A DNA stretch of 64,000 nucleotides. Source: Clostridia bacterium. GTDB lineage: Bacteria > Bacillota > Clostridia > Christensenellales > Borkfalkiaceae. Both the position numbers and the translations under genes were made by a program. This document shows, piece after piece, positions 1 through 64,000 of this stretch. The stretch is from positions 1-64,000 of the forward strand of contig JAFQJB010000004.1 in NCBI GenBank assembly GCA_017397305.1. Reading direction: 5' to 3'. Positions within the stretch are counted from its first letter, which is position 1. The number at the start of each line of letters is the position of its first letter. A model generated the notes under the pieces. That model was not told where the DNA came from. It did not search any database and was given only the letters and a program-made list of their open reading frames with translations.

Positions 1-205
1 CGTTAAGGGTTACTACGTTGTTAACATTACCGACCCGCTTGCTGAAAGAGGCGGTTCTGTAACCGTTGACTTCAACTCTTATACGTACGTTCAAGTATGG
101 TCTGGCACCACTTGTACTGCTGAAAAGCTCGGTGACAACGGCGAATTTACGTTGACTCTCGGCGCAGGACAAGGTGTCTTCATGATACCTTATAAGGCCT
201 TATAA
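1..205 (+). CDS. C-terminal fragment of a TIM-barrel glycan-hydrolase-like protein
   Basis: Frame 2 is open from the window edge to a TAA at 203-205, giving about 67 residues ending FMIPYKAL. They form a beta-rich tail (GYYVVNITDP, VQVWSGTT, GAGQGVFMIPY). It matches the C-terminus of the lipoprotein at 17453-19576 (GYFVVNGTDP, VQIWQSET, GTGRGAFIMPY), so this is the end of another member of that family. Such tails usually pack as an accessory beta-sandwich behind a catalytic barrel. The start, any signal peptide and the active site lie outside the window. A strong terminator follows at 335. Confidence 0.75.
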   Translation, partial: VKGYYVVNITDPLAERGGSVTVDFNSYTYVQVWSGTTCTAEKLGDNGEFTLTLGAGQGVFMIPYKAL

Positions 206-334
206 TTCTTGGTTTTGATTTCTCGATTAAGTTTTACTTATTCGGGCAATTCTTAATCGGGAGTTAGCCAAATTTAATTTTTTCTTGCTTTGTGACTGGC
301 TTAAAACAATTCCAAGAAAATAATTTATAAAACT

Positions 335-366
335 ATATCCACTCCTTTCGGGGTGGATATTTTTTT
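335..366 (+). terminator. Intrinsic terminator
   Basis: Perfect 8-bp stem ATATCCAC (335-342) / GTGGATAT (353-360), followed by a T run at 361-366. It closes the upstream gene and separates it from the promoter at 401. Confidence 0.85.
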
Positions 367-400
367 ATCTAAAAATATTTTAACGAAATTGCATTTTCGC

Positions 401-429
401 TTGATAATACCTATTATTTATGTTACAAT
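401..429 (+). promoter_or_regulatory. Sigma-A-type promoter for the 473 gene
   Basis: TTGATA (401-406), 17-bp spacer, TACAAT (424-429). The start codon is about 44 nt downstream of the -10 box. Confidence 0.6.
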
Positions 430-472
430 CAAAATATACGATAAATCTATTATATATCGTTTTGGAGGAATT

Positions 473-3205
473 ATGTTAAGACAGGTTCAAATTGATGAGT
501 TTTATGAAAAACAGCCCAAGCGCTTGTTTGAAAAAGAACTTAGGGAATACGAATTTCTAACCGTTAAGTTTAGAAAAAACAACTGCAAAAATTGCATCGA
601 GCCTAGAGAGATTTTGCTTGACAAAGGCGTTTTTGAAAAGGAAAAAAACCTAACTCCCGTATGGTTCGACTTTGACGAATTCTTAAAAAAGAATAACCTT
701 AAAGGCGAAAAATACGTTGTCGCTTTGAAAAAGGGCAAGGGCTTTGATTTTGAAGAATATAAAATTGACGTTCGTGAAGATGGCACAACCATAACCGCTG
801 GCGATATCGAAGGTATCCGCCGTGCAGTTTTGCGTTTTGAAGACCTTCTCGTTGCGGGCGCAGGTGCACTTAAAAAGGGTGAAATCAAAGAAAAAACCGT
901 GATTAAACGTAGAATTTCACGCGGGTTCTTTACACCTATTAACCGCCCACCCAAAGGTGCGGACGAATTTGGTGATAAAACCGATTACTATCCCGATGCA
1001 TACCTAAACAGAATGATGCACGACGGGGTTAACGCAATTTGGGCATACACCGATTTCGATGCGCTCGTTGAATCAGATTATATTCCCGAATTCGGTAAGG
1101 GCAGAGAGCCTAGACTTAAAAAACTTAACAAACTCGTTAAAAAGTGCAAAAAGTATGGTATCGAAATCTTTGTTTTCCTTATCGCACCTATTTCACTTTA
1201 CGAACCTTGCATTACGAATAAATACGGCAAGCTCGGTGAAAAATATCCTCAAGTTAACGGATATAGCGCCGCTGGTCCTACCGCTTTCTGCGTGTTTAGT
1301 GAATTCGGTGCAGGATATCTTAAAGAGGCGTCTGAACGTCTTATGCGTGCTGTACCAGGGCTTGGCGGTATCATGAGCATCACCTTTGGCGAACGCGTTA
1401 CCTCTTGCGGTAATGCTTGGTCAAACTTTAAGGGTGAATGGCACAACAACTGCCCGCACTGTCACGATAAAACCCGTTTCGATAGCGTTACGCGTACCGT
1501 TGCGCTCTTCAAAGAGGGTATGGATAAGGTTGACGAAAAACTTGATTTTATCAGCTGGACTTACGGCATGCGTGGTCAACCTGAGGACAAGATTGAAGAA
1601 TATTTCCAAAAAATCCCTTCAAACGCAATCAATATGATTAACTTTGAAGACGACGGCAGGGTATACCAACTCGGCAAAAAGCGTTTTGCTTTTGACTATT
1701 ACCTTTGCTATTCTGGTCCTTCGCAAATGTTTAAGGTTGCATCTAAGTTTGCTAAGAAGTATGCTAAAGAATTGTATGCGAAAATGCAAATTTGTTGCTC
1801 TCACGAACTTGCTTCCGTTCCTTATATCCCCGTTCCCGGTCTTATTTACGACAAGATGGTCGGTGCAAAAGATTTGGGCGTTACCGGTGTTATGGAATGC
1901 TGGTTCTTCGGTAACTACCCCTGTATGATGAGCAAGGCTGTTGGTATGCTTTCGGGTGAATATGCATACGATAGCAAACAATCTTTCTTATTTGACCTTG
2001 CAAAAATCTACTGGGCTAAGGAAGACGTTCCACACGCTGTTTCCGCTTGGGAATATTTTGAAAAGGCATACGTTTCTTATCCTGTAAACGTTATGTTTAA
2101 CTATTACGGACCTATGCACGATGGTATCGTTTGGGATATGCAACTTAAACCAAAGAACTTCGCGCTTCCAAGAACTTGGCAATTGATTGACAAAACAGAT
2201 GGTGACAGAATTGGCGAATGCTTGTTCTATGGCCACACTATTGATGAAGCGATTACGCTCTGTGAGGAAATTTGCTTTAACTGGCAAAAAGGTCTTGACC
2301 AACTCGCTCAAACAACAGAGTGGAACAACGATAAAAACGAACAAATCAACGTTGCTAAAGCGCTCAACCTACTCTTTAACAGCGGTCTAAACATCTTGAA
2401 GTTCTACCGCTTACGTCAAGAACTCGGTTATCAAAGATGTGCTGATAAAATGGCAAATCTTCTCGCGATGAAAAATATTATCAAAGCGGAAATTGCAAAC
2501 AGCACCGCAATGATACCCCTTTGTCTTGCTGACAACAGACTTGGCTGGCACTCCGAAGCCGAGGGTTATAAATTCCACCCCGCAAAACTCCGCGCTAGAA
2601 TTAAGCAACTTAAAACCCTTCTTAAAACCGAATTCGTTGAGGTTGAAGAAAGGATTAAAAATGGTCTTTCTCCGCTCGAATTCTACGACGGCGTAGAAGA
2701 GGATATAAAACGTGCAAAAGCAGGAAGAAACGGTATTGAAAGTGCCGAATGGCAGTCTTTCGGGCAAGCAGGAAAGGGCGATTGTCAGTTTAGAATTGCC
2801 GAAGATGGCGACAATATCGTGCTTGAACTTAAAGCCGATAAAAAGGATAACTTCTTCGTTACTTTTGAAACCGAATTGTTCTTCCCACAAAATACTTACG
2901 TGTTTGAAAAGGACGGCACTATCTCGCTTTGGAGAGAGGGTAAATCTCACCAATCTGTAAACGATGAAAGGGCTGAAGAATTCGCTAAATATTGGAAGGG
3001 TGAAGACCTTTCTACCGATGAAAACACCACTTATCTTAGGGGTACAATCTCTAAGGCGGACCTCAAATTTGTTCGCTTCCCGTTTAGATTGTATTTAAGA
3101 TTCTTCTGGGGTAGCGAGTGGCAACAAGAACTTCCCGGTATCGGCAGTGGTTCGCTCGGTAAAAACCACGTATCTCCCGGTCGTTTCGGCTGGATTGACG
3201 GCTAA
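473..3205 (+). CDS. Glycoside-hydrolase-like protein (GH20/GH67-superfamily layout), copy 1
   Basis: A 910-aa protein with no signal peptide, so probably cytoplasmic. ATG 473 follows GGAGG at 464-468; an upstream in-frame extension runs back into the terminator and is rejected. Residues 1-165 look like the alpha/beta domain that precedes the barrel in hexosaminidases and alpha-glucuronidases (TAGDIEGIRRAVLRFEDLL). Residues from about 170 (RRISRGFFTP) to 520 look like a TIM barrel. They contain ITFGERVTSCG, whose Glu307 is a possible catalytic acid, and a cysteine-rich stretch (CPHC). A helical region follows, and residues ~750-910 resemble a CBM9-type beta-sandwich. Substrate and exact GH family are not recognised. 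It is a tandem duplicate of 3450-6179, and shared identical DNA blocks point to gene conversion. Likely role: intracellular cleavage of imported oligosaccharides. Confidence 0.7.
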   Translation: MLRQVQIDEFYEKQPKRLFEKELREYEFLTVKFRKNNCKNCIEPREILLDKGVFEKEKNLTPVWFDFDEFLKKNNLKGEKYVVALKKGKGFDFEEYKIDVREDGTTITAGDIEGIRRAVLRFEDLLVAGAGALKKGEIKEKTVIKRRISRGFFTPINRPPKGADEFGDKTDYYPDAYLNRMMHDGVNAIWAYTDFDALVESDYIPEFGKGREPRLKKLNKLVKKCKKYGIEIFVFLIAPISLYEPCITNKYGKLGEKYPQVNGYSAAGPTAFCVFSEFGAGYLKEASERLMRAVPGLGGIMSITFGERVTSCGNAWSNFKGEWHNNCPHCHDKTRFDSVTRTVALFKEGMDKVDEKLDFISWTYGMRGQPEDKIEEYFQKIPSNAINMINFEDDGRVYQLGKKRFAFDYYLCYSGPSQMFKVASKFAKKYAKELYAKMQICCSHELASVPYIPVPGLIYDKMVGAKDLGVTGVMECWFFGNYPCMMSKAVGMLSGEYAYDSKQSFLFDLAKIYWAKEDVPHAVSAWEYFEKAYVSYPVNVMFNYYGPMHDGIVWDMQLKPKNFALPRTWQLIDKTDGDRIGECLFYGHTIDEAITLCEEICFNWQKGLDQLAQTTEWNNDKNEQINVAKALNLLFNSGLNILKFYRLRQELGYQRCADKMANLLAMKNIIKAEIANSTAMIPLCLADNRLGWHSEAEGYKFHPAKLRARIKQLKTLLKTEFVEVEERIKNGLSPLEFYDGVEEDIKRAKAGRNGIESAEWQSFGQAGKGDCQFRIAEDGDNIVLELKADKKDNFFVTFETELFFPQNTYVFEKDGTISLWREGKSHQSVNDERAEEFAKYWKGEDLSTDENTTYLRGTISKADLKFVRFPFRLYLRFFWGSEWQQELPGIGSGSLGKNHVSPGRFGWIDG

Positions 3206-3222
3206 AAACTGAATAGAGTATT

Positions 3223-3263
3223 AAGTCCGCAATGGAGAGAATTTCCTTTGCGGACTTTTTTTT
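3223..3263 (+). terminator. Intrinsic terminator
   Basis: A 10-bp stem AAGTCCGCAA (3223-3232) / TTGCGGACTT (3248-3257) followed by T residues to 3263. The two tandem paralogues are therefore probably separate transcripts. Confidence 0.88.
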
Positions 3264-3345
3264 ACATAATTAAGTCAACGCATTGTTTCAAAATAAATTT
3301 TTAGTGAATGTATACAATAATGCAAATTAATTATAGTATTTTCTA

Positions 3346-3374
3346 TTGCATTTTTTTATTTATGATGTTAAACT
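3346..3374 (+). promoter_or_regulatory. Promoter for the 3450 gene
   Basis: TTGCAT (3346-3351), 17-bp spacer, TAAACT (3369-3374). Its presence after a terminator supports independent expression of the second paralogue. Confidence 0.5.
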
Positions 3375-3449
3375 ATATAGTAATGCGGATAAGATTTTAC
3401 GCGTTCAAATTTAAAATATTTCGGCAATGCCGACGTATCGGAGGGTACT

Positions 3450-6179
3450 ATGATAAGACAAGTTGTGATTGATGAGTTTTATGAAAAACAGCCCAAGCGC
3501 TTGTTTGAAAAAGAACTTAGAAAATATGAATTCCTAACCGTAAAGTTTAGAAAAAACACTTGCAAAAATCGTGTTGAGCCTAGAGAAATTTTGCTCGACA
3601 AAGGCGTTTTTGAAAAGGAAAGAAATCTCGGTCCCGTATGGTTCGATTTTGACGAGTTCTTAAAAAAGAACGAACTTAAAGGCGAAAAATACGTTGTTGC
3701 ACTTAAAAAGGGCACGGGCTTTGATTTTGAAGAATATAAAATCGACGTTCGTGAGGACGGCGCGACCATAACCGCTGGCGACATCGAAGGTATCCGCCGT
3801 GCAGTTTTGCGTTTTGAAGACCTTCTCGTTGCGGGTGCAGGCTCGCTTAAAAAGGGCGAAACCAAAGAAAAAACCGTGATTAAACGTAGAATCTCGCGTG
3901 GGTTCTTTACACCTATTAACCGCCCACCAAAAGGTGCTGACGAGTTTGGGGACAATACCGATTACTATCCCGATGCATACCTAAATCGCATGATGCACCA
4001 CGGCGTTAACGCCATTTGGGCATATGCCGATTTTGATAATCTTGTCGAATCAAGTTATATCAAAGAATACGGGAAGGGTAGAGAGTTTAGAATTAAAAAG
4101 CTTAACAAACTTATTGCAAGGTGCAAAAAATACGGCATAGAAGTTTTCGTATTTATGATTGCGCCTATATCTCTTAACGAAGCGTATACCATTAGGAAAT
4201 ATGGCGACCTTAGAAGCAAATACCCCGAAGTATTGGGAAACAGCACGGTTGGTCCTACCGCTTTTTGCGTTTATACCGAGTTTGGTGCTAACTACGTTAA
4301 AGAGGCGTCTGAAAGCCTTATGAGAGCGGCACCAGGTCTTGGCGGTATTATGAGTATTACCTTTGGTGAGCGCGTTACCTCTTGCGGTAACTCTTGGCCG
4401 ACCTATAAGGGCGAATGGCACAATAACTGCCCGCACTGTCACGATAAAACCCGTTTTGATAGCGTTACAAGAACGGTTGCGCTTATGAAAGAGGGTATGG
4501 ATAAGGTCGATACCAAATTCAACTTTATCAGCTGGACTTACGGCATGAGAGACGCTACTGACGAGATGCGTGACGAATACTTCCAAAAAATTTCTCCAAA
4601 CGCAATCTCTATGGTTAACTTTGAGGACGACGCAAGGGTATACCAACTCGGCAAAAAACGTTTTGCATTCGACTATTACCTTTGCTACGCAGGTCCTTCA
4701 CGTATGTATAAATATTGTGCGGCTGCAGCTAAAAAATACGGCAAAGAACTCTATGCTAAAATGCAAATTTGCAACTCGCACGAACTAGCCTCCGTTCCGT
4801 ATATCCCCGTACCCGGACTTGTGTACGATAAGATGACGGGCGCAAAGGATATCGGCGTAACGGGCGTTATGGAATGCTGGTTCTTCGGCAGTTACCCCTG
4901 CATGATGAGTAAGGCTGTTGGCATGCTCTCAGGCGAATACGCATATGATAGCAAACAAGCCTTCCTATTCGACCTTGCAAAAATCTACTGGGCGAAAGAA
5001 GACGTTCCGCACGCAGTTTCCGCTTGGGAATACTTTGAAAAGGCATACCTTGCATACCCCGTAAACGTAATGTTTAACTACTACGGACCTATGCATGACG
5101 GCATCGTTTGGGATTTGCAACTTAAACCCAAAAACTTCGGTCTTCCTAGAACGTGGCAGTTGATAGATAAAACCGACGGCGACAGAATCGGTGAATGTTT
5201 GTTCTACGGTCACACCATTGACGAGGCGATTAGCCTTGCGGAAGAAATTTGCTTTAACTGGCAAAAAGGTCTTAACCAACTTGCCCAAACAACAGAGTGG
5301 AATAACGACAAAAACGAACAAGTTACCGTTGCAAAAGCGCTCAACCTACTCTTTAACAGCGGTCTAAACATCTTGAAGTTCTATCGTCATCGTCAAAACC
5401 TAGGCTATGGTAGAGCGGACGCAAAATATACCTTTAACGAAATGAAGAAAATCGTTAAACAAGAAATTACAAACAGCACCGCAATGATACCGCTTTGTCT
5501 TGCAGATAATAGACTGGGCTGGCACTCCGAAGCCGAGGGTTATAAATTCCACCCCGCAAAACTCCGCGCTAGAATTAAGCAACTTAAAACCCTTCTTAAA
5601 ACCGAATTCGTTGAAGTTGAACAAAGAATAAAAGACGGACTTTGCCCGCTCGAATATTACCAAGGCGTTGACCAAGGTGTAGTGCGCGCAAAGGCGGGTA
5701 GAAGCGGTATAGATAGTGCTGAGTGGGTGGATTTCACTAAACCCGACGAGCACTCTAAATGTCAGTTTAGAATTGCCGAAGACGGCGACGACATCGTGGT
5801 GGAAGTTAGGGCGGATAAAAAAGATAACTTCTTCGTTACCTTTGAAACCGAATTAATGTTCCCGCAAAACACCTACGTGTTTGAAAAGGACGGCAATATT
5901 TGTTTGTGGCGCGACGGCGCGTCTCACCAATCGATTAACGACGAAAAGCACGAGCAGTTCTCTAAATACTGGAAGGGAGAAGACCTCTCCACCGACCCGA
6001 ATACTACTTACGTTAGGGGTAGGGTGTCTAAAAAAGACATCGACTTCAAAGGTTTCCCCTTTAGGCTCTCAGTTAAATTCTTCACCGGTGCAAAGTGGAC
6101 GGCTGACCTAAAAGGTTGTGGTACAGGTACTTTGGGTAGGAATCACACCTCTCCCGGTGAGTTCGGCTGGATTGATTAG
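3450..6179 (+). CDS. Glycoside-hydrolase-like protein (GH20/GH67-superfamily layout), copy 2
   Basis: A 909-aa paralogue of the 473-3205 product with the same layout: alpha/beta N-domain, putative barrel from RRISRGFFTP, Glu307 in ITFGERVTSCG, helical region and C-terminal CBM9-like sandwich. ATG 3450 is preceded by GGAGGG at 3440-3445. The two proteins are collinear, with only scattered substitutions and a one-residue length difference. They differ most in residues ~205-255 (barrel loops) and in the C-terminal sandwich, so they may prefer different glycan decorations. No signal peptide is seen, so action on imported material is inferred. The family is not identified with certainty. Confidence 0.7.
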   Translation: MIRQVVIDEFYEKQPKRLFEKELRKYEFLTVKFRKNTCKNRVEPREILLDKGVFEKERNLGPVWFDFDEFLKKNELKGEKYVVALKKGTGFDFEEYKIDVREDGATITAGDIEGIRRAVLRFEDLLVAGAGSLKKGETKEKTVIKRRISRGFFTPINRPPKGADEFGDNTDYYPDAYLNRMMHHGVNAIWAYADFDNLVESSYIKEYGKGREFRIKKLNKLIARCKKYGIEVFVFMIAPISLNEAYTIRKYGDLRSKYPEVLGNSTVGPTAFCVYTEFGANYVKEASESLMRAAPGLGGIMSITFGERVTSCGNSWPTYKGEWHNNCPHCHDKTRFDSVTRTVALMKEGMDKVDTKFNFISWTYGMRDATDEMRDEYFQKISPNAISMVNFEDDARVYQLGKKRFAFDYYLCYAGPSRMYKYCAAAAKKYGKELYAKMQICNSHELASVPYIPVPGLVYDKMTGAKDIGVTGVMECWFFGSYPCMMSKAVGMLSGEYAYDSKQAFLFDLAKIYWAKEDVPHAVSAWEYFEKAYLAYPVNVMFNYYGPMHDGIVWDLQLKPKNFGLPRTWQLIDKTDGDRIGECLFYGHTIDEAISLAEEICFNWQKGLNQLAQTTEWNNDKNEQVTVAKALNLLFNSGLNILKFYRHRQNLGYGRADAKYTFNEMKKIVKQEITNSTAMIPLCLADNRLGWHSEAEGYKFHPAKLRARIKQLKTLLKTEFVEVEQRIKDGLCPLEYYQGVDQGVVRAKAGRSGIDSAEWVDFTKPDEHSKCQFRIAEDGDDIVVEVRADKKDNFFVTFETELMFPQNTYVFEKDGNICLWRDGASHQSINDEKHEQFSKYWKGEDLSTDPNTTYVRGRVSKKDIDFKGFPFRLSVKFFTGAKWTADLKGCGTGTLGRNHTSPGEFGWID

Positions 6180-6288
6180 TCGGCTTTTCCGCAAAAAAGG
6201 TCGATGCGCAAAGCGTGAAACACTGCACAATACTCTCGTTACCCCCCTTGACAAGATGTATACTCTTGCCTTCGGGGATAACAAAAGT

Positions 6289-6340
6289 CTTGTTTGCGTT
6301 TGCCACCTTGCGCTCCAACCTTTTTTGCTCCAAAGCCTCT
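6289..6340 (+). repeat. Degenerate direct repeat, copy A
   Basis: About 50 bp, largely repeated at 6421-6470. Shared words are CTTGTTTG, GTTTGCCAC, TCCAAC, TTTTTGCTC and AAAGC. A third partial copy (GCTCCAAAGCCTCT) lies at 6391-6404. Origin unknown. Confidence 0.6.
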
Positions 6341-6420
6341 CGGTAAAGTATTTTCCTCGTCAAACCGCTTGTCGCTAATCAACACGCATTGCTCCAAAGC
6401 CTCTAGGGAATAGAGAGTGG

Positions 6421-6470
6421 CTTGTTTGTGTTTGCCACTTTGCATTCCAACATTTTTGCTCTAAAGCATT
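6421..6470 (+). repeat. Degenerate direct repeat, copy B
   Basis: Second copy of the 6289-6340 unit with several substitutions. It sits directly before the AT-rich upstream region of the ABC transporter operon. Confidence 0.6.
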
Positions 6471-6831
6471 GGTTTCGGCTGATTTATAAAAATAATTTAA
6501 GATTACAAAATTAAATATTTAGCAAAATATCCCTCATTACCATAAAGGCGGTGGGGGATTTTTGTTTTGAAAAGAATAGACAAAATACCGCAAAAACCAC
6601 GAAATATTACCATTAGCAAAAGGAATTTTGAAAATCGTTATATAATATGTATATTTAAATTGAAAAAATGCGAATTATCGCTTGACAACGACGGCGATAA
6701 AATGATAAGATATGTGTGATAAATTTTATCGTAAAATGCTATAATTTTGCAAAACCTTCAAAAAGGTTGTCAAAAGGGGCGAAAAAGCGATAAAACTTGT
6801 CAAAAATCGCACAACTGGATAAAATTCCCTA

Positions 6832-6861
6832 TTGAAATGTGTTCGGTTGTCGGTATATAAT
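6832..6861 (+). promoter_or_regulatory. Sigma-A-type promoter of the ABC importer operon
   Basis: TTGAAA (6832-6837), 18-bp spacer, perfect TATAAT (6856-6861). The ribosome site AAGGAG and ATG 6901 follow about 30 nt downstream. Confidence 0.7.
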
Positions 6862-6900
6862 AAATCTGGTAAAAAATTTTTTTGCATAAGGAGAAAAATT

Positions 6901-8709
6901 ATGAAAATCAAGAAACTCTTGGCAATGTTGCTCTCCGTTGCAACTGCATTTACCTGCTTTGCAGCTTTTGGCTGTGGCGGTAATGACGGTGGCAAAGGCA
7001 ACAAGGGCGGTAACGACCCTTCAAAGACCGTTAACGTACAAATGAGTACTGGCGGTTACGGTGATGCTTACATGAAAGAACTTATCGCTAAGTTCGAAAC
7101 ACTTCACGCTGATAAAGGTTGGAAGATTAATCTTCTTGAACCGATGTCAGACTTCGGTACAAAGAATGCTGCAGACCAAATGTATCAAGGTGCAGAAGAT
7201 ACTGGTTGGGACCTTGTATTCCCCGGTTCTGTATTCGTTTGGGACGTTGTAAACGACACTATGGGTGTTGCAGTTGAAGATATGAACGACCTTTATAATA
7301 ACGTTCCTATTGGCTTTGACGGTAAGGAAGAAAACATTAAGTTGAAAGACAAAGTTGACCTTCCCGAACACTTCCGTTGGGCAATTGCAAATGGTACCAA
7401 CTATGACAATTACTATGGTTTTTCGCTTACTGGTTCTGTGCGTGGTGTTGGTGTTAACACTGCAGTTTTGGCTAGATACGGCTACGAATACGGCAATGAC
7501 GAAACTACGCCTATGTACACCTCTGCTCAATTCATCGACGTAATTCACGGAATTTATGAAGCAAGTGAAGGTGAAATGGCTCCGATGATTTTCGGTGGTG
7601 AAAACGCTTCTACCTATTCTGTATCAGGGTACACCGTTCAATATGCGCAAAACGTAGGTAAAGAAGAATACTTGAGAAGAAACCTTAACTGGATGCTTGA
7701 AGAATACGGTGGTATTCCTGCTGATGGCTATAGATATTTCACTGAAGACCCCTCTCGTCAAGTTACCATGGAATACATGGCAGCTACTTGGGACTTCTTG
7801 GCAGCATACACTGGTTCTGGTGCACTCCAACATACCGACGCGCACTACAAACTCGCTAAAGGCGACGCTGCGTTCATGTTCGATGGTAACTATCTCTATA
7901 ACGAAATCACTACCGTTGGTGCAACCACTACCGATATGAGATTTATGCACACTCCTACCTCTTCTTACGTTGGTATTAGACTTGACCTCTGTGGTGCTGG
8001 CCACGACAAGTATAACAACAAGGGTACCCACTTCTCTGGTAGAGTAGAAGGGTTTGACGCTGGTCAAGATTTCTGTGCAGATTGTGATAGCATTCTTGCT
8101 CAAATCTGTAAACTTGTTGACGAAGGCAAGTCTGTTCAACAAATCGTTGACATCGTAAATGAAGGTGACTTCCCCGTAAGTGAAGAACAAGTTGAAGAAG
8201 TTATGTTTGCAAGAACCGTTTACTATGGTGGCTTCACCTCTGGTGGATACATTATGAAAGACTGTGGTGTTGAACACATTGCAAAAGAATTCTTGAGAAT
8301 GATTGCAAGTGACGACGCTGCTCAATTGATGGCAAAATACGGTATGATTTCTGCATTTAGAGGCGATACCGAAGTTTCTATCTCTGATAGTGCTGACCCC
8401 ATGCTTAAAGACGTGTTTGAGCTTATGAAGAACGCAGGCTTCATGGTTTACTGCCATAGTGAACCTGGTACCGTTGCTGGTAACATGAACGTAACCGAAT
8501 GGGGTAAGACCTACAGCGCAACTTTGGGTGCTCAAATCAACGCAGACCCCATCATGACCATTACCGATGGTTTAACACTTCAACAAAGAGCTTATACTGC
8601 AATCGCAACTGAACTTATTAGAAAAGCAGATAAAGACCTCCAAAACAACTGGAACAACAACGTTCTTGCTGCTGGTTACAAAATTGCTGAATCTGGTTAT
8701 ATCGGTTAA
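6901..8709 (+). CDS. ABC transporter sugar-binding lipoprotein (family 1 solute-binding protein)
   Basis: A 602-aa lipoprotein. ATG 6901 follows AAGGAG; a longer in-frame start at 6832 lies in the promoter and is rejected. Residues 1-24 are a lipoprotein signal ending AFG-C25, followed by a Gly/Asn/Lys-rich linker. The mature part has the layout of extracellular sugar-binding proteins: an early beta strand (VNVQMSTGGYGDAYMKELIAKFE), many aromatic residues, and a helical C-lobe (VEHIAKEFLRMIASDDAAQLM). It is followed by two MalF/MalG-like permeases, so it should deliver an oligosaccharide to that importer. It is longer than the usual 400-450 aa, suggesting a large ligand. Ligand identity cannot be read from sequence. 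Confidence 0.85.
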   Translation: MKIKKLLAMLLSVATAFTCFAAFGCGGNDGGKGNKGGNDPSKTVNVQMSTGGYGDAYMKELIAKFETLHADKGWKINLLEPMSDFGTKNAADQMYQGAEDTGWDLVFPGSVFVWDVVNDTMGVAVEDMNDLYNNVPIGFDGKEENIKLKDKVDLPEHFRWAIANGTNYDNYYGFSLTGSVRGVGVNTAVLARYGYEYGNDETTPMYTSAQFIDVIHGIYEASEGEMAPMIFGGENASTYSVSGYTVQYAQNVGKEEYLRRNLNWMLEEYGGIPADGYRYFTEDPSRQVTMEYMAATWDFLAAYTGSGALQHTDAHYKLAKGDAAFMFDGNYLYNEITTVGATTTDMRFMHTPTSSYVGIRLDLCGAGHDKYNNKGTHFSGRVEGFDAGQDFCADCDSILAQICKLVDEGKSVQQIVDIVNEGDFPVSEEQVEEVMFARTVYYGGFTSGGYIMKDCGVEHIAKEFLRMIASDDAAQLMAKYGMISAFRGDTEVSISDSADPMLKDVFELMKNAGFMVYCHSEPGTVAGNMNVTEWGKTYSATLGAQINADPIMTITDGLTLQQRAYTAIATELIRKADKDLQNNWNNNVLAAGYKIAESGYIG

Positions 8710-8736
8710 TAATTAAAATTAGCTATTTACCTACCG

Positions 8737-8765
8737 CCGTTCCCTCTAAATTTTAGGGGGGACGG
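8737..8765 (+). other. Intercistronic hairpin after the binding-protein gene
   Basis: Imperfect stem CCGTTCCCTCTAAA (8737-8750) / TTTTAGGGGGGACGG (8751-8765) with no T tract. Such hairpins often protect the binding-protein mRNA or attenuate read-through, so that binding protein exceeds permease. That role is inferred here. Confidence 0.5.
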
Positions 8766-8823
8766 TTTGGTGGGTGAAAGGGCAGTTTAATAAAACTATT
8801 AAAGTGATAAGGACAAAATTAAA

Positions 8824-9816
8824 ATGACAAACACTAATATTGAAAAACTCACTTTGAAAGAAAGACTGAGGAAAAGGTATAACATGGAAGATAGAAGTGC
8901 TTTCTTCTTTTGCTATGCAATACTTCTTCTTCCTTTGGCATCTTTCTGCGTTTTCTGGGTGTACGTTAATATCGACTCGATTATACAAGCATTCAGGTTT
9001 GGTGGTGAATTTTCTTTACGCAACTTTAAGGACGTTTTCACTGAATTGACAAACGCAAAGAGGTCGGCAACGGCGGACAATACGTCTTTGTTGATGATAG
9101 AGTGGCGTTCGGTTCAACTTTATCTCATTGGTTGGTTATTTGCTTTCCCAGGATATCTTTCTTGTTACGTTCTCTTCAGAAAATGTTGGGGACACTACGT
9201 GTTTAGAACAATCTTTATGATTCCTAACGTTCTCGGCGGTTTGACAACTGTATTGTTATACAAGAGAATGGTTATGGTTGACGGTGACTCGCTCGGTCCT
9301 ATCCTTGCTCTTATCGACGCTTGCTTTGACGTGTCGGACAGCGTTATTAAGTCCGGCGGTCTGTTAAAGCACGCAAACACGGCTTGGATAACGCTACTGG
9401 GGTTGAAGTTTATACCGCACATAATCGGCTTTAACCTCGTTCAAACGGGTGCATACGCACGTATCCCTGGTGAACTTTACGAGGTTGGTAGAATTGACGG
9501 TTTAGGTTTCATTAGAGAATTCTGGACAATTGCAACTCCGCTTACTTGGTCAACCATGTCAATTGGTTTCATTACCGGTGCGGCTGGTATGCTTATGGGT
9601 GACTGTGGTGTATTCTTGTACACGACTGGTCACTATCAAACGGCAACAATGGGCTTCTACGTATACTACGAGACGCTATTGCTGGCACAAGCTGGTGGTG
9701 GCGAAGGGCTGTACGGTTATCCTGCAGCACTCGGCTTGACTCTTACTGCTGTGTCTATTCCTTTGGCACTCGGTGTTAGAAGACTTGCTGGTCTTGTTGA
9801 AGACGTTGCTTACTAA
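8824..9816 (+). CDS. ABC sugar transporter permease (MalF/UgpA type)
   Basis: A 330-aa integral membrane protein with about six hydrophobic segments, the first near residues 35-55 (FFFCYAILLLPLASFCVFWV). The cytoplasmic EAA loop that docks the ATPase is visible as GELYEVGRIDGLGFIREFW followed by TPLTW. ATG 8824 follows AAGGAC. It lies between the binding protein and the second permease, forming a CUT1-type importer. No ATPase gene is present, as is common where one shared MsmK/MsiK-like ATPase serves several importers. Confidence 0.88.
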   Translation: MTNTNIEKLTLKERLRKRYNMEDRSAFFFCYAILLLPLASFCVFWVYVNIDSIIQAFRFGGEFSLRNFKDVFTELTNAKRSATADNTSLLMIEWRSVQLYLIGWLFAFPGYLSCYVLFRKCWGHYVFRTIFMIPNVLGGLTTVLLYKRMVMVDGDSLGPILALIDACFDVSDSVIKSGGLLKHANTAWITLLGLKFIPHIIGFNLVQTGAYARIPGELYEVGRIDGLGFIREFWTIATPLTWSTMSIGFITGAAGMLMGDCGVFLYTTGHYQTATMGFYVYYETLLLAQAGGGEGLYGYPAALGLTLTAVSIPLALGVRRLAGLVEDVAY

Positions 9817-9834
9817 TAGAGGGGGGATAAAAAT

Positions 9835-10800
9835 ATGTTTACAGCAATTAGAAGAAGATTTTCTGATTTTATCGCCGCTCAAAAGTTAAAGAAAAACTAC
9901 CACAGAAATAAGAACGGTACAAGTAAAGAGGGTATGAGTAAGAGGGTTGTTTTCACAATCTTTACCTTCTTATTCTTGGTTCAAAGTTTTATTTGTCTAT
10001 TCCCGCTTGTTTGGTGTATATCTAACGCGTTGCGTCCTAACCCTGAATTCTATGCAAACCCCAACTCGCTCTTTACGTCGCTCCACTTTGAATATCTTGG
10101 ACCGGCAATCAGAGCGGTAAGAATTGCAACCAATGGTGATGCAGGATTCTTGCTCGCCGTTTGGAACTCTTTCTGGTTTGCTTTTGGTACGCAATTCTTG
10201 AACATTCTTGCAAGTTTGTTCGTTGCATATCCTCTTGCAAGATATAACTTCCCTGGAAAGCACTTTTTTTACGGCATAATTATCTTCCGTATTACCGTTC
10301 CTATCGTAGGTTCTAGTGCGGTTGGATATAAGTTGGAGTTAGCGCTTCACATGGTTAACAACCCCCCAATCTACATGATTGGTGCATTTAACGGTTTCGA
10401 TATGAACGCGCTTATTATGTACGGCTACATAAAAGCGGTAAGTAAAGAATATTCTGAAGCGGCCTTCCTTGATGGTGCAAATGCACTGCAAGTACTGTTT
10501 AAGGTCGTTGTTCCGCAAGCTTTCCCGTGTGCTTTGGCACTATACGTAAACAGCGTTATGGGTCAGTGGAACAACTATCAAGCATTCTTGGTATCTTTGT
10601 CGGAATACCCCAACCTTGCAGTTGCGACGTATAAGATGGAAGGTGCGAGAGACTTGGTCGGCGGTAGTGACCACGGTGCTATCAGTAACGCGCTATTCTA
10701 TTGGATAGTATTGCTCTCTGGTATAGTTCCGCTAATTCTATTCGCGGCGAGTCAAAAACTCATGATTAAAAACATGGCAGTCGGCGGACTCAAAGGCTAA
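9835..10800 (+). CDS. ABC sugar transporter permease (MalG/UgpE type)
   Basis: A 321-aa membrane protein, 18 bp downstream of the first permease and preceded by GAGGGGGG. After a basic N-terminal tail, a first membrane segment (FTIFTFLFLVQSFICLFPLVW) begins near residue 40. The EAA loop reads YSEAAFLDGANALQVLFKVV followed by PQAFP. It pairs with the 8824 product to form the channel. The stop codon lies inside the hairpin at 10792-10817. Confidence 0.88.
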   Translation: MFTAIRRRFSDFIAAQKLKKNYHRNKNGTSKEGMSKRVVFTIFTFLFLVQSFICLFPLVWCISNALRPNPEFYANPNSLFTSLHFEYLGPAIRAVRIATNGDAGFLLAVWNSFWFAFGTQFLNILASLFVAYPLARYNFPGKHFFYGIIIFRITVPIVGSSAVGYKLELALHMVNNPPIYMIGAFNGFDMNALIMYGYIKAVSKEYSEAAFLDGANALQVLFKVVVPQAFPCALALYVNSVMGQWNNYQAFLVSLSEYPNLAVATYKMEGARDLVGGSDHGAISNALFYWIVLLSGIVPLILFAASQKLMIKNMAVGGLKG

Positions 10801-10817
10801 TCGAAAGATTAGCCTTT
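10792..10817 (+). terminator. GAAA-loop hairpin at the permease stop codon
   Basis: Perfect 11-bp stem AAAGGCTAATC (10792-10802), GAAA loop, GATTAGCCTTT (10807-10817). It includes the TAA stop. No good T tract follows, so it may be a partial terminator or mRNA stabiliser rather than a full stop. Confidence 0.55.
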
Positions 10818-10829
10818 GGCTGACTAATA

Positions 10830-10888
10830 GGGGAAAAGTTTTGCTCTATATATAGCAAAAAGTGTTCTATATTTAGCAAAACTGCCCC
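10830..10888 (+). other. Structured intergenic element before the giant lipoprotein gene
   Basis: GGGG (10830-10833) and AGTTTTGCT (10837-10845) can pair with AGCAAAACT (10875-10883) and CCCC (10885-10888). An alternative inner pairing, TTTTGCT (10839-10845) / AGCAAAA (10854-10860), is also possible. Two near copies of CTATATATAGCAAAA are present. A self-complementary ACGCGCGCGCGT follows at 10914-10925. It could be a terminator, an attenuator switch or operator repeats. Confidence 0.4.
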
Positions 10889-10986
10889 GAATAATTTTGG
10901 AGTTATATTTTTTACGCGCGCGCGTAACATAAGTAGACAAAAATCCGTAAGTGCGTAAAAAAATCATAAAAATAGGAGGAAAAAAC

Positions 10987-13900
10987 ATGAAACTCACAAA
11001 GAAGATTAAGGCAATATTCGTTTTTGCGATTCTTGCTATCTTAGCTCTTACTTGTGCAGCCTGCGGTAAAGACAGTGGTTCCACTTCTAACGTTCCGTTC
11101 AAATGGACTAAAGACGTTCCTACCACCGTTCTTTATAGTAACGAAATCTACTTTAGAGATTATCTTCCCAGAGAATACTGGCAAGATTATGAATTGTACG
11201 TTTCTTACTATGACGTTGAAGAAGGCAAGCAAGTAACGGACGAAAAATGTGACAACTTGGTATTTACTTTTAACCAAGTAACCGAGTATTCGTTCACGAT
11301 TAAACGTGGGGGAGACTCACTCAGTTGCAAAATCGCAGGTGTTCCTGAAGTTCCGCAACTCCGTGAAGTAACCTTCAAAAACATTAGACTTGGCAGAACA
11401 ATGGAAGTTAAAGAACTTGCTGCTGAATGTTTCGGTGTTAACGAGCTTAAAAACGGCACGCTTGCTAAGAGCGATAAAACCTATAAGATTGAGCCGATTA
11501 ACATTGCGGTAGAAAGCGTTGAAGTTAACGGAACTGATAACGACAACTTGTCCTTTAACAAGAATGGTACCATTACCTTTGACCAAGAAGCATTCTACGT
11601 TATTACGTTTAGAGCATCTAACATCTCTGGATATGATGACCAAAAGGTTACCTTCTCAACTGCTGACTCTAAGAAGCACAACTCTGACCTTAACGGTTAT
11701 ATCCTTGAAAACGGCGAAGGCGTTGAAGATAACGAACTTCACTTCTATATGCCTTTGATTACTGAAGAACTTAAAGCTCTTCCTGATGACACTAAAATCA
11801 ACGTAAGATTTGGTAAATCTGCAGAAAATCAAAAGTACGAAGCTACTTATAACAAGGCAAAAGACGATATCGTTGTTATGAACTTCCCGCACCAAATCGG
11901 TATAAGTGAAAAACAACGTGTGTTCTTCGAAGTTGGCGGTGCAAACTATTCAACCTTTGTTACAACCGCGCAAATAGTTAACAATGCAAATAAAGCAGAC
12001 CTCTTCAACAGGGGTGGCGGGTACGTGCTCGTAACCGAAGATATCGATTATAGTGACTTTACCTTCCAAAACGTTGGAAACGATTTTGTTAACGGTGTAA
12101 TCGACGGTGACGGACACACCATATCTAACTTGACCAAAATTAGTAGCGTTATTAATGCAAAGGGCGCAACCATTAATACTGGTTTCAGCTTTGCAAAAAC
12201 CTTCTCAAACTCTTCGGTAAAGGATATTGTAATTGATAATATTACCGCAGGTGGCGGTGTTATTTCCGGGGCAGAAACAATTGGTAAGGTTCGTATTGAA
12301 AACGTTCTCGTTCGTTACAATGCTACCAAATTGTGCGCAAGTGCAATGGATGACAATGGTACTGCTAACCCCAGAACCTCGCTCCTTGGTTATCACAAAG
12401 AATATACCGAATGGGCTACTCTTAAAAACGTAATCGTTGAAATGCCGTATGGTATTAACCAATACGTAGGTATGATTTCAACCCACTGTGGTGGTAAACA
12501 AATTTTCGAAAACGTTTACCTTGTTGGTGGACACGGCTCTGCTCACTCACCCATAGGTAATGCTGCGCACTATCCCGTATCTTACTACACCAAAGATAGC
12601 AAGATGAACGTTACTGAAGGTGTTGACTACTTTGTAAGTACGGTAGGTGACAAGATTTATAAGAACTTTAAGGCTAACGATTCTACGTCTGTTCCCGAAT
12701 GGTTGTTCGATAAGACTTTGGAACTCGGTATGATTAACGAAATCACCACCGATAATTTCGAAAAGTTACTTACTGCAACTGCTGGTTACTTCGTACTCGG
12801 TGAAGACATCGACTTTACTAAGGTAGATATTAATGGTGACGGCGTTGTTGATGCTAATGATACTTGGCATAGAGCGTCAGTAGTAACCTTCGGCGGTATG
12901 CTTGATGGTTTTGGTCACAAGATTATCAACTTTACGCCCGGCACTGCTAACGACGATTCACTCTTCTGCAGAGGTAACAATGCAATCGTTCGTGACCTTT
13001 ACTTCCACGCAACTGGAACGAGAACTGGTGTTCGTAACGGTACCTTGTTTGGTCAAGCAAACACCAATCCTATAACAATCAGCAATTGTGTTATCGTTCT
13101 CGACGAACTCACAAACAACCAAGACTCTGCTGTTGTACCGATTATTCAAAGTAAAGTAATGATGAACGACTGTGTCGTTATAGTTAACGGAAAGGGTGGT
13201 GAACAACTCGGCAACGTTGCTAACGGCTTTGTCGCTACAACCGCTGCTGCTACCAAGGGTGCATACATTGATAACGTATACTTTATCGATACCACCAACA
13301 CTATGAGAGTAATTTCTCCTGTAAGAGATGGTTTCTATGAAACTGGTGTATACGGCGCTGATGAATTAGTTGCTGTTGAAGATGAAGATTACTTCATGGG
13401 TACAAGCATTCTTTCGTTTAATAGGTCAAACTTCGACGGTATGCTTGCTGATTGGTACGATGACCTCGCTGCAGAATTTGCTAAAAGAGCTGATTACGTT
13501 GAAATCAATAAAGACAACGTTACAACTCTTGCAAGTGCAACTGCTGGTTACTACGTTCTTACCGAAGATATCGATATGAAGGATATCACTTGGGATGCTA
13601 CTGCAGAATTTGCTGGCACTCTCAATGGTAACGGACACAAACTCTATAACATTAATACTACTACTGGATTGTTCAAGTCTACAAACAATGCAGTAATCGA
13701 AAACATTGAACTCCAATTTGCAGAAGCTTCTACCGTTGGTGTAATCGGCACTGTGACAAAAGAAACCAAGGTTAGAAACGCAGTTGTAACTATGGATAAG
13801 GCTGTTTCAGCGGCTATCGCAAAAGAAGCTAAAGGCGCACTTATCGTAAGACAAACGTTGATTGACGTTAAAGCAGCTGACGATACTGCAAAATACATCG

Positions 13901-16900
13901 TTGCAGGAGGAAGCGGTGCTGTAGCACTTACCGACGTAAGCGTTGTTGATGAAAAATTCGGCACCATTACTGAAGCTGGTGAATACGACCTCTACAAAGA
14001 TATCTTTGATATTTACGTAGAAGAACTTCCCACCGCATTCTTGAAAGAGGTTTACACTGCAAACACTGCAGCAACCATTCGTCCTCACACCATTATCACT
14101 AAGGAAAATATCAACGTTCTTATGAGCGCAACCGAAGGATACTTCATTCTCGGTGAAGATATTGACCTTTCTAAAGTAGAATGGACTGCAAGCAAGTTTA
14201 ACGGCACCTTGAATGGTAAGGGCTTTAAGATTTCGGGCATTAAGACCGCACTCTTCGACGAACTTACCGGTATGGTTAGAAACGTTGAACTTTATGCTGC
14301 AAACGTTGAATCTGGCAAGGCTATTCTTGCAAACACTATAGCAGGGGATACCACTTTGGTTGACGTTGCTATTAAGGCTGACCAAACTGCTTCTAACTTG
14401 ATTGCAAGCACTGTTAACGGCGCTGTAATTTTGGACGAAGTATTTGTTGACGCACAAAACATCGAACTTGCTGAAGGCGTTGCACTTCTTATCGGTGCAG
14501 GTGCTGGTAGTGTTGCAGCAGAGGCTGTTTACGTAATTACTCCCGACACCGAGACCGCTCTTTATGCAACTACCACCATTACTGGTGAAGCAAAAGTTTA
14601 CAAAGACGTTGTAGCGTTTGTTGATGCTGATAGAAATGGTGAAATTACCATCAATAAAGACATCATGAACGCAACTGACGACCTCGCTGTTAGAAACGAA
14701 CTCAATGCAAGCACTGTTAAAGCATTCATGAAATCTACTGGTGGTTACTGGTACTTGTCTGACAACCTCGACCTCACAGGAACAGGTTTCAAGACTATTG
14801 CAAACTTTAACGGTACGCTCGACGGCTGTGGATATGCAATCACCAACTTGATGGCTCCGCTCTTCACTGAATTTAGCGGTACTTTGAGAAACGTTGCAAT
14901 CTCAACAAACAAAGCGGTTATCACCAACGTTAACGACGCGCTTGTTTCTGACGTGGTTGTAACTTACGCAACTCTTTCTGCTCCTATCTTCACTACTGTT
15001 AAGGGCGACCTCGTTATCAACGAAGTAGTTATTAACAGCGCTACGTATGCTCTTGGCAACAAGAACGTTGTATATAACAAACTAGCTGACGATGCTTCTG
15101 TAAAAGTTGAAGGACTTTACGTTGTTGCTTTTGCTGATGCAATCAACGTTGGCGACATTCTCGGTGTTGACGGCGAAGCAGCTGTTATCGAAGAAGATTA
15201 CTTCCACTTCGATAGCGTAGAAGCACTTATCCACGCAGATAGCGATGAAACAATTACTCTTACTGACTACCTCATCCAAGAACTTCACAATTCTAAGGTT
15301 GCTATAAGAATTACCCAAGAAAACCTCGAAAGTCTTTTGACTGCTGACGGAGGATATTGGTATCTTGCTGAAGACGTTGATGCGACTAGAATTGTATGGA
15401 AATCATCTGCACACTTCAAAGGAACGTTCGACGGTCTTGGACACAAACTTACAGGTCTTAACTTCTCAACGACTCCTACTTTCAACGGCTTGTTCTCATA
15501 CCTTGACGGTGGTGCTGTTAAGAACGTATACTTAGGCTACACAAACTTAACTGCAGCGCACCAAGCTTGTATCGCTGCTAGAATGGAAAAAGAAGCAGTT
15601 CTCGTTGAAAACGTTGTTATCGACGTTGATAACTACTCTTCATGGGGTGGCGGTATCATTACCAAAGTATTACCCGCGTCAGTAGAATTGACCGTTAGAA
15701 ACGTGTTTGTAAATATTGACGTATTCACTCACTCTGCTGGTGACATGAATAGGGGCGTATTGGTAGGTGGCGACACTTCTAGGGCGGAAGTTACTCTCGA
15801 CAACGTAATCGTTATTGCTGATATTGAAGGCGCAGAACTCGCTGCTGACGAAAAGGCAAAAGCTGACGCAGAAAAGAAGGGTGAAACCTACACTGGAAAA
15901 GCTAAGATTCACTTTGCAATCGGTGGCGTAACCGAAGGTTCAACTTATAACGTTTATAAGAACGTTGTCGAATACGTTGACGCAACACTTGCAGAAGAAA
16001 ATCCGCTAGTAGTTGACGAATTTATCGCAAAAGGTGTTGCTGCTCTTAGCATTGCCGTTGCAGTTGATTCTGCAGAAAGCCTTGCTAATATTAAGCTAGC
16101 AACTGGTGGTTACTGGTACCTTACCAATGACATCGATATGAAGGACGTTGTTTGGGCTAACCCCGCAACAGCAACCTTTACCGGAACTCTTAATGGTAAC
16201 GGATATAAGATTACAAATCTTGCACTCAACACCAAGGATAAATATGATAACTTTATCTACACTCTCGATGGTGCAACAGTTAAGAATTTCTACTTGCATA
16301 TTACCGAAGCTAACAATGCACAAACTGCTCCGTTCGGTATTATCAGAGGAAAGAATAATAGACCTACCGTATTTGAAAACGTGATTATTATGATTGATAG
16401 TCAAAATGGTGTAAATGCCGGCGGTATTTCATACCACAACGAAGGTGCAAACACCACGTTGAATAACGTTATGGTTGTTATCGGTGGCGAAAAGGCTTCT
16501 GGTAACCAAGGTTTGTTATTTGGTTCTTACTCTGTTGACATTTTAGTAAAAGATGTTTACATTGTAGATATGAATGCTAAGGTTGAAAAAATAATTGGTT
16601 CTACCGATAGGTATAATACTCAATTATTGACGCTTGCTGGTGAAGCTGCTGTTGTTGGTAAAGATTACACAGTTATTACTGATGTGTTCGGATTTGATAA
16701 GAGCAAACTTCCAACTGAAGCAATGAAAGAAGTGATTGAAAATTGCAAGTCAAAAATTGACGTTACAGAACTCACTGCTGAAAACTTTGTAGAAGAAATG
16801 TCTAAAGCAACCGAAGGTTACTATTCATTGACTGCTGATATTGATTTGACTGGTGTTGCTTGGGCTCCCACAACAACCTTTGCTGGAACATTGTTTGGTA

Positions 16901-17430
16901 ACGGACATAAGATAACTGGTCTTAACACCAACTTGTTTAAGAACCTTAATGGCGCTTCAATCAGCGACCTATATATTCACTCTACTGTTGCTAATGCAAC
17001 AACTGGTGCAATTAGCTATACTGCAAGCGGAAACGTTTCTATTAGAAACGTAGTAGTTGACATAGATACGCTTGAAGGTTCAAACGCTGGTGGGCTTTTG
17101 CGTAAAACGGAAGCTGGTTCAGTTGTTACCCTTGAAAACGTATTGATTAACATTGACGCAAGATCGTTCCCAATGAAGAATACTTGCGGATACATTGTTG
17201 GACAAGCAGGCGGTACGGTTGTTGTTAAGAACGTGTTCACAATCAATGCAACTGGTAGAGAATTCAAGGCGTTAAAATCTGGTACTCTTGTTAACGTAAA
17301 CGGAGAAACGCCTGTTATTGGCACCGACTACGTTGAAGTAACTAGTGCTGCTGCACTTGATTCTACTACACTTACCACAGACTTCTTGAAGGCGGGATAC
17401 AATGCTTTGTATCCCACCACCGAAGCCTAA
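10987..17430 (+). CDS. Giant repeat lipoprotein, probable surface glycan-binding or adhesion protein
   Basis: 2147 aa. ATG 10987 has AGGAGG at 10974-10979. Residues 1-25 are a lipoprotein signal (LTCAA-C26). Residues ~30-330 look like Ig-type beta domains. Then eight repeats of ~195-255 aa begin near residues 338, 584, 839, 1036, 1238, 1441, 1693 and 1928. Each opens with a helix and the signature GY-aromatic-hydrophobic-L-x-(E/N/D)-D-(I/V/L)-D, then GTL-(N/D/F)-G-x-G-(H/Y/F)-K-(I/L), then short beta rungs (KNV, RNV, ENV). This pattern fits right-handed beta-helix or GLUG-like surface modules. Repeat 2 carries a calcium-loop-like DINGDGVVDAND. It lies between the importer genes and a secreted TIM-barrel lipoprotein, so it may hold the glycan at the surface. 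Function is inferred; the family was not identified. Confidence 0.75.
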   Translation: MKLTKKIKAIFVFAILAILALTCAACGKDSGSTSNVPFKWTKDVPTTVLYSNEIYFRDYLPREYWQDYELYVSYYDVEEGKQVTDEKCDNLVFTFNQVTEYSFTIKRGGDSLSCKIAGVPEVPQLREVTFKNIRLGRTMEVKELAAECFGVNELKNGTLAKSDKTYKIEPINIAVESVEVNGTDNDNLSFNKNGTITFDQEAFYVITFRASNISGYDDQKVTFSTADSKKHNSDLNGYILENGEGVEDNELHFYMPLITEELKALPDDTKINVRFGKSAENQKYEATYNKAKDDIVVMNFPHQIGISEKQRVFFEVGGANYSTFVTTAQIVNNANKADLFNRGGGYVLVTEDIDYSDFTFQNVGNDFVNGVIDGDGHTISNLTKISSVINAKGATINTGFSFAKTFSNSSVKDIVIDNITAGGGVISGAETIGKVRIENVLVRYNATKLCASAMDDNGTANPRTSLLGYHKEYTEWATLKNVIVEMPYGINQYVGMISTHCGGKQIFENVYLVGGHGSAHSPIGNAAHYPVSYYTKDSKMNVTEGVDYFVSTVGDKIYKNFKANDSTSVPEWLFDKTLELGMINEITTDNFEKLLTATAGYFVLGEDIDFTKVDINGDGVVDANDTWHRASVVTFGGMLDGFGHKIINFTPGTANDDSLFCRGNNAIVRDLYFHATGTRTGVRNGTLFGQANTNPITISNCVIVLDELTNNQDSAVVPIIQSKVMMNDCVVIVNGKGGEQLGNVANGFVATTAAATKGAYIDNVYFIDTTNTMRVISPVRDGFYETGVYGADELVAVEDEDYFMGTSILSFNRSNFDGMLADWYDDLAAEFAKRADYVEINKDNVTTLASATAGYYVLTEDIDMKDITWDATAEFAGTLNGNGHKLYNINTTTGLFKSTNNAVIENIELQFAEASTVGVIGTVTKETKVRNAVVTMDKAVSAAIAKEAKGALIVRQTLIDVKAADDTAKYIVAGGSGAVALTDVSVVDEKFGTITEAGEYDLYKDIFDIYVEELPTAFLKEVYTANTAATIRPHTIITKENINVLMSATEGYFILGEDIDLSKVEWTASKFNGTLNGKGFKISGIKTALFDELTGMVRNVELYAANVESGKAILANTIAGDTTLVDVAIKADQTASNLIASTVNGAVILDEVFVDAQNIELAEGVALLIGAGAGSVAAEAVYVITPDTETALYATTTITGEAKVYKDVVAFVDADRNGEITINKDIMNATDDLAVRNELNASTVKAFMKSTGGYWYLSDNLDLTGTGFKTIANFNGTLDGCGYAITNLMAPLFTEFSGTLRNVAISTNKAVITNVNDALVSDVVVTYATLSAPIFTTVKGDLVINEVVINSATYALGNKNVVYNKLADDASVKVEGLYVVAFADAINVGDILGVDGEAAVIEEDYFHFDSVEALIHADSDETITLTDYLIQELHNSKVAIRITQENLESLLTADGGYWYLAEDVDATRIVWKSSAHFKGTFDGLGHKLTGLNFSTTPTFNGLFSYLDGGAVKNVYLGYTNLTAAHQACIAARMEKEAVLVENVVIDVDNYSSWGGGIITKVLPASVELTVRNVFVNIDVFTHSAGDMNRGVLVGGDTSRAEVTLDNVIVIADIEGAELAADEKAKADAEKKGETYTGKAKIHFAIGGVTEGSTYNVYKNVVEYVDATLAEENPLVVDEFIAKGVAALSIAVAVDSAESLANIKLATGGYWYLTNDIDMKDVVWANPATATFTGTLNGNGYKITNLALNTKDKYDNFIYTLDGATVKNFYLHITEANNAQTAPFGIIRGKNNRPTVFENVIIMIDSQNGVNAGGISYHNEGANTTLNNVMVVIGGEKASGNQGLLFGSYSVDILVKDVYIVDMNAKVEKIIGSTDRYNTQLLTLAGEAAVVGKDYTVITDVFGFDKSKLPTEAMKEVIENCKSKIDVTELTAENFVEEMSKATEGYYSLTADIDLTGVAWAPTTTFAGTLFGNGHKITGLNTNLFKNLNGASISDLYIHSTVANATTGAISYTASGNVSIRNVVVDIDTLEGSNAGGLLRKTEAGSVVTLENVLINIDARSFPMKNTCGYIVGQAGGTVVVKNVFTINATGREFKALKSGTLVNVNGETPVIGTDYVEVTSAAALDSTTLTTDFLKAGYNALYPTTEA

Positions 17431-17452
17431 TAGGTAAAGGAGGTAAATAAAA

Positions 17453-19576
17453 ATGAAAAAATCTAAAAAATTATTAGCAACGGTTATGTGCTCGGCTATA
17501 CTTGCGACCTCCGTTTTTGGTGGTTGCGGTAAGGACAAAGGCGGAATCGTTGTTCCAGAAGGCGCGCTTGAAAATAGACCTAACTATGAAAACGAGACTG
17601 AAACCTTCCACACTTGGGCATATGGTCAAGTTATGAACGACAACTATATGAACAATGGTAACTACTATTATTTCTACGATGAAAACGGAAATAAGATGTG
17701 TCTGCAAACTCCCGAGCGTACTCAATGGCTTGTTGATGCAGGTTTTAACGAGGTTTATCTTGGCTCAGTATTCGGCGTAGGTGATAAAGGCTATCGTGGT
17801 AGAACAGCAGATGGAACGCCTTCTTTTATCAACTCTGAAGTTCAAGAACAAATGGACGAAATGCATAAGCATGGTCTAAAAATCATGGCTTTCGGTAACG
17901 ACTGGTTCGGAATCACTTCTCGTAGAGGCTCATTGATTGACCCTGTGTACTATGCTGAAAATGAAGTTGCTACAAGGGCTGCCGTAACAACCAACCTTGA
18001 AACAAAATACACTATTGAATTTGAAGAAGTGTATAAAGACCAAATTGCAGCTGCAAACGAAGTTACGGTTGAAGAAGCAAAGGCTTTTGTTCAAGAAAGG
18101 GCATATAACGCTGTAATCGAAACTTTAATAGTTGGCCAAACTTTTGAAACGGAACAAGAAAAGCAAGCGTTTATCAACAATGCAATTTACGTTGATGCTA
18201 CTGCTGAAACTCCCGAATTAAAAGAAGAAATTAAAACCGCTATCGCTAACAAGGTTGACGAATTGGTATTCGACACTACGGGCGAAACCCCCGTTATCAA
18301 ACAAGCGCTTGTTAATGAAATTAAAGATACAGACATTGCAGCAATTTATGATGTGATTAGAGAAAAGGTTAACGCAAAGATTGCAGAAAATATCGAAGCT
18401 GAAGTTGAGTACGAAATATTCTCAAATCCTCAAGGTGCTTGGAAAACCAGCGATATTAAATTTAAGGACCAAGAACAAATCAACAGATTTGCGGCTCACC
18501 TTTTAGAAGGTCTTATTGACCACCCCGCATACATTGGTATTACCGTTGTTGACGAACCTAGATACTATTTCTTCCAAGCTTGTAGAGAAATGGCAATCGC
18601 ATTTAAGTCAGTTGACCCCGACGGCGTTTACATGATGAACATGTTCCCGATGGATAGCTCCGAAGGTGTTAAAAACAGCTTCTGTGAAGGTGGCGGAAAA
18701 ATGCAAGCGCACGTTGCATACCAAAAGTATCTCGACCAATGGGTAGAATACTTCAAGTATAACGACCACATGTGTAAGGGTGATGCTTGTACTTTTGAAC
18801 ACAAGGAAGAAAATCGTCTTCTCGACCACTACTATTACGACGATTATCCCATTTATGAAAATGGTGTTAGAAATACCTATATCCACTGCAACGAATTAGT
18901 TGCTGACTGGGCTACTAAGAACGGCGTAGAAACCACACTCGTATTGCAATCTTACGCTGGTGACGGCGCACATAGACTTTGCCAATACGAAGATACTTTG
19001 TGGCAAGCAAACATGGGTATGGCATTTGGTCATAAGGGATTCTCTTACTACACTTGGTGGACCACCCACAACACTAACGGTAACCTTCCTGACGAAACCA
19101 TGTACCCGATTGACCGTGACGGTGATAGAAACGCTCAATGGTATAACTGCCAAAAAGTTAATATGGAAATGCTCTGGATGGGCAAGGCTCTTACAAACTT
19201 CACCTATCAAGGTATGACTTATCAAAGAAGAGTTCCGCTACCTTCAGGTATCGGCTATCTTGCAAACCTTGACGCTGAAGTTAGTCAAATGAAATACGTT
19301 GACATTGGTTCTTACACTGTAACAGGAACCAAGGGTGGCGGTGGTGTTGTTATCCTTACCGAACTTTACGATAAGGAAAATGACCAATACGGATACTTTG
19401 TTGTAAACGGAACCGACCCCGCGTTCGCTTCTGAAATCAGCGTTACACTTAACGTTAAGAACTTCAGCAACGTACAAATTTGGCAATCCGAAACCATTTC
19501 TAACATCGGTCTTGTTGATGGCCAAGTTAGAATTGAACTCGGTACTGGCCGTGGCGCGTTCATTATGCCTTACTAA
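17453..19576 (+). CDS. Secreted TIM-barrel glycan-hydrolase-like lipoprotein
   Basis: 707 aa, 22 bp after the giant lipoprotein, with AAAGGAGG before ATG 17453. The lipoprotein signal ends VFGG-C25. The mature protein has barrel features: WLVDAGFNEVYLG, HGLKIMAFGNDWFG, and VVDEP with Asp367-Glu368, where a clan-A acid/base would sit. It also has LVLQSYAGDG and GFSYYTWWTTH, and a C-terminal beta tail (GAFIMPY). Residues ~183-325 form an acidic, Ala/Glu-rich helical insertion absent from the cytoplasmic relatives at 22140 and 23560. It probably cuts or binds the glycan outside the cell for the 6901-10800 importer. Exact GH family unknown. Confidence 0.7.
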   Translation: MKKSKKLLATVMCSAILATSVFGGCGKDKGGIVVPEGALENRPNYENETETFHTWAYGQVMNDNYMNNGNYYYFYDENGNKMCLQTPERTQWLVDAGFNEVYLGSVFGVGDKGYRGRTADGTPSFINSEVQEQMDEMHKHGLKIMAFGNDWFGITSRRGSLIDPVYYAENEVATRAAVTTNLETKYTIEFEEVYKDQIAAANEVTVEEAKAFVQERAYNAVIETLIVGQTFETEQEKQAFINNAIYVDATAETPELKEEIKTAIANKVDELVFDTTGETPVIKQALVNEIKDTDIAAIYDVIREKVNAKIAENIEAEVEYEIFSNPQGAWKTSDIKFKDQEQINRFAAHLLEGLIDHPAYIGITVVDEPRYYFFQACREMAIAFKSVDPDGVYMMNMFPMDSSEGVKNSFCEGGGKMQAHVAYQKYLDQWVEYFKYNDHMCKGDACTFEHKEENRLLDHYYYDDYPIYENGVRNTYIHCNELVADWATKNGVETTLVLQSYAGDGAHRLCQYEDTLWQANMGMAFGHKGFSYYTWWTTHNTNGNLPDETMYPIDRDGDRNAQWYNCQKVNMEMLWMGKALTNFTYQGMTYQRRVPLPSGIGYLANLDAEVSQMKYVDIGSYTVTGTKGGGGVVILTELYDKENDQYGYFVVNGTDPAFASEISVTLNVKNFSNVQIWQSETISNIGLVDGQVRIELGTGRGAFIMPY

Positions 19577-19605
19577 GATAAATTAAAAAATTTATCATAA
19601 ACAAT

Positions 19606-19637
19606 AAAAAGAGTGCGAAATTTTCGCACTCTTTTTT
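19606..19637 (+). terminator. Intrinsic terminator
   Basis: Continuous inverted repeat AAAAAGAGTGCGAAA (19606-19620) and its complement (19621-19635), ending in a T run. It closes the importer/lipoprotein operon. Confidence 0.9.
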
Positions 19638-19718
19638 TGTGTGTTTTTTACACTTAAAGGGGAAGAAAAATATTTTTACAAAAAAACATTTTATTACCCT
19701 TTTATTTTGAAAAAAGGG

Positions 19719-19747
19719 TTGCAAATAGCAGTTTATTATGTTAAAAT
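19719..19747 (+). promoter_or_regulatory. Promoter for the rhamnosidase gene
   Basis: TTGCAA (19719-19724), 17-bp spacer, TAAAAT (19742-19747), 51 nt before the start codon. Confidence 0.6.
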
Positions 19748-19798
19748 TATTATCAGGGTAAAACCTAAAAAAATAATATAATCGGAAAGGAAAATTAT

Positions 19799-22024
19799 AT
19801 GAAATTTACTGATTTTTTTAAGACGGCGAAATACGTTCGCGCCTCTTCCGATGATTTGTTTCCGTATATAAGAAAAAACTTTAATCTTGACGCAAAAGTG
19901 AAAAGCGCAACTCTCTATATCAGTGCGCTTGGCTTTTGCGACATTTTTTTAAACGGCAAAAAAATCACCGAAGACCTTTATATCACTCCGCACGCAATGT
20001 ATAACCCTCAAAAGCCCGAAGAACTTTATATTAACCCCGGTGCTTTTGGCGAAGCATACTTTAACGACGAGCTTGGCTATTCGGTTTACGTTTCTAAGTT
20101 TGACGTTTCTAACTTTTTATCAAGCGGTAAAAACGCATTCGGCTTAACCTTGGCTGGCGGTTGGTATTACACCTTGGGCGATAAGTATAAAAACTATAGA
20201 AACTTTGGTAAACCCGCCGTTGCTTTCCGCATTGAAATTGAGTTTGAAAACGGCGATAAATTCGACGTTGTTTCAAATAGCGATTGCAAGTGGCACCAAA
20301 GCTATTTAACGCTTGCTGGTATTTTCCACGAAGAACAAGACGAAAGAAAGGAAATTAAAGATTTTGCAAATGCAAACTTTGACGATAGTGATTGGGAAAA
20401 TACAATCGAGGTCGAGCATTACGATAGTAAGTACATCTTAAACGAATGCCCGCCCAATAGAATTATCAGCTGGCATAAGCCCACCCTTATTAAGCAAACT
20501 CAAACGGAAAAGCTTTACGATATGGGCTTTACAATGACCGGTTTCCCCGTTGTTATAAATGATGGTGTAGCAGGGGATACGATAACGTGTAAGTATGGTG
20601 AAACGCTTGACGAAAACGGCAATTTAGACGAATTCCACGCATATTGTCAAGAAAGTGTGTTCGTAACCGATGATAGACGTGAACACTTCCTTCGTTTTAC
20701 TTGGCACGGCTTTAGATATTTCACCGTTCAAACTACCGGTAATTTAGACGCAATTGACGCCAAAAAGGTTGCGCTCACCTATGCGGATATCAAAAACACT
20801 TCAACTTTCGAGTGTAATTTGGACGTTGTTAACTTTATTTATAACGCGTATATCCTTACCCAAAACGAAAACTATCAATGCGGTGTTCCTTGTGACTGCC
20901 CGCAAATTGAAAGAAAAGGTTATACGGGCGACGGACAAGTTCTTTGCGAACTAGGTCTTGCACTCTTCGATAGCGAAAAGCTTTACCGCAAGTGGCTTAA
21001 CGATATTTCGGACGTTCAAGATAGAAAGACGGGCTTTGTTCATAACACCGCACCCGTGTTCTGCAGTTGCGGTGGTGGTCCTGGTGGCTGGAGTGTTGCG
21101 ATTGTTAACGTTCCTTATGCTTTCTATAAGCAATACGGCGACCTTTCAATCTTGGAAAGGTTCTATCCCCAAATGAAAAAGTATAAAGAGTTTATCGACG
21201 ATGAAGCAATCGACAATCTCGTTACTATAAAGAAGAGAAAGGCACATTGCCTCGGCGACTGGAACGGACCCAAAAAGCCCTTACTTCCCGAACCATTCTG
21301 CAACAGCTGTATGTACGTTGAAGCACTTATGAGAATGATTGAGGTTGCAAACATTTTAGGTCATACCGAAGACGTTCCCGTTTTTGAAGCTCGCATTGAA
21401 GAAGTTAAAAAGGCAATCAACGCTACTTACTTTGATGAAAGCACTGGCGATTACTGCGGTAACGAACAAGCATCTAACGCGTTTGCATTAAACATCGGTT
21501 TAGGGGACGAGAGAACGCTTAAAAACTTGGTTAACCGCTACACCGAACTACAAGGCTTTGATACGGGTATATTCGGCACAAAATACTTGCCAAAGATTCT
21601 CTTTAAGACGGGATATCCTGACCTTGCAATGTCCCTTTACACCTCTCAAAGCGAGGCTTCTTACTATCAATGGATGAAGAATGGCGAAACCACCCTTTTA
21701 GAAGCATGGTCAAACGCAAGAAGCCATAACCACCCGATGTTTGGTTCGCCTGTACTTTGGCTATTCGAATACGTTTTAGGTATTAGGCAAGTAGAAGGCA
21801 ACGTTGGGTACAAAAAGATTGTTATTAATCCTAGCGAAGTTAACGCAATAACAAACGTTAAAGGAAGCTTGTTGACGCCTATGGGCAAAGTTGCAGTCGA
21901 ATACAAAAAGACAGACGACAAGATTGATTTTGTGGTTACTATCCCAGAAGGTGTAGAGTGTGACTTTGAGTATAAAGGTCATGTACAAACACTTTGCGCA
22001 GGAGAAAATAAAATTTCCTTGTAA
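19799..22024 (+). CDS. GH78-family alpha-L-rhamnosidase
   Basis: 741 aa, no signal peptide, so probably cytoplasmic; ATG 19799 follows GGAAAGG. Domain order fits GH78: N-terminal beta domains (LYISALGFCDIFLNGKKI, GGWYYTLGD), a linking beta-sandwich (~220-330), an (alpha/alpha)6 barrel (~340-670) and a C-terminal beta domain. The catalytic acid region is DCPQIERKGYTGDG (Asp366, Glu371, Asp378). The general-base region is TTLLEAW (Glu635), followed by SHNHPMFGS. It removes terminal alpha-L-rhamnose from oligosaccharides by inversion. It follows the importer operon and has its own promoter, which suggests the imported glycan carries rhamnose. Confidence 0.9.
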   Translation: MKFTDFFKTAKYVRASSDDLFPYIRKNFNLDAKVKSATLYISALGFCDIFLNGKKITEDLYITPHAMYNPQKPEELYINPGAFGEAYFNDELGYSVYVSKFDVSNFLSSGKNAFGLTLAGGWYYTLGDKYKNYRNFGKPAVAFRIEIEFENGDKFDVVSNSDCKWHQSYLTLAGIFHEEQDERKEIKDFANANFDDSDWENTIEVEHYDSKYILNECPPNRIISWHKPTLIKQTQTEKLYDMGFTMTGFPVVINDGVAGDTITCKYGETLDENGNLDEFHAYCQESVFVTDDRREHFLRFTWHGFRYFTVQTTGNLDAIDAKKVALTYADIKNTSTFECNLDVVNFIYNAYILTQNENYQCGVPCDCPQIERKGYTGDGQVLCELGLALFDSEKLYRKWLNDISDVQDRKTGFVHNTAPVFCSCGGGPGGWSVAIVNVPYAFYKQYGDLSILERFYPQMKKYKEFIDDEAIDNLVTIKKRKAHCLGDWNGPKKPLLPEPFCNSCMYVEALMRMIEVANILGHTEDVPVFEARIEEVKKAINATYFDESTGDYCGNEQASNAFALNIGLGDERTLKNLVNRYTELQGFDTGIFGTKYLPKILFKTGYPDLAMSLYTSQSEASYYQWMKNGETTLLEAWSNARSHNHPMFGSPVLWLFEYVLGIRQVEGNVGYKKIVINPSEVNAITNVKGSLLTPMGKVAVEYKKTDDKIDFVVTIPEGVECDFEYKGHVQTLCAGENKISL

Positions 22025-22055
22025 AGTGTACGAAAATACAAAAAATAGATACTAT

Positions 22056-22083
22056 TTTACATTTAGAAATTTGAAACTATAAT
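22056..22083 (+). promoter_or_regulatory. Promoter for the 22140-24972 gene pair
   Basis: TTTACA (22056-22061), 16-bp spacer, perfect TATAAT (22078-22083). The start codon is 57 nt downstream. Confidence 0.6.
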
Positions 22084-22139
22084 TGACAGCTAGTAGTTAT
22101 ACTGATAAAATATATTCAATAAAGAATAGGAGAAAAATC

Positions 22140-23546
22140 ATGAGAAAACATTTTGACTTTTACGGATATAACGCACCTACTTGCGGTAATATTTACGTAG
22201 ACGGCGAAGTTTATACCCTTGGCGAAGATTATAGAAGCGTTAAAAGGTATAAAGAATACAAGAGTATGGGCTTTAATATTGCTCTTTTACAACACGACAA
22301 CAGCTATAATGGCGAAAAATGGGCAACTTCTTCTGCTAAAAAAGTTATGGATATCTGCGCTAAAGTAGGCCTTAAAGTTATCCTTGAAGACAAGAGGGTT
22401 AAAGACCTTCCTAAAGAAAAAATCCTTGTTGGTGAAGGTGGAAGATTTAAGACTCAAGAAGAATTGGAAGCGTACATTACTGAAATGACCGCAATTTATC
22501 GTGACCACCCCGCATTTTACGCTATCCAACTTCAAGACGAACCGGGATATAGACATCTTAAAAACTATGCACACGTTTATAAGACCATTAAGAAATTGTT
22601 TCCTAAAATGGAACTTCAATGCAACCTTTTGAATATGGTTTTGCATAGCGAAATTGCACCCGACCCCAACAACTTGCAATCTTATGAAAAGGACTATGAA
22701 GATTATCTTCGTTACTTTGAAAAGGAAAGTGGAATCGATTATCTTATGACCGATGAATATGCTTTCCGTGGTAGAAATATTTTGAGTGTATATTCAATGC
22801 CCACCTTCCAAGTTTTAGCAAACGTATGTAGAGATACGGGAAAGGAACTTCGTTTGGTATTGCAATCTTTCTGTCAAGAAGGTATGGTTGTAAATCCTGA
22901 AAACCCCGAACTTGTTGATGGCAGTTGCCACTGGAGAAGAATTAGTGGTAAAGAAATGTATTGGCAAATGAACCTTGCTTTAGGTCTCGGCTGTAAAGAA
23001 TTCTCTTACTTTACTTATTTTACAAAGGCAAGAAGAGGTTTTAGGGTTCAAAGAACAACCACTGACGGTATTGACGGCGGTGCACTTGTTAACTATGACG
23101 GAACAAGAACTAGACTTTGGTTTGAAACACAAAAGATTATTAAAGAATTTAAGGCGTTTGAACCTGTAATTATCAATTATAATTACGATAACTCATATTT
23201 CTTCTTCCCTGAAGGAAAGAAAAAAGAAGATTTTGGTCCAACTTCTTGGGCAGTTCTTTCTGACGTTAAAAACCTTCCTATCTCGGTTAAGACGGATAAA
23301 TGTCCTATTTTGGTTACCGAAATGAAAAAGGGCAACAGCAGAATGTATATGGTGCAAAACGTTGGTGACCCGTTTGAAGAAGTTCTTTATAAGAAGAGAG
23401 TTCCTGTAATTGAAATCGACCTTGGTGCTTTTGCGGATAAGGCTAAATTCTACTATAAGGGCAAACAAGTTGAAAGAAAGGTTGAAGGCACTATTGTAAA
23501 AGAAAAACTTGGCAGAGGTCAAGCACTCTTCATCGAAGTTGAATAA
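22140..23546 (+). CDS. Cytoplasmic TIM-barrel glycan-hydrolase-like protein, copy 1
   Basis: 468 aa, ATG 22140 behind AGGAGA. A longer in-frame reading from 22083 would start inside the -10 box. No signal peptide. The barrel shows FYGYNAPTCGN at the start, RVKDL, and YAIQLQDEPGY, where Asp133-Glu134 is the likely acid/base. It continues with MTDEYAFRGR, LVLQSFCQEG, WQMNLALGLG and KEFSYFTYFTK, then a small beta domain (KAKFYYKGKQVER). It is homologous to 23560-24972 and more distantly to the lipoprotein at 17453. Probably acts on imported oligosaccharides. The GH family is not recognised, and a non-catalytic role cannot be excluded. Confidence 0.7.
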   Translation: MRKHFDFYGYNAPTCGNIYVDGEVYTLGEDYRSVKRYKEYKSMGFNIALLQHDNSYNGEKWATSSAKKVMDICAKVGLKVILEDKRVKDLPKEKILVGEGGRFKTQEELEAYITEMTAIYRDHPAFYAIQLQDEPGYRHLKNYAHVYKTIKKLFPKMELQCNLLNMVLHSEIAPDPNNLQSYEKDYEDYLRYFEKESGIDYLMTDEYAFRGRNILSVYSMPTFQVLANVCRDTGKELRLVLQSFCQEGMVVNPENPELVDGSCHWRRISGKEMYWQMNLALGLGCKEFSYFTYFTKARRGFRVQRTTTDGIDGGALVNYDGTRTRLWFETQKIIKEFKAFEPVIINYNYDNSYFFFPEGKKKEDFGPTSWAVLSDVKNLPISVKTDKCPILVTEMKKGNSRMYMVQNVGDPFEEVLYKKRVPVIEIDLGAFADKAKFYYKGKQVERKVEGTIVKEKLGRGQALFIEVE

Positions 23547-23559
23547 GGGAGATAAGAAA

Positions 23560-24972
23560 ATGAAAAGAGAACATTTTGATTTTTATGGATATAACGCACC
23601 CACTTGGGGCAGATACTATCACGACGGAGTTACTTACTTTCTCGGTGAAGACTTTAGAAATGTAAAGAGATATAAAGAATATAAAGATATCGGCTTTAAT
23701 ATTTGTTTGCTTCAACACGACAATGGTTATAACGGCGAAAAATGGGAAACCTGTTCAACAAAAAAATGTATGGACGTTTGCCAAAAGGTTGGACTTAATA
23801 GAGTTATTGTTGAAGATAAAAGACTTAAAGCGCTCTGCAAAGAACCTCTTATCGTAGGCGAGGGCGGAAAGTTCAAAACGGAAGACGAACTTATGGCTTA
23901 TCTTGACGAGTGCACGAAGCCTTATCGTGACCATCCTTGCTTTTATGCAATTCAACTTGAAGATGAACCGATATTTAAGTATTTGAAAGAGTATGCACAC
24001 GTTTATAGGGCATTAAAGAAGCTTCTTCCAAAAGCTGAACTTCAATGCAACCTCTTAAACATGGTATTGCATAGCCAAATTGCACCTGACCCCAATAACT
24101 TGCAATCAATGGATAAAGACTTAGCGGATTATCTCCGTTATTTTGCAAAGGAAAGTGGCATCGACTATATAATGACCGATGAATACGCTTTCCGTGGCAG
24201 AAACGTTGTAAGCCCTTGGACTATTCCTACCTTCCAAGTGTTTGCAAACGTTGCAAAAGAACTTGGTGTAGAAGCACGTATGGTATTGCAATCTTTCTCA
24301 CAAGAAGCGTGCGTTGTAAACAAGCAAAAACCCGGTTACTTAGAAGGAAGCGTTGCTTGGAGAAGAATTACCGAAAAGGATATGTACTGGCAAATGAACC
24401 TTGCTTTAGGTCTTGGCTTTAAGGAATTTTCTTTCTTCACCTATTTAACTAAGGCAGTAAAGAACTTTAAGGGTAAATGGGTTGGTGGTGCTGGTATCGA
24501 TGGTGCCGCACTTCTTAACTACGACGGAACAAGAACTAAACTTTGGTACGCTACCCAAAAGGTAATAAGAGAAGTTAAGGCGTTTGAGCCGGTTATCATT
24601 AAGTATAACTATGACAACGCATATTTCTTCTTCCCCGAAGGAAAGACTCAAAAGGATTTCGATTCAAGTAGTGAAGCACTCCTTTCTGACGTTAAGAATA
24701 TTCCTATTTCTGTTAAGACGCCTAAATATCCCGTTATGGTATCTGAAATGAGAAACGGTAAATCAAGAATGTATATGGTTCAAAACATCGGTAACCCAAT
24801 TGAAGAACTTATGTATAAAAAGAGAGCAACCGTTTTAGATATCGACCTTGGTGAACTTGCAGGTAAGGCTAAATTCTACTATAAAGGTAAACAAGTTGAA
24901 AGACAACTTGACGGCACTATCTTAAAAGAAAAGCTCGGTATCGGTCAAGCAATCTTTATCGAAGTTGAATAA
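23560..24972 (+). CDS. Cytoplasmic TIM-barrel glycan-hydrolase-like protein, copy 2
   Basis: 470 aa, 13 bp after its paralogue with RBS AAGGGAG. Same layout as the 22140 product: FYGYNAPTWGRYY, YAIQLEDEP with Asp135-Glu136, MTDEYAFRGR, LVLQSFSQEA, KEFSFFTYLTK, and the C-terminal FYYKGKQVER beta segment. Barrel-edge loops differ (AVKNFKGKWVGG versus ARRGFRVQRTT), which could change substrate preference. The two are co-transcribed and could act on successive linkages. No secretion signal is seen. Confidence 0.7.
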   Translation: MKREHFDFYGYNAPTWGRYYHDGVTYFLGEDFRNVKRYKEYKDIGFNICLLQHDNGYNGEKWETCSTKKCMDVCQKVGLNRVIVEDKRLKALCKEPLIVGEGGKFKTEDELMAYLDECTKPYRDHPCFYAIQLEDEPIFKYLKEYAHVYRALKKLLPKAELQCNLLNMVLHSQIAPDPNNLQSMDKDLADYLRYFAKESGIDYIMTDEYAFRGRNVVSPWTIPTFQVFANVAKELGVEARMVLQSFSQEACVVNKQKPGYLEGSVAWRRITEKDMYWQMNLALGLGFKEFSFFTYLTKAVKNFKGKWVGGAGIDGAALLNYDGTRTKLWYATQKVIREVKAFEPVIIKYNYDNAYFFFPEGKTQKDFDSSSEALLSDVKNIPISVKTPKYPVMVSEMRNGKSRMYMVQNIGNPIEELMYKKRATVLDIDLGELAGKAKFYYKGKQVERQLDGTILKEKLGIGQAIFIEVE

Positions 24973-24981
24973 AAAATTCAT

Positions 24982-25011
24982 ATCAGCACGCATAAAGTTA
25001 TGCGTGCTGAT
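24982..25011 (+). terminator. Hairpin terminator after the paralogue pair
   Basis: Perfect 12-bp stem ATCAGCACGCAT (24982-24993) / ATGCGTGCTGAT (25000-25011) with a 6-nt loop. The downstream T tract is weak (TTGTGT). Confidence 0.7.
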
Positions 25012-25135
25012 TGTGTATAAAAAACATTTTACGATATATGTAATTTTAAGCACTTTGCTTACTATTTTATATATTTTACCACCTAAAATAATTGTATAAT
25101 GAAAACACAAAAAACTAATAATTGTGAGGCGAAAT

Positions 25136-26614
25136 ATGATTAAAGACCTTAACTTTGTTTCCCCCGAATCAGAGGGAATAGCATCCGAACAAATACTAGA
25201 TTTAATTAAGCAAATTGAGTATTATAAAATCAATATTCACTCATTGCTTATTGCTCGTAACGGCAATATTATTGCAGAAACCTATGCAAAGCCTTTCAAT
25301 AAAGATTTTATGCATAGAATTTATTCTTCAAGCAAAACTTTCGTTGCTTTGGCTGTTGGTTATGCCGTAACAAAGGGTATAATGAAAACAACCGATAAAT
25401 TGGTTGATTTGATGAAGAGTTATCTTAAAGGTGAACCAAGCCAAAGGGTAAAGGAAACCACTGTTTTTGACTGCCTTACTATGAGCCTTGGTCACACGGG
25501 CGATCCCGCACCGGAGAAGCCTTATCACTGGTTAACAAACAACGTAAATAATTCGGTTGATTACTGCGCTCCTGGAACAAGATTTATCTATAATAGCGGT
25601 GCTGAACTTATGGCGGCTTCAATTAAAGAATTAACGGGTATGGAATTTTTGGATTTCCTTCGTCCTGTATTCGATAAGATTGGTGTTTCAAAAGACGTTT
25701 GGTGCGTTAAGAACGCAGAAGACGTAAGTTGGGGCGGAAGCGGTGTTGTTTTGACACTTCGTGACTTTGCAAAGGTTGGCGAATTAGTTCTAAACCTCGG
25801 TGAAGCAAACGGCGAACAACTTATCGATAGAGAATATATGGAACAAATGACCAGTATGCAAATGTTCAACGCTGTTACCAACAATTATAGCCCGTTAAAA
25901 TGCGGTGGCTACGGCTATCTTATGTGGATAACCCCCGATGCTGCTTGCTTTAGGGGCATGGGGCTTCAAGAGTGCTTCTGCTTTATGAAAAAGGATATTC
26001 TCATCGTAATGCAAGGCGATACGCAAGGTGCTGGCGTCGACTATGCAGATGCAGTTATTTACGATATGTTTAAGTATATCGTTTACGATAAGATTGGGGA
26101 GAAAAAGCAAGAGGGCGAGGCTTACGAACAGTTAAAGAAAAAACTTGCAGAAGGCTTGGCTCGTCCTATGTATGGTAAACCCCACGCTGATTATGAAAGC
26201 GTTGTAAACGGCCAAACATACGTGTTTGATAAACCGAACGAAGTTACCGGCTGGAAATGGTTTAGATTTGACTTTAACGGTGATGAAGGAACGCTTACAT
26301 ACGAAAACAAACGTGGCGAAAAACAAATTAAGTTCGGTCTTGGAAAGTTTGTTCAAGGCAAATTCCCTGAAACGCACTATTACGGCACAAAAAGGGACGT
26401 TCCGTCCAATCGTGAAATGGACTGCGAAGCCGTTGTCGAATGGGTTGAAGAAAAGAAAATTCTTTTCCGTGTTCACATTATAGACACCGTGTTTGGCAAT
26501 GCTTGGGGTCAATTCTCCTTTAAGGGCGACGAAGTTACACTTATATTTAACAACAGAGCAGAATTCTTCCTAGAAGACTACGTTGGTTCTTCAAGCGGAA
26601 GAGTATCAAAATAG
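25136..26614 (+). CDS. Serine-beta-lactamase-fold hydrolase (class C / esterase-like)
   Basis: 492 aa, ATG 25136 behind GAGG. No signal peptide, so cytoplasmic. The N-terminal ~330 residues carry the beta-lactamase/DD-peptidase fold: S64-S-S-K67 (SxxK nucleophile and lysine) and Y152-N-S (YxN region) in FIYNSGAELMAAS. GLQECFCFMKKD lies where the third motif is expected. The remaining ~150 residues form a beta-rich C-terminal domain (WKWFRFDFNGDEGTLTYEN). In glycan loci such proteins often act as esterases that remove acyl groups from sugars; that role is inferred. It precedes a CapA-like gene by 11 bp, so the two are co-transcribed. Confidence 0.8.
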   Translation: MIKDLNFVSPESEGIASEQILDLIKQIEYYKINIHSLLIARNGNIIAETYAKPFNKDFMHRIYSSSKTFVALAVGYAVTKGIMKTTDKLVDLMKSYLKGEPSQRVKETTVFDCLTMSLGHTGDPAPEKPYHWLTNNVNNSVDYCAPGTRFIYNSGAELMAASIKELTGMEFLDFLRPVFDKIGVSKDVWCVKNAEDVSWGGSGVVLTLRDFAKVGELVLNLGEANGEQLIDREYMEQMTSMQMFNAVTNNYSPLKCGGYGYLMWITPDAACFRGMGLQECFCFMKKDILIVMQGDTQGAGVDYADAVIYDMFKYIVYDKIGEKKQEGEAYEQLKKKLAEGLARPMYGKPHADYESVVNGQTYVFDKPNEVTGWKWFRFDFNGDEGTLTYENKRGEKQIKFGLGKFVQGKFPETHYYGTKRDVPSNREMDCEAVVEWVEEKKILFRVHIIDTVFGNAWGQFSFKGDEVTLIFNNRAEFFLEDYVGSSSGRVSK

Positions 26615-26625
26615 GAGGCAAAAAT

Positions 26626-27726
26626 ATGGGCAAAATTATTATCGGTGCAGATATCGTTTCAACCGCTGGTAACGAAAAAGAATTTATTGCTGGCGATGCT
26701 GAAAAGTTAGTTGGCAAAGAACTAAAAGAAATTTTAGATTCTGCTTCGTTCGTAATTGCAAACTTAGAAGTTCCACTTTGTAGAGAACAGCAACCGCTTG
26801 TTAAAAGTGGACCTTGTTTAATTGCAAATCCCGACACAATTAACGGCTATAAAGCATTAAACATCAAACTTTTGGCGCTTGCAAACAATCACACAATGGA
26901 CCAAAGCGCGCAAGGTTTTATTTCCACTATGGAAGTACTTAAAAATGCAGGTATCGACACCGTTGGTGGCGGTATGAATCAAGAAGAAGCCGCAAAACCT
27001 TACATCTTTGAATTGGAAGGCAAAAAAATCGGTGTTTATGCGTGTGCAGAACACGAGTACGGCTGGGCGAGAGATTACGGTATGGGAGCAAATGGCTTTG
27101 ACCCGCTAGATAGTCTTGACGAAATTGCAGACTTAAAGAGCAAGGTTGATTACTGCATCGTTTTATATCACGGCGGTAGAGAACATTATCGTTATCCAAC
27201 CCCAAGGCTTAAAAAGGTTTGCCGTAAGATAATTGATAAGGGCGCAGATATCGTTTTGTGCCAACATACACACTGCGTTGGTGCGGGTGAAGAGTATAAG
27301 GGCGGAACAATCGTTTACGGCATGGGTAACTTCCTTTTCGACTACGTTCGTTGCGAATGGTGGGATAACAGCATTCTCGTTTCGGTTGACGTTTCAAACG
27401 GCTTTAAGGTTGAATATATTCCAATCGAACAAGTTGACCATAGTTTTATCAGGGTTTCTAAAGACCCAAGCATTTTGGAAGGATATTTTAGCCGTTCAGA
27501 ACAAGTTAAAGATGATAAATTCTTGCAAGAAAGTTTCCACGAATATGCAATGTGGATGCAAAAGAATTACTATTACGGCAATGTCTTTAAGCACATAATG
27601 GTGCCGACGGCGGTTTCTGGACCTTGGAGAAAGGCGATTGAAAATTGTATCCGTTGCGAAGTGCATAGGGAAATGGTACTAGAAAGTTTAAGGGAAGAAA
27701 CCCAAGAGCCAATGAAAATTCAATAG
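26626..27726 (+). CDS. CapA-family (poly-gamma-glutamate capsule type) metallophosphatase-like protein
   Basis: 366 aa, RBS AGGAGG, 11 bp after the beta-lactamase-fold gene. CapA-family motifs appear in order: GADIVSTAG, IANLEVPLC, LALANNHTMD, IVLYHGGREHYRYP, IVLCQHTHCVGAGEEY and YGMGNFLFDYV. The Asp/Asn/His residues would form a calcineurin-like two-metal site. Typical CapA proteins have an N-terminal membrane anchor; this one does not, so it is probably cytoplasmic and not a capsule synthase subunit. A phosphodiesterase or amide-bond role on imported material is a guess. Paralogous to 60335-61639. Confidence 0.8.
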   Translation: MGKIIIGADIVSTAGNEKEFIAGDAEKLVGKELKEILDSASFVIANLEVPLCREQQPLVKSGPCLIANPDTINGYKALNIKLLALANNHTMDQSAQGFISTMEVLKNAGIDTVGGGMNQEEAAKPYIFELEGKKIGVYACAEHEYGWARDYGMGANGFDPLDSLDEIADLKSKVDYCIVLYHGGREHYRYPTPRLKKVCRKIIDKGADIVLCQHTHCVGAGEEYKGGTIVYGMGNFLFDYVRCEWWDNSILVSVDVSNGFKVEYIPIEQVDHSFIRVSKDPSILEGYFSRSEQVKDDKFLQESFHEYAMWMQKNYYYGNVFKHIMVPTAVSGPWRKAIENCIRCEVHREMVLESLREETQEPMKIQ

Positions 27727-27728
27727 CA

Positions 27729-27757
27729 AAAGGGGGCAAACACCGTTCGCCCCCTTT
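27729..27757 (+). terminator. Intrinsic terminator
   Basis: A 9-bp stem AAAGGGGGC (27729-27737) / GCCCCCTTT (27749-27757). It begins directly after the CapA-like gene's stop codon. Confidence 0.75.
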
Positions 27758-27824
27758 ATAATTTATATAAGCAATAAAGTGATTAAAAAAAACAATCTAA
27801 AGCACTATAAATTTAAAAAATTTG

Positions 27825-27853
27825 TTGAAATGTTTTGATATATATGATATAGT
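27825..27853 (+). promoter_or_regulatory. Promoter for the LRR lipoprotein gene
   Basis: TTGAAA (27825-27830), 17-bp spacer, TATAGT (27848-27853). Confidence 0.65.
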
Positions 27854-27900
27854 TCTTAGGTAAGTCAAAAATAGTACATTTAAAAGAAAAAGGAGTAAAC

Positions 27901-28920
27901 ATGAAACACTTTTCGACTAGAATTATTATTCTAGCGCTTTTCGTAACAATTTTATCAACCATATTTATAGGTTGCGGAAAAAAGGAAGAGCCTCCACACG
28001 TTTGCCAATTTAATTATGGTGAATGTGTATGCGGTAGAATAGATGAAGAATACTATTCGGCGGGTATGGAATTTTTGCTCGACCAAGAAAAGTTAGAATA
28101 CACCGTTACAGGTTACGAGGGAACGGATATAAAGTTGATGATTCCCGCAACCTACCAAGGTCTTCCCGTTACCAAAATCGCCGATAGGGCTTTTTCGTAT
28201 GATATGAGTTATGGCAAGGTGCATATTGGCAAAAACGTTCACACGATAGGGGAAAAGGCGTTTTACGGCGCACAAAGAATGGTGGAAATAACAATTCCCG
28301 AACAGGTTAAAAACATCGGCTTAAACGCTTTTAGCGAATGCACGAAGGTTAGCAATATATATTTTAATGCAATCGAGTGTAATAGCCCATATCAAGATAA
28401 AAGCTTTGTTTATGAACTTGACGGAATTTGGGACGGAGTAGGCTCGCAATCACTTTCTAAAGATTGTGTTTTGACCATTGGTAATAAAGTAAAAGTTATC
28501 CCAATGGGAATGTTCTATTCTCCAAGTGATGCAAAAAAATCTTTTATCAACGAAATTATTTTCGAGGATAATAGCCAGTGTGAAAGCATTGAATTCGTCG
28601 CATTTTTGAACCTGCGTAGGCTAGAGCGTATTGACTTTGGTGAAAATGCTTCACTTAAGTTTGTGGGTGAAACGGCGTTCGGCAATGCGTTTAAGATTGA
28701 AGAATATATTTTCCCCGATACTATTGAAACAGTGGAAAAATATGCGTTTGGCGGAAATAAAATTTTGACCAGAGTTTATCTTCCTGCGGGGGATTGGCAA
28801 GCAGTAAGAATTTATTATGGACAAGAAATTGATAGGTTTGACGTTACGCTAGGCACGCCTGAAGAAATTAAAGCGCTCATTAGCGAATACGGAAATTATA
28901 ATTTTACAAGAGTTGGCTAA
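27901..28920 (+). CDS. Leucine-rich-repeat (BspA-like) surface lipoprotein
   Basis: 339 aa, AAAGGAG before ATG 27901. The lipoprotein signal ends IFIG-C25, followed by a short Cys/His-rich segment (HVCQFNYGECVCG). Residues ~60-310 are BspA-type leucine-rich repeats: ITIPEQVKNIGLNAFSECTKV, KVIPMGMFYS, LKFVGETAFGNAF and ETVEKYAFGGNK. Such proteins sit on the outer face of the membrane and bind other proteins or host and microbial surfaces. It is a single gene with its own promoter and a double terminator. No catalytic motif is visible. Confidence 0.85.
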   Translation: MKHFSTRIIILALFVTILSTIFIGCGKKEEPPHVCQFNYGECVCGRIDEEYYSAGMEFLLDQEKLEYTVTGYEGTDIKLMIPATYQGLPVTKIADRAFSYDMSYGKVHIGKNVHTIGEKAFYGAQRMVEITIPEQVKNIGLNAFSECTKVSNIYFNAIECNSPYQDKSFVYELDGIWDGVGSQSLSKDCVLTIGNKVKVIPMGMFYSPSDAKKSFINEIIFEDNSQCESIEFVAFLNLRRLERIDFGENASLKFVGETAFGNAFKIEEYIFPDTIETVEKYAFGGNKILTRVYLPAGDWQAVRIYYGQEIDRFDVTLGTPEEIKALISEYGNYNFTRVG

Positions 28921-28925
28921 AATAT

Positions 28926-28956
28926 AAGCCTTTTCCCGTTGGGAGAAGGCTTTTTT
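28926..28956 (+). terminator. Intrinsic terminator 1
   Basis: Stem AAGCCTTTTCCC (28926-28937) / GGGAGAAGGCTT (28940-28951) followed by T residues to 28956. Confidence 0.85.
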
Positions 28957-28962
28957 AATTTT

Positions 28963-28987
28963 AAAGGGCGAATTTTTCGCCCTTTTT
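28963..28987 (+). terminator. Intrinsic terminator 2 (tandem)
   Basis: Stem AAAGGGCGAA (28963-28972) / TTCGCCCTTT (28976-28985) with trailing T residues, only 6 bp after terminator 1. Confidence 0.8.
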
Positions 28988-29098
28988 GTCATATTTGGTC
29001 TTATAAAAATGTATATAATTTTGGGAGTGATATGAACCGACAAACTTAAACAAAAAGCAATATTTGTCGCTAAAATTTTCAAAGAGGGAGCGTTTATA

Positions 29099-29863
29099 AT
29101 GGTTTTTGCAGTATTAAAAAAGAAAAAGTTTATAGTTTCATTAATCTTGATAATTGCAGTTGCCTGCTCGGTAATGTTTTTTGGCTTAAAAGGTGCGGTA
29201 AATACTTTTGGAAAGCAAAAGCGTGACCTTCCAATTTATAACGTTAAAACTGACGAAAAAAAGATTGCTATTTCCTTTGACTGCGCATGGGGAGTGGACT
29301 ATACCGATAAGCTTTTATCCATTATGGAAAAAGAAGGGGTTAAATGCACCTTTTTTATGGTGGAATTTTGGACAAAAAAACACCCCGATTACGTAAAAAA
29401 GATTTTTGACGCGGGGCATGAGGTCGGCACGCATTCTGCCACGCACCCGTATATGAGCAAACTTAGTAAAGAGGCAATAGTTAAAGAACTTTCAAGTTCT
29501 AAAAAAGCAATAGAGGATATAACGGGGAAGGACGTCACGGTGTTTCGTGCACCATACGGAGACTACAATAACCTTTTAATTCAAACGGCAAAGGAACTGG
29601 GGTTATACACTATTCAGTGGGACGTAGACAGTTTGGACTGGAAAGATTTATCAGCCGAGCAAATATCTTCTAGGGTGCTAAAAAAGGCAAAAGGCGGGTC
29701 AATCGTGCTCTTTCACAATCAGGGCTTGCATACAGCCGAGGCACTTCCCGAAATAATAGGGAGGTTAAAGGCTCAAGGCTACACTTTCGTGCCTATAGGC
29801 GAACTTATTTACAAGGAAAACTATCAAGTAGATAGTAACGGAACGCAAATCAAAAACAGTTAG
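29099..29863 (+). CDS. Polysaccharide deacetylase, PdaB-like (CE4), sporulation type
   Basis: 254 aa with one N-terminal membrane segment (residues 11-30), so anchored outside the membrane. The CE4 (NodB) domain covers ~53-245. Its first motif is ISFDCAWG (Asp61, with Cys62 in place of the usual second Asp, as in the PdaB FDAAWG variant). Next come HEVGTHSATHP (His112 and His116 as metal ligands), RAPYGDYN (from Arg150), WDVDSLDW and IVLFHN. PdaB proteins deacetylate peptidoglycan in developing spores. RBS AGAGGGAG precedes ATG 29099. Upstream TCATATT (28989-28995) and TATATAAT (29012-29019) loosely resemble a sigma-E promoter, but the spacer is one base too long. Confidence 0.85.
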   Translation: MVFAVLKKKKFIVSLILIIAVACSVMFFGLKGAVNTFGKQKRDLPIYNVKTDEKKIAISFDCAWGVDYTDKLLSIMEKEGVKCTFFMVEFWTKKHPDYVKKIFDAGHEVGTHSATHPYMSKLSKEAIVKELSSSKKAIEDITGKDVTVFRAPYGDYNNLLIQTAKELGLYTIQWDVDSLDWKDLSAEQISSRVLKKAKGGSIVLFHNQGLHTAEALPEIIGRLKAQGYTFVPIGELIYKENYQVDSNGTQIKNS

Positions 29864-29888
29864 GAAACTCATTGGAGGAAATTTATAT

Positions 29889-30593
29889 ATGAACTATTTT
29901 ACCGAAAAAAACAACAAGGTATTCATCAGCGGTGAAATCGTAAGTCAAGCCGAATTCTCACACGAGGTTTACGGCGAAGGTTTTTACGAAATGAACGTTT
30001 TGGTAAAAAGACTATCCGGTCAAGCCGACGTTTTGCCCATAACCGCGTCGGAGAGATTGATTGCCGATAAAGACCTAAAACTTGGGTCTACAATCAATGC
30101 GATAGGGCAGTTTAGAAGTTACAATAAACTTGTGGACGGAAAAAGTAAACTAATGCTGACAGTGTTCGTTAGGGAAATTTTGGAAGACGTGACGGCAAAA
30201 AACCCCAACAGCATAGTGCTTACGGGTTATATATGTAAACCGCCCATATATAGAACAACCCCTTTTAATAGGGAAATAGCCGACGTTTTAATTGCGGTAA
30301 ACCGCTCTTATAATAAATCGGACTATATTCCGTGTATTGCGTGGGGGAGAAACGCAAGGTTTGCAAAAAATCTTGCCGTTGGCGAAAAGATTGCTATAAG
30401 CGGTAGAATACAGAGCAGAGAATATCAAAAAAAGATAACTGATGACGAGGTTAAAACACTTACGGCGTATGAGGTTTCAATAAGTAAACTTTGTGCATAT
30501 GAGAATGCCGAAAACTTTGATGCCGATGAAGAGTTTATGCTTTTAGGGTACAACTTTGGTGAAGAAAAACAAGAAGGAGCATACAGTGAATAA
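29889..30593 (+). CDS. Two-OB-fold single-stranded DNA-binding-like protein
   Basis: 234 aa, RBS GGAGG, 26 bp after the deacetylase gene. Residues ~8-100 form one OB-like domain (NKVFISGEIVSQAEFSHE, GSTINAIGQFRSYNK). Residues ~112-205 are a canonical SSB-type OB domain (SIVLTGYICKPPIYRTTPF, ADVLIAVNRSYNKSDYIPCIAWGRNARFAKNL, GEKIAISGRIQSREYQKK). This duplicated form differs from the usual 150-180-aa SSB, and the acidic C-terminal tip is weak. It probably binds ssDNA in repair or recombination. It may be a secondary rather than the main replicative SSB. Confidence 0.7.
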   Translation: MNYFTEKNNKVFISGEIVSQAEFSHEVYGEGFYEMNVLVKRLSGQADVLPITASERLIADKDLKLGSTINAIGQFRSYNKLVDGKSKLMLTVFVREILEDVTAKNPNSIVLTGYICKPPIYRTTPFNREIADVLIAVNRSYNKSDYIPCIAWGRNARFAKNLAVGEKIAISGRIQSREYQKKITDDEVKTLTAYEVSISKLCAYENAENFDADEEFMLLGYNFGEEKQEGAYSE

Positions 30594-30594
30594 A

Positions 30595-30625
30595 AAAGAC
30601 CTCGCTTAAAAAAGCGAGGTCTTTT
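30595..30625. terminator. Bidirectional intrinsic terminator
   Basis: 13-bp stem AAAGACCTCGCTT (30595-30607) / AAGCGAGGTCTTT (30612-30624), flanked by A and T runs. It serves the convergent genes ending at 30593 and 30637. Confidence 0.9.
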
Positions 30626-30636
30626 AGTTTTATCGA

Positions 30637-33243
30637 TTAATTATTTTCCTTCTTTCTTAAAATAAAGTAAGTCGACGTTGCAAATACAGAAGCTGCAACC
30701 ACAAGAATAAGAAGGGAATTTCTAATTGCGGTTTTGGGGTGGTTGGTAAATTTATCAGCATCGATATAACCCTCCACCGCACCGTTATCGGTGTCAACTA
30801 TAACAAACGCAATTCCGTCCTTTTCCCAAATCACTTTCACTTGTTGGTCACCAGTTAACTCTAAAAGCGGGTTGGAAAGTTTTTGGTCTTGGTAAAGGGT
30901 GGTCTTCTTAACGGTTTTTATCGTATAGTCTTGATAAGCAAAATCTTTTGACAAAACCTCAACGGTAAAGGCGGTGGGAACGTATCCGCTATATTCCTTT
31001 CCGTCGATAGTAGCCGTTGCAAAATAGAATTCCTTGCCAAAAACGTTAAGCAATTTTTGCGGTTTAATCTCCGTGCCCTTTTCAAGTTTGATAACGCCTT
31101 GCTCGGTCAACGCATACTCGCTGTTCGGGGTAACGATAGGCATGAAATACATATTCACACCAACCGTAACGAATGCCTTTTCAGGCGCGTCTAAAAGTGA
31201 AACTTCCACTTGTTCGCAATCGTCTTTGTTAATTAAAACTATTTGGTCTTGGCCAGCAAGAGCGTATAGGGTGGTTTTTTTCAAGCCACTATCGATTTCA
31301 ACTGGGCAAATAAGCAAGTATTGGTCGGGGGAGGAGAGGAGTTTATCAAAGGCAAACTTGCCCTCTTTTAGATTAACCTTATAAACACTCGCGTCAGCCT
31401 TTGGTTTAAATGCGGTTAAATTATTTAGGTTAGCACTGCTATCGGTGGTGATAAAATCGCTTGTAGGAACGGTTATCTCGTCAACACAAAGGTTGGGAAG
31501 GTCGGTGCTTGTAAAAAGTTTCTCTTGCCCCTCAATGAGCAAATAAACCTCTTTACTGATAAAATCTAAAGAAAACGAATTGATTTTACCGCTAACTACG
31601 CTTTGTGTGAAGTTAACTACGTTGTTATCTTGGTCGAATGCTTTAAGTCCTTGACTATCTAAAACAAAAAGCGTCCCCGCGAGGTCGGTTTGCATTTTTA
31701 TAAGTCCGTTAACGCTAAGCGGGGTGGGGGTTACCGATTGATAATTGCCGTCCTCACCTTTTTGGTATTTTACGATTTGATTTTCTTTTGCAAGGTAGAA
31801 GCCACCAAACACGTCAACCTCTATAAAGGTGTAAAATCCCGCGTTTTCGTTTATGCTTATAATTTGAGTTGCCTTGCCGTCAATAGTTTGTTCGCTAAGC
31901 GCGTAAACTTTGGTGTAAAGCGCGTCGTTAATAAGGATATAGAACCAGCCGTTGCGGTAGGTTACGCGGTTTGCGTGGTAGTTCTCGGTCCCTAAATCTA
32001 CTTCTATTAAACCTTCGGTTCCGTCTGCGTTTAGTAAAAGTACGCGTTGGGGAGAAGTTCTTGGTGTTTCAACCGCAATGAATTTATCTTTTCCAAGAGC
32101 AAAAAGGTTGGTGTCTTTATTAAGCACTTGGTCTTCACCAAAAAGGAAATTCACGTAATTTTCACGTGCGTATGCGTCCGCACTTGCAGTATTGATAATG
32201 GATAGCATATCGCCGTCTAATACCGCAACCTTGTCGCCAAGTTTTTGCACGTCACCGTTTAGCGAATCGTTTTGAATTCTGTTGTAAGCCGTCTTGCCCT
32301 TTGCGATTGCAAAGCCCGTGAACACAAGTTTGTTATCGGTAATCTTAAACTCTTGAATTGCGTTTAACGCACTGTCTGTTACTAAAAGTTTATCGCCTTT
32401 AAGCCAAAGGCTTACGGGAGAGAGAAGTTGACCTAGGTCATATCCTTCTTCCTTTTCGACGTCAAGTTTTGTGCTTTCGTTAGTTGCAAGGTCGAGTACG
32501 TTTATGGTTCTATCCGAAATATAGTATAAACTTGTGTCGGTTGCAATCATATGGTTGATTGAAGCGTCTTCTAAAAGTGTTACGGGGGTAGTGCCAAGGC
32601 TTTCAACGGGAAGTTTTATCAAATCGTCGTTTTTGTCTATAAAGAACATGTCGCCCATGCCGTTTAGCGCGATAGGGGTGTCTTGTGCGCCTCTATCGGT
32701 GTTGTTCATATTGGTTATCTGTCCGTTTTCAACTTCATAAACGTGAATATACGTGTTGTATGATAAAACCAAGTGCTCGCCGTCAAAGTCTAAACAAGTT
32801 CCGCTTACGCTGTTGCCGTTATGGGTAACTGCAACCTTATTTGCGGTAAGGTCGTTTAGGTCAATGGTGTAAAGCACTGCGCGGTCAAGCACCAAAAGGG
32901 TGTCCTCATCGAGCCTATGTACTTGCCTTAAGTCCTCAAACATAGGTTGACCTAAATTGTTTTGCTCAACAACTGTGTATTTGCCGTTATAGTAAACGAT
33001 AAGTGTTTTATTGCTTTGTGCAATTGCAGTCACGTCCTCGTCGTGATAGGTAAAAATAGGCGAGGAGAGGTCAAATTGCTCAAGATTAGTCTTGGGTAGA
33101 TTCAACTGAACGGAAAAGGTTTGTTGCTGGTCTGCCTTAGCGGTTTTTTGTACGCAAAAAATCCCGCACGTGCAAATGGTGACGAGCAAGCATAAAAGGG
33201 TTATTAAACAAATCTTAACTTTTTTATCAATATGTATATTCAT
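30637..33243 (-). CDS. Membrane-anchored extracellular beta-propeller-like protein with SH3-like C-terminus
   Basis: 868 aa read from ATG 33243. Residues ~8-38 are a signal peptide or anchor (ICLITLLCLLVTICTCGIF ... KADQ). The large extracellular part has repeated beta-blade-like segments (DEDTLLVLDRAVLYTIDLND, MFFIDKNDDLIKLP, TSLYYISDRTINVLDL). Residues ~700-840 contain two SH3-like units (GYVPTAFTVEV, GAVEGYIDADKFTNHPKT). They are followed by a C-terminal membrane helix (SLLILVVAASVFATSTYFIL) and RKKENN. The C-terminal part resembles the 34059-34808 product. There is no ribosome site: promoter 33279-33251 would start transcription at or next to the ATG, so the mRNA is probably leaderless. 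Function unknown, perhaps cell-wall sensing. Confidence 0.75.
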   Translation of the reverse strand: MNIHIDKKVKICLITLLCLLVTICTCGIFCVQKTAKADQQQTFSVQLNLPKTNLEQFDLSSPIFTYHDEDVTAIAQSNKTLIVYYNGKYTVVEQNNLGQPMFEDLRQVHRLDEDTLLVLDRAVLYTIDLNDLTANKVAVTHNGNSVSGTCLDFDGEHLVLSYNTYIHVYEVENGQITNMNNTDRGAQDTPIALNGMGDMFFIDKNDDLIKLPVESLGTTPVTLLEDASINHMIATDTSLYYISDRTINVLDLATNESTKLDVEKEEGYDLGQLLSPVSLWLKGDKLLVTDSALNAIQEFKITDNKLVFTGFAIAKGKTAYNRIQNDSLNGDVQKLGDKVAVLDGDMLSIINTASADAYARENYVNFLFGEDQVLNKDTNLFALGKDKFIAVETPRTSPQRVLLLNADGTEGLIEVDLGTENYHANRVTYRNGWFYILINDALYTKVYALSEQTIDGKATQIISINENAGFYTFIEVDVFGGFYLAKENQIVKYQKGEDGNYQSVTPTPLSVNGLIKMQTDLAGTLFVLDSQGLKAFDQDNNVVNFTQSVVSGKINSFSLDFISKEVYLLIEGQEKLFTSTDLPNLCVDEITVPTSDFITTDSSANLNNLTAFKPKADASVYKVNLKEGKFAFDKLLSSPDQYLLICPVEIDSGLKKTTLYALAGQDQIVLINKDDCEQVEVSLLDAPEKAFVTVGVNMYFMPIVTPNSEYALTEQGVIKLEKGTEIKPQKLLNVFGKEFYFATATIDGKEYSGYVPTAFTVEVLSKDFAYQDYTIKTVKKTTLYQDQKLSNPLLELTGDQQVKVIWEKDGIAFVIVDTDNGAVEGYIDADKFTNHPKTAIRNSLLILVVAASVFATSTYFILRKKENN

Positions 33244-33250
33244 ACATATT

Positions 33251-33279
33251 ATTCTATCACAACGCAGTAAATTTATCAA
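33251..33279 (-). promoter_or_regulatory. Promoter giving a leaderless mRNA
   Basis: On the minus strand: TTGATA (33279-33274), 17-bp spacer, TAGAAT (33256-33251). ATG 33243 begins 7 nt after the -10 box, where transcription itself should start. Confidence 0.6.
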
Positions 33280-33417
33280 GGTATTACCATAAAAAATCTA
33301 TACTCAATTTTTGCTGTTTTTTCTATAAGGAATTTTTGTCAAACTGAAAAATTCCTCGAAAAATTGCTCAATATGTCACACTTTGTCATATTCATAATTT
33401 ATGATAAGAATAAAACA

Positions 33418-33431
33418 CGAACAAATGTTCG
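33418..33431 (+). promoter_or_regulatory. LexA (SOS) box
   Basis: CGAACAAATGTTCG fits the Gram-positive LexA consensus CGAAC-N4-GTTCG at every defined position. It lies just downstream of a possible promoter (TTGTCA 33383-33388, TAAGAA 33405-33410) and upstream of another (33451-33480). It should control the 177-aa gene at 33525. Confidence 0.75.
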
Positions 33432-33450
33432 TTTTTCGTGACATATAACA

Positions 33451-33480
33451 TTGACTTTGGCAATTTGGCGGGGTTAAAAT
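33451..33480 (+). promoter_or_regulatory. Promoter for the 33525 gene
   Basis: TTGACT (33451-33456), 18-bp spacer, TAAAAT (33475-33480), 20 bp downstream of the LexA box. Confidence 0.5.
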
Positions 33481-33524
33481 TTAAGGGCATCGATGACAAA
33501 AATAACTAACGGAGACAGTAAAAA

Positions 33525-34058
33525 ATGAACGTATATTATGCAAAAACCGTGCTATACGCATACCCACTCGTAGAAAAAATTATGGAAGAACTTGACGAAA
33601 TAGTGCTAAGAAAAGCGCTTTCATCTATAAACGATTGCTCACCCTGTTTAGAACAAGCCGAAAAAATTTTATCATTTACAGCACAAAAGGACACGCTAAT
33701 AAAGCTAAAAATTGCGTGCGAGAACGTGGTTGAAAATTTTAATCAAAAGGATAAGGATTGCTTAGATTATAAGTATTTTAAGCAAAAACCTAAAGAGTAT
33801 TATAAAGACTTTGACTATACGGGCAGAACCTATTTTAGACGGCAAACTTTGATTGCTAAAAGGTTTTCCCACCTTATCGAACAAGAAGGACTTGACGATA
33901 AGTGGTTTCAAGAAAAGTGCCTCACGATAAATTTTATCAAGCAATTGTATAAAAGAGTTTTATTGCACGAAAAGAGTATGGTTAAAAACTCTGTTAGCAA
34001 GAAAAAGGTGACTGGAAAGAGCAACGTGCAAGCGGTGGCTATAAAGAAGACGGCTTGA
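33525..34058 (+). CDS. SOS-linked helical protein of unknown function, possible sigma-region-4-like DNA binder
   Basis: 177 aa, largely alpha-helical and Lys-rich, with no signal or membrane segment. Residues ~80-125 (CLDYKYFKQK, FDYTGRTYFRRQTLIAKRF) loosely resemble the helix-turn-helix of sigma-like or ArpU/RinA-type phage regulators; this is inference. A perfect LexA box lies 94 bp upstream, suggesting induction by DNA damage. ATG 33525 is preceded by a weak GGAGA. The stop TGA (34056-34058) abuts the stop of the convergent gene with no gap. Not recognised as a named family. Confidence 0.65.
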   Translation: MNVYYAKTVLYAYPLVEKIMEELDEIVLRKALSSINDCSPCLEQAEKILSFTAQKDTLIKLKIACENVVENFNQKDKDCLDYKYFKQKPKEYYKDFDYTGRTYFRRQTLIAKRFSHLIEQEGLDDKWFQEKCLTINFIKQLYKRVLLHEKSMVKNSVSKKKVTGKSNVQAVAIKKTA

Positions 34059-34808
34059 TTATTCGTATTCGTTTTCGTCGTAATAACCTGTTGTCGTTGT
34101 AGGAACTTTTTTAAGCCTAAACAACATAAATAGCGCGATACCGCCCGCAAAAACAAAGCAACCTATGATTATCACTTTTAGTGAAAGTAATTTGTTCGAA
34201 TTTTCACTCGGTTCTTTTAAGTTGGGTGCACTTTCAACGTTTTCTTTAGGAAGAAAGGTCTTCTTGTTGGGGTGGTCGGGTATAGTGAAGGGGTAGACGA
34301 CGTCCTCTTTAACGTAGCCTAACTTTCCGTTGTAGCCGACGTAGAACAAAAGTCCATCTTCCGTATCAATGCTTCCGTAATATCTTAGCGTTCTTTCGGG
34401 GAATACGTATTGAATTGGTGATAAGGCTTGTGCGTCAAAATATAAAACGGCGGTAGTAGCGCAAGTTATGGTGACGTTTGGATAGGGGCTTGACACCTCT
34501 AAACTATCCTTAAAAAGCAATTCTTTTGGAACGTATCCGTCAATGGACGGAGCCGAGGGGGAGGGGCAACACTCTACGTGGTAAAACCCGTCCTTTTCCC
34601 CAAGAACTTTTACGTAATAGGTATAGGGCAGAAAAAAGAGCGGTTGCCCTTCAGTAGTGTCGCTATAAAAGGGCGTATCCTTAGTGATAACGCGCAAATA
34701 TTCGGTTTGTTGGGCAAAAGCCTTGTTCACTGCCGAAACGGAAAATAAAAGGGAAGATAGGATAAGAAAAGCCGAAAGTAGCAGTGAAAGAATAGATTTT
34801 TTCTTCAT
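34059..34808 (-). CDS. Membrane-anchored extracellular SH3-like protein
   Basis: 249 aa. Residues 1-32 are a signal peptide (SLLLSAFLILSSLLFSVSAV, ending AFAQ). The extracellular part has two SH3-like units (YLRVITKDTPFYSD to IDGYVPKELLFK, then VTITCATTAVLYF to GKLGYVKEDVVYPF). A proline/asparagine-rich linker, a C-terminal membrane helix (LLSLKVIIIGCFVFAGGIALFMLF) and RLKK follow. Its arrangement and the GY(V/I)...HP-K-T motif match the C-terminus of the 30637-33243 protein, so the two probably share ancestry and location. A TATAAT (34844-34839) lies upstream on the minus strand. A cell-envelope role is likely. Confidence 0.75.
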   Translation of the reverse strand: MKKKSILSLLLSAFLILSSLLFSVSAVNKAFAQQTEYLRVITKDTPFYSDTTEGQPLFFLPYTYYVKVLGEKDGFYHVECCPSPSAPSIDGYVPKELLFKDSLEVSSPYPNVTITCATTAVLYFDAQALSPIQYVFPERTLRYYGSIDTEDGLLFYVGYNGKLGYVKEDVVYPFTIPDHPNKKTFLPKENVESAPNLKEPSENSNKLLSLKVIIIGCFVFAGGIALFMLFRLKKVPTTTTGYYDENEYE

Positions 34809-34957
34809 AACTAAAACCTAAATTGATTTGGTAAAAAGATTATAATTGATAAAAGTTGTGCACAAACGGCAAATAACATCGTAAAAGAGAATATATTGTC
34901 ATAACTTAAAAATCGGCGGTAAAAGTAAAGGAAATGATATCTTGTATGCGTTTTAGG

Positions 34958-34986
34958 TTGACATTTTTATATGATTATTATAAAAT
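34958..34986 (+). promoter_or_regulatory. Strong promoter for putP
   Basis: Perfect TTGACA (34958-34963), 17-bp spacer, TAAAAT (34981-34986). AGGAGA and ATG 35029 follow. Confidence 0.75.
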
Positions 34987-35028
34987 ATTAATGTTTTAAA
35001 AGTATTACTAAGTGTTTAGGAGAAAGAT

Positions 35029-36570
35029 ATGAACGTATACGAGCTTATTTCATTTATAGCGTATTTTGTTCTGGTTCTCGCAGTCGGCGTTTACTTTTTC
35101 TTTAAGGGGAAAGGAAAGTCGGGCGAGAAAGAGTATTTTTTAGGCGACAGACAAATGAGTGGGTTAATCGCAGCATTCTCGGCTGGTGCATCAGATATGT
35201 CAGCGTGGGTGTTGATGGGACTTCCCGGTGCGATTTTCCTTTACGGACTAGGTCAAGTTTGGATTTCAGTTGGTCTTCTTATCGGTACCATTTGTGCATG
35301 GCTTTTCGTTGCACCCAAACTTCGCCGTTTTGCAATCAAGGCAAACGATTCTATCACTATACCGGAATTTTTGTCTAATAGGTTCAAGGCAAAAAGTCCC
35401 GTGCTTCGCATTTCTTGTGCGGTAATTTTCGTTATCGCATACTGCGTATATACCGCGTCAAGCTTGGCTGCTTGCGGGGATTTATTTAATATGGTTTTGG
35501 GCATCGATAAAGAACTTGCAATGATAATTGCGGCTGCAATCATTTGCGTATATACCTTGCTAGGCGGATTTAAGGCAGTTTGTTGGACCGACTTCTTCCA
35601 AGGTATGATAATGCTTGCTGCAATCATGCTTGTTCCTATCGTTGCTTTGTTTATGCTAAACGGTAGCGGTCCTCTCGGTGCGGTGGTTACACCTGATAAC
35701 TACTACAACTTGCTTTCAAGCGGTAAATTCGATTGGCCCAGCATTGCAAACATAATAACCGGTCTCGGCTGGGGATTGGGGTATTTTGGTATGCCTCATA
35801 TCCTTGTAAGATATATGTCTATTAAGTCGGAAAAGGAAATGAAAAAATCTCAAATCATCGGTATTGTTTGGATTGCAATTATTCTAGGTATGTCTACAAT
35901 TGTGGGCTTGCTCGGTCATAGTTTCCTCGGCTCTTCACTTGCAAGTGAGGATAAAAACCTCGTATTCGTTAAAATGGTAAGAAGCATATTCGGTTATGGT
36001 GCGGTGGCACTTATCGGTGGCTTGTTGCTCTCTGCAATCGTTGCGGCGGCAATGAGCACTGCAGACTCTCAATTGCTCGCTTCTTCAAGCGCATTCTCTT
36101 CGGATATCTATAAAACTGCTATAAGAAAGAACGCGTCCGACAAAGAAATTCTTTGGGTAGGTAGAATAACCGTTGGTGCGATTGTTGTTATTGCACTATT
36201 GATTGCACTATTCGTAAGTTCGGATATAATGGGACTGGTTTCTGCCGCTTGGTCGATTTTCGGCGCTGCGTTTGGACCTGTAATCTTGCTTTCACTCTTC
36301 TGGAAGAGATTTAACTATAAGGGCGCAGTTGTATCTATAATCGTCGGCTTCGTGGTATCTGTTCTTTGGATGGTGCTCTTCAACTTCGAATATTATAACT
36401 TCACAAGTGTGATTTATAACACTGGTTTATACGAAATCGTTCCGGGCTTTGTACTAGGGCTTATCTCGGCAGTTGCTGTTTCGCTCTTTACAAAAGCGCC
36501 GTCAAAGGAAATACAAGACCTTTACGATTCGGTTAAAAAAGTACCTGACGAAGAACAAGCAAAAGCATAG
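35029..36570 (+). CDS. putP: Sodium/proline symporter (SSS family)
   Basis: 513 aa with about 13 membrane segments. Family features include EYFLGDRQMSGLIAAFSAGASDMSAWVLMGLPG near the N-terminus and DSITIPEFLSNRF. Others are LLGGFKAVCWTDFFQG, and AAAMSTADSQLLASSSAFSSDIY in TM8, which holds the sodium-site serine/threonine residues. It imports proline with sodium for nutrition or osmoprotection. AGGAGA precedes ATG 35029, and a terminator follows. The length equals typical PutP. Confidence 0.92.
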   Translation: MNVYELISFIAYFVLVLAVGVYFFFKGKGKSGEKEYFLGDRQMSGLIAAFSAGASDMSAWVLMGLPGAIFLYGLGQVWISVGLLIGTICAWLFVAPKLRRFAIKANDSITIPEFLSNRFKAKSPVLRISCAVIFVIAYCVYTASSLAACGDLFNMVLGIDKELAMIIAAAIICVYTLLGGFKAVCWTDFFQGMIMLAAIMLVPIVALFMLNGSGPLGAVVTPDNYYNLLSSGKFDWPSIANIITGLGWGLGYFGMPHILVRYMSIKSEKEMKKSQIIGIVWIAIILGMSTIVGLLGHSFLGSSLASEDKNLVFVKMVRSIFGYGAVALIGGLLLSAIVAAAMSTADSQLLASSSAFSSDIYKTAIRKNASDKEILWVGRITVGAIVVIALLIALFVSSDIMGLVSAAWSIFGAAFGPVILLSLFWKRFNYKGAVVSIIVGFVVSVLWMVLFNFEYYNFTSVIYNTGLYEIVPGFVLGLISAVAVSLFTKAPSKEIQDLYDSVKKVPDEEQAKA

Positions 36571-36576
36571 TAAACA

Positions 36577-36607
36577 AGGGCAACTGATATTCTCGGTTGC
36601 CTTTTTT
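36577..36607 (+). terminator. Intrinsic terminator
   Basis: Stem AGG(G)CAAC (36577-36584) / GTTGCCTT (36597-36603) with a T run to 36607. It closes putP. Confidence 0.75.
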
Positions 36608-36644
36608 GTAGAATAGAAAGCGCACGGTTAAACAAAATATAATT

Positions 36645-36896
36645 ATGCGCTATGAAAAAGTGTTCGTTCAAGTGACTGCAAAATTTTCAGTCGAGGGGGG
36701 AATGACCCCGCTTGAAATTTTGTGGCGTGACGGAAAAAGATATGTAATAGATAAAGTTAAATTTACCGACCGCGCCCCGTCAAAAGTGGGCGGAATGGTA
36801 ACCAAAAGATATACCGTTTTAATCGGTGGGCAAGAGAGATATTTATATTTCGATAAATACACTGAACGTTGGTTTGTGGAGAAAAGGTATTTATGA
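36645..36896 (+). CDS. Small protein coupled to dinB (DUF6504-like, tentative)
   Basis: 83 aa, beta-rich and basic: PLEILWRDGKRYVIDKVKF, KRYTVLIGGQERYLYFD, and RWFVEKRYL at the C-terminus. Its TGA stop overlaps the dinB ATG (ATGA, 36893-36896), so the two genes are translationally coupled. The short W-x-DG-x-R-Y plus R-Y-x-V-x-x-G pattern recalls the small DUF6504-type proteins next to Y-family polymerases in other phyla. This comparison is from memory. It may be a polymerase accessory factor. Confidence 0.65.
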   Translation: MRYEKVFVQVTAKFSVEGGMTPLEILWRDGKRYVIDKVKFTDRAPSKVGGMVTKRYTVLIGGQERYLYFDKYTERWFVEKRYL

Positions 36897-38134
36897 GAAC
36901 TATTTTGCATAGTGACCTTAATAATTTTTACGCGTCGGTCGAGGTTATGAAAAACCCCGACCTTGCCTCCGTTCCGCTCGTTGTCACCGGCAGTGTAGAA
37001 GATAGGCACGGCATAGTGCTTGCTAAAAACCAAATCGCAAAAAAACTCGGTGTAAAGACGGGCGAAGTTATATGGCAAGCCCGCAAAAAGTGTGGGGAGG
37101 AACTCGTTTGCGTTCTAGCCGACTTCCCCTCTTACTACAAGGTTTCTCGGGCGGTTAAAGAGATTTACGGGCGGTTTACCGACCACATCGAGCCGTTCGG
37201 CATAGACGAGTGCTGGTTAGACGTTACCGATAGCGTTAAAAATTTTGGTACGGGCGAAGAGATTGCCGAAAAGATAAGGACGGCGGTAAAGGAAGAACTT
37301 GGTGTTACGGTAAGCATTGGCGTAAGTTTTAACAAGGTCTTTGCAAAACTTGGTTCGGATATGAAAAAACCCGACGCAATAACTATAATCAATCAAGAAA
37401 ACTTCAAAGATTTGGTGTGGAAATTACCGATTGAAGACCTTTTGTACGTCGGTAGGGCGACTAAAAATAAACTTAATAAAATTGGTGTGCACACTATAGG
37501 CGAGCTTGCTTGCACTGATAAAAGCGTTCTTAAAAGTTTGCTCGGTGTTTGGGGTAAAACCTTATACTGCTACGCAAACGGGCTTGACGATACACCGGTC
37601 GTATCTAAAAGAGAAGACGATAGCATTAAAAGTATAAGCAACAGTCTCACTTACTACAAAGATTTGACCGATTTTGAAGAGGTTAAAACACTTATAATGT
37701 TACTTGCAGAGTCGGTTGCCTCAAGGCTTAGGGAAAGTGGACTTGGAAAGGCTTGCACGGTAAAACTTACCGTCACGTCAAACCAACTTTTAACGGTGGG
37801 TAAGCAGTGCACTTTGCAAATACCGACGCATTCCTCGGTGGATATCGCAAAGAGTTGTTATAAGATGTTTGGTCAAATTTATAAGTGGGAATACCCCGTC
37901 CGTGCGGTTGGCGTGGGGGTAAGTTCGTTTACTTTAGGTGCTGAGCAGTTGTGCATTTGTGATGACAACAAAAAGGGACAAAAAGCGGATAAACTAGACG
38001 CCGTTGTGGACGGAATAAGAAAAAAATACGGTAACAATTCGGTGCAAAGGGCAACCGTACTTCAAGATAAGCGCCTTGCGGAACTGGACGTTGGCGGGCA
38101 AGAAATAAAGCCGTTCGATAGGGGCGGTGCTTAA
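36893..38134 (+). CDS. dinB: Y-family DNA polymerase (DNA polymerase IV type)
   Basis: 413 aa, ATG 36893. Palm residues are visible: Asp8 in ILHSDLNNFYASVE and Asp105-Glu106 in FGIDECWLDV, the three metal-binding acids of Y-family polymerases. VSIGVSFNKVFAKLGSDMKKPD and the helix-hairpin-helix thumb (VGRATKNKLNKIGVHTIGEL) follow, with a little-finger domain at ~245-370. It copies past damaged bases. The N in place of the usual second Asp (SDLNNF) is a common variant. No beta-clamp motif is obvious at the C-terminus. No LexA box is seen directly upstream. Confidence 0.9.
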   Translation: MRTILHSDLNNFYASVEVMKNPDLASVPLVVTGSVEDRHGIVLAKNQIAKKLGVKTGEVIWQARKKCGEELVCVLADFPSYYKVSRAVKEIYGRFTDHIEPFGIDECWLDVTDSVKNFGTGEEIAEKIRTAVKEELGVTVSIGVSFNKVFAKLGSDMKKPDAITIINQENFKDLVWKLPIEDLLYVGRATKNKLNKIGVHTIGELACTDKSVLKSLLGVWGKTLYCYANGLDDTPVVSKREDDSIKSISNSLTYYKDLTDFEEVKTLIMLLAESVASRLRESGLGKACTVKLTVTSNQLLTVGKQCTLQIPTHSSVDIAKSCYKMFGQIYKWEYPVRAVGVGVSSFTLGAEQLCICDDNKKGQKADKLDAVVDGIRKKYGNNSVQRATVLQDKRLAELDVGGQEIKPFDRGGA

Positions 38135-38169
38135 ATATTTATAGAAATTAACGCGTATACTAAGGTAGT

Positions 38170-38787
38170 ATGCGCGTTGAAACTTATTTTAGGGAAAACA
38201 GTAAAAAGATTAAGGTTTTTTATAACGCAACAAAACTCGTGCTTGCCGTTATATTTTTGCTCTTTTTCGTGCTTTTTGGCATTAATTGGGCTCAAAAAAA
38301 GTTTTTCTACCCACTAGAGTATACTGAATACGTAAATGCTAGCGCGGAAAAATACGGTCTAGACCCAGCCGTTATATATGCCGTTATAAAGATAGAGAGC
38401 GGTTTTAAAAGGGACGTTGAAAGCAAAAAGGGTGCAAAGGGGCTTATGCAAATAACCGACGGCACGGCGGAGTATATAGCAAAACTTTTGGGAGTAAAAG
38501 AGTATAATTTATTGGACGAAAAAACCAATATAGAATTCGGCAGTTTTTATTTAAGGTATCTATTAAATAAGTTTACCGCCCTTGAAACAGCAATCGTCGC
38601 CTACAATGCGGGCGAAGGGGTGGTTTCATATTGGCTTTCGCAAAAGCAGTATAGCGACGACCAAATAACCCTAAAAGCAATCCCTTATAAAGAAACGAGA
38701 GATTATATAAAAAAATTTAACAAATCTTTTGCAAAATATCACAAATTATATGGAAATATTCTTGACAAACCCAAAAATTTTGAGTAA
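38170..38787 (+). CDS. Membrane-anchored lytic transglycosylase (SLT family)
   Basis: 205 aa. One membrane segment near residues 22-40 (LVLAVIFLLFFVLFGINW) anchors the enzyme with its catalytic domain outside. The SLT domain (~50-190) has catalytic Glu76 in YAVIKIESGFKRD, then KGAKGLMQI and VAYNAGEGVVSYW. It cleaves peptidoglycan glycan strands to 1,6-anhydro products during wall growth or spore formation. The tRNA promoter lies across its stop codon, so the tRNA gene is an independent unit. Confidence 0.9.
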   Translation: MRVETYFRENSKKIKVFYNATKLVLAVIFLLFFVLFGINWAQKKFFYPLEYTEYVNASAEKYGLDPAVIYAVIKIESGFKRDVESKKGAKGLMQITDGTAEYIAKLLGVKEYNLLDEKTNIEFGSFYLRYLLNKFTALETAIVAYNAGEGVVSYWLSQKQYSDDQITLKAIPYKETRDYIKKFNKSFAKYHKLYGNILDKPKNFE

Positions 38788-38790
38788 TAT
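38762..38790 (+). promoter_or_regulatory. Promoter of tRNA-Leu
   Basis: Perfect TTGACA (38762-38767), 17-bp spacer, TAATAT (38785-38790). It overlaps the stop of the transglycosylase gene. The tRNA begins 15 nt after the -10 box. Confidence 0.75.
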
Positions 38791-38804
38791 ATAAAGGCTG
38801 ACGT

Positions 38805-38887
38805 GTGAGGGTGGCGGAATTGGCAGACGCGTACGTTTGAGGGGCGTATGGTTATCCGTGTGGGTTCAAGTCCCATCCTTCACACCA
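38805..38887 (+). tRNA. tRNA-Leu (anticodon GAG), attachment site for the integrated element
   Basis: 83 nt including encoded CCA. Acceptor GTGAGGG (38805-38811) pairs with CCTTCAC. The anticodon stem is TACGT/GCGTA, with loop TTGAGGG and anticodon GAG at 38839-38841. A long class-II variable arm and the T arm GGGTTCAAGTCCC follow. The 3' part from 38863 is repeated at 48007-48033, so the element integrated into this gene and restored its 3' end. Confidence 0.95.
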
Positions 38888-38889
38888 AA
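38863..38889 (+). repeat. attL, 27-bp direct repeat at the tRNA-Leu 3' end
   Basis: Begins GGTTCAAGTCCC and ends CACACCAAA; identical to 48007-48033. It contains the T arm, the acceptor 3' strand and CCA. Confidence 0.9.
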
Positions 38890-38892
38890 AAT

Positions 38893-38946
38893 GCGATATA
38901 TTGTGCTAATTAAGGCTGAAAAGGTACAATATATCGCTCTTTTTTT
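38893..38946 (+). terminator. Element-borne terminator behind tRNA-Leu
   Basis: 12-bp stem GCGATATATTGT (38893-38904) / ACAATATATCGC (38926-38937) followed by a T-rich run to 38946. It lies just inside attL, so it ends the tRNA transcript after integration has displaced the original terminator (now at 48038). Confidence 0.8.
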
Positions 38947-39010
38947 ACCTTTTTTCTACTTTTAAAACAAAAAATGGGAAGTAAATTGGGAAGTTGAGCG
39001 CTATAAATCA

Positions 39011-40267
39011 CTAGTCGAAACGTAGTTTTTTCGCTTGGTCCTTTTGAAATTCCATCGAAAAATGCGTGTAAGTGTTCGCCGTTAAGTTTTTCCCCGGCGC
39101 GTGCCCCATCCATACGTTGACGAGCTCGTTTTCGATTCCGCACTCTCTCGCGCACGTTGAAAACGTGTGCCTTAGGTCCTTGGCGCTGTTGCCCTTCCAA
39201 AAATCACCAAAACGGTCGGAAAATGCGGAAGGTCGAATGCGCCACGTCTCGCTCGATTCGATTTTGTCTTTTAGGCTGTAAAGTTGGGGAAAAATAGGCA
39301 ACGTTCTAAATAAGTTCGCAGGGTTTACTTTTTGCGATTGCTTTAATTTTGCATTCCGGATAGAGAACGTTCCCTCGGACCAATTAAACGTTAACGTTTC
39401 AAGTTCGGCGCCACGACACCCGGAATAAAGAGCAATTAAACAAGCGAGCCCGAATGCGTTCGGCTCGTTTTCCATTTGCTGGATAAAACGTGCGCGTTCT
39501 TCTTTGTTAAGGGCTTTGCCCGGTGTTCGAACGTGCTTTTGAACAATAACGCCGTCCATAGGGTTGGAAGGGCAGAGGCGGTTTGCCACCGCATACTTAA
39601 AAACGCCGTTCAATATTACTTTTGCATTTTCGCACGTTCTTCCGCTTTTAATGAAAAGTTCATTAAAAAATGGTTGTAGGTCCATTGGTAAGATAGTTTT
39701 TACTAAACGACTACCAAAGGCGGGCTCGATATGGTTTTTGTAAACGCTCATGTAAACGCGGTGGTTTACCGCGGACGAGTGCGCTTTTTTGTTCTCAAGC
39801 CAACAACGTGCAACAAAGTCCACCGTTTTTAATTCGCTAATAGTCCGCACTCCACGTGCGCTTTCGCCTTGCTCTTTCAAAATTTTGTTCAGTTCACGTA
39901 TAAAATCATATGCCTTTTTCTTTGCAACAACGAATTTTTTTGACGTGAACGTTTCATTGTAACCGTTGCGACGGTATCTAAATTGGTGTAGACCGTCGGC
40001 AGTTTTTCGATACTTTAAATCTCTTAAATATGGCAATTCTTTTAACTCCTTCGCAGTCCACCATTCACGATTTTGAACTATATTAAATTGTAAATCTACG
40101 CTAGCGCTTTCTTCGGAAGGCGCTTTTTTGTTTTCTACCAATCGGAATTGCTGGCGGAACTCTTCCGCATGCAAAATCTTTTCGGAATTATTAATTGTCG
40201 CTTGCGCGCAATAAACTAGAATTTTTTCCGCGATAGACTGAAAAAAAGAAAGGTCCTTGTCGTTCAT
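39011..40267 (-). CDS. Tyrosine recombinase / integrase
   Basis: 418 aa, ATG 40267 behind AGAGG. The N-terminal part (~60-125) holds an arm-binding-type region (YLRDLKYRKTADGLHQFRYRRNG). A SAM-like core-binding domain (~140-240) and a catalytic domain (~250-410) follow. Catalytic residues are Arg285 (LYSGCRGAELETL), Lys363 in place of the usual His with Arg366 (AKDLRHTF), His389 (WMGHA) and Tyr400 (ANTYTHFS). It should drive integration and excision at the tRNA-Leu site. It is transcribed toward attL, and its stop is ~120 bp from the repeat. Confidence 0.92.
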   Translation of the reverse strand: MNDKDLSFFQSIAEKILVYCAQATINNSEKILHAEEFRQQFRLVENKKAPSEESASVDLQFNIVQNREWWTAKELKELPYLRDLKYRKTADGLHQFRYRRNGYNETFTSKKFVVAKKKAYDFIRELNKILKEQGESARGVRTISELKTVDFVARCWLENKKAHSSAVNHRVYMSVYKNHIEPAFGSRLVKTILPMDLQPFFNELFIKSGRTCENAKVILNGVFKYAVANRLCPSNPMDGVIVQKHVRTPGKALNKEERARFIQQMENEPNAFGLACLIALYSGCRGAELETLTFNWSEGTFSIRNAKLKQSQKVNPANLFRTLPIFPQLYSLKDKIESSETWRIRPSAFSDRFGDFWKGNSAKDLRHTFSTCARECGIENELVNVWMGHAPGKNLTANTYTHFSMEFQKDQAKKLRFD

Positions 40268-40334
40268 TTGTTGCCTCTTGTGTTTTTCTTTTAATTCTAA
40301 CGCGAAAAATTAAAAAAATCTTAATAGCAGTTTT

Positions 40335-40367
40335 AAGAAAGAAGGTCCGTATCGAACCTTCTTTCTT
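40335..40367 (-). other. Hairpin between the repressor and integrase genes
   Basis: 12-bp stem AAGAAAGAAGGT (40335-40346) / ACCTTCTTTCTT (40356-40367). It sits just after the repressor stop and before the integrase start. No T run follows on the minus strand, so it may limit rather than block read-through into int. Confidence 0.55.
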
Positions 40368-40368
40368 A

Positions 40369-40728
40369 CTAAATAATTACTTTATTTTTGCTATCTCTTG
40401 CTTGGTTATAGAAAGACTGCGCCGTCGTCATCAGCGCCAAACGTTCAGCCTTGCCGATTCCACGGTAGCAAAGAACAAGCTTCTTTTCTTCCTCGCTTAA
40501 ATCTTCCCCGGGAGCAACGTTCCCTAGTTCGTCCGTATTCCCTATAAGGTAGTCGACGGTAACATTAAAAATTCGCGCAAGTTTTACAAGTGTTTCTATA
40601 TTTGGTTGAGCGCGCTTGTGCTCCCAAGCATAAATCAAATTTTTTGAAAAGTTCAACCGTGTTGCTATTTCGGGAGCAGTCAAGCCACTTTCCGCCCTTA
40701 ATTCAGAAAACCTATCGTAAAAATCCAT
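40369..40728 (-). CDS. XRE-family transcriptional repressor
   Basis: 119 aa, ATG 40728 behind AAGGAG. The Cro/C1-type helix-turn-helix covers ~6-62: FSELRAESGLTAPEIATRLNFSKNLIYAWEHKRAQPNIETL, then LARIFNVTVDYLIG. The C-terminal tail is helical and short, with no peptidase domain, so induction is not by self-cleavage. It diverges from the early rightward operon. The palindrome AGCACAA-N5-TTGTGCT between the -35 and -10 of that operon is the likely operator. It probably maintains lysogeny. Confidence 0.85.
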   Translation of the reverse strand: MDFYDRFSELRAESGLTAPEIATRLNFSKNLIYAWEHKRAQPNIETLVKLARIFNVTVDYLIGNTDELGNVAPGEDLSEEEKKLVLCYRGIGKAERLALMTTAQSFYNQARDSKNKVII

Positions 40729-40778
40729 ACTAAAAACTCCTTTTTTCTTCTATAATACAAAAATTTTACACAAAATAG

Positions 40779-40807
40779 TTGACAGCACAAAAACATTGTG
40801 CTATATT
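40779..40807 (+). promoter_or_regulatory. Early promoter of the prophage with an embedded operator
   Basis: TTGACA (40779-40784), 17-bp spacer, TATATT (40802-40807). The spacer holds AGCACAA-N5-TTGTGCT (40784-40802), a perfect 7-bp inverted repeat where repressor would exclude RNA polymerase. A second inverted repeat, TTTTTACAC / GTGTAAAAA (40826-40834, 40848-40856), lies in the 5' leader. Confidence 0.7.
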
Positions 40808-40882
40808 TTTTAAAAAAGTACAAGATTTTTACACCAAAAATAATTTAGTGTAAAAAATTTGTCAAAAAAGGAAGGTGTAAAA

Positions 40883-41278
40883 ATGGAAAGAAAAATTAAA
40901 GTAGTTTATTTAGACGTGCGGAACGGCAAGGAGCCGGTCGCAATGGAAATTGAAGACAAGCTCGATTCGTTCTATGACTTGATTGGTTGTTCGGCAATCG
41001 ATATTGTTCATAGACCTATAGGCGGAAAAGACTTTAAAGTTATCGTGGATGACATGGGCTTGCTAAAACCAAACGTAATAATTTCCGCAACCAGCAAACG
41101 CAACTTTGTCGAGCTTGTCGGTAATTTAATTATCGCTGGACTAGAAACTCTAGATGGAGAGTTAACGTCGTTAAGCGATGAAGACGTTAAAAAGATAATC
41201 AATCAATGCTTTATAGGTCGTTCAATGCAAAGACCGTTTGGCTATCACTTGTTAAGGTTAGACAACGGGAGGGCTTAA
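40883..41278 (+). CDS. DUF3846-like phage/plasmid protein
   Basis: 131 aa, ATG 40883 behind AAGGAAGG. The N-terminus (IKVVYLDVRNGKEPVAMEIEDKLDSFYDLIGC) and VIVDDMGLLKPNVIISATSKRNFVELVGNLIIAG match the usual layout of DUF3846 proteins: a short beta-sheet, a helix, and a NxI...GN-hydrophobic motif. It is the first gene of the rightward operon under the repressor-controlled promoter. Function of the family is unknown; it is common in mobile elements. Confidence 0.6.
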   Translation: MERKIKVVYLDVRNGKEPVAMEIEDKLDSFYDLIGCSAIDIVHRPIGGKDFKVIVDDMGLLKPNVIISATSKRNFVELVGNLIIAGLETLDGELTSLSDEDVKKIINQCFIGRSMQRPFGYHLLRLDNGRA

Positions 41279-41279
41279 A

Positions 41280-41438
41280 ATGGTTCTCTTAAAGTGGTTG
41301 GTGATTGGTGCCGTTCTCGGCATAGTGGTTTTATATGGAACCGTACTTTGTACCCTCATGGTGCAAACACGGTGCGGTAAAAGACAAAAAACAAAAAAGA
41401 AAGAAGGTGTTAAAAATGAAGAAGAAAGAAACTATTAG
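41280..41438 (+). CDS. 52-aa single-span membrane protein
   Basis: ATG 41280 has a strong GGGAGGG at 41267-41273. One hydrophobic segment (residues ~3-28) is followed by a very basic tail (KRQKTKKKEG). It overlaps the next gene by 23 bp in another frame. Size, a single span and a Lys-rich tail resemble small filamentous-phage coat or assembly proteins, but no match is recognised. Confidence 0.6.
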   Translation: MVLLKWLVIGAVLGIVVLYGTVLCTLMVQTRCGKRQKTKKKEGVKNEEERNY

Positions 41439-41832
41439 CGCAAAAATGCGCTTAGCATTAGATACTATCGGTTATGGTGATGACGTTAGGTTTGTAAATT
41501 GCTTTGAGGCGCAAGTCTATGGCGAAAGAACGTTCAAAGTCATGTCAGAGGCGCCAATAATAAGCAAGACAAAATATGGAACGTCTATCTTGGTTAGATT
41601 GCAACACTTAGGGTTGTTCCCGATAGAAAAATTAAAGCTTGTTCAATCTAACGTGTTTACAAACGACGAAAAAGCAAAAAAGGGCTTGCATTGTTGCATT
41701 GATTCAAACTGCCCAGAATGTGAGTACGCAAAATATGGTCCTTTATGCATTCCGGAACTTCACAAAGACTTGCAAGCATATGCAAAAAGGATAGAGAGTT
41801 ACCGTGCGGTTAAGGAAGGGGGCAAAAAATGA
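41416..41832 (+). CDS. Cys-rich element protein of unknown function
   Basis: 138 aa, ATG 41416 behind AGAAGG. The N-terminal ~90 residues look mixed alpha/beta (VRFVNCFEAQVYGERTFKVM, SILVRLQHLGLFP). The C-terminal part has a cysteine cluster (HCCIDSNCPECEYAKYGPLC) that could bind zinc. The position between early and coat-like genes, and the size, would suit an ssDNA-binding (gene V-like) role, but nothing in the sequence proves it. Confidence 0.6.
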   Translation: MKKKETISAKMRLALDTIGYGDDVRFVNCFEAQVYGERTFKVMSEAPIISKTKYGTSILVRLQHLGLFPIEKLKLVQSNVFTNDEKAKKGLHCCIDSNCPECEYAKYGPLCIPELHKDLQAYAKRIESYRAVKEGGKK

Positions 41833-42011
41833 TAGAGGCATTAAAGAACGTTGCGCTTATTTTTTTAATCGCGGTTGCGGTATGGTTCATAATCGATACG
41901 CATTTAAGAATTAAAGCGATAAAAGATTATTTTATTGAGAAATCGGAATTGGAGGGAAGGGAAGATGGACCAAAACGTGGTGACGACGGAAAAGACAATA
42001 TGGGCGCTTGA
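41829..42011 (+). CDS. 60-aa single-span membrane protein
   Basis: The ATG overlaps the previous stop (ATGA at 41829-41832) and has a strong AAGGAAGGGGG. One hydrophobic helix (residues ~6-25, VALIFLIAVAVWFIIDTHL) is followed by a charged tail. It overlaps the next gene by 47 bp. Candidate small virion or assembly protein. Confidence 0.65.
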   Translation: MIEALKNVALIFLIAVAVWFIIDTHLRIKAIKDYFIEKSELEGREDGPKRGDDGKDNMGA

Positions 42012-42165
42012 TTTTGAGACAAGCGGAAGAAAAATTCACTTAGAATTTCCGACAATGGAAGGAATGCTTAAAAAAAACACGGAATTAAGGCGCGAAAACA
42101 TAGCACCTAAGAAAACAAAAAAGGTCGTTGAGGTTACCCAAAAAACGACAAATTACAATATCTGA
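41965..42165 (+). CDS. 66-aa basic soluble protein
   Basis: ATG 41965 with GGAGGGAAGG. No membrane segment. Short beta-like start (TIWALDFETSGRKIHLEF) and a Lys/Arg-rich C-terminal half (KKTKKVVEVTQKTTNYNI). It ends inside the first hairpin of the structured region that follows. Function unknown; nucleic-acid binding is plausible from charge. Confidence 0.55.
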   Translation: MDQNVVTTEKTIWALDFETSGRKIHLEFPTMEGMLKKNTELRRENIAPKKTKKVVEVTQKTTNYNI

Positions 42166-42295
42166 TATTACCGGGTTGAGAGTGCCCGTTAATATACACC
42201 TTCAATTTAAGGGACGAGTTTTTCGAAAATTTTTTCTCGTCCCGGACGTGAGCTTTACGAAAGGCGTGCATGCAAGGTCGGGTCTTGCGAAGCTC
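42165..42295 (+). other. Structured non-coding region between early and virion-type genes
   Basis: Three hairpins: ATATTACCGGG (42165-42175) / CCCGTTAATAT (42185-42195); GGGACGAG (42211-42218) / CTCGTCCC (42236-42243); and GAGCTT (42250-42255) / AAGCTC (42290-42295) enclosing GCAAG/CTTGC (42272-42276, 42284-42288). The TGATATTAC at 42163-42171 is one base from the TAATATTAC nick motif of some rolling-circle viruses; this may be chance. It could be an attenuator, a strand origin or a packaging signal. Confidence 0.5.
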
Positions 42296-42320
42296 TAAAA
42301 ACAATAGGAGGCAAGGTCAA

Positions 42321-42491
42321 ATGAAAGGTTGGGTTAAAAAACTAATTTTGATTGTCGGCGCGGTTGCTTCATTGATTATCATTGGAACGTCCGTTTCTGG
42401 TTGGCTTGGCGGAAAAGACAACACCAAGATTGAGAACACCGACAACGAAACCAACACCGAAGTGTCTGTCGTTTCTGACATGGAGGTTTAA
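42321..42491 (+). CDS. 56-aa membrane protein, candidate major coat protein
   Basis: ATG 42321 with a perfect AGGAGG (42306-42311). Basic start (MKGWVKK), one hydrophobic helix (residues 8-28, LILIVGAVASLIIIGTSVSG) and an acidic Asn/Thr/Glu-rich tail. Its position, right after the structured region and before the long anchored protein, is where filamentous phages keep the major coat gene. If it is the coat, its topology is not the classical one (basic C-terminus), so this remains a candidate. Confidence 0.6.
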   Translation: MKGWVKKLILIVGAVASLIIIGTSVSGWLGGKDNTKIENTDNETNTEVSVVSDMEV

Positions 42492-42495
42492 GCAC

Positions 42496-42705
42496 GTGGT
42501 GGGCTTTTTTACAATAGCCCTACGACTCGTCCGTCTAGCGTGGAATCTATTAAAGAACGTTTTTTCGTTGGTTCTGCGCTTGGACAACGGGTTGCTATCT
42601 CAATTTTTGGGCTTAGGACTAATTTGGTTAATTTTACCGCGTCTCGCGGTCGTTATAGAAAAAATGCTAATTGCTGGGCGCTGGCTTTTGCATAAATTCG
42701 AATGA
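42496..42705 (+). CDS. 69-aa hydrophobic protein (GTG start)
   Basis: GTG 42496 is chosen because GGAGG lies at 42482-42486, 9 nt upstream. The sequence is almost entirely hydrophobic with scattered Arg (FFTIALRLVRLAWNLL, FLGLGLIWLILPRLAVV), suggesting two membrane helices. It lies between the 56-aa protein and the 624-aa anchored protein. Candidate minor coat or membrane assembly protein. Confidence 0.6.
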   Translation: MVGFFTIALRLVRLAWNLLKNVFSLVLRLDNGLLSQFLGLGLIWLILPRLAVVIEKMLIAGRWLLHKFE

Positions 42706-42712
42706 GGTCAAT

Positions 42713-44587
42713 ATGACAAAGAAACTAAAACACAATTTAATAGTGGGTTTTTTCATTCTTTTTCTTCTTTTAGGCGTAGTGTTAGCGGGGGTTATTGTCC
42801 CCCGCAATACTGCGAAGGCTGACGAAGTGGAAATGGAAGCGGGAAACGAGAAAATATCAAACGGTGCTTTTCACTTTGACGATGGCGCCGGAATTGTTCT
42901 CATTGACGTTGACGAAAACAACAATTGCACGTTCGAGAGGCTGGCATACAAGCTTTATTTGGACGATTTGAAACATGCCAATATTTTAGATTACATGGAA
43001 GATAATTACTATGTGGACCGAAAAGGCTTTCACTCGGCGGGAAGCGTTTATATGTACAGTTTCATCCTCAACCGTATGAGCGACGACGGAAAAACGTCTA
43101 CCGCTCTGAAGGAATATATGATTGCTTACGACTATGTTGGACTTTCGGACTTTAGGGTTGTCTTGAGAGAGTGGCATGCTACAAAGGACCTTGTTCCGTC
43201 TCCTACTGATTTAGATGTAGCATTCGGCTTTAACTACTTGCTAGAAACCGATTTGACGGCAAACGAAACAGGCTTAAATGCTGGACCGCAACGTTTGAGA
43301 GAATATTTTCAAAACAACGGCTACAAAGTAATTAAAAACCCGGTTTGCTACAAAACAACGTCAATTAAAGGTGTTCCTTACGCAAACGACGGCTTGTGGG
43401 GTAGCATATGGGTGAAAACAGATAGCCCCTATAGCAAATATAATCTAACGTTCACCGCACGTTACAACACTATGCAAAGTGTTAATTGGTTAAATGTTCC
43501 GCAATATGGCGAGGAGTATTTGGGCGAAATTCAAAGTGATACGCGTTCAATTGCCATGATATTGAACGACTACGAACAAAACCAAGGCGGGATAGACAAG
43601 GTGCTTATCGAAGACTGCGGACTTTGGGAGGAAGAAATTCAAAAGGCATACGATATCATTGGTAGCGCCAAAGAACTTGTAAAGGTTCAATATCTTGTCC
43701 CGATTGAAGGCACCCCGTTTGCAACTACAAAAACCGAAAACGTAATGGTTTCAATGCTCTATGACACCGTTAAAGTTGACGACGTTTGCTCGTCGTTAGG
43801 GATAGACACGTTAAATTGTTTTGATAGTGCTTGTCTATCGTTCGAAAAGGACGCAGTAACCGAAACGTATAGGGCGGTGTACTTAAAAAACACGTTACTT
43901 AGAGCCATCAACGCAAACGGGCAATCGCACGACGTGTTTTTAGATATCAACTTATCAATGAGCGACTTCTATAGTCAATATATCGATAGGGAGTTAATCA
44001 CGACCGATGCTTACGAATTCATTCTTAATTGTCTAATAGTAGACTATCCCGTTCTACAAAAATATGGACCGGACGATATCTACGGGCTTTTCGGGTTCGT
44101 CGCACTACCGGACGACAAGTCATTAGACAAATTCATGATAGAATCGTTTAACGTTCCCAAAACTAAGGTCGGTATAATTGAGTCATATTCTTTCACCGGC
44201 GAAGTTAACAAGGAGCAGTACGAACAACTGCTTGACGATTACAAGTACAGCAATATTCAAAAGTTGTGGAACATGGCTGGGTTAAACTTTACCATTAACG
44301 ACACGGAAGAAGCAGAGTTTTTCTTCTTCTATAGTATTCCCGGAACGAGGCACGCAGTGATTGGTGCGGGTGGACAAGACGACATAGACGACGGGTCGTT
44401 CACTCAGATGGCGCCCGAGTTCGGCATGGGAGCATTCAAAGAGTGGTTCAACAACTGGACAAGCAAAATATCGAACAAGAACAATGAGCGAAGTTTTGCG
44501 GAAAAACTCGGAATAATTTTAATAATCGCTGTAGTTATCTATTTGATATACTTAATATTTTTCAAAAAAGGCAAAAGACGGAGGTAA
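42713..44587 (+). CDS. Large secreted, C-terminally anchored element protein (candidate pIII-like adsorption protein)
   Basis: 624 aa, ATG 42713 behind GAGG. Residues 1-37 are a signal peptide (LIVGFFILFLLLGVVLAGVI ... AKA). A long extracellular region with no recognised domain follows. A C-terminal membrane helix (LGIILIIAVVIYLIYLIFF, ~598-616) and KKGKRRR close it. Signal peptide, big ectodomain and one C-terminal anchor directly upstream of a pI-like ATPase are the layout of filamentous-phage adsorption proteins. Recognisable sequence similarity is not expected, because these proteins diverge fast. It could instead be a host-surface exclusion protein. Confidence 0.65.
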   Translation: MTKKLKHNLIVGFFILFLLLGVVLAGVIVPRNTAKADEVEMEAGNEKISNGAFHFDDGAGIVLIDVDENNNCTFERLAYKLYLDDLKHANILDYMEDNYYVDRKGFHSAGSVYMYSFILNRMSDDGKTSTALKEYMIAYDYVGLSDFRVVLREWHATKDLVPSPTDLDVAFGFNYLLETDLTANETGLNAGPQRLREYFQNNGYKVIKNPVCYKTTSIKGVPYANDGLWGSIWVKTDSPYSKYNLTFTARYNTMQSVNWLNVPQYGEEYLGEIQSDTRSIAMILNDYEQNQGGIDKVLIEDCGLWEEEIQKAYDIIGSAKELVKVQYLVPIEGTPFATTKTENVMVSMLYDTVKVDDVCSSLGIDTLNCFDSACLSFEKDAVTETYRAVYLKNTLLRAINANGQSHDVFLDINLSMSDFYSQYIDRELITTDAYEFILNCLIVDYPVLQKYGPDDIYGLFGFVALPDDKSLDKFMIESFNVPKTKVGIIESYSFTGEVNKEQYEQLLDDYKYSNIQKLWNMAGLNFTINDTEEAEFFFFYSIPGTRHAVIGAGGQDDIDDGSFTQMAPEFGMGAFKEWFNNWTSKISNKNNERSFAEKLGIILIIAVVIYLIYLIFFKKGKRRR

Positions 44588-44590
44588 AAC

Positions 44591-45334
44591 ATGCAAAACG
44601 CAAAAAAGAGAAATTCAATTTTAACATTTTTAGTAGGACTTTTAATGTCCGTTCTAGCATTCGTGGGTATATCGCTTTCACCAAAAACAGCGTTTGCCGA
44701 CACTAACTTTGACGGAAGCGAACTTTCAGGAGACAAGGTTCAAGTCGGTGACTCGCTTGTCGGTAAGACTATTAAATTAAAGGCTTCTTCGAGTGGGGAC
44801 GGTGATAAGGTAACCATAAAAACGCAAAACTACGCGTTCGAATTTGCGGATATAGACCCGATAAATTTTTACGTAAACGGCGAACTAACAACCATATTTA
44901 TTGAACCAAACTTTACCACGGAATACACCGAAGATAATGTGCAAATACAATATTATACTTTTGAGGCAAAAAAGGTTGGACAAACCGAACTCATCCCAGA
45001 AATAACGAACAACGCAGACTTAACAAACGAAACGGTGACCGAAATTATAGGTGACGACGTTTACTACGTGGAAACAGACGATAGTACAACTACCGACCCG
45101 GAAGACCCCGGCACAACTCCGGAAGACCCCGAAACACCGGGCGACGTAGACCCGGAAGAACCCAGTGACGACGTTCCGTTGTTGCCGGATAATTCAGACA
45201 CAAACAAGTGGGGCGAGTTTACCGATGGTGTTGCTGGTTGGTTTAGCGAAAACACGGGTTTGAAAATAACGGGTTCTTTTGTTTCAATTGCGCTTGTCGG
45301 TTTGGTTTTAGCATTCATTTTCAAGAAAAAATAA
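44591..45334 (+). CDS. Secreted anchored protein with acidic proline-rich linker
   Basis: 247 aa, GGAGG 4 bp before the previous stop, ATG 44591. Signal peptide 1-36 (ILTFLVGLLMSVLAFVGISL ... AFA). A beta-rich domain covers ~38-155. An Asp/Glu/Pro/Thr linker with repeated DPEDPGTTPEDPETPGD words covers ~157-195. A short helix (EFTDGVAGWFSENTG) and a C-terminal membrane helix (FVSIALVGLVLAFIF) ending KKK follow. This modular, linker-containing form recalls virion tip proteins. The C-terminus resembles that of Gram-positive surface proteins but has no LPxTG. Confidence 0.65.
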   Translation: MQNAKKRNSILTFLVGLLMSVLAFVGISLSPKTAFADTNFDGSELSGDKVQVGDSLVGKTIKLKASSSGDGDKVTIKTQNYAFEFADIDPINFYVNGELTTIFIEPNFTTEYTEDNVQIQYYTFEAKKVGQTELIPEITNNADLTNETVTEIIGDDVYYVETDDSTTTDPEDPGTTPEDPETPGDVDPEEPSDDVPLLPDNSDTNKWGEFTDGVAGWFSENTGLKITGSFVSIALVGLVLAFIFKKK

Positions 45335-45338
45335 TTAA

Positions 45339-46487
45339 ATGAAAAAAAGAAAAAAATTAAAAACACTTTCCAAGCCGTCCGTTTTTAGGCGTGTTTGGAA
45401 AGTTTGGCTATATAACATTTTTTGGTCGGTTTTGTTTTTCGGCTGGTTTTTAAGCTGTTACACAATCGACGACGTCGCATGGCATTTAGACCAATTGACA
45501 ATGAACATTTTCACCGGCTTTACGCTAGACCTCGTCTTGTGCTGTACGTCGTTTTGGTTCTTCTTTAGGCAAATATTCAAGGACCTTAATTTGATTAAAT
45601 TCACGTACCTTATGACAAAGCACGACAAAGAAATTTTAACGTACGGCAACAAGGTCGTTTTCGAAGGTCCGGAGGGGCTAGGCAAGACGTTAAATACGGC
45701 AAACACTGCGCTTTTTTTAGCGGTAGAAAAGGACCGTGAAATGCGCTTGAGGTATTATCTAGATTATCCATTTAGGAATGGTTTGGGTAATAATAAAGAC
45801 TTTAAGGTGCTAGAAGATAGTTTCAACTATTACGAAGAAAACGCGGTGTTTAACGAGGAAAAACAAGCTAATATACCGCACTTAATGGCAAACTTTAAGA
45901 TTGAGTACCAAGGTCGGCGCAGTTATCCATTTGACTTAAAAATATTGGACCAAGAAGTAAGACCACCGGAGGGGCTTTCCGTTGCTTTAACTGAAGTAGG
46001 AAACGTTCTTCCAAACTCTGAGTCTAGAATTTCCAAAAAAGACACCTCGGACTTTAAGGCAAAAGTAAAACAAGAGACGTTGTCTCTAACACGTCAATGG
46101 TTTTTAATGAACATAATCGCTGATGAACAACGCACCGGGGAAATCTTTTTAGGTTTTCGTTCGGTAGTTTCTAATAATTACCGCTTAATAGAGCGAAAAA
46201 ACATACTAGAACCGCATTTCTTAATTAAGGTCAAGAATATGGTCGGGAATATAGTTTTATGGCGTAAAAAGAAAAACAAGCGGTTTAGGACTAAAATTTT
46301 TAATTTCTTAACTGATTTGATACTAGATATAGGGTTTTATAGGTTCGTTTACGAAAGTAAAGACGCACAAACTAGTTCGTTGAAAGAAGAGAATCTAACA
46401 TTCATAATTAGTAAAGATTTGCCGTTCAAATTTGATACACGCGGAGAGAGAGAAAAATATAGTTTATATGAGAAGAAAGTCTCATAG
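45339..46487 (+). CDS. Zot/pI-like morphogenesis ATPase
   Basis: 382 aa. Two hydrophobic segments near residues 21-40 and 57-77 place it in the membrane. The Walker A motif is G110-PEGLG-KT117. A Walker-B-like strand GLSVALTEVGN has Glu219. TLSLTRQWFLMNIIADEQR further on fits the arginine/sensor area of Zot-type ATPases. Length and fold pattern match the pI/Zot proteins that assemble and extrude filamentous phages. Membrane helices at the N- rather than C-terminus are a variant arrangement. No clear ribosome site is visible; the ATG is 4 bp after the previous stop, so translation may be coupled. This is the marker gene for the element's classification. Confidence 0.75.
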   Translation: MKKRKKLKTLSKPSVFRRVWKVWLYNIFWSVLFFGWFLSCYTIDDVAWHLDQLTMNIFTGFTLDLVLCCTSFWFFFRQIFKDLNLIKFTYLMTKHDKEILTYGNKVVFEGPEGLGKTLNTANTALFLAVEKDREMRLRYYLDYPFRNGLGNNKDFKVLEDSFNYYEENAVFNEEKQANIPHLMANFKIEYQGRRSYPFDLKILDQEVRPPEGLSVALTEVGNVLPNSESRISKKDTSDFKAKVKQETLSLTRQWFLMNIIADEQRTGEIFLGFRSVVSNNYRLIERKNILEPHFLIKVKNMVGNIVLWRKKKNKRFRTKIFNFLTDLILDIGFYRFVYESKDAQTSSLKEENLTFIISKDLPFKFDTRGEREKYSLYEKKVS

Positions 46488-46500
46488 TTAAACCTTTTAC

Positions 46501-46607
46501 TTTTTGTTACTTTTTCTTTTTCTAATTCTATTATTTTTATTTTTGTTTTTTTTGACTTGTTCAAAAAAACAAAACAAACCGAGAATAGAAAAAGAAAAAG
46601 TACAAAA
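46501..46607 (+). other. Long nested hairpin after the ATPase gene
   Basis: Outer arms at 46501-46527 and 46583-46607 pair almost completely (ACTTTTTCTTTTTCTA against TAGAAAAAGAAAAAGT). Inner arms at 46545-46555 and 46560-46570 pair as a poly-T/poly-A stem around GACTTGTTC. The result is a ~107-nt fold-back in single strands. It could be a terminator for the late operon; in a filamentous phage this is also where a packaging hairpin would lie. Confidence 0.6.
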
Positions 46608-46728
46608 GAAAGACTAACTAGGCGCTATTCTCCATACCTAAACTAAATTTTTTGAAGCGAAGCGGAAGAAAATTTTTTCATTCTCACGTGCGCGGGGGCG
46701 CGGACGATGGGGAGGGGGTGACGATGAC

Positions 46729-47031
46729 GTGACGATAAAAAACTATTCGATATTCGAAGACAAGCACGTGCGCAAGACGTTCCCGCTCTTCTGCCATTTG
46801 GTGGAAACGGTGGACGAGCATAATCGATTGATTATCCGGCGCGAGGCGGTGGCGCGCAAGTTCCACGTAACGTCGCGGACGATTTCCAATTGGATACACG
46901 TTCTAGCGCGGAACGACGTGCTTAAATTTAAGTACTCTGGCACAGCGCGTTTAAATCCCGATATTTACTATTCCGGGGGAAACGTAACAAAAGCAAAAGA
47001 AGATTACGCCTCATTCCGAGGCGATATATAA
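46729..47031 (+). CDS. RepL-like winged-helix replication protein
   Basis: 100 aa from GTG 46729, behind GGAGGGGG (46711-46718). A winged helix-turn-helix covers ~15-80 (FPLFCHLVETVDEHNRLIIR, then REAVARKFHVTSRTISNWIHVLARNDVLKF). The ending RLNPDIYYSGG corresponds to the NP-x-(I/L)-(F/Y)-(F/Y)-x-G strand typical of Firmicute plasmid RepL proteins. It is shorter than most RepL (about 150-200 aa). Upstream of the iterons and co-transcribed with another DNA-binding protein, it probably starts replication of the excised element. Confidence 0.65.
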   Translation: MTIKNYSIFEDKHVRKTFPLFCHLVETVDEHNRLIIRREAVARKFHVTSRTISNWIHVLARNDVLKFKYSGTARLNPDIYYSGGNVTKAKEDYASFRGDI

Positions 47032-47046
47032 AGGAAGGTGTAAAAA

Positions 47047-47496
47047 ATGAACTTAAAAAAGAATTTAACAAAGACGGCGCAGTTCCGCCGACTAAAAGAA
47101 AATAACCGCGCGACGTTGACGATACACAAATCATGGTGTTCGCGCTTCGATTTGAGCGCCAACGAGCTTTTGATATTTGAAGAGATACACTTTGCCACGC
47201 ACCGACTCGAAAAAAAAGCTTACACGGGCTCAAGGACCGGGCTAGGCATGTTAATTAATGCAACGTTACCGACGGTAGATAGGGCGCTTTTGAGGTTGGA
47301 AGAGAAGGGCTTTATCCGTAAAGAATTTAGGAAAGAAGAAACGGTAAAAGGTGCTATGCACAAGGTGGTGCAGTACATATCAATGCTTCCAGCGGATTTA
47401 TCGTTTATAGACCCGCAAATAGAAAAAACGTTAGAAACAAATATGGCAAGACGGGAGGCAATGCTTACAGTATTTAACAAAAAAACATCGAAATAG
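47047..47496 (+). CDS. Winged-helix DNA-binding protein, probable replication partner
   Basis: 149 aa, 15 bp after the RepL-like gene with AAGGAAGG. TLTIHKSWCSRFDLSANELLIF, then NATLPTVDRALLRLEEKGFIRKEF form a winged helix as in plasmid initiators and MarR/RepA_N-type N-domains. The rest is helical. It lies immediately upstream of the iteron block and its gene ends at a terminator, so it is the best candidate to bind the iterons. Not assigned to a named family. Confidence 0.65.
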   Translation: MNLKKNLTKTAQFRRLKENNRATLTIHKSWCSRFDLSANELLIFEEIHFATHRLEKKAYTGSRTGLGMLINATLPTVDRALLRLEEKGFIRKEFRKEETVKGAMHKVVQYISMLPADLSFIDPQIEKTLETNMARREAMLTVFNKKTSK

Positions 47497-47515
47497 AACA
47501 ATTTTTTTTAATAAC

Positions 47516-47546
47516 AAAGGGTAGACTGTCGAAGTCTACCCTTTTT
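47516..47546 (+). terminator. Terminator of the replication operon
   Basis: 12-bp stem AAAGGGTAGACT (47516-47527) / AGTCTACCCTTT (47533-47544) with trailing T residues. The iterons start 2 bp after it. Confidence 0.9.
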
Positions 47547-47548
47547 AC

Positions 47549-47860
47549 GTATAAAGAAACGTTATACTATATAGTATAAAGAAACTTTACACTACGGGGT
47601 GTGTAAAGAAACGTTATACTACTAAAATGGCAAAAACGATAAAGAAACTTTACACCCCCCACTTTTTGGTGCTGTTAGGGTGTAAAGAAATTTTATAGGT
47701 TAGTAGTATAAAGAAACTTTATAGGGGTGGGGGGTATAAAGAAACGTTACACTACTAAAATCGCGAGGGTGTAAAGAAACTTTATATATAATAGTGTAAA
47801 GAATTTTTACACTCTATATAAAAAAACTTTATACACTTATAGTATAAAGAAAATTTACAC
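47549..47860 (+). repeat. Eleven palindromic 19-bp iterons, probable replication origin
   Basis: Consensus GTATAAAGAAACTTTATAC, in which GTATAAAG and CTTTATAC are exact inverted arms around AAA. Copies start at 47549, 47574, 47601, 47637, 47680, 47706, 47734, 47769, 47794, 47816 and 47842. They vary as GT(A/G)TAAAG-AAA-C(T/G)TTA(T/C)A(C/G). Gaps between copies are 3-24 bp. The direct repetition, AT richness and position after two winged-helix genes indicate an initiator-binding origin. Confidence 0.85.
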
Positions 47861-47891
47861 GAGGTTTATTTTAAAGATTTTAAAAAAAAGG

Positions 47892-47911
47892 ACGCGCGCG
47901 TGTGCGCGCGT
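47892..47911. other. Alternating purine-pyrimidine inverted repeat
   Basis: ACGCGCGC (47892-47899), GTGT, GCGCGCGT (47904-47911), flanked by very AT-rich DNA just beyond the iterons. It could form a hairpin or Z-DNA. Role unknown; possibly part of the origin. The rest of 47861-48006 shows nothing recognisable. Confidence 0.5.
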
Positions 47912-48006
47912 GAAAGCGGAATTAAAAATAGAAATCAATTTGGGAAGTGAAATCAAAATCGTCAATGGTAGACTGCTGTTTTTTAGGTTAAATTTTTTAT
48001 TCTTTT

Positions 48007-48033
48007 GGTTCAAGTCCCATCCTTCACACCAAA
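48007..48033 (+). repeat. attR, 27-bp direct repeat
   Basis: Identical to 38863-38889 (tRNA-Leu 3' end). It marks the right end of the element; the sequence upstream of 48007 does not continue as tRNA. Confidence 0.9.
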
Positions 48034-48037
48034 CAAG

Positions 48038-48065
48038 ACACTCGACCTTTTGGTCGAGTGTTTTT
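48038..48065 (+). terminator. Original tRNA-Leu terminator, displaced by integration
   Basis: 10-bp stem ACACTCGACC (48038-48047), TTTT loop, GGTCGAGTGT (48052-48061), then T residues. It lies directly after attR, where the tRNA terminator would be in the empty site. Confidence 0.85.
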
Positions 48066-48077
48066 GTTTATACATAA

Positions 48078-48189
48078 GATGGGACTTTCGCCTGTGCGAC
48101 CTTCCCCGATAAACAGTCCACTGGACTGTTTACCCTTCGGGAAATTTGCAATGCAAATTTTCTCCTCATTCAAGTCCCATCCGTTCAAT
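48078..48189. repeat. Palindrome-rich intergenic element with tRNA-like end
   Basis: Bounded by GATGGGACTT (48078-48087) and its inverse AAGTCCCATC (48172-48181). The right copy is part of TTCAAGTCCCATCC, a 14-bp match to the tRNA-Leu T arm. Inside are the perfect palindromes AAACAGTCCA-C-TGGACTGTTT and AAATTTGCA-A-TGCAAATTT. It looks like a small dispersed repeat or an old attachment scar. Confidence 0.5.
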
Positions 48190-48190
48190 C

Positions 48191-48226
48191 AAAAAAAGCA
48201 CTTGTTGTTTTGCAAGTGCTTTTTTT
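48191..48226. terminator. Bidirectional intrinsic terminator
   Basis: 14-bp stem AAAAAAAGCACTTG (48191-48204) / CAAGTGCTTTTTTT (48213-48226). It ends the leftward AraC-type gene, whose stop is at 48238. Confidence 0.85.
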
Positions 48227-48237
48227 AATTTGCTGTT

Positions 48238-49023
48238 CTATTGAGGCTGAATAACCTTGAATATCTTGCTTATATCTTTACTTGGGGAGTGTAAAAACTT
48301 GTTTTTATAACAAGTTGAAAAGTATTTAACGTCGTTAAAGCCACATTCGTATGCAACGCATTCTACGGTATAGTATCCACTTTTTAATAATTTTTGTGCT
48401 TTTGATAGCCTAAGTTCATTTAGTTTCTTGCAAGGTGAAACGTTAAAAAGTTTATTAAAGATTTTTCTGTAATATACTTCACTTACCCCGGCAATTTTGG
48501 CTAGTTTTGATACAGTCAATTCTGCTGATGAAAAATTTTTGTATAAATAATCAATAGAGTCTTCAAAATTTTTGTTTACGCTTGAATTTGCTGATGAAGA
48601 GCGTTTGTTTTGGATTTGTATTTGCTCTAAAATTTCGTAAAAAAGAGAGTAAACTTTTTGTTTATAGCCAATTCCCTTGGTAGAGTATACGTGCGCAATT
48701 TTTTCAAATAGTGAAATAAAAATATCAGGGGAAGAAGGCGAAAAGGTTTCAATTTTAGAGTAGATAGTATCGGTATCGAAATGAATAACGACAATCTTTT
48801 CGTTCGTTTTAGAATTTATCGTGTAGTCGTAATTTTTAGGAACGAATATGATTTGATTTTTATTTACCGAATAAGTTTTGTCGTCGTGTGTAAAATCCGC
48901 TTGACCCTCTAAACGAAACGATATTGCGTGAAAGGGGCGCGGATAAGCGTATTTATATTGTTTATCCCAAGAAAGAGAGTGAACGGATAAAATTTTTAAT
49001 CCAAAATCTAAATCGTTTAACAT
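48238..49023 (-). CDS. AraC-family transcriptional regulator
   Basis: 261 aa from ATG 49023. A cupin-like sensing domain covers ~15-125 (YPRPFHAISFRLEGQADFTHDDKTYSV, QIIFVPKNYDYTI). The C-terminal double helix-turn-helix covers ~165-258 (LTVSKLAKIAGVSEVYYRKIFNKLF, then YTVECVAYECGFNDVKYFSTCYKNKF). Such proteins bind a sugar or derivative and switch on an adjacent operon. It diverges from the sugar operon starting at 49167, its likely target. No ribosome site precedes the ATG, and the promoter predicts a leaderless mRNA. Confidence 0.88.
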   Translation of the reverse strand: MLNDLDFGLKILSVHSLSWDKQYKYAYPRPFHAISFRLEGQADFTHDDKTYSVNKNQIIFVPKNYDYTINSKTNEKIVVIHFDTDTIYSKIETFSPSSPDIFISLFEKIAHVYSTKGIGYKQKVYSLFYEILEQIQIQNKRSSSANSSVNKNFEDSIDYLYKNFSSAELTVSKLAKIAGVSEVYYRKIFNKLFNVSPCKKLNELRLSKAQKLLKSGYYTVECVAYECGFNDVKYFSTCYKNKFLHSPSKDISKIFKVIQPQ

Positions 49024-49029
49024 ACTAAT

Positions 49030-49059
49030 ATTGTATAACAATTAAAACTCCAATGTCAA
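49030..49059 (-). promoter_or_regulatory. Promoter of the AraC-type gene, leaderless
   Basis: Minus strand: perfect TTGACA (49059-49054), then TACAAT (49035-49030, spacer 18) or TATACA (49037-49032, spacer 16). With TACAAT the ATG at 49023 falls 7 nt after the -10 box, at the expected transcription start. Confidence 0.6.
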
Positions 49060-49111
49060 TCAAATAGCAAATTTTGTTTCGAAATTTAAACCTTTTGTAT
49101 CGAATAGTGTG

Positions 49112-49140
49112 TTGTGAATGATATTTAATTTTGTTATAAT
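49112..49140 (+). promoter_or_regulatory. Promoter of the 49167-55791 sugar operon
   Basis: TTGTGA (49112-49117), 17-bp spacer, perfect TATAAT (49135-49140). It diverges from the AraC-type promoter across ~50 bp that should hold the regulator's site. Confidence 0.65.
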
Positions 49141-49166
49141 AAAACAAAAAACAATAGAGGTGGATT

Positions 49167-50204
49167 ATGGCAATTAAACACACGGCTGTAAGTTACTACG
49201 GATTTAATTACGTAGAGCATGCGGAAAAAGATTTTATTGAGATGAAAGAACACGGTTGCGATACCGTTATTCTTGCAATAACTGAGTTCGATATGGACTT
49301 TTGGTTTCCCAACATCAACAATATCGTAAAGACAGCGCATAAAGTTGGACTTCGTTGTATAGCGGATACTTGGGGTATCGGTAAATATTTTGGAGGTGAA
49401 CAAGTTTCGCTTTTCTTGCAAAACAACGTTCATCACCGTCAAGTGTCGGCGTATACTGGAGAAGTTTTAAACGCAGCGTGCTTCAACACAAACTCGTTTA
49501 GAGATTATTTTACCAATATTTGCTTAAAGCTCGCACGTGAAACGGAAGTTGATGGTTTCTTCTGGGACGAACCACATTACGCATACCCGAAGGCTTATGC
49601 ATCTATCACGGGTGGAGCAGGTGATGACTGGGCTTGTAGATGTCCCGAATGTATGAAGAAGTTTGAGGATTATTACGGTTACGAAATGCCCAAGTTTATG
49701 AACGATGACGTTAAGCAGTTTAGATGGAGAGAGGCTCTTAAAACTCTTGCGGACTGCTCTAAGGCACTAAAAGAATACAATCCTAAACTAGAAATTACTT
49801 GTTGTGTGCACGCGACTAAGAACACCTATTACGTTACAGAACTTCGTGGTTACGATAACTGGGAAATGGTTGCGGCGTGCCCGTACTTCGACGTTTTCTC
49901 TACAACTATTATAAACTGGACTTTACCAGAGAGTTTCTTTAAGGAAATCACCGAAAGAACGGTTAAAATTGCAAAAAAATACGGTAAGCAATCGGAAAGA
50001 TGGTTGATGGGCTACAATGCTCAACCCGAGGACTTTAATCAAATTGATAAAGTTGTAGATATGTACGAGAGTATGGGTGTTGACCGTCTTGCTACATGGA
50101 CTTACCGTGGTGGACTTGGAACGGTTGTTGCTGCACCAGACCCCATTAAACTTTGGGATAGAATAGGTGAAAACTACAAGAGAGTTTTGAAACAAGATAA
50201 GTAG
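49167..50204 (+). CDS. Putative TIM-barrel glycoside hydrolase
   Basis: 345 aa, AGAGGTGG before ATG 49167, no signal peptide. Barrel strands are visible: HTAVSYYGFNYV, CDTVILAITEFDM and GLRCIADTWGIG. VDGFFWDEPHYAYP has Asp134-Glu135 at a clan-A-like acid position. A cysteine cluster (CRCPECMKKFEDYYG) follows, as in several uncharacterised barrel hydrolases. Then come ITCCVHA, FDVFSTTIINW and LATWTYRGG. It is first in an operon with a GH20 enzyme and sugar-phosphate-type proteins. Substrate and family are unknown. Confidence 0.65.
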   Translation: MAIKHTAVSYYGFNYVEHAEKDFIEMKEHGCDTVILAITEFDMDFWFPNINNIVKTAHKVGLRCIADTWGIGKYFGGEQVSLFLQNNVHHRQVSAYTGEVLNAACFNTNSFRDYFTNICLKLARETEVDGFFWDEPHYAYPKAYASITGGAGDDWACRCPECMKKFEDYYGYEMPKFMNDDVKQFRWREALKTLADCSKALKEYNPKLEITCCVHATKNTYYVTELRGYDNWEMVAACPYFDVFSTTIINWTLPESFFKEITERTVKIAKKYGKQSERWLMGYNAQPEDFNQIDKVVDMYESMGVDRLATWTYRGGLGTVVAAPDPIKLWDRIGENYKRVLKQDK

Positions 50205-50302
50205 GGTTTTACAAAACAGAATAGGGAAATTAAATTATCACTGTTGGGATTTGACCTATAAAAATCCCGAAATTTATCAATGTTTGCTTGGGGAATGAAA
50301 TT

Positions 50303-51004
50303 ATGAGTGAGTATTTGCATAAAATTATTGCTTGTTTAGAGCGAATAGAAAGCGAAGAGAGTGAACGGTTAGACGCCGTTTCTCGACTCGTCGCTGACAC
50401 GATAAAGTCTGACGGCTTGATTTTCACCTTTGGTTGTGGGCATTCGCATTTGCCTGGGCTTGATGCGTTTTACCGCGCAGGTGGGCTTGCGAATGTGTCG
50501 CCTATTCTTGATACCGACCTTATGCTACATAATGGTGCGGCTAAATCTAGTCGTATGGAGAAGATGTCGGGCATCGCTCCAGAAGTATTTAGAAGATATA
50601 CGCCATGTGAAAAGGATATGATATTTATTTTTTCTGCATCTGGCAAAAACCAAGTTCCCGTGGAGATGGGGGACGAGGCGAGAAAAGCTGGTGTTAAGAG
50701 TGTAGGCATATCTTCATTTAATTATAACGAAAAAGGTGGAAGACTTCACGAGCACGTTGATATTGCTATCGATTGTAAAGTTCCTTACGGCGATGCTTGT
50801 ATGGACGTTGGGGATATCAAAATGGGTGGACTTTCTACATATACCGCTTGTTTTATATTAAATTCTTGCTTGATTAACGGGGCGCGCCTTGCGCTCAGTG
50901 AAGGATATAATCCCCCCGTTTATCTAAGTGGAAACGTAGAGGGTGGTAGAGAGCACAACGTAGTTTTAGAAAATGCCTTTATGGGTAGAGTAAAACATTT
51001 ATGA
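50303..51004 (+). CDS. SIS-domain sugar-phosphate-binding protein, copy 1
   Basis: 233 aa, ATG 50303 behind GGGGAA. SIS fold: GLIFTFGCGHSHLPGLDAFYRAGGLANVSPI, then MIFIFSASGKNQVPVEMGDEARKAGVKSVGI, and DACMDVGDIKMGGLST. The GHSH and SASG loops would bind a phosphosugar. Similar stand-alone SIS proteins (UPF0309-like) accompany N-acetylhexosamine catabolism genes. Its stop overlaps the kinase start (ATGA). It is paralogous to 51840-52586. Confidence 0.78.
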   Translation: MSEYLHKIIACLERIESEESERLDAVSRLVADTIKSDGLIFTFGCGHSHLPGLDAFYRAGGLANVSPILDTDLMLHNGAAKSSRMEKMSGIAPEVFRRYTPCEKDMIFIFSASGKNQVPVEMGDEARKAGVKSVGISSFNYNEKGGRLHEHVDIAIDCKVPYGDACMDVGDIKMGGLSTYTACFILNSCLINGARLALSEGYNPPVYLSGNVEGGREHNVVLENAFMGRVKHL

Positions 51005-51837
51005 TAAAGATTGCAGTTATAGGTATTGCGGGCGAATCGGTTTTTTTATCCCTAGACGAGTTTAATAAGACTGGGGAGACGGGCGTTGCAAGAACATTTC
51101 ACGCTGAACTTGGCGGAAAAGGTTTTAATCAAGCGGTGGCTATTGCAAGGCAAGGCGTAAGCGTGGCTTTTTTAGGTGCGTCACATTTTAGCGACGTCGA
51201 TAGGTTTTCGAAAATCGCTAAAGATATGGGGATAGTGCCCTACTTTGTTGGAAAAAGTGTGCGCAGTCCTTATGCCGTTATTGCTACGGACAAAAATGGT
51301 GATAACAAGGTAATGGTTTATCGCGGTGCAGAGTTGGATAGCGTTGATGTTGACCTTTTTTCTAATGAGATTAAAACTGCCGATTTATTGCTTATAAATA
51401 ACGAAGTTCCCTTTGCCGTAAACGAGCGCGCAGTGGAAATTGCAAAGGAAAAAGGGGTGAAAGTTATCTTAAACCCCGCGCCTTATAAGCAAAATAAAAA
51501 AGAGTTTTTAGACAAAATTGATATCTTTACGCCAAACGAATACGAAAAAAAGGGGTTAGATGATTACAAAAACGTAATCGAAACCCAAGGGGATAAGGGC
51601 GTGTTTATAAGAGAACTAAACATAAATATTCCAGCAGTAAAGACGGAAAAGGTTGTTGACACTACGGGTGCCGGCGATACTTTTAACGGAGTTTTAGCGG
51701 TTGGACTTGCAGAGGGAGAAGATATAAAATCGGCTTGCGAAAAAGCAAATATTGCCGCTGCAATAAAAGTAACAAGAAAGTATATTTTGGATAGTATTCC
51801 AACAAGAAATGAAATAGAGGAATACAAGGAGAAATAA
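51001..51837 (+). CDS. PfkB-family carbohydrate kinase (ribokinase-like)
   Basis: 278 aa, overlapping the SIS gene by 4 bp. N-terminal GGKGFNQAVAIARQG (substrate-binding glycines) and C-terminal DTTGAGDTFNGVLAVGL, with Asp226 as the catalytic base and the anion-hole GAGD, are the two PfkB signatures. The conserved NPAP (158-161) is also present. It phosphorylates a sugar or sugar derivative with ATP. Between two SIS genes, it probably makes the phosphosugar they bind. It is slightly shorter than typical ribokinase (~305 aa). Confidence 0.88.
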   Translation: MIKIAVIGIAGESVFLSLDEFNKTGETGVARTFHAELGGKGFNQAVAIARQGVSVAFLGASHFSDVDRFSKIAKDMGIVPYFVGKSVRSPYAVIATDKNGDNKVMVYRGAELDSVDVDLFSNEIKTADLLLINNEVPFAVNERAVEIAKEKGVKVILNPAPYKQNKKEFLDKIDIFTPNEYEKKGLDDYKNVIETQGDKGVFIRELNINIPAVKTEKVVDTTGAGDTFNGVLAVGLAEGEDIKSACEKANIAAAIKVTRKYILDSIPTRNEIEEYKEK

Positions 51838-51839
51838 AA

Positions 51840-52586
51840 ATGGATTTAACTTATTTTAACAAGATTGTTCAAAATCTTCAAGAAGTAAATGAAAAACAAG
51901 CGGAAAACATCAAAAAAGCCGCAAAGTTAATGGCGGACGCGATTGAGCAAGATAAACTCATAAACGTTTATGGTGGCGGTGGACACACTACCCTTTGTAT
52001 GGGCGAAATGTTCTTTAGAGCGGGCGGACTTGCAAACATCAATCCTATTGCCGAAAACGGACTTACCGTGTTTAACCAAGCACTTAAATATCTTGAACTT
52101 GAAAGAACTGTTAATTATGGTGCTGCTATTATGAAGTACTATAAACTTCAAAAGGACGACCTACTTATTGTTTTCCACAATATAGGAATAAACCCTGCTA
52201 CCATTGATGCGGTTATGGAGGCTAAAAAGGCTGGCGCAAAAATCATTGCGATATCCTCTTCTTACTGGCAAAACGATATGCCTAAGGAACACTTTATTCG
52301 TCACCCAAATAAAACCAACCTCTTTGAATATGCTGACGTTTGTATAGACGACTATAACCCCGTTGGCGATGCGGTAGTAGAGATTGAAGGCTTTGATACA
52401 CCTATCGCACCTATATCAAATATTGTTGACTTCTATATTGCACATATGCTTGAAATTGAGTGTGTAAAAGAGTGTCAGCGCCGTGGAATAAAAGCACCTT
52501 GTTGGTCAAGCGCTAACACCCCAGGTGGAGACGAAAAGAATGCAGCATATTTAGCTAAATACAGCCCTAGAATAAAGATGTTATAA
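51840..52586 (+). CDS. SIS-domain sugar-phosphate-binding protein, copy 2
   Basis: 248 aa, 2 bp after the kinase stop, AAGGAG. SIS motifs: LINVYGGGGHTTLCMGEMFFRAGGLANINPI, LLIVFHNIGINPATIDAVMEAKKAGAKIIAISS and YNPVGDAVVEIEG. Here HNIGIN replaces the usual serine-rich phosphate loop (SASGKN in copy 1), so the two copies may differ in ligand or one may be non-catalytic. They could act as a heteromer. Confidence 0.75.
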   Translation: MDLTYFNKIVQNLQEVNEKQAENIKKAAKLMADAIEQDKLINVYGGGGHTTLCMGEMFFRAGGLANINPIAENGLTVFNQALKYLELERTVNYGAAIMKYYKLQKDDLLIVFHNIGINPATIDAVMEAKKAGAKIIAISSSYWQNDMPKEHFIRHPNKTNLFEYADVCIDDYNPVGDAVVEIEGFDTPIAPISNIVDFYIAHMLEIECVKECQRRGIKAPCWSSANTPGGDEKNAAYLAKYSPRIKML

Positions 52587-52598
52587 GGAGAAAACAAA

Positions 52599-53294
52599 AT
52601 GCAAAAAGGTTTGGATTTTTTGTTAAGTAAATATTCGGTAGAAGATAAAGCAAGTTTTTCGATAGACGGGAAAACCGTTAATATCGCGGATAAAACTTAT
52701 CCCGTTCTTCCTTATGAGAGTGAGAGAAGATTTATTGAAATGCGCAATCTTGTTTTGAACGGTAGGCTGGGAAATATGTGTACTTATAGAATTGGACACA
52801 CGTTTAAAAAAGGTAGCGATATATTTGAAATGTTGAAAAGAGAGATAGGTATTTTGGAATTTACCATAAACTCTATCGTAAAGGAAATCTTTGCAATTGC
52901 TAGCGGTAACGCTATGAACTGTATAGTGGAAACGGAAAACGGTTGCGTTTGCACTATTGAACTCGGCGCAACCTTAGAAAACGGTCAAAAAGACGTGGAT
53001 AAGCACGAAATTATTACCGATAACGGCGTCGCTTGCGACAGAGTGGTAGATACTCAAAACCCTCAAGAGTCGATTTACGTTTATGGTAAGAAAGAGTTAA
53101 CGTTTACCGATACTGATGCAGAACTTTACGGTTATTCTGAAATGGAAATTAACACTATAAGAAATGCTTTTGCTATTGCAAAGAGCAAGGATTTGAGAAA
53201 GGCAAACGTAGAAAAAGCAGCGCATATAGAAAAGGTAGTGACGGCGGCAAAAGTTTCGCTTGAAACATTAGAAAACGTTAAGGTGGAGGGCTAA
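52599..53294 (+). CDS. Stand-alone Gfo/Idh/MocA C-terminal-type domain protein
   Basis: 231 aa, AAGGAG. There is no Rossmann fold. The sequence from ~45 on (RNLVLNGRLGNMCTYRIGHTF, EFTINSIVKEIFAIASGNAMNCIVETENGCVCTIELGATL) resembles the beta-sheet dimerisation/substrate domain of Gfo/Idh oxidoreductases. A helical tail (EMEINTIRNAFAIAKSKDL) follows. It lies 3 bp before a complete Gfo/Idh gene and may form a hetero-oligomer or regulatory partner with it. A gene-split origin is possible. Confidence 0.6.
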   Translation: MQKGLDFLLSKYSVEDKASFSIDGKTVNIADKTYPVLPYESERRFIEMRNLVLNGRLGNMCTYRIGHTFKKGSDIFEMLKREIGILEFTINSIVKEIFAIASGNAMNCIVETENGCVCTIELGATLENGQKDVDKHEIITDNGVACDRVVDTQNPQESIYVYGKKELTFTDTDAELYGYSEMEINTIRNAFAIAKSKDLRKANVEKAAHIEKVVTAAKVSLETLENVKVEG

Positions 53295-53297
53295 GAA

Positions 53298-54374
53298 ATG
53301 AAAAGACTTAAAATTGCTATGATGAGCATGACTCACGGTCATACTAGAAAATATTACGACGTATTAAAGAATAACCCCAAACTCGATTGGATTGCCGTTT
53401 CTACCGCTAATGAAGAGGTGAAGAAGGTGTTTTTAAATGCCGTTCAAGGCATTCCTTGTTACGACTCTGATGAAGCGATGCTAGATGCGCACCCCGAAAT
53501 CGAAGCGGTAGTTCTTGCTAGTGAAAATAGTGAACATCTTCGCCAAGTTAGACTTTGTGCAGAGAGAAAAATCAACGTTCTTTCTATGAAAGTTCCCACT
53601 TTCGATATGGAAGAATATGCAGAGATGGAAAGACTTATTAAAGAGAGCGGTATTACCTTCCAAATAGAACTTGAACTTCATTATAATCCGGTAGTTATGC
53701 GCACTAAGGAGTTGGTTAAAAATAAAGTTTTGGGCGAAATAGATGCTTTTAATGCTACTAATATCACACTATCTCCCGTATGGGCGTTCCCATGGCAAGG
53801 TGTTCCCGAAAAAAGCTATGGAAAAAGAGTGCCTATAAAAGAAGGGCATGAAAAATTCCGTGGTGGTGCGCTCTGTGACCACCCGCACATTTTCGACCTT
53901 ATAAGAGAGGTTACGGGAAGTGAATTTGACGTAATTTTCGCAAAGGTTGCACCCAATATGCGCCACGAAATTGAGGAAGAAGATATGCTTGCAGTAGTTG
54001 GTAGAATGAAAAACGGCGTTATCTTCTCGCTTGACCCCAGTTGGTCTAGGGCGGAAAATAAATTAAAAGTACCTGGTCCGGGTTGGGAAGTTTTTCCTAA
54101 ACGAATGGAAGTAAATCTAGTTATTCACGGCAAAGACGGCAGTATGTTCACCGATTGCTTTGGTCCTAACACCTACCATAATGGCGAAGTCAAAAATCAA
54201 TACGTAGTTCAATACACTTATTTTGACGAATGGGTTGGCTTAATTGACGAATTTGTTGAAAATATTGACAAAAAACGTATGCCAAAGATTAATATTGGTT
54301 GGCATAAGAACACGATTAAGGCAATGAACGCTGTTTACGAAAGTATTTCAACGGGCAAGGCTGTTAAACTTTAA
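53298..54374 (+). CDS. Gfo/Idh/MocA-family oxidoreductase
   Basis: 358 aa, RBS GGAGGG inside the end of the previous gene. The N-terminal Rossmann-like domain starts KIAMMSMTHGHTRKYYDVL, in which the usual GxGxxG is replaced by S-x-THGH. AVVLASENSEHLRQVRLCAERKINVLSMKVP keeps the family's EKP-like region in altered form (MKVP). The C-terminal domain (~125-358) contains GGALCDHPHIFDLIREVTG, with the conserved Asp/His of the active site. Such enzymes use a tightly held NAD to oxidise a sugar hydroxyl. The altered nucleotide loop makes cofactor use uncertain. Confidence 0.8.
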   Translation: MKRLKIAMMSMTHGHTRKYYDVLKNNPKLDWIAVSTANEEVKKVFLNAVQGIPCYDSDEAMLDAHPEIEAVVLASENSEHLRQVRLCAERKINVLSMKVPTFDMEEYAEMERLIKESGITFQIELELHYNPVVMRTKELVKNKVLGEIDAFNATNITLSPVWAFPWQGVPEKSYGKRVPIKEGHEKFRGGALCDHPHIFDLIREVTGSEFDVIFAKVAPNMRHEIEEEDMLAVVGRMKNGVIFSLDPSWSRAENKLKVPGPGWEVFPKRMEVNLVIHGKDGSMFTDCFGPNTYHNGEVKNQYVVQYTYFDEWVGLIDEFVENIDKKRMPKINIGWHKNTIKAMNAVYESISTGKAVKL

Positions 54375-54384
54375 GGAGATAAAA

Positions 54385-55791
54385 ATGTTAATTAATCCAA
54401 AGCGCGAAAAAAAACTTGGTGACAACTATATCTTTGGTGCAAAAACCGAATGTCAAGCAAACGAACTTTTATGTAAACCTATTTTTAAGGAGTTTTGGCA
54501 TGGATTTTGCGCTAATTCTGGCGATATAGAATTTTCTAGCACAAAAGATTTAGTTTTTAAGGTGGGTAACGTTAAAGCGTTGCCTATATCGCAAAACGGA
54601 TTTGTGCTTGAAGTAACTAAAGAGGGAATATCGCTCACTGCAAGCGATGACAAAAACCTTATTTATGGATTTTTCGCTTTGTTAGAAAGAATACGCCCGA
54701 TATGCACTAAAAAAGGTGAAGAACGTTTTTCGATAGAGTGTTGCAACGTTTGTGACTATGGTAAAATAAAGGTTAGGATGTTGCACCTTTGCGTGTTCCC
54801 AGAAACGCCGTTGAATTTTTTAAAAAAGATATTGAGGACGGCGGCATTTTTAAGATATACTCACGTCATAATAGAGTTTTGGGGGACGCTTGAGTTTGAT
54901 TGCTTAAAAGAACTTTCTTGGAAAGAAGCATTTACAAAAGAACAAGTAAAACCAATATTAAACGAGGCGAAAGAATTAGGGCTAGAACTTGTGCCTATGT
55001 TTAACCATTGGGGACATGCAGCGGGCTCTAGCATAAGTCTCGGCAAGCACGTAGTTTTAGACCAAAACCTAAGTTTAGCACCCTTGTTTAGTCATTCTGG
55101 TTGGGAATGGAATATTGCTAATCCCGAAGTTGTTAAACTGCAAGATGAAATACGGAGTGAACTTATTGACTTGTTTGGTGATGGCGAATATTTCCATATT
55201 GGTTGCGACGAAGCTTTCTCAGCAAAGACAAAAGAGGACTTTATAGCAGTTGTAGAGTATATAAACAGTGTTGTAGAAAAACTTGAAAAACAGGGCAAAA
55301 AAGCAATTATGTGGGGGGATATGCTTTTACATAAGGAGGTGCTTGACCAAAATGTCGGCAACAATTATTATCTTTTCAGCCCGTCGAAAGAAATACAAGA
55401 AATTTTTATAAACAAATTAACGCGTTCAGTTATTATTGCCGATTGGCAGTATAACGCAGTTAATTATCCGCTAGAAACGTCGGTATACTTTAAGGAAAAC
55501 GGATTTGAGGTGCTTGCTTGCCCTTGGGATAGAAGTGACGAAAATATAAAAATTATTTCTGAAACCGTTAAAAATAACGACCTTTTAGGTGTTATACATA
55601 CCACTTGGAATACTTTAGAATCGCAAAACGGCGCAAGAAGAATGGCTAGTGCCGCTGCTGCTTATTGGCAAGAGGATTCAGAGGTTATTTCGTTGGAGTG
55701 GGCAAGGGTAGAACTTTCAGCCGTTATTAGAAAAATAGATTTCCCGAATGGAGATTATATAAATAGCGGTTGGAAAAGAAAATTCTTTTAA
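54385..55791 (+). CDS. GH20-type beta-N-acetylhexosaminidase
   Basis: 468 aa, AAGGAG, no signal peptide. An N-terminal alpha/beta domain (~50-120, ISLTASDDKNLIYGFFALLERI) precedes the barrel. YFHIGCDEAF contains H271-I-G-C-D275-E276, the GH20 HxGxDE signature, with Glu276 as acid and Asp275 assisting the substrate acetamido group. VPMFNHWGHAAG and AIMWGDMLLHKE also fit. It would release N-acetylhexosamines inside the cell, feeding the SIS and kinase proteins of the same operon. The tryptophan-rich end is compatible with a shortened GH20. Confidence 0.88.
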   Translation: MLINPKREKKLGDNYIFGAKTECQANELLCKPIFKEFWHGFCANSGDIEFSSTKDLVFKVGNVKALPISQNGFVLEVTKEGISLTASDDKNLIYGFFALLERIRPICTKKGEERFSIECCNVCDYGKIKVRMLHLCVFPETPLNFLKKILRTAAFLRYTHVIIEFWGTLEFDCLKELSWKEAFTKEQVKPILNEAKELGLELVPMFNHWGHAAGSSISLGKHVVLDQNLSLAPLFSHSGWEWNIANPEVVKLQDEIRSELIDLFGDGEYFHIGCDEAFSAKTKEDFIAVVEYINSVVEKLEKQGKKAIMWGDMLLHKEVLDQNVGNNYYLFSPSKEIQEIFINKLTRSVIIADWQYNAVNYPLETSVYFKENGFEVLACPWDRSDENIKIISETVKNNDLLGVIHTTWNTLESQNGARRMASAAAAYWQEDSEVISLEWARVELSAVIRKIDFPNGDYINSGWKRKFF

Positions 55792-55806
55792 TAAAAATTC
55801 TTAAAC

Positions 55807-55840
55807 AAAAAAGCACTTGGCAAAAGCCAAGTGCTTTTTT
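55807..55840. terminator. Bidirectional intrinsic terminator
   Basis: 15-bp stem AAAAAAGCACTTGGC (55807-55821) / GCCAAGTGCTTTTTT (55826-55840), loop AAAA. It serves convergent genes; the minus-strand stop codon starts at its right edge. Confidence 0.92.
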
Positions 55841-57290
55841 AATTTTTATTATACTCTTCAATAAAGGTTGCAAAGCCTTTTTTTCCACTAGCGGTTATTT
55901 TTCCGTTTTCAATCTTATAATCAACGCCGTCGCTTTCAAAGAGTGTAACCTTTCCTTTTACGTCAAAGGTCAAGGTGTTTTCCTCAAAGAAGTCAAAATA
56001 GATATACTTTTTACCTTCAAAGTATACGCTATATACCGAAGAACGATTTGCGGGCTTAAAGTATTTTCTATAAGCAACGCCCCTAAACGAATCGATGTGG
56101 TTGCCAGAAGCAAAGAAGGGGTAAGCCTTTCTAGTTTTATAAATAAGTGCAATTTCGTCGACAAAATCTTTTCTCTTTTCGGGATGTCCGTCGTAAACGG
56201 GGAGGTAGCCACAAGTAAATGCCAATTCATCCTTACCGTCGCCGTTACGGAAATAATCGATAATTCTATCAAAGGGGTTATCGGGATATTTTCTATACTC
56301 TCTTCCCGGCATAACGTGGTTGGGATATGCACCACTGCGTAAGGGGTAGGGGGTAGAGAAGTCAAAAGTGCCCTCAGGCGTTGTTATGGGCTTTAACTTG
56401 GATAAAAACCTATATACACCACCACCAAAAAGGTTGCCTCTTTCTTGATACATAACTCCTAGAACGAAGTTGATATAAACGTCCATAATCTTATTTACTG
56501 TAAAGTCTACAATAATAGTTGAATCGGGCTGGATAATAAATTTTTGGTCGAGTGTAATCATTGTTTCGCCAAAGTCACCGACGAATGGTTGGTGTTTATA
56601 ACCACCTTCTGGACGTTCTGCCGTGATAGCGGGGGCAACGGTAGCAGGGTTTTTGATGTCGTATGCTTCCCAAATCTCCGCGTAGTCGCATTCCATTTCG
56701 TTAAGAACGGTTTTAGCAACCCCGTCCTTATAACCTACAACCTTTCTAGTGCGATGCTTGATTGCGCTATAGAGGTAACTTCTCGGCGTTTGTGTTTGCG
56801 GGATAATATCGCCCTTATCTTCGCCGTTTGATAAGAAGGTGAGTTTGCCAACGATTTCAAGTTTGAATTGATATTTGGTAACACTTTCACCAATGTTTTC
56901 GGAGATTAGCTTTAGATAATCACCGTTTATTACTTCAACAATGGTAAATTTTGTTCCCTCTTCATCAACGTAAACCGCACCAAAATCCGCTAAAGTTTTG
57001 TTGTGGTCTGGAGCACAAATGGTAACGCAAGAGGGTTGACCATGTCCACCGCCGATAAACGCATCGTTAACCTGCATTGGTGGTGCTTCGTCGCTAGCCG
57101 CGTTCAAAAAGAAGTCTGGCGACCAAATATCATCGTTGTCCTTTTTTATAAGTTGCGAATAGGAAAAGTCAACTTGTCCGTTCCTAAACATAGGCGCACC
57201 AATCATATTGGTAAACCTATAAAGCATATCGTATTCTTTGTTATAATCAGTTCTAAAAAACGCCCATTCTCTACAAAGTGTAACTTTCAT
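55839..57290 (-). CDS. Unrecognised ~480-aa family protein, copy 1
   Basis: 483 aa, AGGAG before ATG 57290, no signal peptide or membrane helix. Predicted mostly beta, with conserved blocks shared with its neighbour: GGGHGQP, DHNKTLADFGAVY, SENIGESVTKY, NEMECDYAEIWEAY, TFDFSTPYPLR, PDNPFDRIIDYFR, FTCGYLPVYDGHPEKRKD and YKTRKAYPFFASGNHID. The Asp/His/Arg-rich motifs look like an active site, and the C-terminal sandwich (KVTLFESDGVDYKIENGKI) resembles an accessory domain. The family was not recognised. Position among glycan genes suggests a carbohydrate-active enzyme, perhaps a lyase or hydrolase. Confidence 0.65.
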   Translation of the reverse strand: MKVTLCREWAFFRTDYNKEYDMLYRFTNMIGAPMFRNGQVDFSYSQLIKKDNDDIWSPDFFLNAASDEAPPMQVNDAFIGGGHGQPSCVTICAPDHNKTLADFGAVYVDEEGTKFTIVEVINGDYLKLISENIGESVTKYQFKLEIVGKLTFLSNGEDKGDIIPQTQTPRSYLYSAIKHRTRKVVGYKDGVAKTVLNEMECDYAEIWEAYDIKNPATVAPAITAERPEGGYKHQPFVGDFGETMITLDQKFIIQPDSTIIVDFTVNKIMDVYINFVLGVMYQERGNLFGGGVYRFLSKLKPITTPEGTFDFSTPYPLRSGAYPNHVMPGREYRKYPDNPFDRIIDYFRNGDGKDELAFTCGYLPVYDGHPEKRKDFVDEIALIYKTRKAYPFFASGNHIDSFRGVAYRKYFKPANRSSVYSVYFEGKKYIYFDFFEENTLTFDVKGKVTLFESDGVDYKIENGKITASGKKGFATFIEEYNKN

Positions 57291-57305
57291 AATAAACTCC
57301 TAAAA

Positions 57306-58745
57306 TTATTCCTCAATAAATACTGCAAAACCTTTGTCACCACTTACGGTAATCAAGCCGTCTTCAATTTTATAATCAAGTCCAAAGTTTTCGTGTAGCG
57401 ATACTTTTCCGCTAGTTTTAAATGTTAAAGTATTGTTTTCGAAAATATCAAAATAGATATAATTTTTGCCCGCGTATTCTATCGAATAAACGGAAGAGCG
57501 TTGTTCGGTGTCAAAGAACTTCTTAAAGCAAACGCCGTGCGCTTTATCTACGTGGTTACCAGATAAGAAGAATGGGTATGCCTTTCTCGATTTATAAATT
57601 AAAATTTGTCCGTCAACTATGTCTTTTCTAATAGAGGGGTGGCCGTCGTAAACGGGAAGATATCCGCAAGTAAAACCGAGCCTATCTTTTCCGTCTTCGT
57701 CGCGGAAATAGTCTATAATTCTATCGAAAGGATTATCGGGGTATTCTCTATGCTCTCTAGTGGGGGTTACGCCACTGGGATAAGCCTTTCCACGCAAGGG
57801 GTAAGGGGTAGAGAAGTCGAAAGTGCCTTCCGCTGTCGTTATGGGTTTTAATTTTCTCAAAACCCTATGAATTCCACCGCCGTAAACGTCCTTTTTCTCT
57901 TGATACATAACACCCATATAACTATTGAGGAATATGTCCATTTTCTTTTCAATTGTAAAATCTACTAAAATAGTTCCGTCGGGGTTAATGTGGAAAACGT
58001 GGTCAAGTAAAAGCATAGGCTCGCCAAAATCGGAAAGTCTCGGCTCGTGTTTGTAACCACCCGCTGGTCGCTCTGCAGTAAGGGCGGGGGCAACTGTTGC
58101 GGGGTTAATTATATAGTATGCTTCCTCAATTTCCGCATAATCGCATTCCATTGAGGTAATAATTATCTTTCTTTGACCGTCTTTATAGCAAACGAGTTGT
58201 CTTTTGATGTGACGGAGGGCATTTGAAAGGTAGTCGTTTTTGTGTTGTTCAACAATCTTGATGTCGCCCTTGTCTTCACCGTCCGACAAAAACTTAAGGT
58301 CGCCAACGATTTCCATTTTAAATTTATATTTGGTTACGCTCTCGCCGATATTTTCGGATACTAGCATAACGTAGTCGTCGTTGTGAATTCTAACTATAGT
58401 AAACTTAGTGCCCTCGTCATCGGTATAAACTGCGCCGAGGTCGGCAAGGGTTTTATTGTGGTTTGGAGAGTATACGGAAATACAGCAAGGCTGACCGTGA
58501 CCGCCACCGATAAACGCGCCGTTAATTACGCAAGGCGGTGCTTCGTCGGTAGAAGTGGAAAGAACGATAGGTGCATTCCAAGAATCGCGGTTTTCCTTTT
58601 CAATGAGTTTAGAGTTCAAAAAATCGATTTGCCCGTTTCTAGACATGGGCGCACCAATCATGTTTGCAAATTGGTGAACGATATCGTATTTTTCGTTAAA
58701 ATTTGCTCTAAACATAGTCCATTCGCTGATAATTGAAGCAATCAT
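57306..58745 (-). CDS. Unrecognised ~480-aa family protein, copy 2
   Basis: 479 aa, AAGGAG before ATG 58745. It is collinear with the 55839 product and shares its blocks: GGGHGQP, NHNKTLADLGAVY, SENIGESVTKY, TSMECDYAEIEEAY, TFDFSTPYPLRG, PDNPFDRIIDYFRDEDGKD, FTCGYLPVYDGHPS and YKSRKAYPFFLSGNHVD. The two genes form a minus-strand operon, 15 bp apart, from the promoter at 58822-58794. Function unknown; a duplicated carbohydrate-active enzyme is the working idea. Confidence 0.65.
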   Translation of the reverse strand: MIASIISEWTMFRANFNEKYDIVHQFANMIGAPMSRNGQIDFLNSKLIEKENRDSWNAPIVLSTSTDEAPPCVINGAFIGGGHGQPCCISVYSPNHNKTLADLGAVYTDDEGTKFTIVRIHNDDYVMLVSENIGESVTKYKFKMEIVGDLKFLSDGEDKGDIKIVEQHKNDYLSNALRHIKRQLVCYKDGQRKIIITSMECDYAEIEEAYYIINPATVAPALTAERPAGGYKHEPRLSDFGEPMLLLDHVFHINPDGTILVDFTIEKKMDIFLNSYMGVMYQEKKDVYGGGIHRVLRKLKPITTAEGTFDFSTPYPLRGKAYPSGVTPTREHREYPDNPFDRIIDYFRDEDGKDRLGFTCGYLPVYDGHPSIRKDIVDGQILIYKSRKAYPFFLSGNHVDKAHGVCFKKFFDTEQRSSVYSIEYAGKNYIYFDIFENNTLTFKTSGKVSLHENFGLDYKIEDGLITVSGDKGFAVFIEE

Positions 58746-58793
58746 AGTTAACTCCTTAAAATCCTGTCAAATAAGTTTGACCTTTTTCAAGTA

Positions 58794-58822
58794 ATTATAT
58801 CACACATTTTCAGTGTTTGCAA
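58794..58822 (-). promoter_or_regulatory. Promoter of the minus-strand pair
   Basis: Minus strand: TTGCAA (58822-58817), 17-bp spacer, perfect TATAAT (58799-58794). Confidence 0.7.
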
Positions 58823-58913
58823 TACAAAATCGCTAATTTATATGTTATGATTTATTGACTTTTAGTAATGAAAAATTGATAAAATAAAAATTATAAAAAA
58901 TGGTGTTTTAGTC

Positions 58914-58942
58914 TAGACAATTACAAAATAAAATGGTATACT
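58914..58942 (+). promoter_or_regulatory. Promoter of the GH127-like gene
   Basis: TAGACA (58914-58919), 17-bp spacer, TATACT (58937-58942), 30 nt before ATG 58973. Confidence 0.55.
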
Positions 58943-58972
58943 AGATTATAGCGAAACTTTAGGGGTATAAAT

Positions 58973-60184
58973 ATGATTGATAAGCACATAGAAAAAAGTT
59001 TTAATAGGCTTTGCGAGGCTGAATATAAGGCGGATTTTGTTTTTAGACCTGCAAGTTATTCTTGGCAAGGCGACTGGGAAGGTAGGGCAATTTTGGCGTA
59101 CTGCAATCTTTACGAAATAACAGGCAAAAAGCCTACCGATTTTGATAAGGTTATGGAACTTCTTCCCGAAAAAATGAATGAAGAAGGTTTTATTGGCCCC
59201 GTGTTTAATGAAGAAGAGGTTGATGAGCAACAAATTGCAGGGCATAGCTGGGTTCTTTGCGGTTTGGTGGAATATTACAAATTGTTTAAAGACGAAAAGG
59301 TTTTGCAAATGGCAAAAACACTTTTCTACAATATGTATATGAGGGTTTTGCCACACATTAAAGATTATCCGCTCGATAGAGAGCAAATTAATGAAGGCGG
59401 TGTTTCAGGAAGCCTTACGGGTAAGGTTATTAACGGCTGGAAACTCTCGTCCGACGTTGGTTGTGCTTTCCATAATATCGACGGCGTTGCACGTTATTAT
59501 GCACTTACCAAAGACGAAAATGCAAAACTTTATTTAGATACGGCAATCGCAAAATTCTTTGAGTTTGATAGAAGAAAGGCACGTGCACAAACACACACCA
59601 CAATGACTGGCGCAAGGGGTATGTATATCCTTTATACAGCCACGGGCGACAAGAAGTATCTCGATATGGCGATTGAAGTGTTTAATCTCTATAGAGATTA
59701 CGGAATGACCTTGACGTATGAAAACCTCAACTGGTTCGAGCGTCCTGATACGTGGACGGAGCCTTGTGCGGTAGTAGATAGTTTTATTCTTGCACTTAAC
59801 CTTTATGAAGCAACGGGGGATAAGCAATATTTGACCTATCTTAGAAGGGTATGGTTTAACGGACTTTCCTTCTGTCATAGGGTTAACGGCGGTGCTGGTC
59901 CCAACAGTATCGTTCTAAAAGACCAACCTTACCTATGGATAAATAGATACGAGGCACAGTTCTGTTGCACAATGCGTTATTGCGAACTTTTATTATACGT
60001 TGATAAAAACCGCGATTTGCTTGTTCGTGACGACCAAAAAGATGCCGTTATTGACGAGTTTAAAAGAAAGTTCAAGGGCGACCTTATGTACGTTTTGGAC
60101 GAAGAAAAGGGCGAAGAAATTGCGATTTACGACCTTGCTTTCCCCGAAAATAACGACAAAAAATACAAAGTTTTATTTGACTAG
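58973..60184 (+). CDS. GH127/DUF1680-like (alpha/alpha)6-barrel protein
   Basis: 403 aa, AGGGG before ATG 58973, no signal peptide. The helical-barrel pattern shows SWQGDWEGRAILAYCNLYEITG, AGHSWVLCGLVEYYKLF and THTTMTGARGMYILYTATGDKKYL. WTEPCAVVDSFILALNLYEATGDKQYL matches the ESCA/ETCA helix of GH127 beta-L-arabinofuranosidases, and FCCTMRYCELLLY matches their zinc-binding CC region. It lacks the family's large C-terminal beta domains (usual length 600 aa or more). It may therefore be a minimal variant or belong to a sister family. It ends with a terminator. Confidence 0.7.
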   Translation: MIDKHIEKSFNRLCEAEYKADFVFRPASYSWQGDWEGRAILAYCNLYEITGKKPTDFDKVMELLPEKMNEEGFIGPVFNEEEVDEQQIAGHSWVLCGLVEYYKLFKDEKVLQMAKTLFYNMYMRVLPHIKDYPLDREQINEGGVSGSLTGKVINGWKLSSDVGCAFHNIDGVARYYALTKDENAKLYLDTAIAKFFEFDRRKARAQTHTTMTGARGMYILYTATGDKKYLDMAIEVFNLYRDYGMTLTYENLNWFERPDTWTEPCAVVDSFILALNLYEATGDKQYLTYLRRVWFNGLSFCHRVNGGAGPNSIVLKDQPYLWINRYEAQFCCTMRYCELLLYVDKNRDLLVRDDQKDAVIDEFKRKFKGDLMYVLDEEKGEEIAIYDLAFPENNDKKYKVLFD

Positions 60185-60194
60185 TAAATTTAAG

Positions 60195-60222
60195 AAGCAG
60201 AGAAGATTTTTCTCTGCTTTTT
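60195..60222 (+). terminator. Intrinsic terminator
   Basis: 10-bp stem AAGCAGAGAA (60195-60204) / TTCTCTGCTT (60210-60219) followed by T residues. Confidence 0.85.
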
Positions 60223-60256
60223 CTATATAATTGTGGAAAAATTACAGCAATAAAAA

Positions 60257-60318
60257 TTGACTTTAACCTTTAATAAGGTTATAATAAAACATAACGTCAA
60301 ATTGTTTGTGAACAATTT
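60257..60318 (+). promoter_or_regulatory. Promoter with two palindromic operator candidates
   Basis: TTGACT (60257-60262), 17-bp spacer, perfect TATAAT (60280-60285). The spacer contains AACCTT-TAAT-AAGGTT (60265-60280). The leader contains AAATTGTT-TGTG-AACAATTT (60299-60318). Both are perfect inverted repeats and suit dimeric repressors. Confidence 0.65.
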
Positions 60319-60334
60319 TACAAAAAGGTGGGGT

Positions 60335-61639
60335 ATGAAAGAGATTATTTTAACGGCAACGGGCGATTCGTTATTTACTGCAAACGTTCCAAACGCGTAT
60401 TTTGAGGGCTTATTTTTGCCAATACAAGAATTTTTGTCCGATGCGGACGTTAAAATGACCAACTTAGAGACCAACGTTGGTGAGTTTGGTGATTTTCCAA
60501 ACGCATATAGCGGTGGAACGTGGCTAAATTGCACGCCCGAAGACTTTGACGACTTGACAAAGTTCGGCTTCAATTATTATAGCACGGCAAATAATCACTC
60601 AATGGACTATTCTTACCACGGCTTGCTATCCACCATTGAAAATCTTGATAAAAGAAATCTCGCTCACTCTGGTACGGGCAAAAGTTTAAGTGAGGCAAGT
60701 GCCCCCGCAATTTTAAGTGTGAACGGACAAAAGCTGGCGATTATTTCAGTTGACACAAGCCATAAAGAGCCGTCTAAAGCAGGGGAGCAAACAAACACTA
60801 TGAAAGCCCGCCCCGGCGTCAACTACGTCGACTTTACAAGTTACTACCCGATTACGAGAGAGCAACTTGAGTGCTTAAAAGAAATAGCAAAGACGAGTAA
60901 CGTAAACGCGTACGAGCAAATTATGGTAGACTCTGGGTTTAGTTTGTCAGCACCTGACGGCATTTATAAATTCGGCAACACCTTCTTTTGCTATGATAAC
61001 AGCAAAAAGAAGACCGAATGTAATAAAAAAGACTTAAACCGCTTAGTTGAGCAAATAAAGAGGGCAAAAGAACAAAATGATTACGTTATTTTGGCTGTTC
61101 ATTGCCACGAAATAGGCGCGACTAAACACGAACAAGTGCCCGATTATTTTGTTGAACTTGCCCACGCATCAATCGACGCGGGGTGCTCGGCAATCATTGG
61201 TAACGGCACACACCAACTCCGCCCGCTTGAAATTTATAACGGTTGTCCTATCTTTTATTCGCTAGGCGACTTTATCTATCAAGGAATGCGTGTAAAATAC
61301 TTGCCCGCCGACTTTATGAAAAAATATGGCGTAGATATAAACGCAACGGCATACGAAGGGCTTATGGCAAGGTCGAAAAACAACACTATCGGCTTGCAGA
61401 CTGAAAAGTGCAATTTCTTGACAGTGCTTCCCAAAATGAAATTTAAGGACGGAAAACTTTGCTCACTTGAAATGTTACCTATAAATGCGGGCTTTAAGGC
61501 TGAAGGGGAGTTTGATGGGCTTCCTTACGCAGTTAAAGGTGACGAGGCAAAAGAGATTTTCGATATTTTAGATAAACTTAGCCGTCCTTACGGCACAAAA
61601 CTTAAACTTGTGGACGATAAAATCGTTTTAGAGGGATAA
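60335..61639 (+). CDS. CapA-family metallophosphatase-like protein, second copy
   Basis: 434 aa, AAGGTGGGG before ATG 60335; the longer in-frame reading from 60257 starts at the promoter -35 and is rejected. Motifs: TATGDSLFTANV, MTNLETNVG, TANNHSMDYSYHG, ILAVHCHEIGATKHEQVPDY, IIGNGTHQLRP and YSLGDFIYQ. No membrane anchor, as in the 26626 product, but with longer insertions. It is 2 bp from an M20-type amidohydrolase gene and shares its operon with a transporter. This suggests catabolism of an imported amide or phosphodiester compound rather than capsule synthesis. Confidence 0.8.
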   Translation: MKEIILTATGDSLFTANVPNAYFEGLFLPIQEFLSDADVKMTNLETNVGEFGDFPNAYSGGTWLNCTPEDFDDLTKFGFNYYSTANNHSMDYSYHGLLSTIENLDKRNLAHSGTGKSLSEASAPAILSVNGQKLAIISVDTSHKEPSKAGEQTNTMKARPGVNYVDFTSYYPITREQLECLKEIAKTSNVNAYEQIMVDSGFSLSAPDGIYKFGNTFFCYDNSKKKTECNKKDLNRLVEQIKRAKEQNDYVILAVHCHEIGATKHEQVPDYFVELAHASIDAGCSAIIGNGTHQLRPLEIYNGCPIFYSLGDFIYQGMRVKYLPADFMKKYGVDINATAYEGLMARSKNNTIGLQTEKCNFLTVLPKMKFKDGKLCSLEMLPINAGFKAEGEFDGLPYAVKGDEAKEIFDILDKLSRPYGTKLKLVDDKIVLEG

Positions 61640-61641
61640 AA

Positions 61642-62988
61642 ATGAAAGAACTTCTTAAAATTGTTGACGAATATAGCGACTTAATTTTGAGTGCGGAAAA
61701 ATACTTGTGGAAAAACCCCGAATCGGGATATAAAGAGTTCAAAACAAGTAAGTATATGGCAGAGGAAATGCAAAAACTTGGGTATGAACTAGATTTTCCC
61801 AAAGATATAACTGGTTTTTGCGCTATTGCAGATACGGGAAGGGTTGGTCCTACCGTGTTGGTTTTAGCAGAACTAGATTCGCTTATAAACGACAAACACC
61901 CCGACTGCGATAAGGAGACCAAGTGTGTTCACAACTGCGGGCATCACGTTCAATGTGCGGCTATGCTCGGTTTGGCGGCAGTGCTTAAAAGAAAAGAAGT
62001 TTTAGATAGACTTTGCGGGAAAATTAAATTGTTGGTTGTCCCTGCGGAAGAGGGGATTGAAGTTGAATATAGAAAAGAACTTATCGAGAATGGAATAATA
62101 GAATTTACTTCTGGTAAGCCAGAGTTTATTAAGCGCGGTTATCTTAAGGACGTGGACGTTGCGTTTATGTTGCACGTTATGATGACTAGCGACGAGAAAA
62201 AATTTAAGCTTAGTAGCGGGCATAACGGCGTGGTTAGAAAGAGCACTAAGATTATGGGCAAGGCGGCACACGCAGGTGCAAATCCGCACGACGGGATAAA
62301 CGCACTAAACGTTGCAAATTTAACCTTACTTGCGATAAACTCACTTCGCGAAACGTTTAGGGAAAAAGATTACGTGAGGGTTCATTCTATAATAACAAAA
62401 GGCGGAAGTGCGGTAAACGCAGTGCCCGATGAAGTTACTATCGAAAGTTACGTAAGGGCGGCAAACCCCAGTGCGTTAAAAGAAGTTAATAAAAAGGTTA
62501 ACCAAACCATCTCGGCTTGTGCGGCAGCGTTTGGTGCTAACGTGGAAATAACCGACCTAGCGGGCTCTGAAGCACTTATTCCCGACCAAAATCTTACCGA
62601 CTTAGCCGAAGAGTTGTTGATAGAATTCGTTGGAAAAGACGAATATCAGCGCACTTACGATTGGGTTGCGTCTTCAACCGATATGGGTGACGTATCCACT
62701 TTAGTTCCAAGTTTGCACGCATACGTCGGTGGAACTAAAGGCTCGGCACACGGGGTAGACTTTTTGGTCACCGACCCATATCTAGCATGTGTAGAAGGGG
62801 CAAAGTTCGAAGTTGGGCTTATTATCAAACTGCTAGAAAACGACGGCGAAAAAGCCAAGCAAATAATTGCTAATTTTAAGCCTTCTTTTAACACAATCCA
62901 AGAATATTTAGAGCATAAACGTTCGTTCAATATAAAAAAACAAACGGTAAAATACAACAAAGACGGTACTATAACCCTCGATTTATAG
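61642..62988 (+). CDS. M20-family amidohydrolase (M20D-like)
   Basis: 448 aa, AGAGGG overlapping the end of the CapA-like gene. Metal-site blocks are LWKNPESGYKEF, VHNCGHHVQCAAMLG (the usual CGHD Asp is His here), VVPAEEG and, in the lid domain, GKAAHAGANPHDGINALN. KGGSAVNAVPDEV and the C-terminal GGTKGSAHGVDF (metal His) also fit. M20D enzymes remove acyl or aminoacyl groups (hippurate- or p-aminobenzoyl-glutamate-type substrates). Partner of the CapA-like protein; the true substrate is unknown. Confidence 0.85.
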   Translation: MKELLKIVDEYSDLILSAEKYLWKNPESGYKEFKTSKYMAEEMQKLGYELDFPKDITGFCAIADTGRVGPTVLVLAELDSLINDKHPDCDKETKCVHNCGHHVQCAAMLGLAAVLKRKEVLDRLCGKIKLLVVPAEEGIEVEYRKELIENGIIEFTSGKPEFIKRGYLKDVDVAFMLHVMMTSDEKKFKLSSGHNGVVRKSTKIMGKAAHAGANPHDGINALNVANLTLLAINSLRETFREKDYVRVHSIITKGGSAVNAVPDEVTIESYVRAANPSALKEVNKKVNQTISACAAAFGANVEITDLAGSEALIPDQNLTDLAEELLIEFVGKDEYQRTYDWVASSTDMGDVSTLVPSLHAYVGGTKGSAHGVDFLVTDPYLACVEGAKFEVGLIIKLLENDGEKAKQIIANFKPSFNTIQEYLEHKRSFNIKKQTVKYNKDGTITLDL

Positions 62989-63002
62989 GGTGAAGGAGAA
63001 AA

Positions 63003-64000
63003 ATGCAGTTACAAGATAGTGGTGTAAAGACCAACGTGTACGACAGCGAACTAGTTAAGAAGAAGTATAGATACGGCAACTTTTTGATTTTTGCCTGCTT
63101 CTTTTTATACTCATCAATGATGGCGGCAAAGGGCGTTTTCGGTGCGGAAATTTCTGAGATAATAGACGTGCTAAAAACCTCTGAAACGAAGGCTAGTATG
63201 GCAAATACCTACTACTTTTTTACGTACGGTATTATGCAAGTGCTGTTGTCGATATTAATGGGCAAACTAAACATCAAATGGTATTTGCTTATAACCCTTC
63301 CCATAGCGGCTATTTTTTCAGGACTTATGGGCGTCGCTACAAAAATCGAACACATGTGGCTGTTCTTTGGGATAGAGGGTATATTCCACGCGGGTATTTG
63401 GGGCGGAATAATTTACATACTTACCAAATACGTTCCCAAAAAATTGATGAGCAAGGGTAATAGGCTTATAAATATGGGGTATGCAGCAGGTACGGTCGTG
63501 GCATACACCTTGTCTGCCGTTTGCGTAACCGTTGGACTTTGGAGACTGCCTTTCTTTATTTTGGCGGGCTTAGCCATAGCCGCATTGATTATTTTTGCTA
63601 TCGCAATGACTAAATCTATGAGGCTTCTTCACGTTCCCGAAATGGATTTTGAAGAGGAAAAGAAGTTTAACGAAGAACACGAACCTCAAAACGTAAAACA
63701 TCACCACCACCATTTCCACTGGTTCCACCACAAGAAAAAGAACCCCGTCGATTACGAGCCGTTATTAAGGCTTAATACCAAAGCCAAAAAGTTTTGGTTT
63801 TATGCTATCGATATGGTAATGGCATTCTTGCTTACCGCACCGTACTATGCGGTAATGAACTGGCTTACTAGGGCACTGGTGGTCGTTCACGGGCTTAGTC
63901 AAGACCTAGCAATATACGTAACCATTATTGCACCTATCGTAACTGTTATTGGACCTATGCTTACAATATCTGCGTGCGATAAACAAAGGAACTTTATTAA
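63003..64000 (+). CDS. MFS transporter, 3' end outside the window
   Basis: ATG 63003 behind GAAGGAG; 332 codons are open to the window edge with no stop. At least seven membrane segments are visible, starting YGNFLIFACFFLYSSMMAAKGVF. Layout and the WGGIIYI...KYVPKK loop resemble organophosphate/sugar-acid MFS carriers (GlpT-like). The central cytoplasmic loop contains a histidine run (HHHHHFHWFHHKKK, near codons 230-245), an unusual feature that could bind metal. It is third in the CapA-like/M20 operon, so it probably imports their substrate. Confidence 0.82.
   Translation, partial: MQLQDSGVKTNVYDSELVKKKYRYGNFLIFACFFLYSSMMAAKGVFGAEISEIIDVLKTSETKASMANTYYFFTYGIMQVLLSILMGKLNIKWYLLITLPIAAIFSGLMGVATKIEHMWLFFGIEGIFHAGIWGGIIYILTKYVPKKLMSKGNRLINMGYAAGTVVAYTLSAVCVTVGLWRLPFFILAGLAIAALIIFAIAMTKSMRLLHVPEMDFEEEKKFNEEHEPQNVKHHHHHFHWFHHKKKNPVDYEPLLRLNTKAKKFWFYAIDMVMAFLLTAPYYAVMNWLTRALVVVHGLSQDLAIYVTIIAPIVTVIGPMLTISACDKQRNFI

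Follow-up and report, generated by a model that had tools for sequence, protein, structure and literature searches.

A candidate LexA-repressed activator of a gene-transfer-agent-like element in an order of gut Clostridia

The stretch of DNA analysed here (the window, 64 kb long) carries a LexA-type box in front of an open reading frame for a 177-aa protein, and the question that the locus raises is what the SOS repressor would control through this gene. The preliminary description had reported a perfect LexA box at this place, and the site is indeed present (Table 1). Its statement that the gene behind the box is not a known SOS gene was likewise borne out, and the link between box and gene is backed by comparison with relatives. 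The exact sequence CGAACNNNNGTTCG occurs once in the window, at this very site; for the pattern GAACNNNNGTTC, two occurrences were counted against an expectation of 0.97 per window. Although the box alone is thus near chance level, it stands above chance because it is conserved among relatives. Within 400 nt upstream of the gene (hereafter the regulator), a match to at least nine of its ten fixed positions is present at 28 of 30 loci of the genus, and at 32 of 36 loci in a second set that was fetched separately and comprises mostly the same genomes. When the 36-locus set was shuffled 60 times, a box was found at 0.07 loci on average and at two loci at most. Loci without a box or with a weaker one in that set are L139, L149, L153 and L162. 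The central four bases of the regulator boxes are AAAT, almost without exception. Another site, GAACACATGTTC, was considered as a further member of the regulon and rejected, as it sits within a reading frame that we take to be pyruvate-phosphate-dikinase-like.

Table 1. Positions of the features around the LexA box in the window.
Feature	Position	Strand	Basis or remark
880-aa exported protein, divergent, likely start near 33243	30637..33279	-	ORF
Imperfect inverted repeat ATATGTCA-N5-TGTCATAT	33371..33391	.	alignment of 30 upstream regions
LexA box CGAACAAATGTTCG	33418..33431	.	sequence scan and conservation upstream of the 177-aa ORF
GWCATA element (GACATA) of promoter P2	33440..33445	+	sole promoter-type element of its kind in the 64-kb window
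P2 -35, TTGACT, predicted	33451..33456	+	promoter pattern
P2 -10, TAAAAT, predicted	33475..33480	+	promoter pattern
Ribosome-binding site GGAGA	33511..33515	+	sequence upstream of the 177-aa ORF
177-aa regulator, putative sigma-region-4/RinA-like activator	33525..34058	+	ORF, model, weak profile links
249-aa exported SH3-like, membrane-anchored protein, convergent	34059..34808	-	weak SH3_3 match

LexA itself is encoded in the genome from which the window comes (PF01726 over the cut-off at G000:C4:24237-24404), and a profile search found lexA over the cut-off in 24 of the 41 genomes of the genus. A box of the form AAC-N4-GTTT lies 46-79 nt upstream of lexA at 24 of 25 loci, including that of the window's own genome, where it reads CGAACATTTGTTTG. 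By this comparison lexA is autoregulated in the genus, and the operator type that precedes it at these 24 loci is the one that precedes the regulator at 32 of 36. Outside the genus, a box with at least nine of the ten positions precedes the regulator at all 19 loci of the same family that were placed correctly, at 7 of 12 loci in family f19, at both loci in f16 and at the only one in f24; in f6 it is found at 3 of 10 loci at this threshold and at 7 of 10 when at least eight positions are required. Before the regulator of family f3 the LexA box is absent at all loci (0/7), and in f26 none of 11 loci carries it at nine positions and two do at eight. These family counts exclude L191 and L200, which are misplaced (internal stops, truncated flanks), and L172-L174, which lie outside the order. 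SOS control is therefore not universal in the order, since f3 lacks the box and f26 lacks it at nine positions; by this measure, control by LexA is kept in many families and absent from others. On the evidence of these comparisons, LexA very probably controls the gene of the 177-aa regulator. In addition, RAACAWATGTTY boxes were seen recurrently before the gene of a protein with a CSSSGSKR motif, which we take to be radical-SAM-like, and its partner gene (L112, L114, L117, L121, L122); the two are likely a further LexA-regulated DNA repair pair.

A connection of the regulator with dinB, suggested in the preliminary description, was not upheld: no exact box is found near dinB, dinB does not lie beside the regulator in many relatives, and the neighbourhood is unconserved. 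The association was rejected, and the closeness of the two genes is regarded as incidental. Next to dinB, a tRNA gene (38805-38884) adjoins an integrase-like ORF on the minus strand (39011-40267), and this segment of the window (38805-40267) is likely an integrated element. The constant neighbour of the regulator is the convergent SH3-like protein, which accompanies it in the genus, in the order and on the viral-collection contigs L396 and L397.

The regulator is a single-copy gene in the genus, with a match in 36 of 37 genomes, the window's own included, although the match in G006 is doubtful (E 9.7e-4, five stops inside); in the order it was found in 169 of 395 genomes. Its AlphaFold model is all helical (pLDDT 89.7) and comprises two long helices, a helix-turn-helix region at residues 74-120 (helices 74-85, 90-93 and 101-120) and two C-terminal helices. 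When viral folds were searched with Foldseek, phage proteins came out on top, several of them labelled as sigma-70 region 4 or as transcriptional regulators, with probabilities of up to 1.00, yet with E values of 0.012 or worse. The fold search of the PDB yielded generic helical bundles and no significant match, and the PDB sequence search was likewise without a significant match. Among profiles, phage_rinA matches 10 of 37 family members (best 1.4e-4, below the curated cut-offs; the window protein scores 14.7 bits, E 0.026, against a cut-off of 31.9 bits), phrog_36, a transcriptional regulator, matches 15 of 37 (best 3.2e-6), and the MG284/MPN403 profile matches 18 of 37 (best 2.1e-4, below the cut-off). 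Our literature search found no paper on MG284/MPN403 proteins. The suggestion of a sigma-region-4-like DNA binder is a reasonable one, as the product looks like a DNA binder of the sigma-region-4/RinA/ArpU type; neither a significant PDB match nor a profile match above the cut-off to the RinA/ArpU late-activator superfamily was obtained. RinA and ArpU, which activate late genes in phages of Gram-positive hosts, are small proteins with a sigma-4-like part. The present regulator differs from them in being chromosomal, single-copy and LexA-boxed, and resembles them only weakly in sequence. As the RinA-profile matches lie below the cut-off, we describe it as a protein that would work like RinA/ArpU and do not file it as a member; from model and profile links that are weak but consistent, it looks like a helical, sigma-region-4/RinA-like putative DNA binder. 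In staphylococcal phages, the site to which RinA binds lies upstream of the terminase gene terS, according to the accessible text of one report (PMC9867676). The idea that the regulator has close phage relatives was rejected, the searches of 50,697 phage records and of IMG/VR having returned no match. Differences at the three codon positions of its gene are 0.42, 0.34 and 0.62.

Across the order the convergent SH3-like protein comes after the regulator, and many genomes then have a large terminase (TerL), with which a phage head-tail cluster begins. Its order is TerL, a TerS-like protein, portal, a scaffold-like protein, capsid, a 201-aa, a ~401-aa and a 297-aa protein, and then housekeeping genes. 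TerL, portal and capsid were identified with Pfam and PHROG; the portal is of the P22/SU10 type (P22_portal 2.2e-16; phrog_156 7e-35), the capsid matches SU10_MCP (7.5e-6) and phrog_14242 (2.6e-67), and the 94-aa TerS-like protein matches phrog_309 (1.9e-5). For the ~401-aa family a beta-rich model was obtained; its 11 best matches in the PDB are all tail components from short-tailed phages, e.g. P22 gp10, GP4 and SU10, and weak PHROG matches support a nozzle. Because the model is of low confidence (pLDDT 56.6), though the top 11 hits agree, a podovirus-type nozzle is put forward as a lead. Neither an integrase nor a replication gene was found in the cluster, and no lysis gene or receptor-binding tail part was identified in it. 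In this genome the window contains the genes of the 880-aa protein, the regulator and the SH3-like protein; the TerL operon lies on contigs C20 and C12, TerL being split over the two contig ends; the host genes downstream are those of G029, presumably ispG, a polC-like gene, rimP and nusA. IMG/VR gave eight hits for the terminase and two for the capsid, and the contigs that are annotated (three of the eight and both of the two, respectively) have the same operon layout and are chromosome-like. Contigs listed as viral there (L388-L397) carry the same head operon and resemble bacterial chromosome; viral contig collections may thus contain this element as false phages.

TerL was found in 36 of 37 genomes of the genus, as full-length or fragment matches 65-79% identical to the query, and in 250 of 395 genomes and 72 of 134 genera of the order, where identity is 57-79%; the nearest terminases of deposited phages share about 30% identity. 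The trees of TerL and NusA have 19 of 24 splits in common (27 genomes, five families), and the two are correlated with a Mantel r of 0.83 (0 of 2000 permutations). Differences at the three codon positions of TerL are 0.22, 0.16 and 0.54, by which measure it is kept under purifying selection. Of the 169 regulator-positive genomes among the 395, 168 also have TerL (Fisher p 1e-46), and 82 have TerL and no detectable regulator. Phage-derived head and packaging genes, vertical inheritance and a cluster with no replication or integration genes, three of the marks of a gene transfer agent (GTA), are found together. These comparisons place the regulator in an ancient domesticated-phage cluster that the order has inherited vertically; this membership is the main point, and it is invisible from the coordinates of the window alone. 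In a class-wide search, terminase matches outside the order were weak except in two families, f53 and f70, whose relatives are 41-60% identical (L337-L340, L343, L344); the element may therefore be older, or was transferred.

A promoter element offers a candidate connection between the regulator and the cluster. At 23 of 30 loci of the genus the pattern GWCATA-N28/29-TAnnnT, which mostly includes TTGAC, is found at a distance of 73-99 nt upstream of the regulator; L013 and L014, which have their dyads in other places, are not counted. Upstream of TerL, a first scan found the spacing-28 dyad at 15 of 26 loci of the genus. Where TerL is far from the regulator, the strict element precedes it at 14 of 21 loci (dinucleotide shuffles: mean 0.013, maximum 1) and is missing at seven; where TerL adjoins the regulator, it was found at one of five. 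None of 89 regions upstream of six neighbouring genes has such an element. Outside the genus the element is more degenerate, and 0 of 27 TerL loci passed the dyad scan. It also occurs upstream of the divergent 880-aa gene at 9 of 30 loci, and pattern scans of 12 whole genomes gave few further sites. Within the genus, relocation of the head operon is frequent, and a relocated operon, as judged from its sequence, often bears the promoter element of the regulator; read most simply, the regulator may activate itself and the displaced operon, and read-through may be enough for an adjacent one. A second predicted promoter, P1, lies upstream of P2; its -35 (TTGTCA, 33383-33388) is spanned by the inverted repeat, its -10 is weak in the window (AAGAAT, 33406-33411), and its start would fall near the LexA box.

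Among the other sites, three genomes have the element before the gene of a membrane protein of 181 aa (L325 in G000, L312 in G009, L327 in G003), for which a lysis or membrane function is possible. It was also seen, antisense, beside the 3' end of a gene that we take to be recF, near a presumed dnaA (L311 in G000, L310 in G028, L313 in G030). At L309 (G003:C4:122106) a small-terminase-like gene of an apparent ordinary prophage has the same promoter element, and this phage may exploit the activator.

We explain the locus, with a probability of about 0.68, as that of a LexA-repressed activator of a GTA-like element. LexA would bind the box and repress the 177-aa protein, a transcription activator of phage origin that is encoded in the chromosome; upon DNA damage LexA would be inactivated and the activator made, which would bind GWCATA, strengthen its own promoter P2 and turn on the late promoter of the vertically inherited operon, which encodes terminase, TerS-like protein, portal, scaffold, capsid, adaptor, putative nozzle and the 297-aa protein. 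Phage-like particles with short tails and no replicating phage genome would result, and these would package and transfer host DNA. That the 177-aa gene is the activator of the phage cluster is probable, and we lean slightly towards the whole being a functional GTA. At somewhat better than even odds, the order of gut Clostridia would possess a vertically inherited podovirus-type GTA that is SOS-induced in many families through a LexA-repressed, self-amplifying activator, and whose operon, when moved, keeps or gains the element.

The same regulation could also serve particles that transfer no genes, for PBSX-like killing or another host function. PBSX is discussed, in the accessible text of the FpGTA report, as a packaging, non-injecting particle (PMC12946183), and a cluster with no identified receptor-binding tail or lysis gene would suit such a role. 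The purifying selection on TerL, together with the encoded portal, capsid and podovirus-type nozzle, points instead to packaging and delivery, and we consider a non-transferring particle unlikely. It is less likely still that GWCATA is bound by another factor or is a mere promoter subtype, and that the 177-aa protein regulates something else. The pairing of activator and element is drawn from sequence, and the element is degenerate outside the genus, missing at some terminase promoters and present at a few unrelated places; against this, it marks both the regulator and the separated terminase, and the 89 control upstream regions are free of it.

The box itself might serve the gene of the 880-aa surface protein on the divergent side, which would make the regulator a bystander, given that in part of the genus the promoter facing the 880-aa gene, with its GWCATA element, abuts the LexA box. 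As the box stays with the regulator in families f6, f8, f16 and f24 despite a different upstream neighbour, this is very improbable. An ordinary active prophage, or a chance box, has in its favour that 64 kb are expected to contain about one such box by chance; order-wide vertical inheritance, a cluster free of integrase and replication genes and the conservation of the box leave it a negligible probability. The LexA-repressed activator of an inherited GTA-like element thus remains the reading that we prefer.

How does such an element compare with known systems? RcGTA and related alphaproteobacterial GTAs are under the control of quorum sensing and CtrA, unlike the present element with its putative LexA-boxed activator, and their phage type is different. 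PBSX is induced by DNA damage and is also of a phage type different from the present element; it acts as a killing particle, whereas the present element is read as GTA-like. PBSX of Bacillus subtilis is named as a GTA-like particle of a Gram-positive in the accessible text of the FpGTA report (PMC12946183). RcGTA and its relatives resemble the present element in that, as the available part of one paper describes them, alphaproteobacterial GTAs are domesticated phage clusters, vertically inherited and long co-evolved with their hosts (PMC11841831). For Dinoroseobacter, the excerpted source gives in-silico LexA sites in host genes around the GTA network (PMC6473078). Of most bearing is FpGTA, a podovirus-type GTA-like element of Faecalibacterium reported in 2026 in Nat Commun, whose operon comprises TerL, a small terminase in which no DNA-binding domain is apparent, portal, scaffold, capsid and additional structural genes, as given in the accessible text (PMC12946183). 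As described, it is like the present element, a compact operon of the same kind, podovirus-like and from gut Clostridia. In the accessible text the word LexA does not appear and no regulator is named, in contrast to the LexA-boxed activator described here; FpGTA was moreover found there in one genus, being present in all twelve Faecalibacterium genomes examined and not in Gemmiger or Subdoligranulum, whereas the present element is order-wide (PMC12946183). The same text lists GTA-like packaging events in gut Clostridia, Christensenellaceae included (PMC12946183). In the openly licensed PMC literature we found no LexA-controlled GTA of Clostridia, nor the order-wide extent and LexA-boxed activator of the present element in print.

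According to the part of the report available, very few GTAs are known outside Alphaproteobacteria, and it was in 2026 that one was first described from Clostridia of the human gut (PMC12946183). For the order considered here, the LexA-boxed regulator would provide a concrete trigger, namely DNA damage, to which some antibiotics would therefore be added, as well as a marker gene by which such elements might be found and induced in uncultured gut bacteria. A cell with damaged DNA might turn on virus-like particles, which could in turn carry DNA of that cell; if so, DNA damage would be directly linked to the export, and possibly the exchange, of chromosomal DNA.
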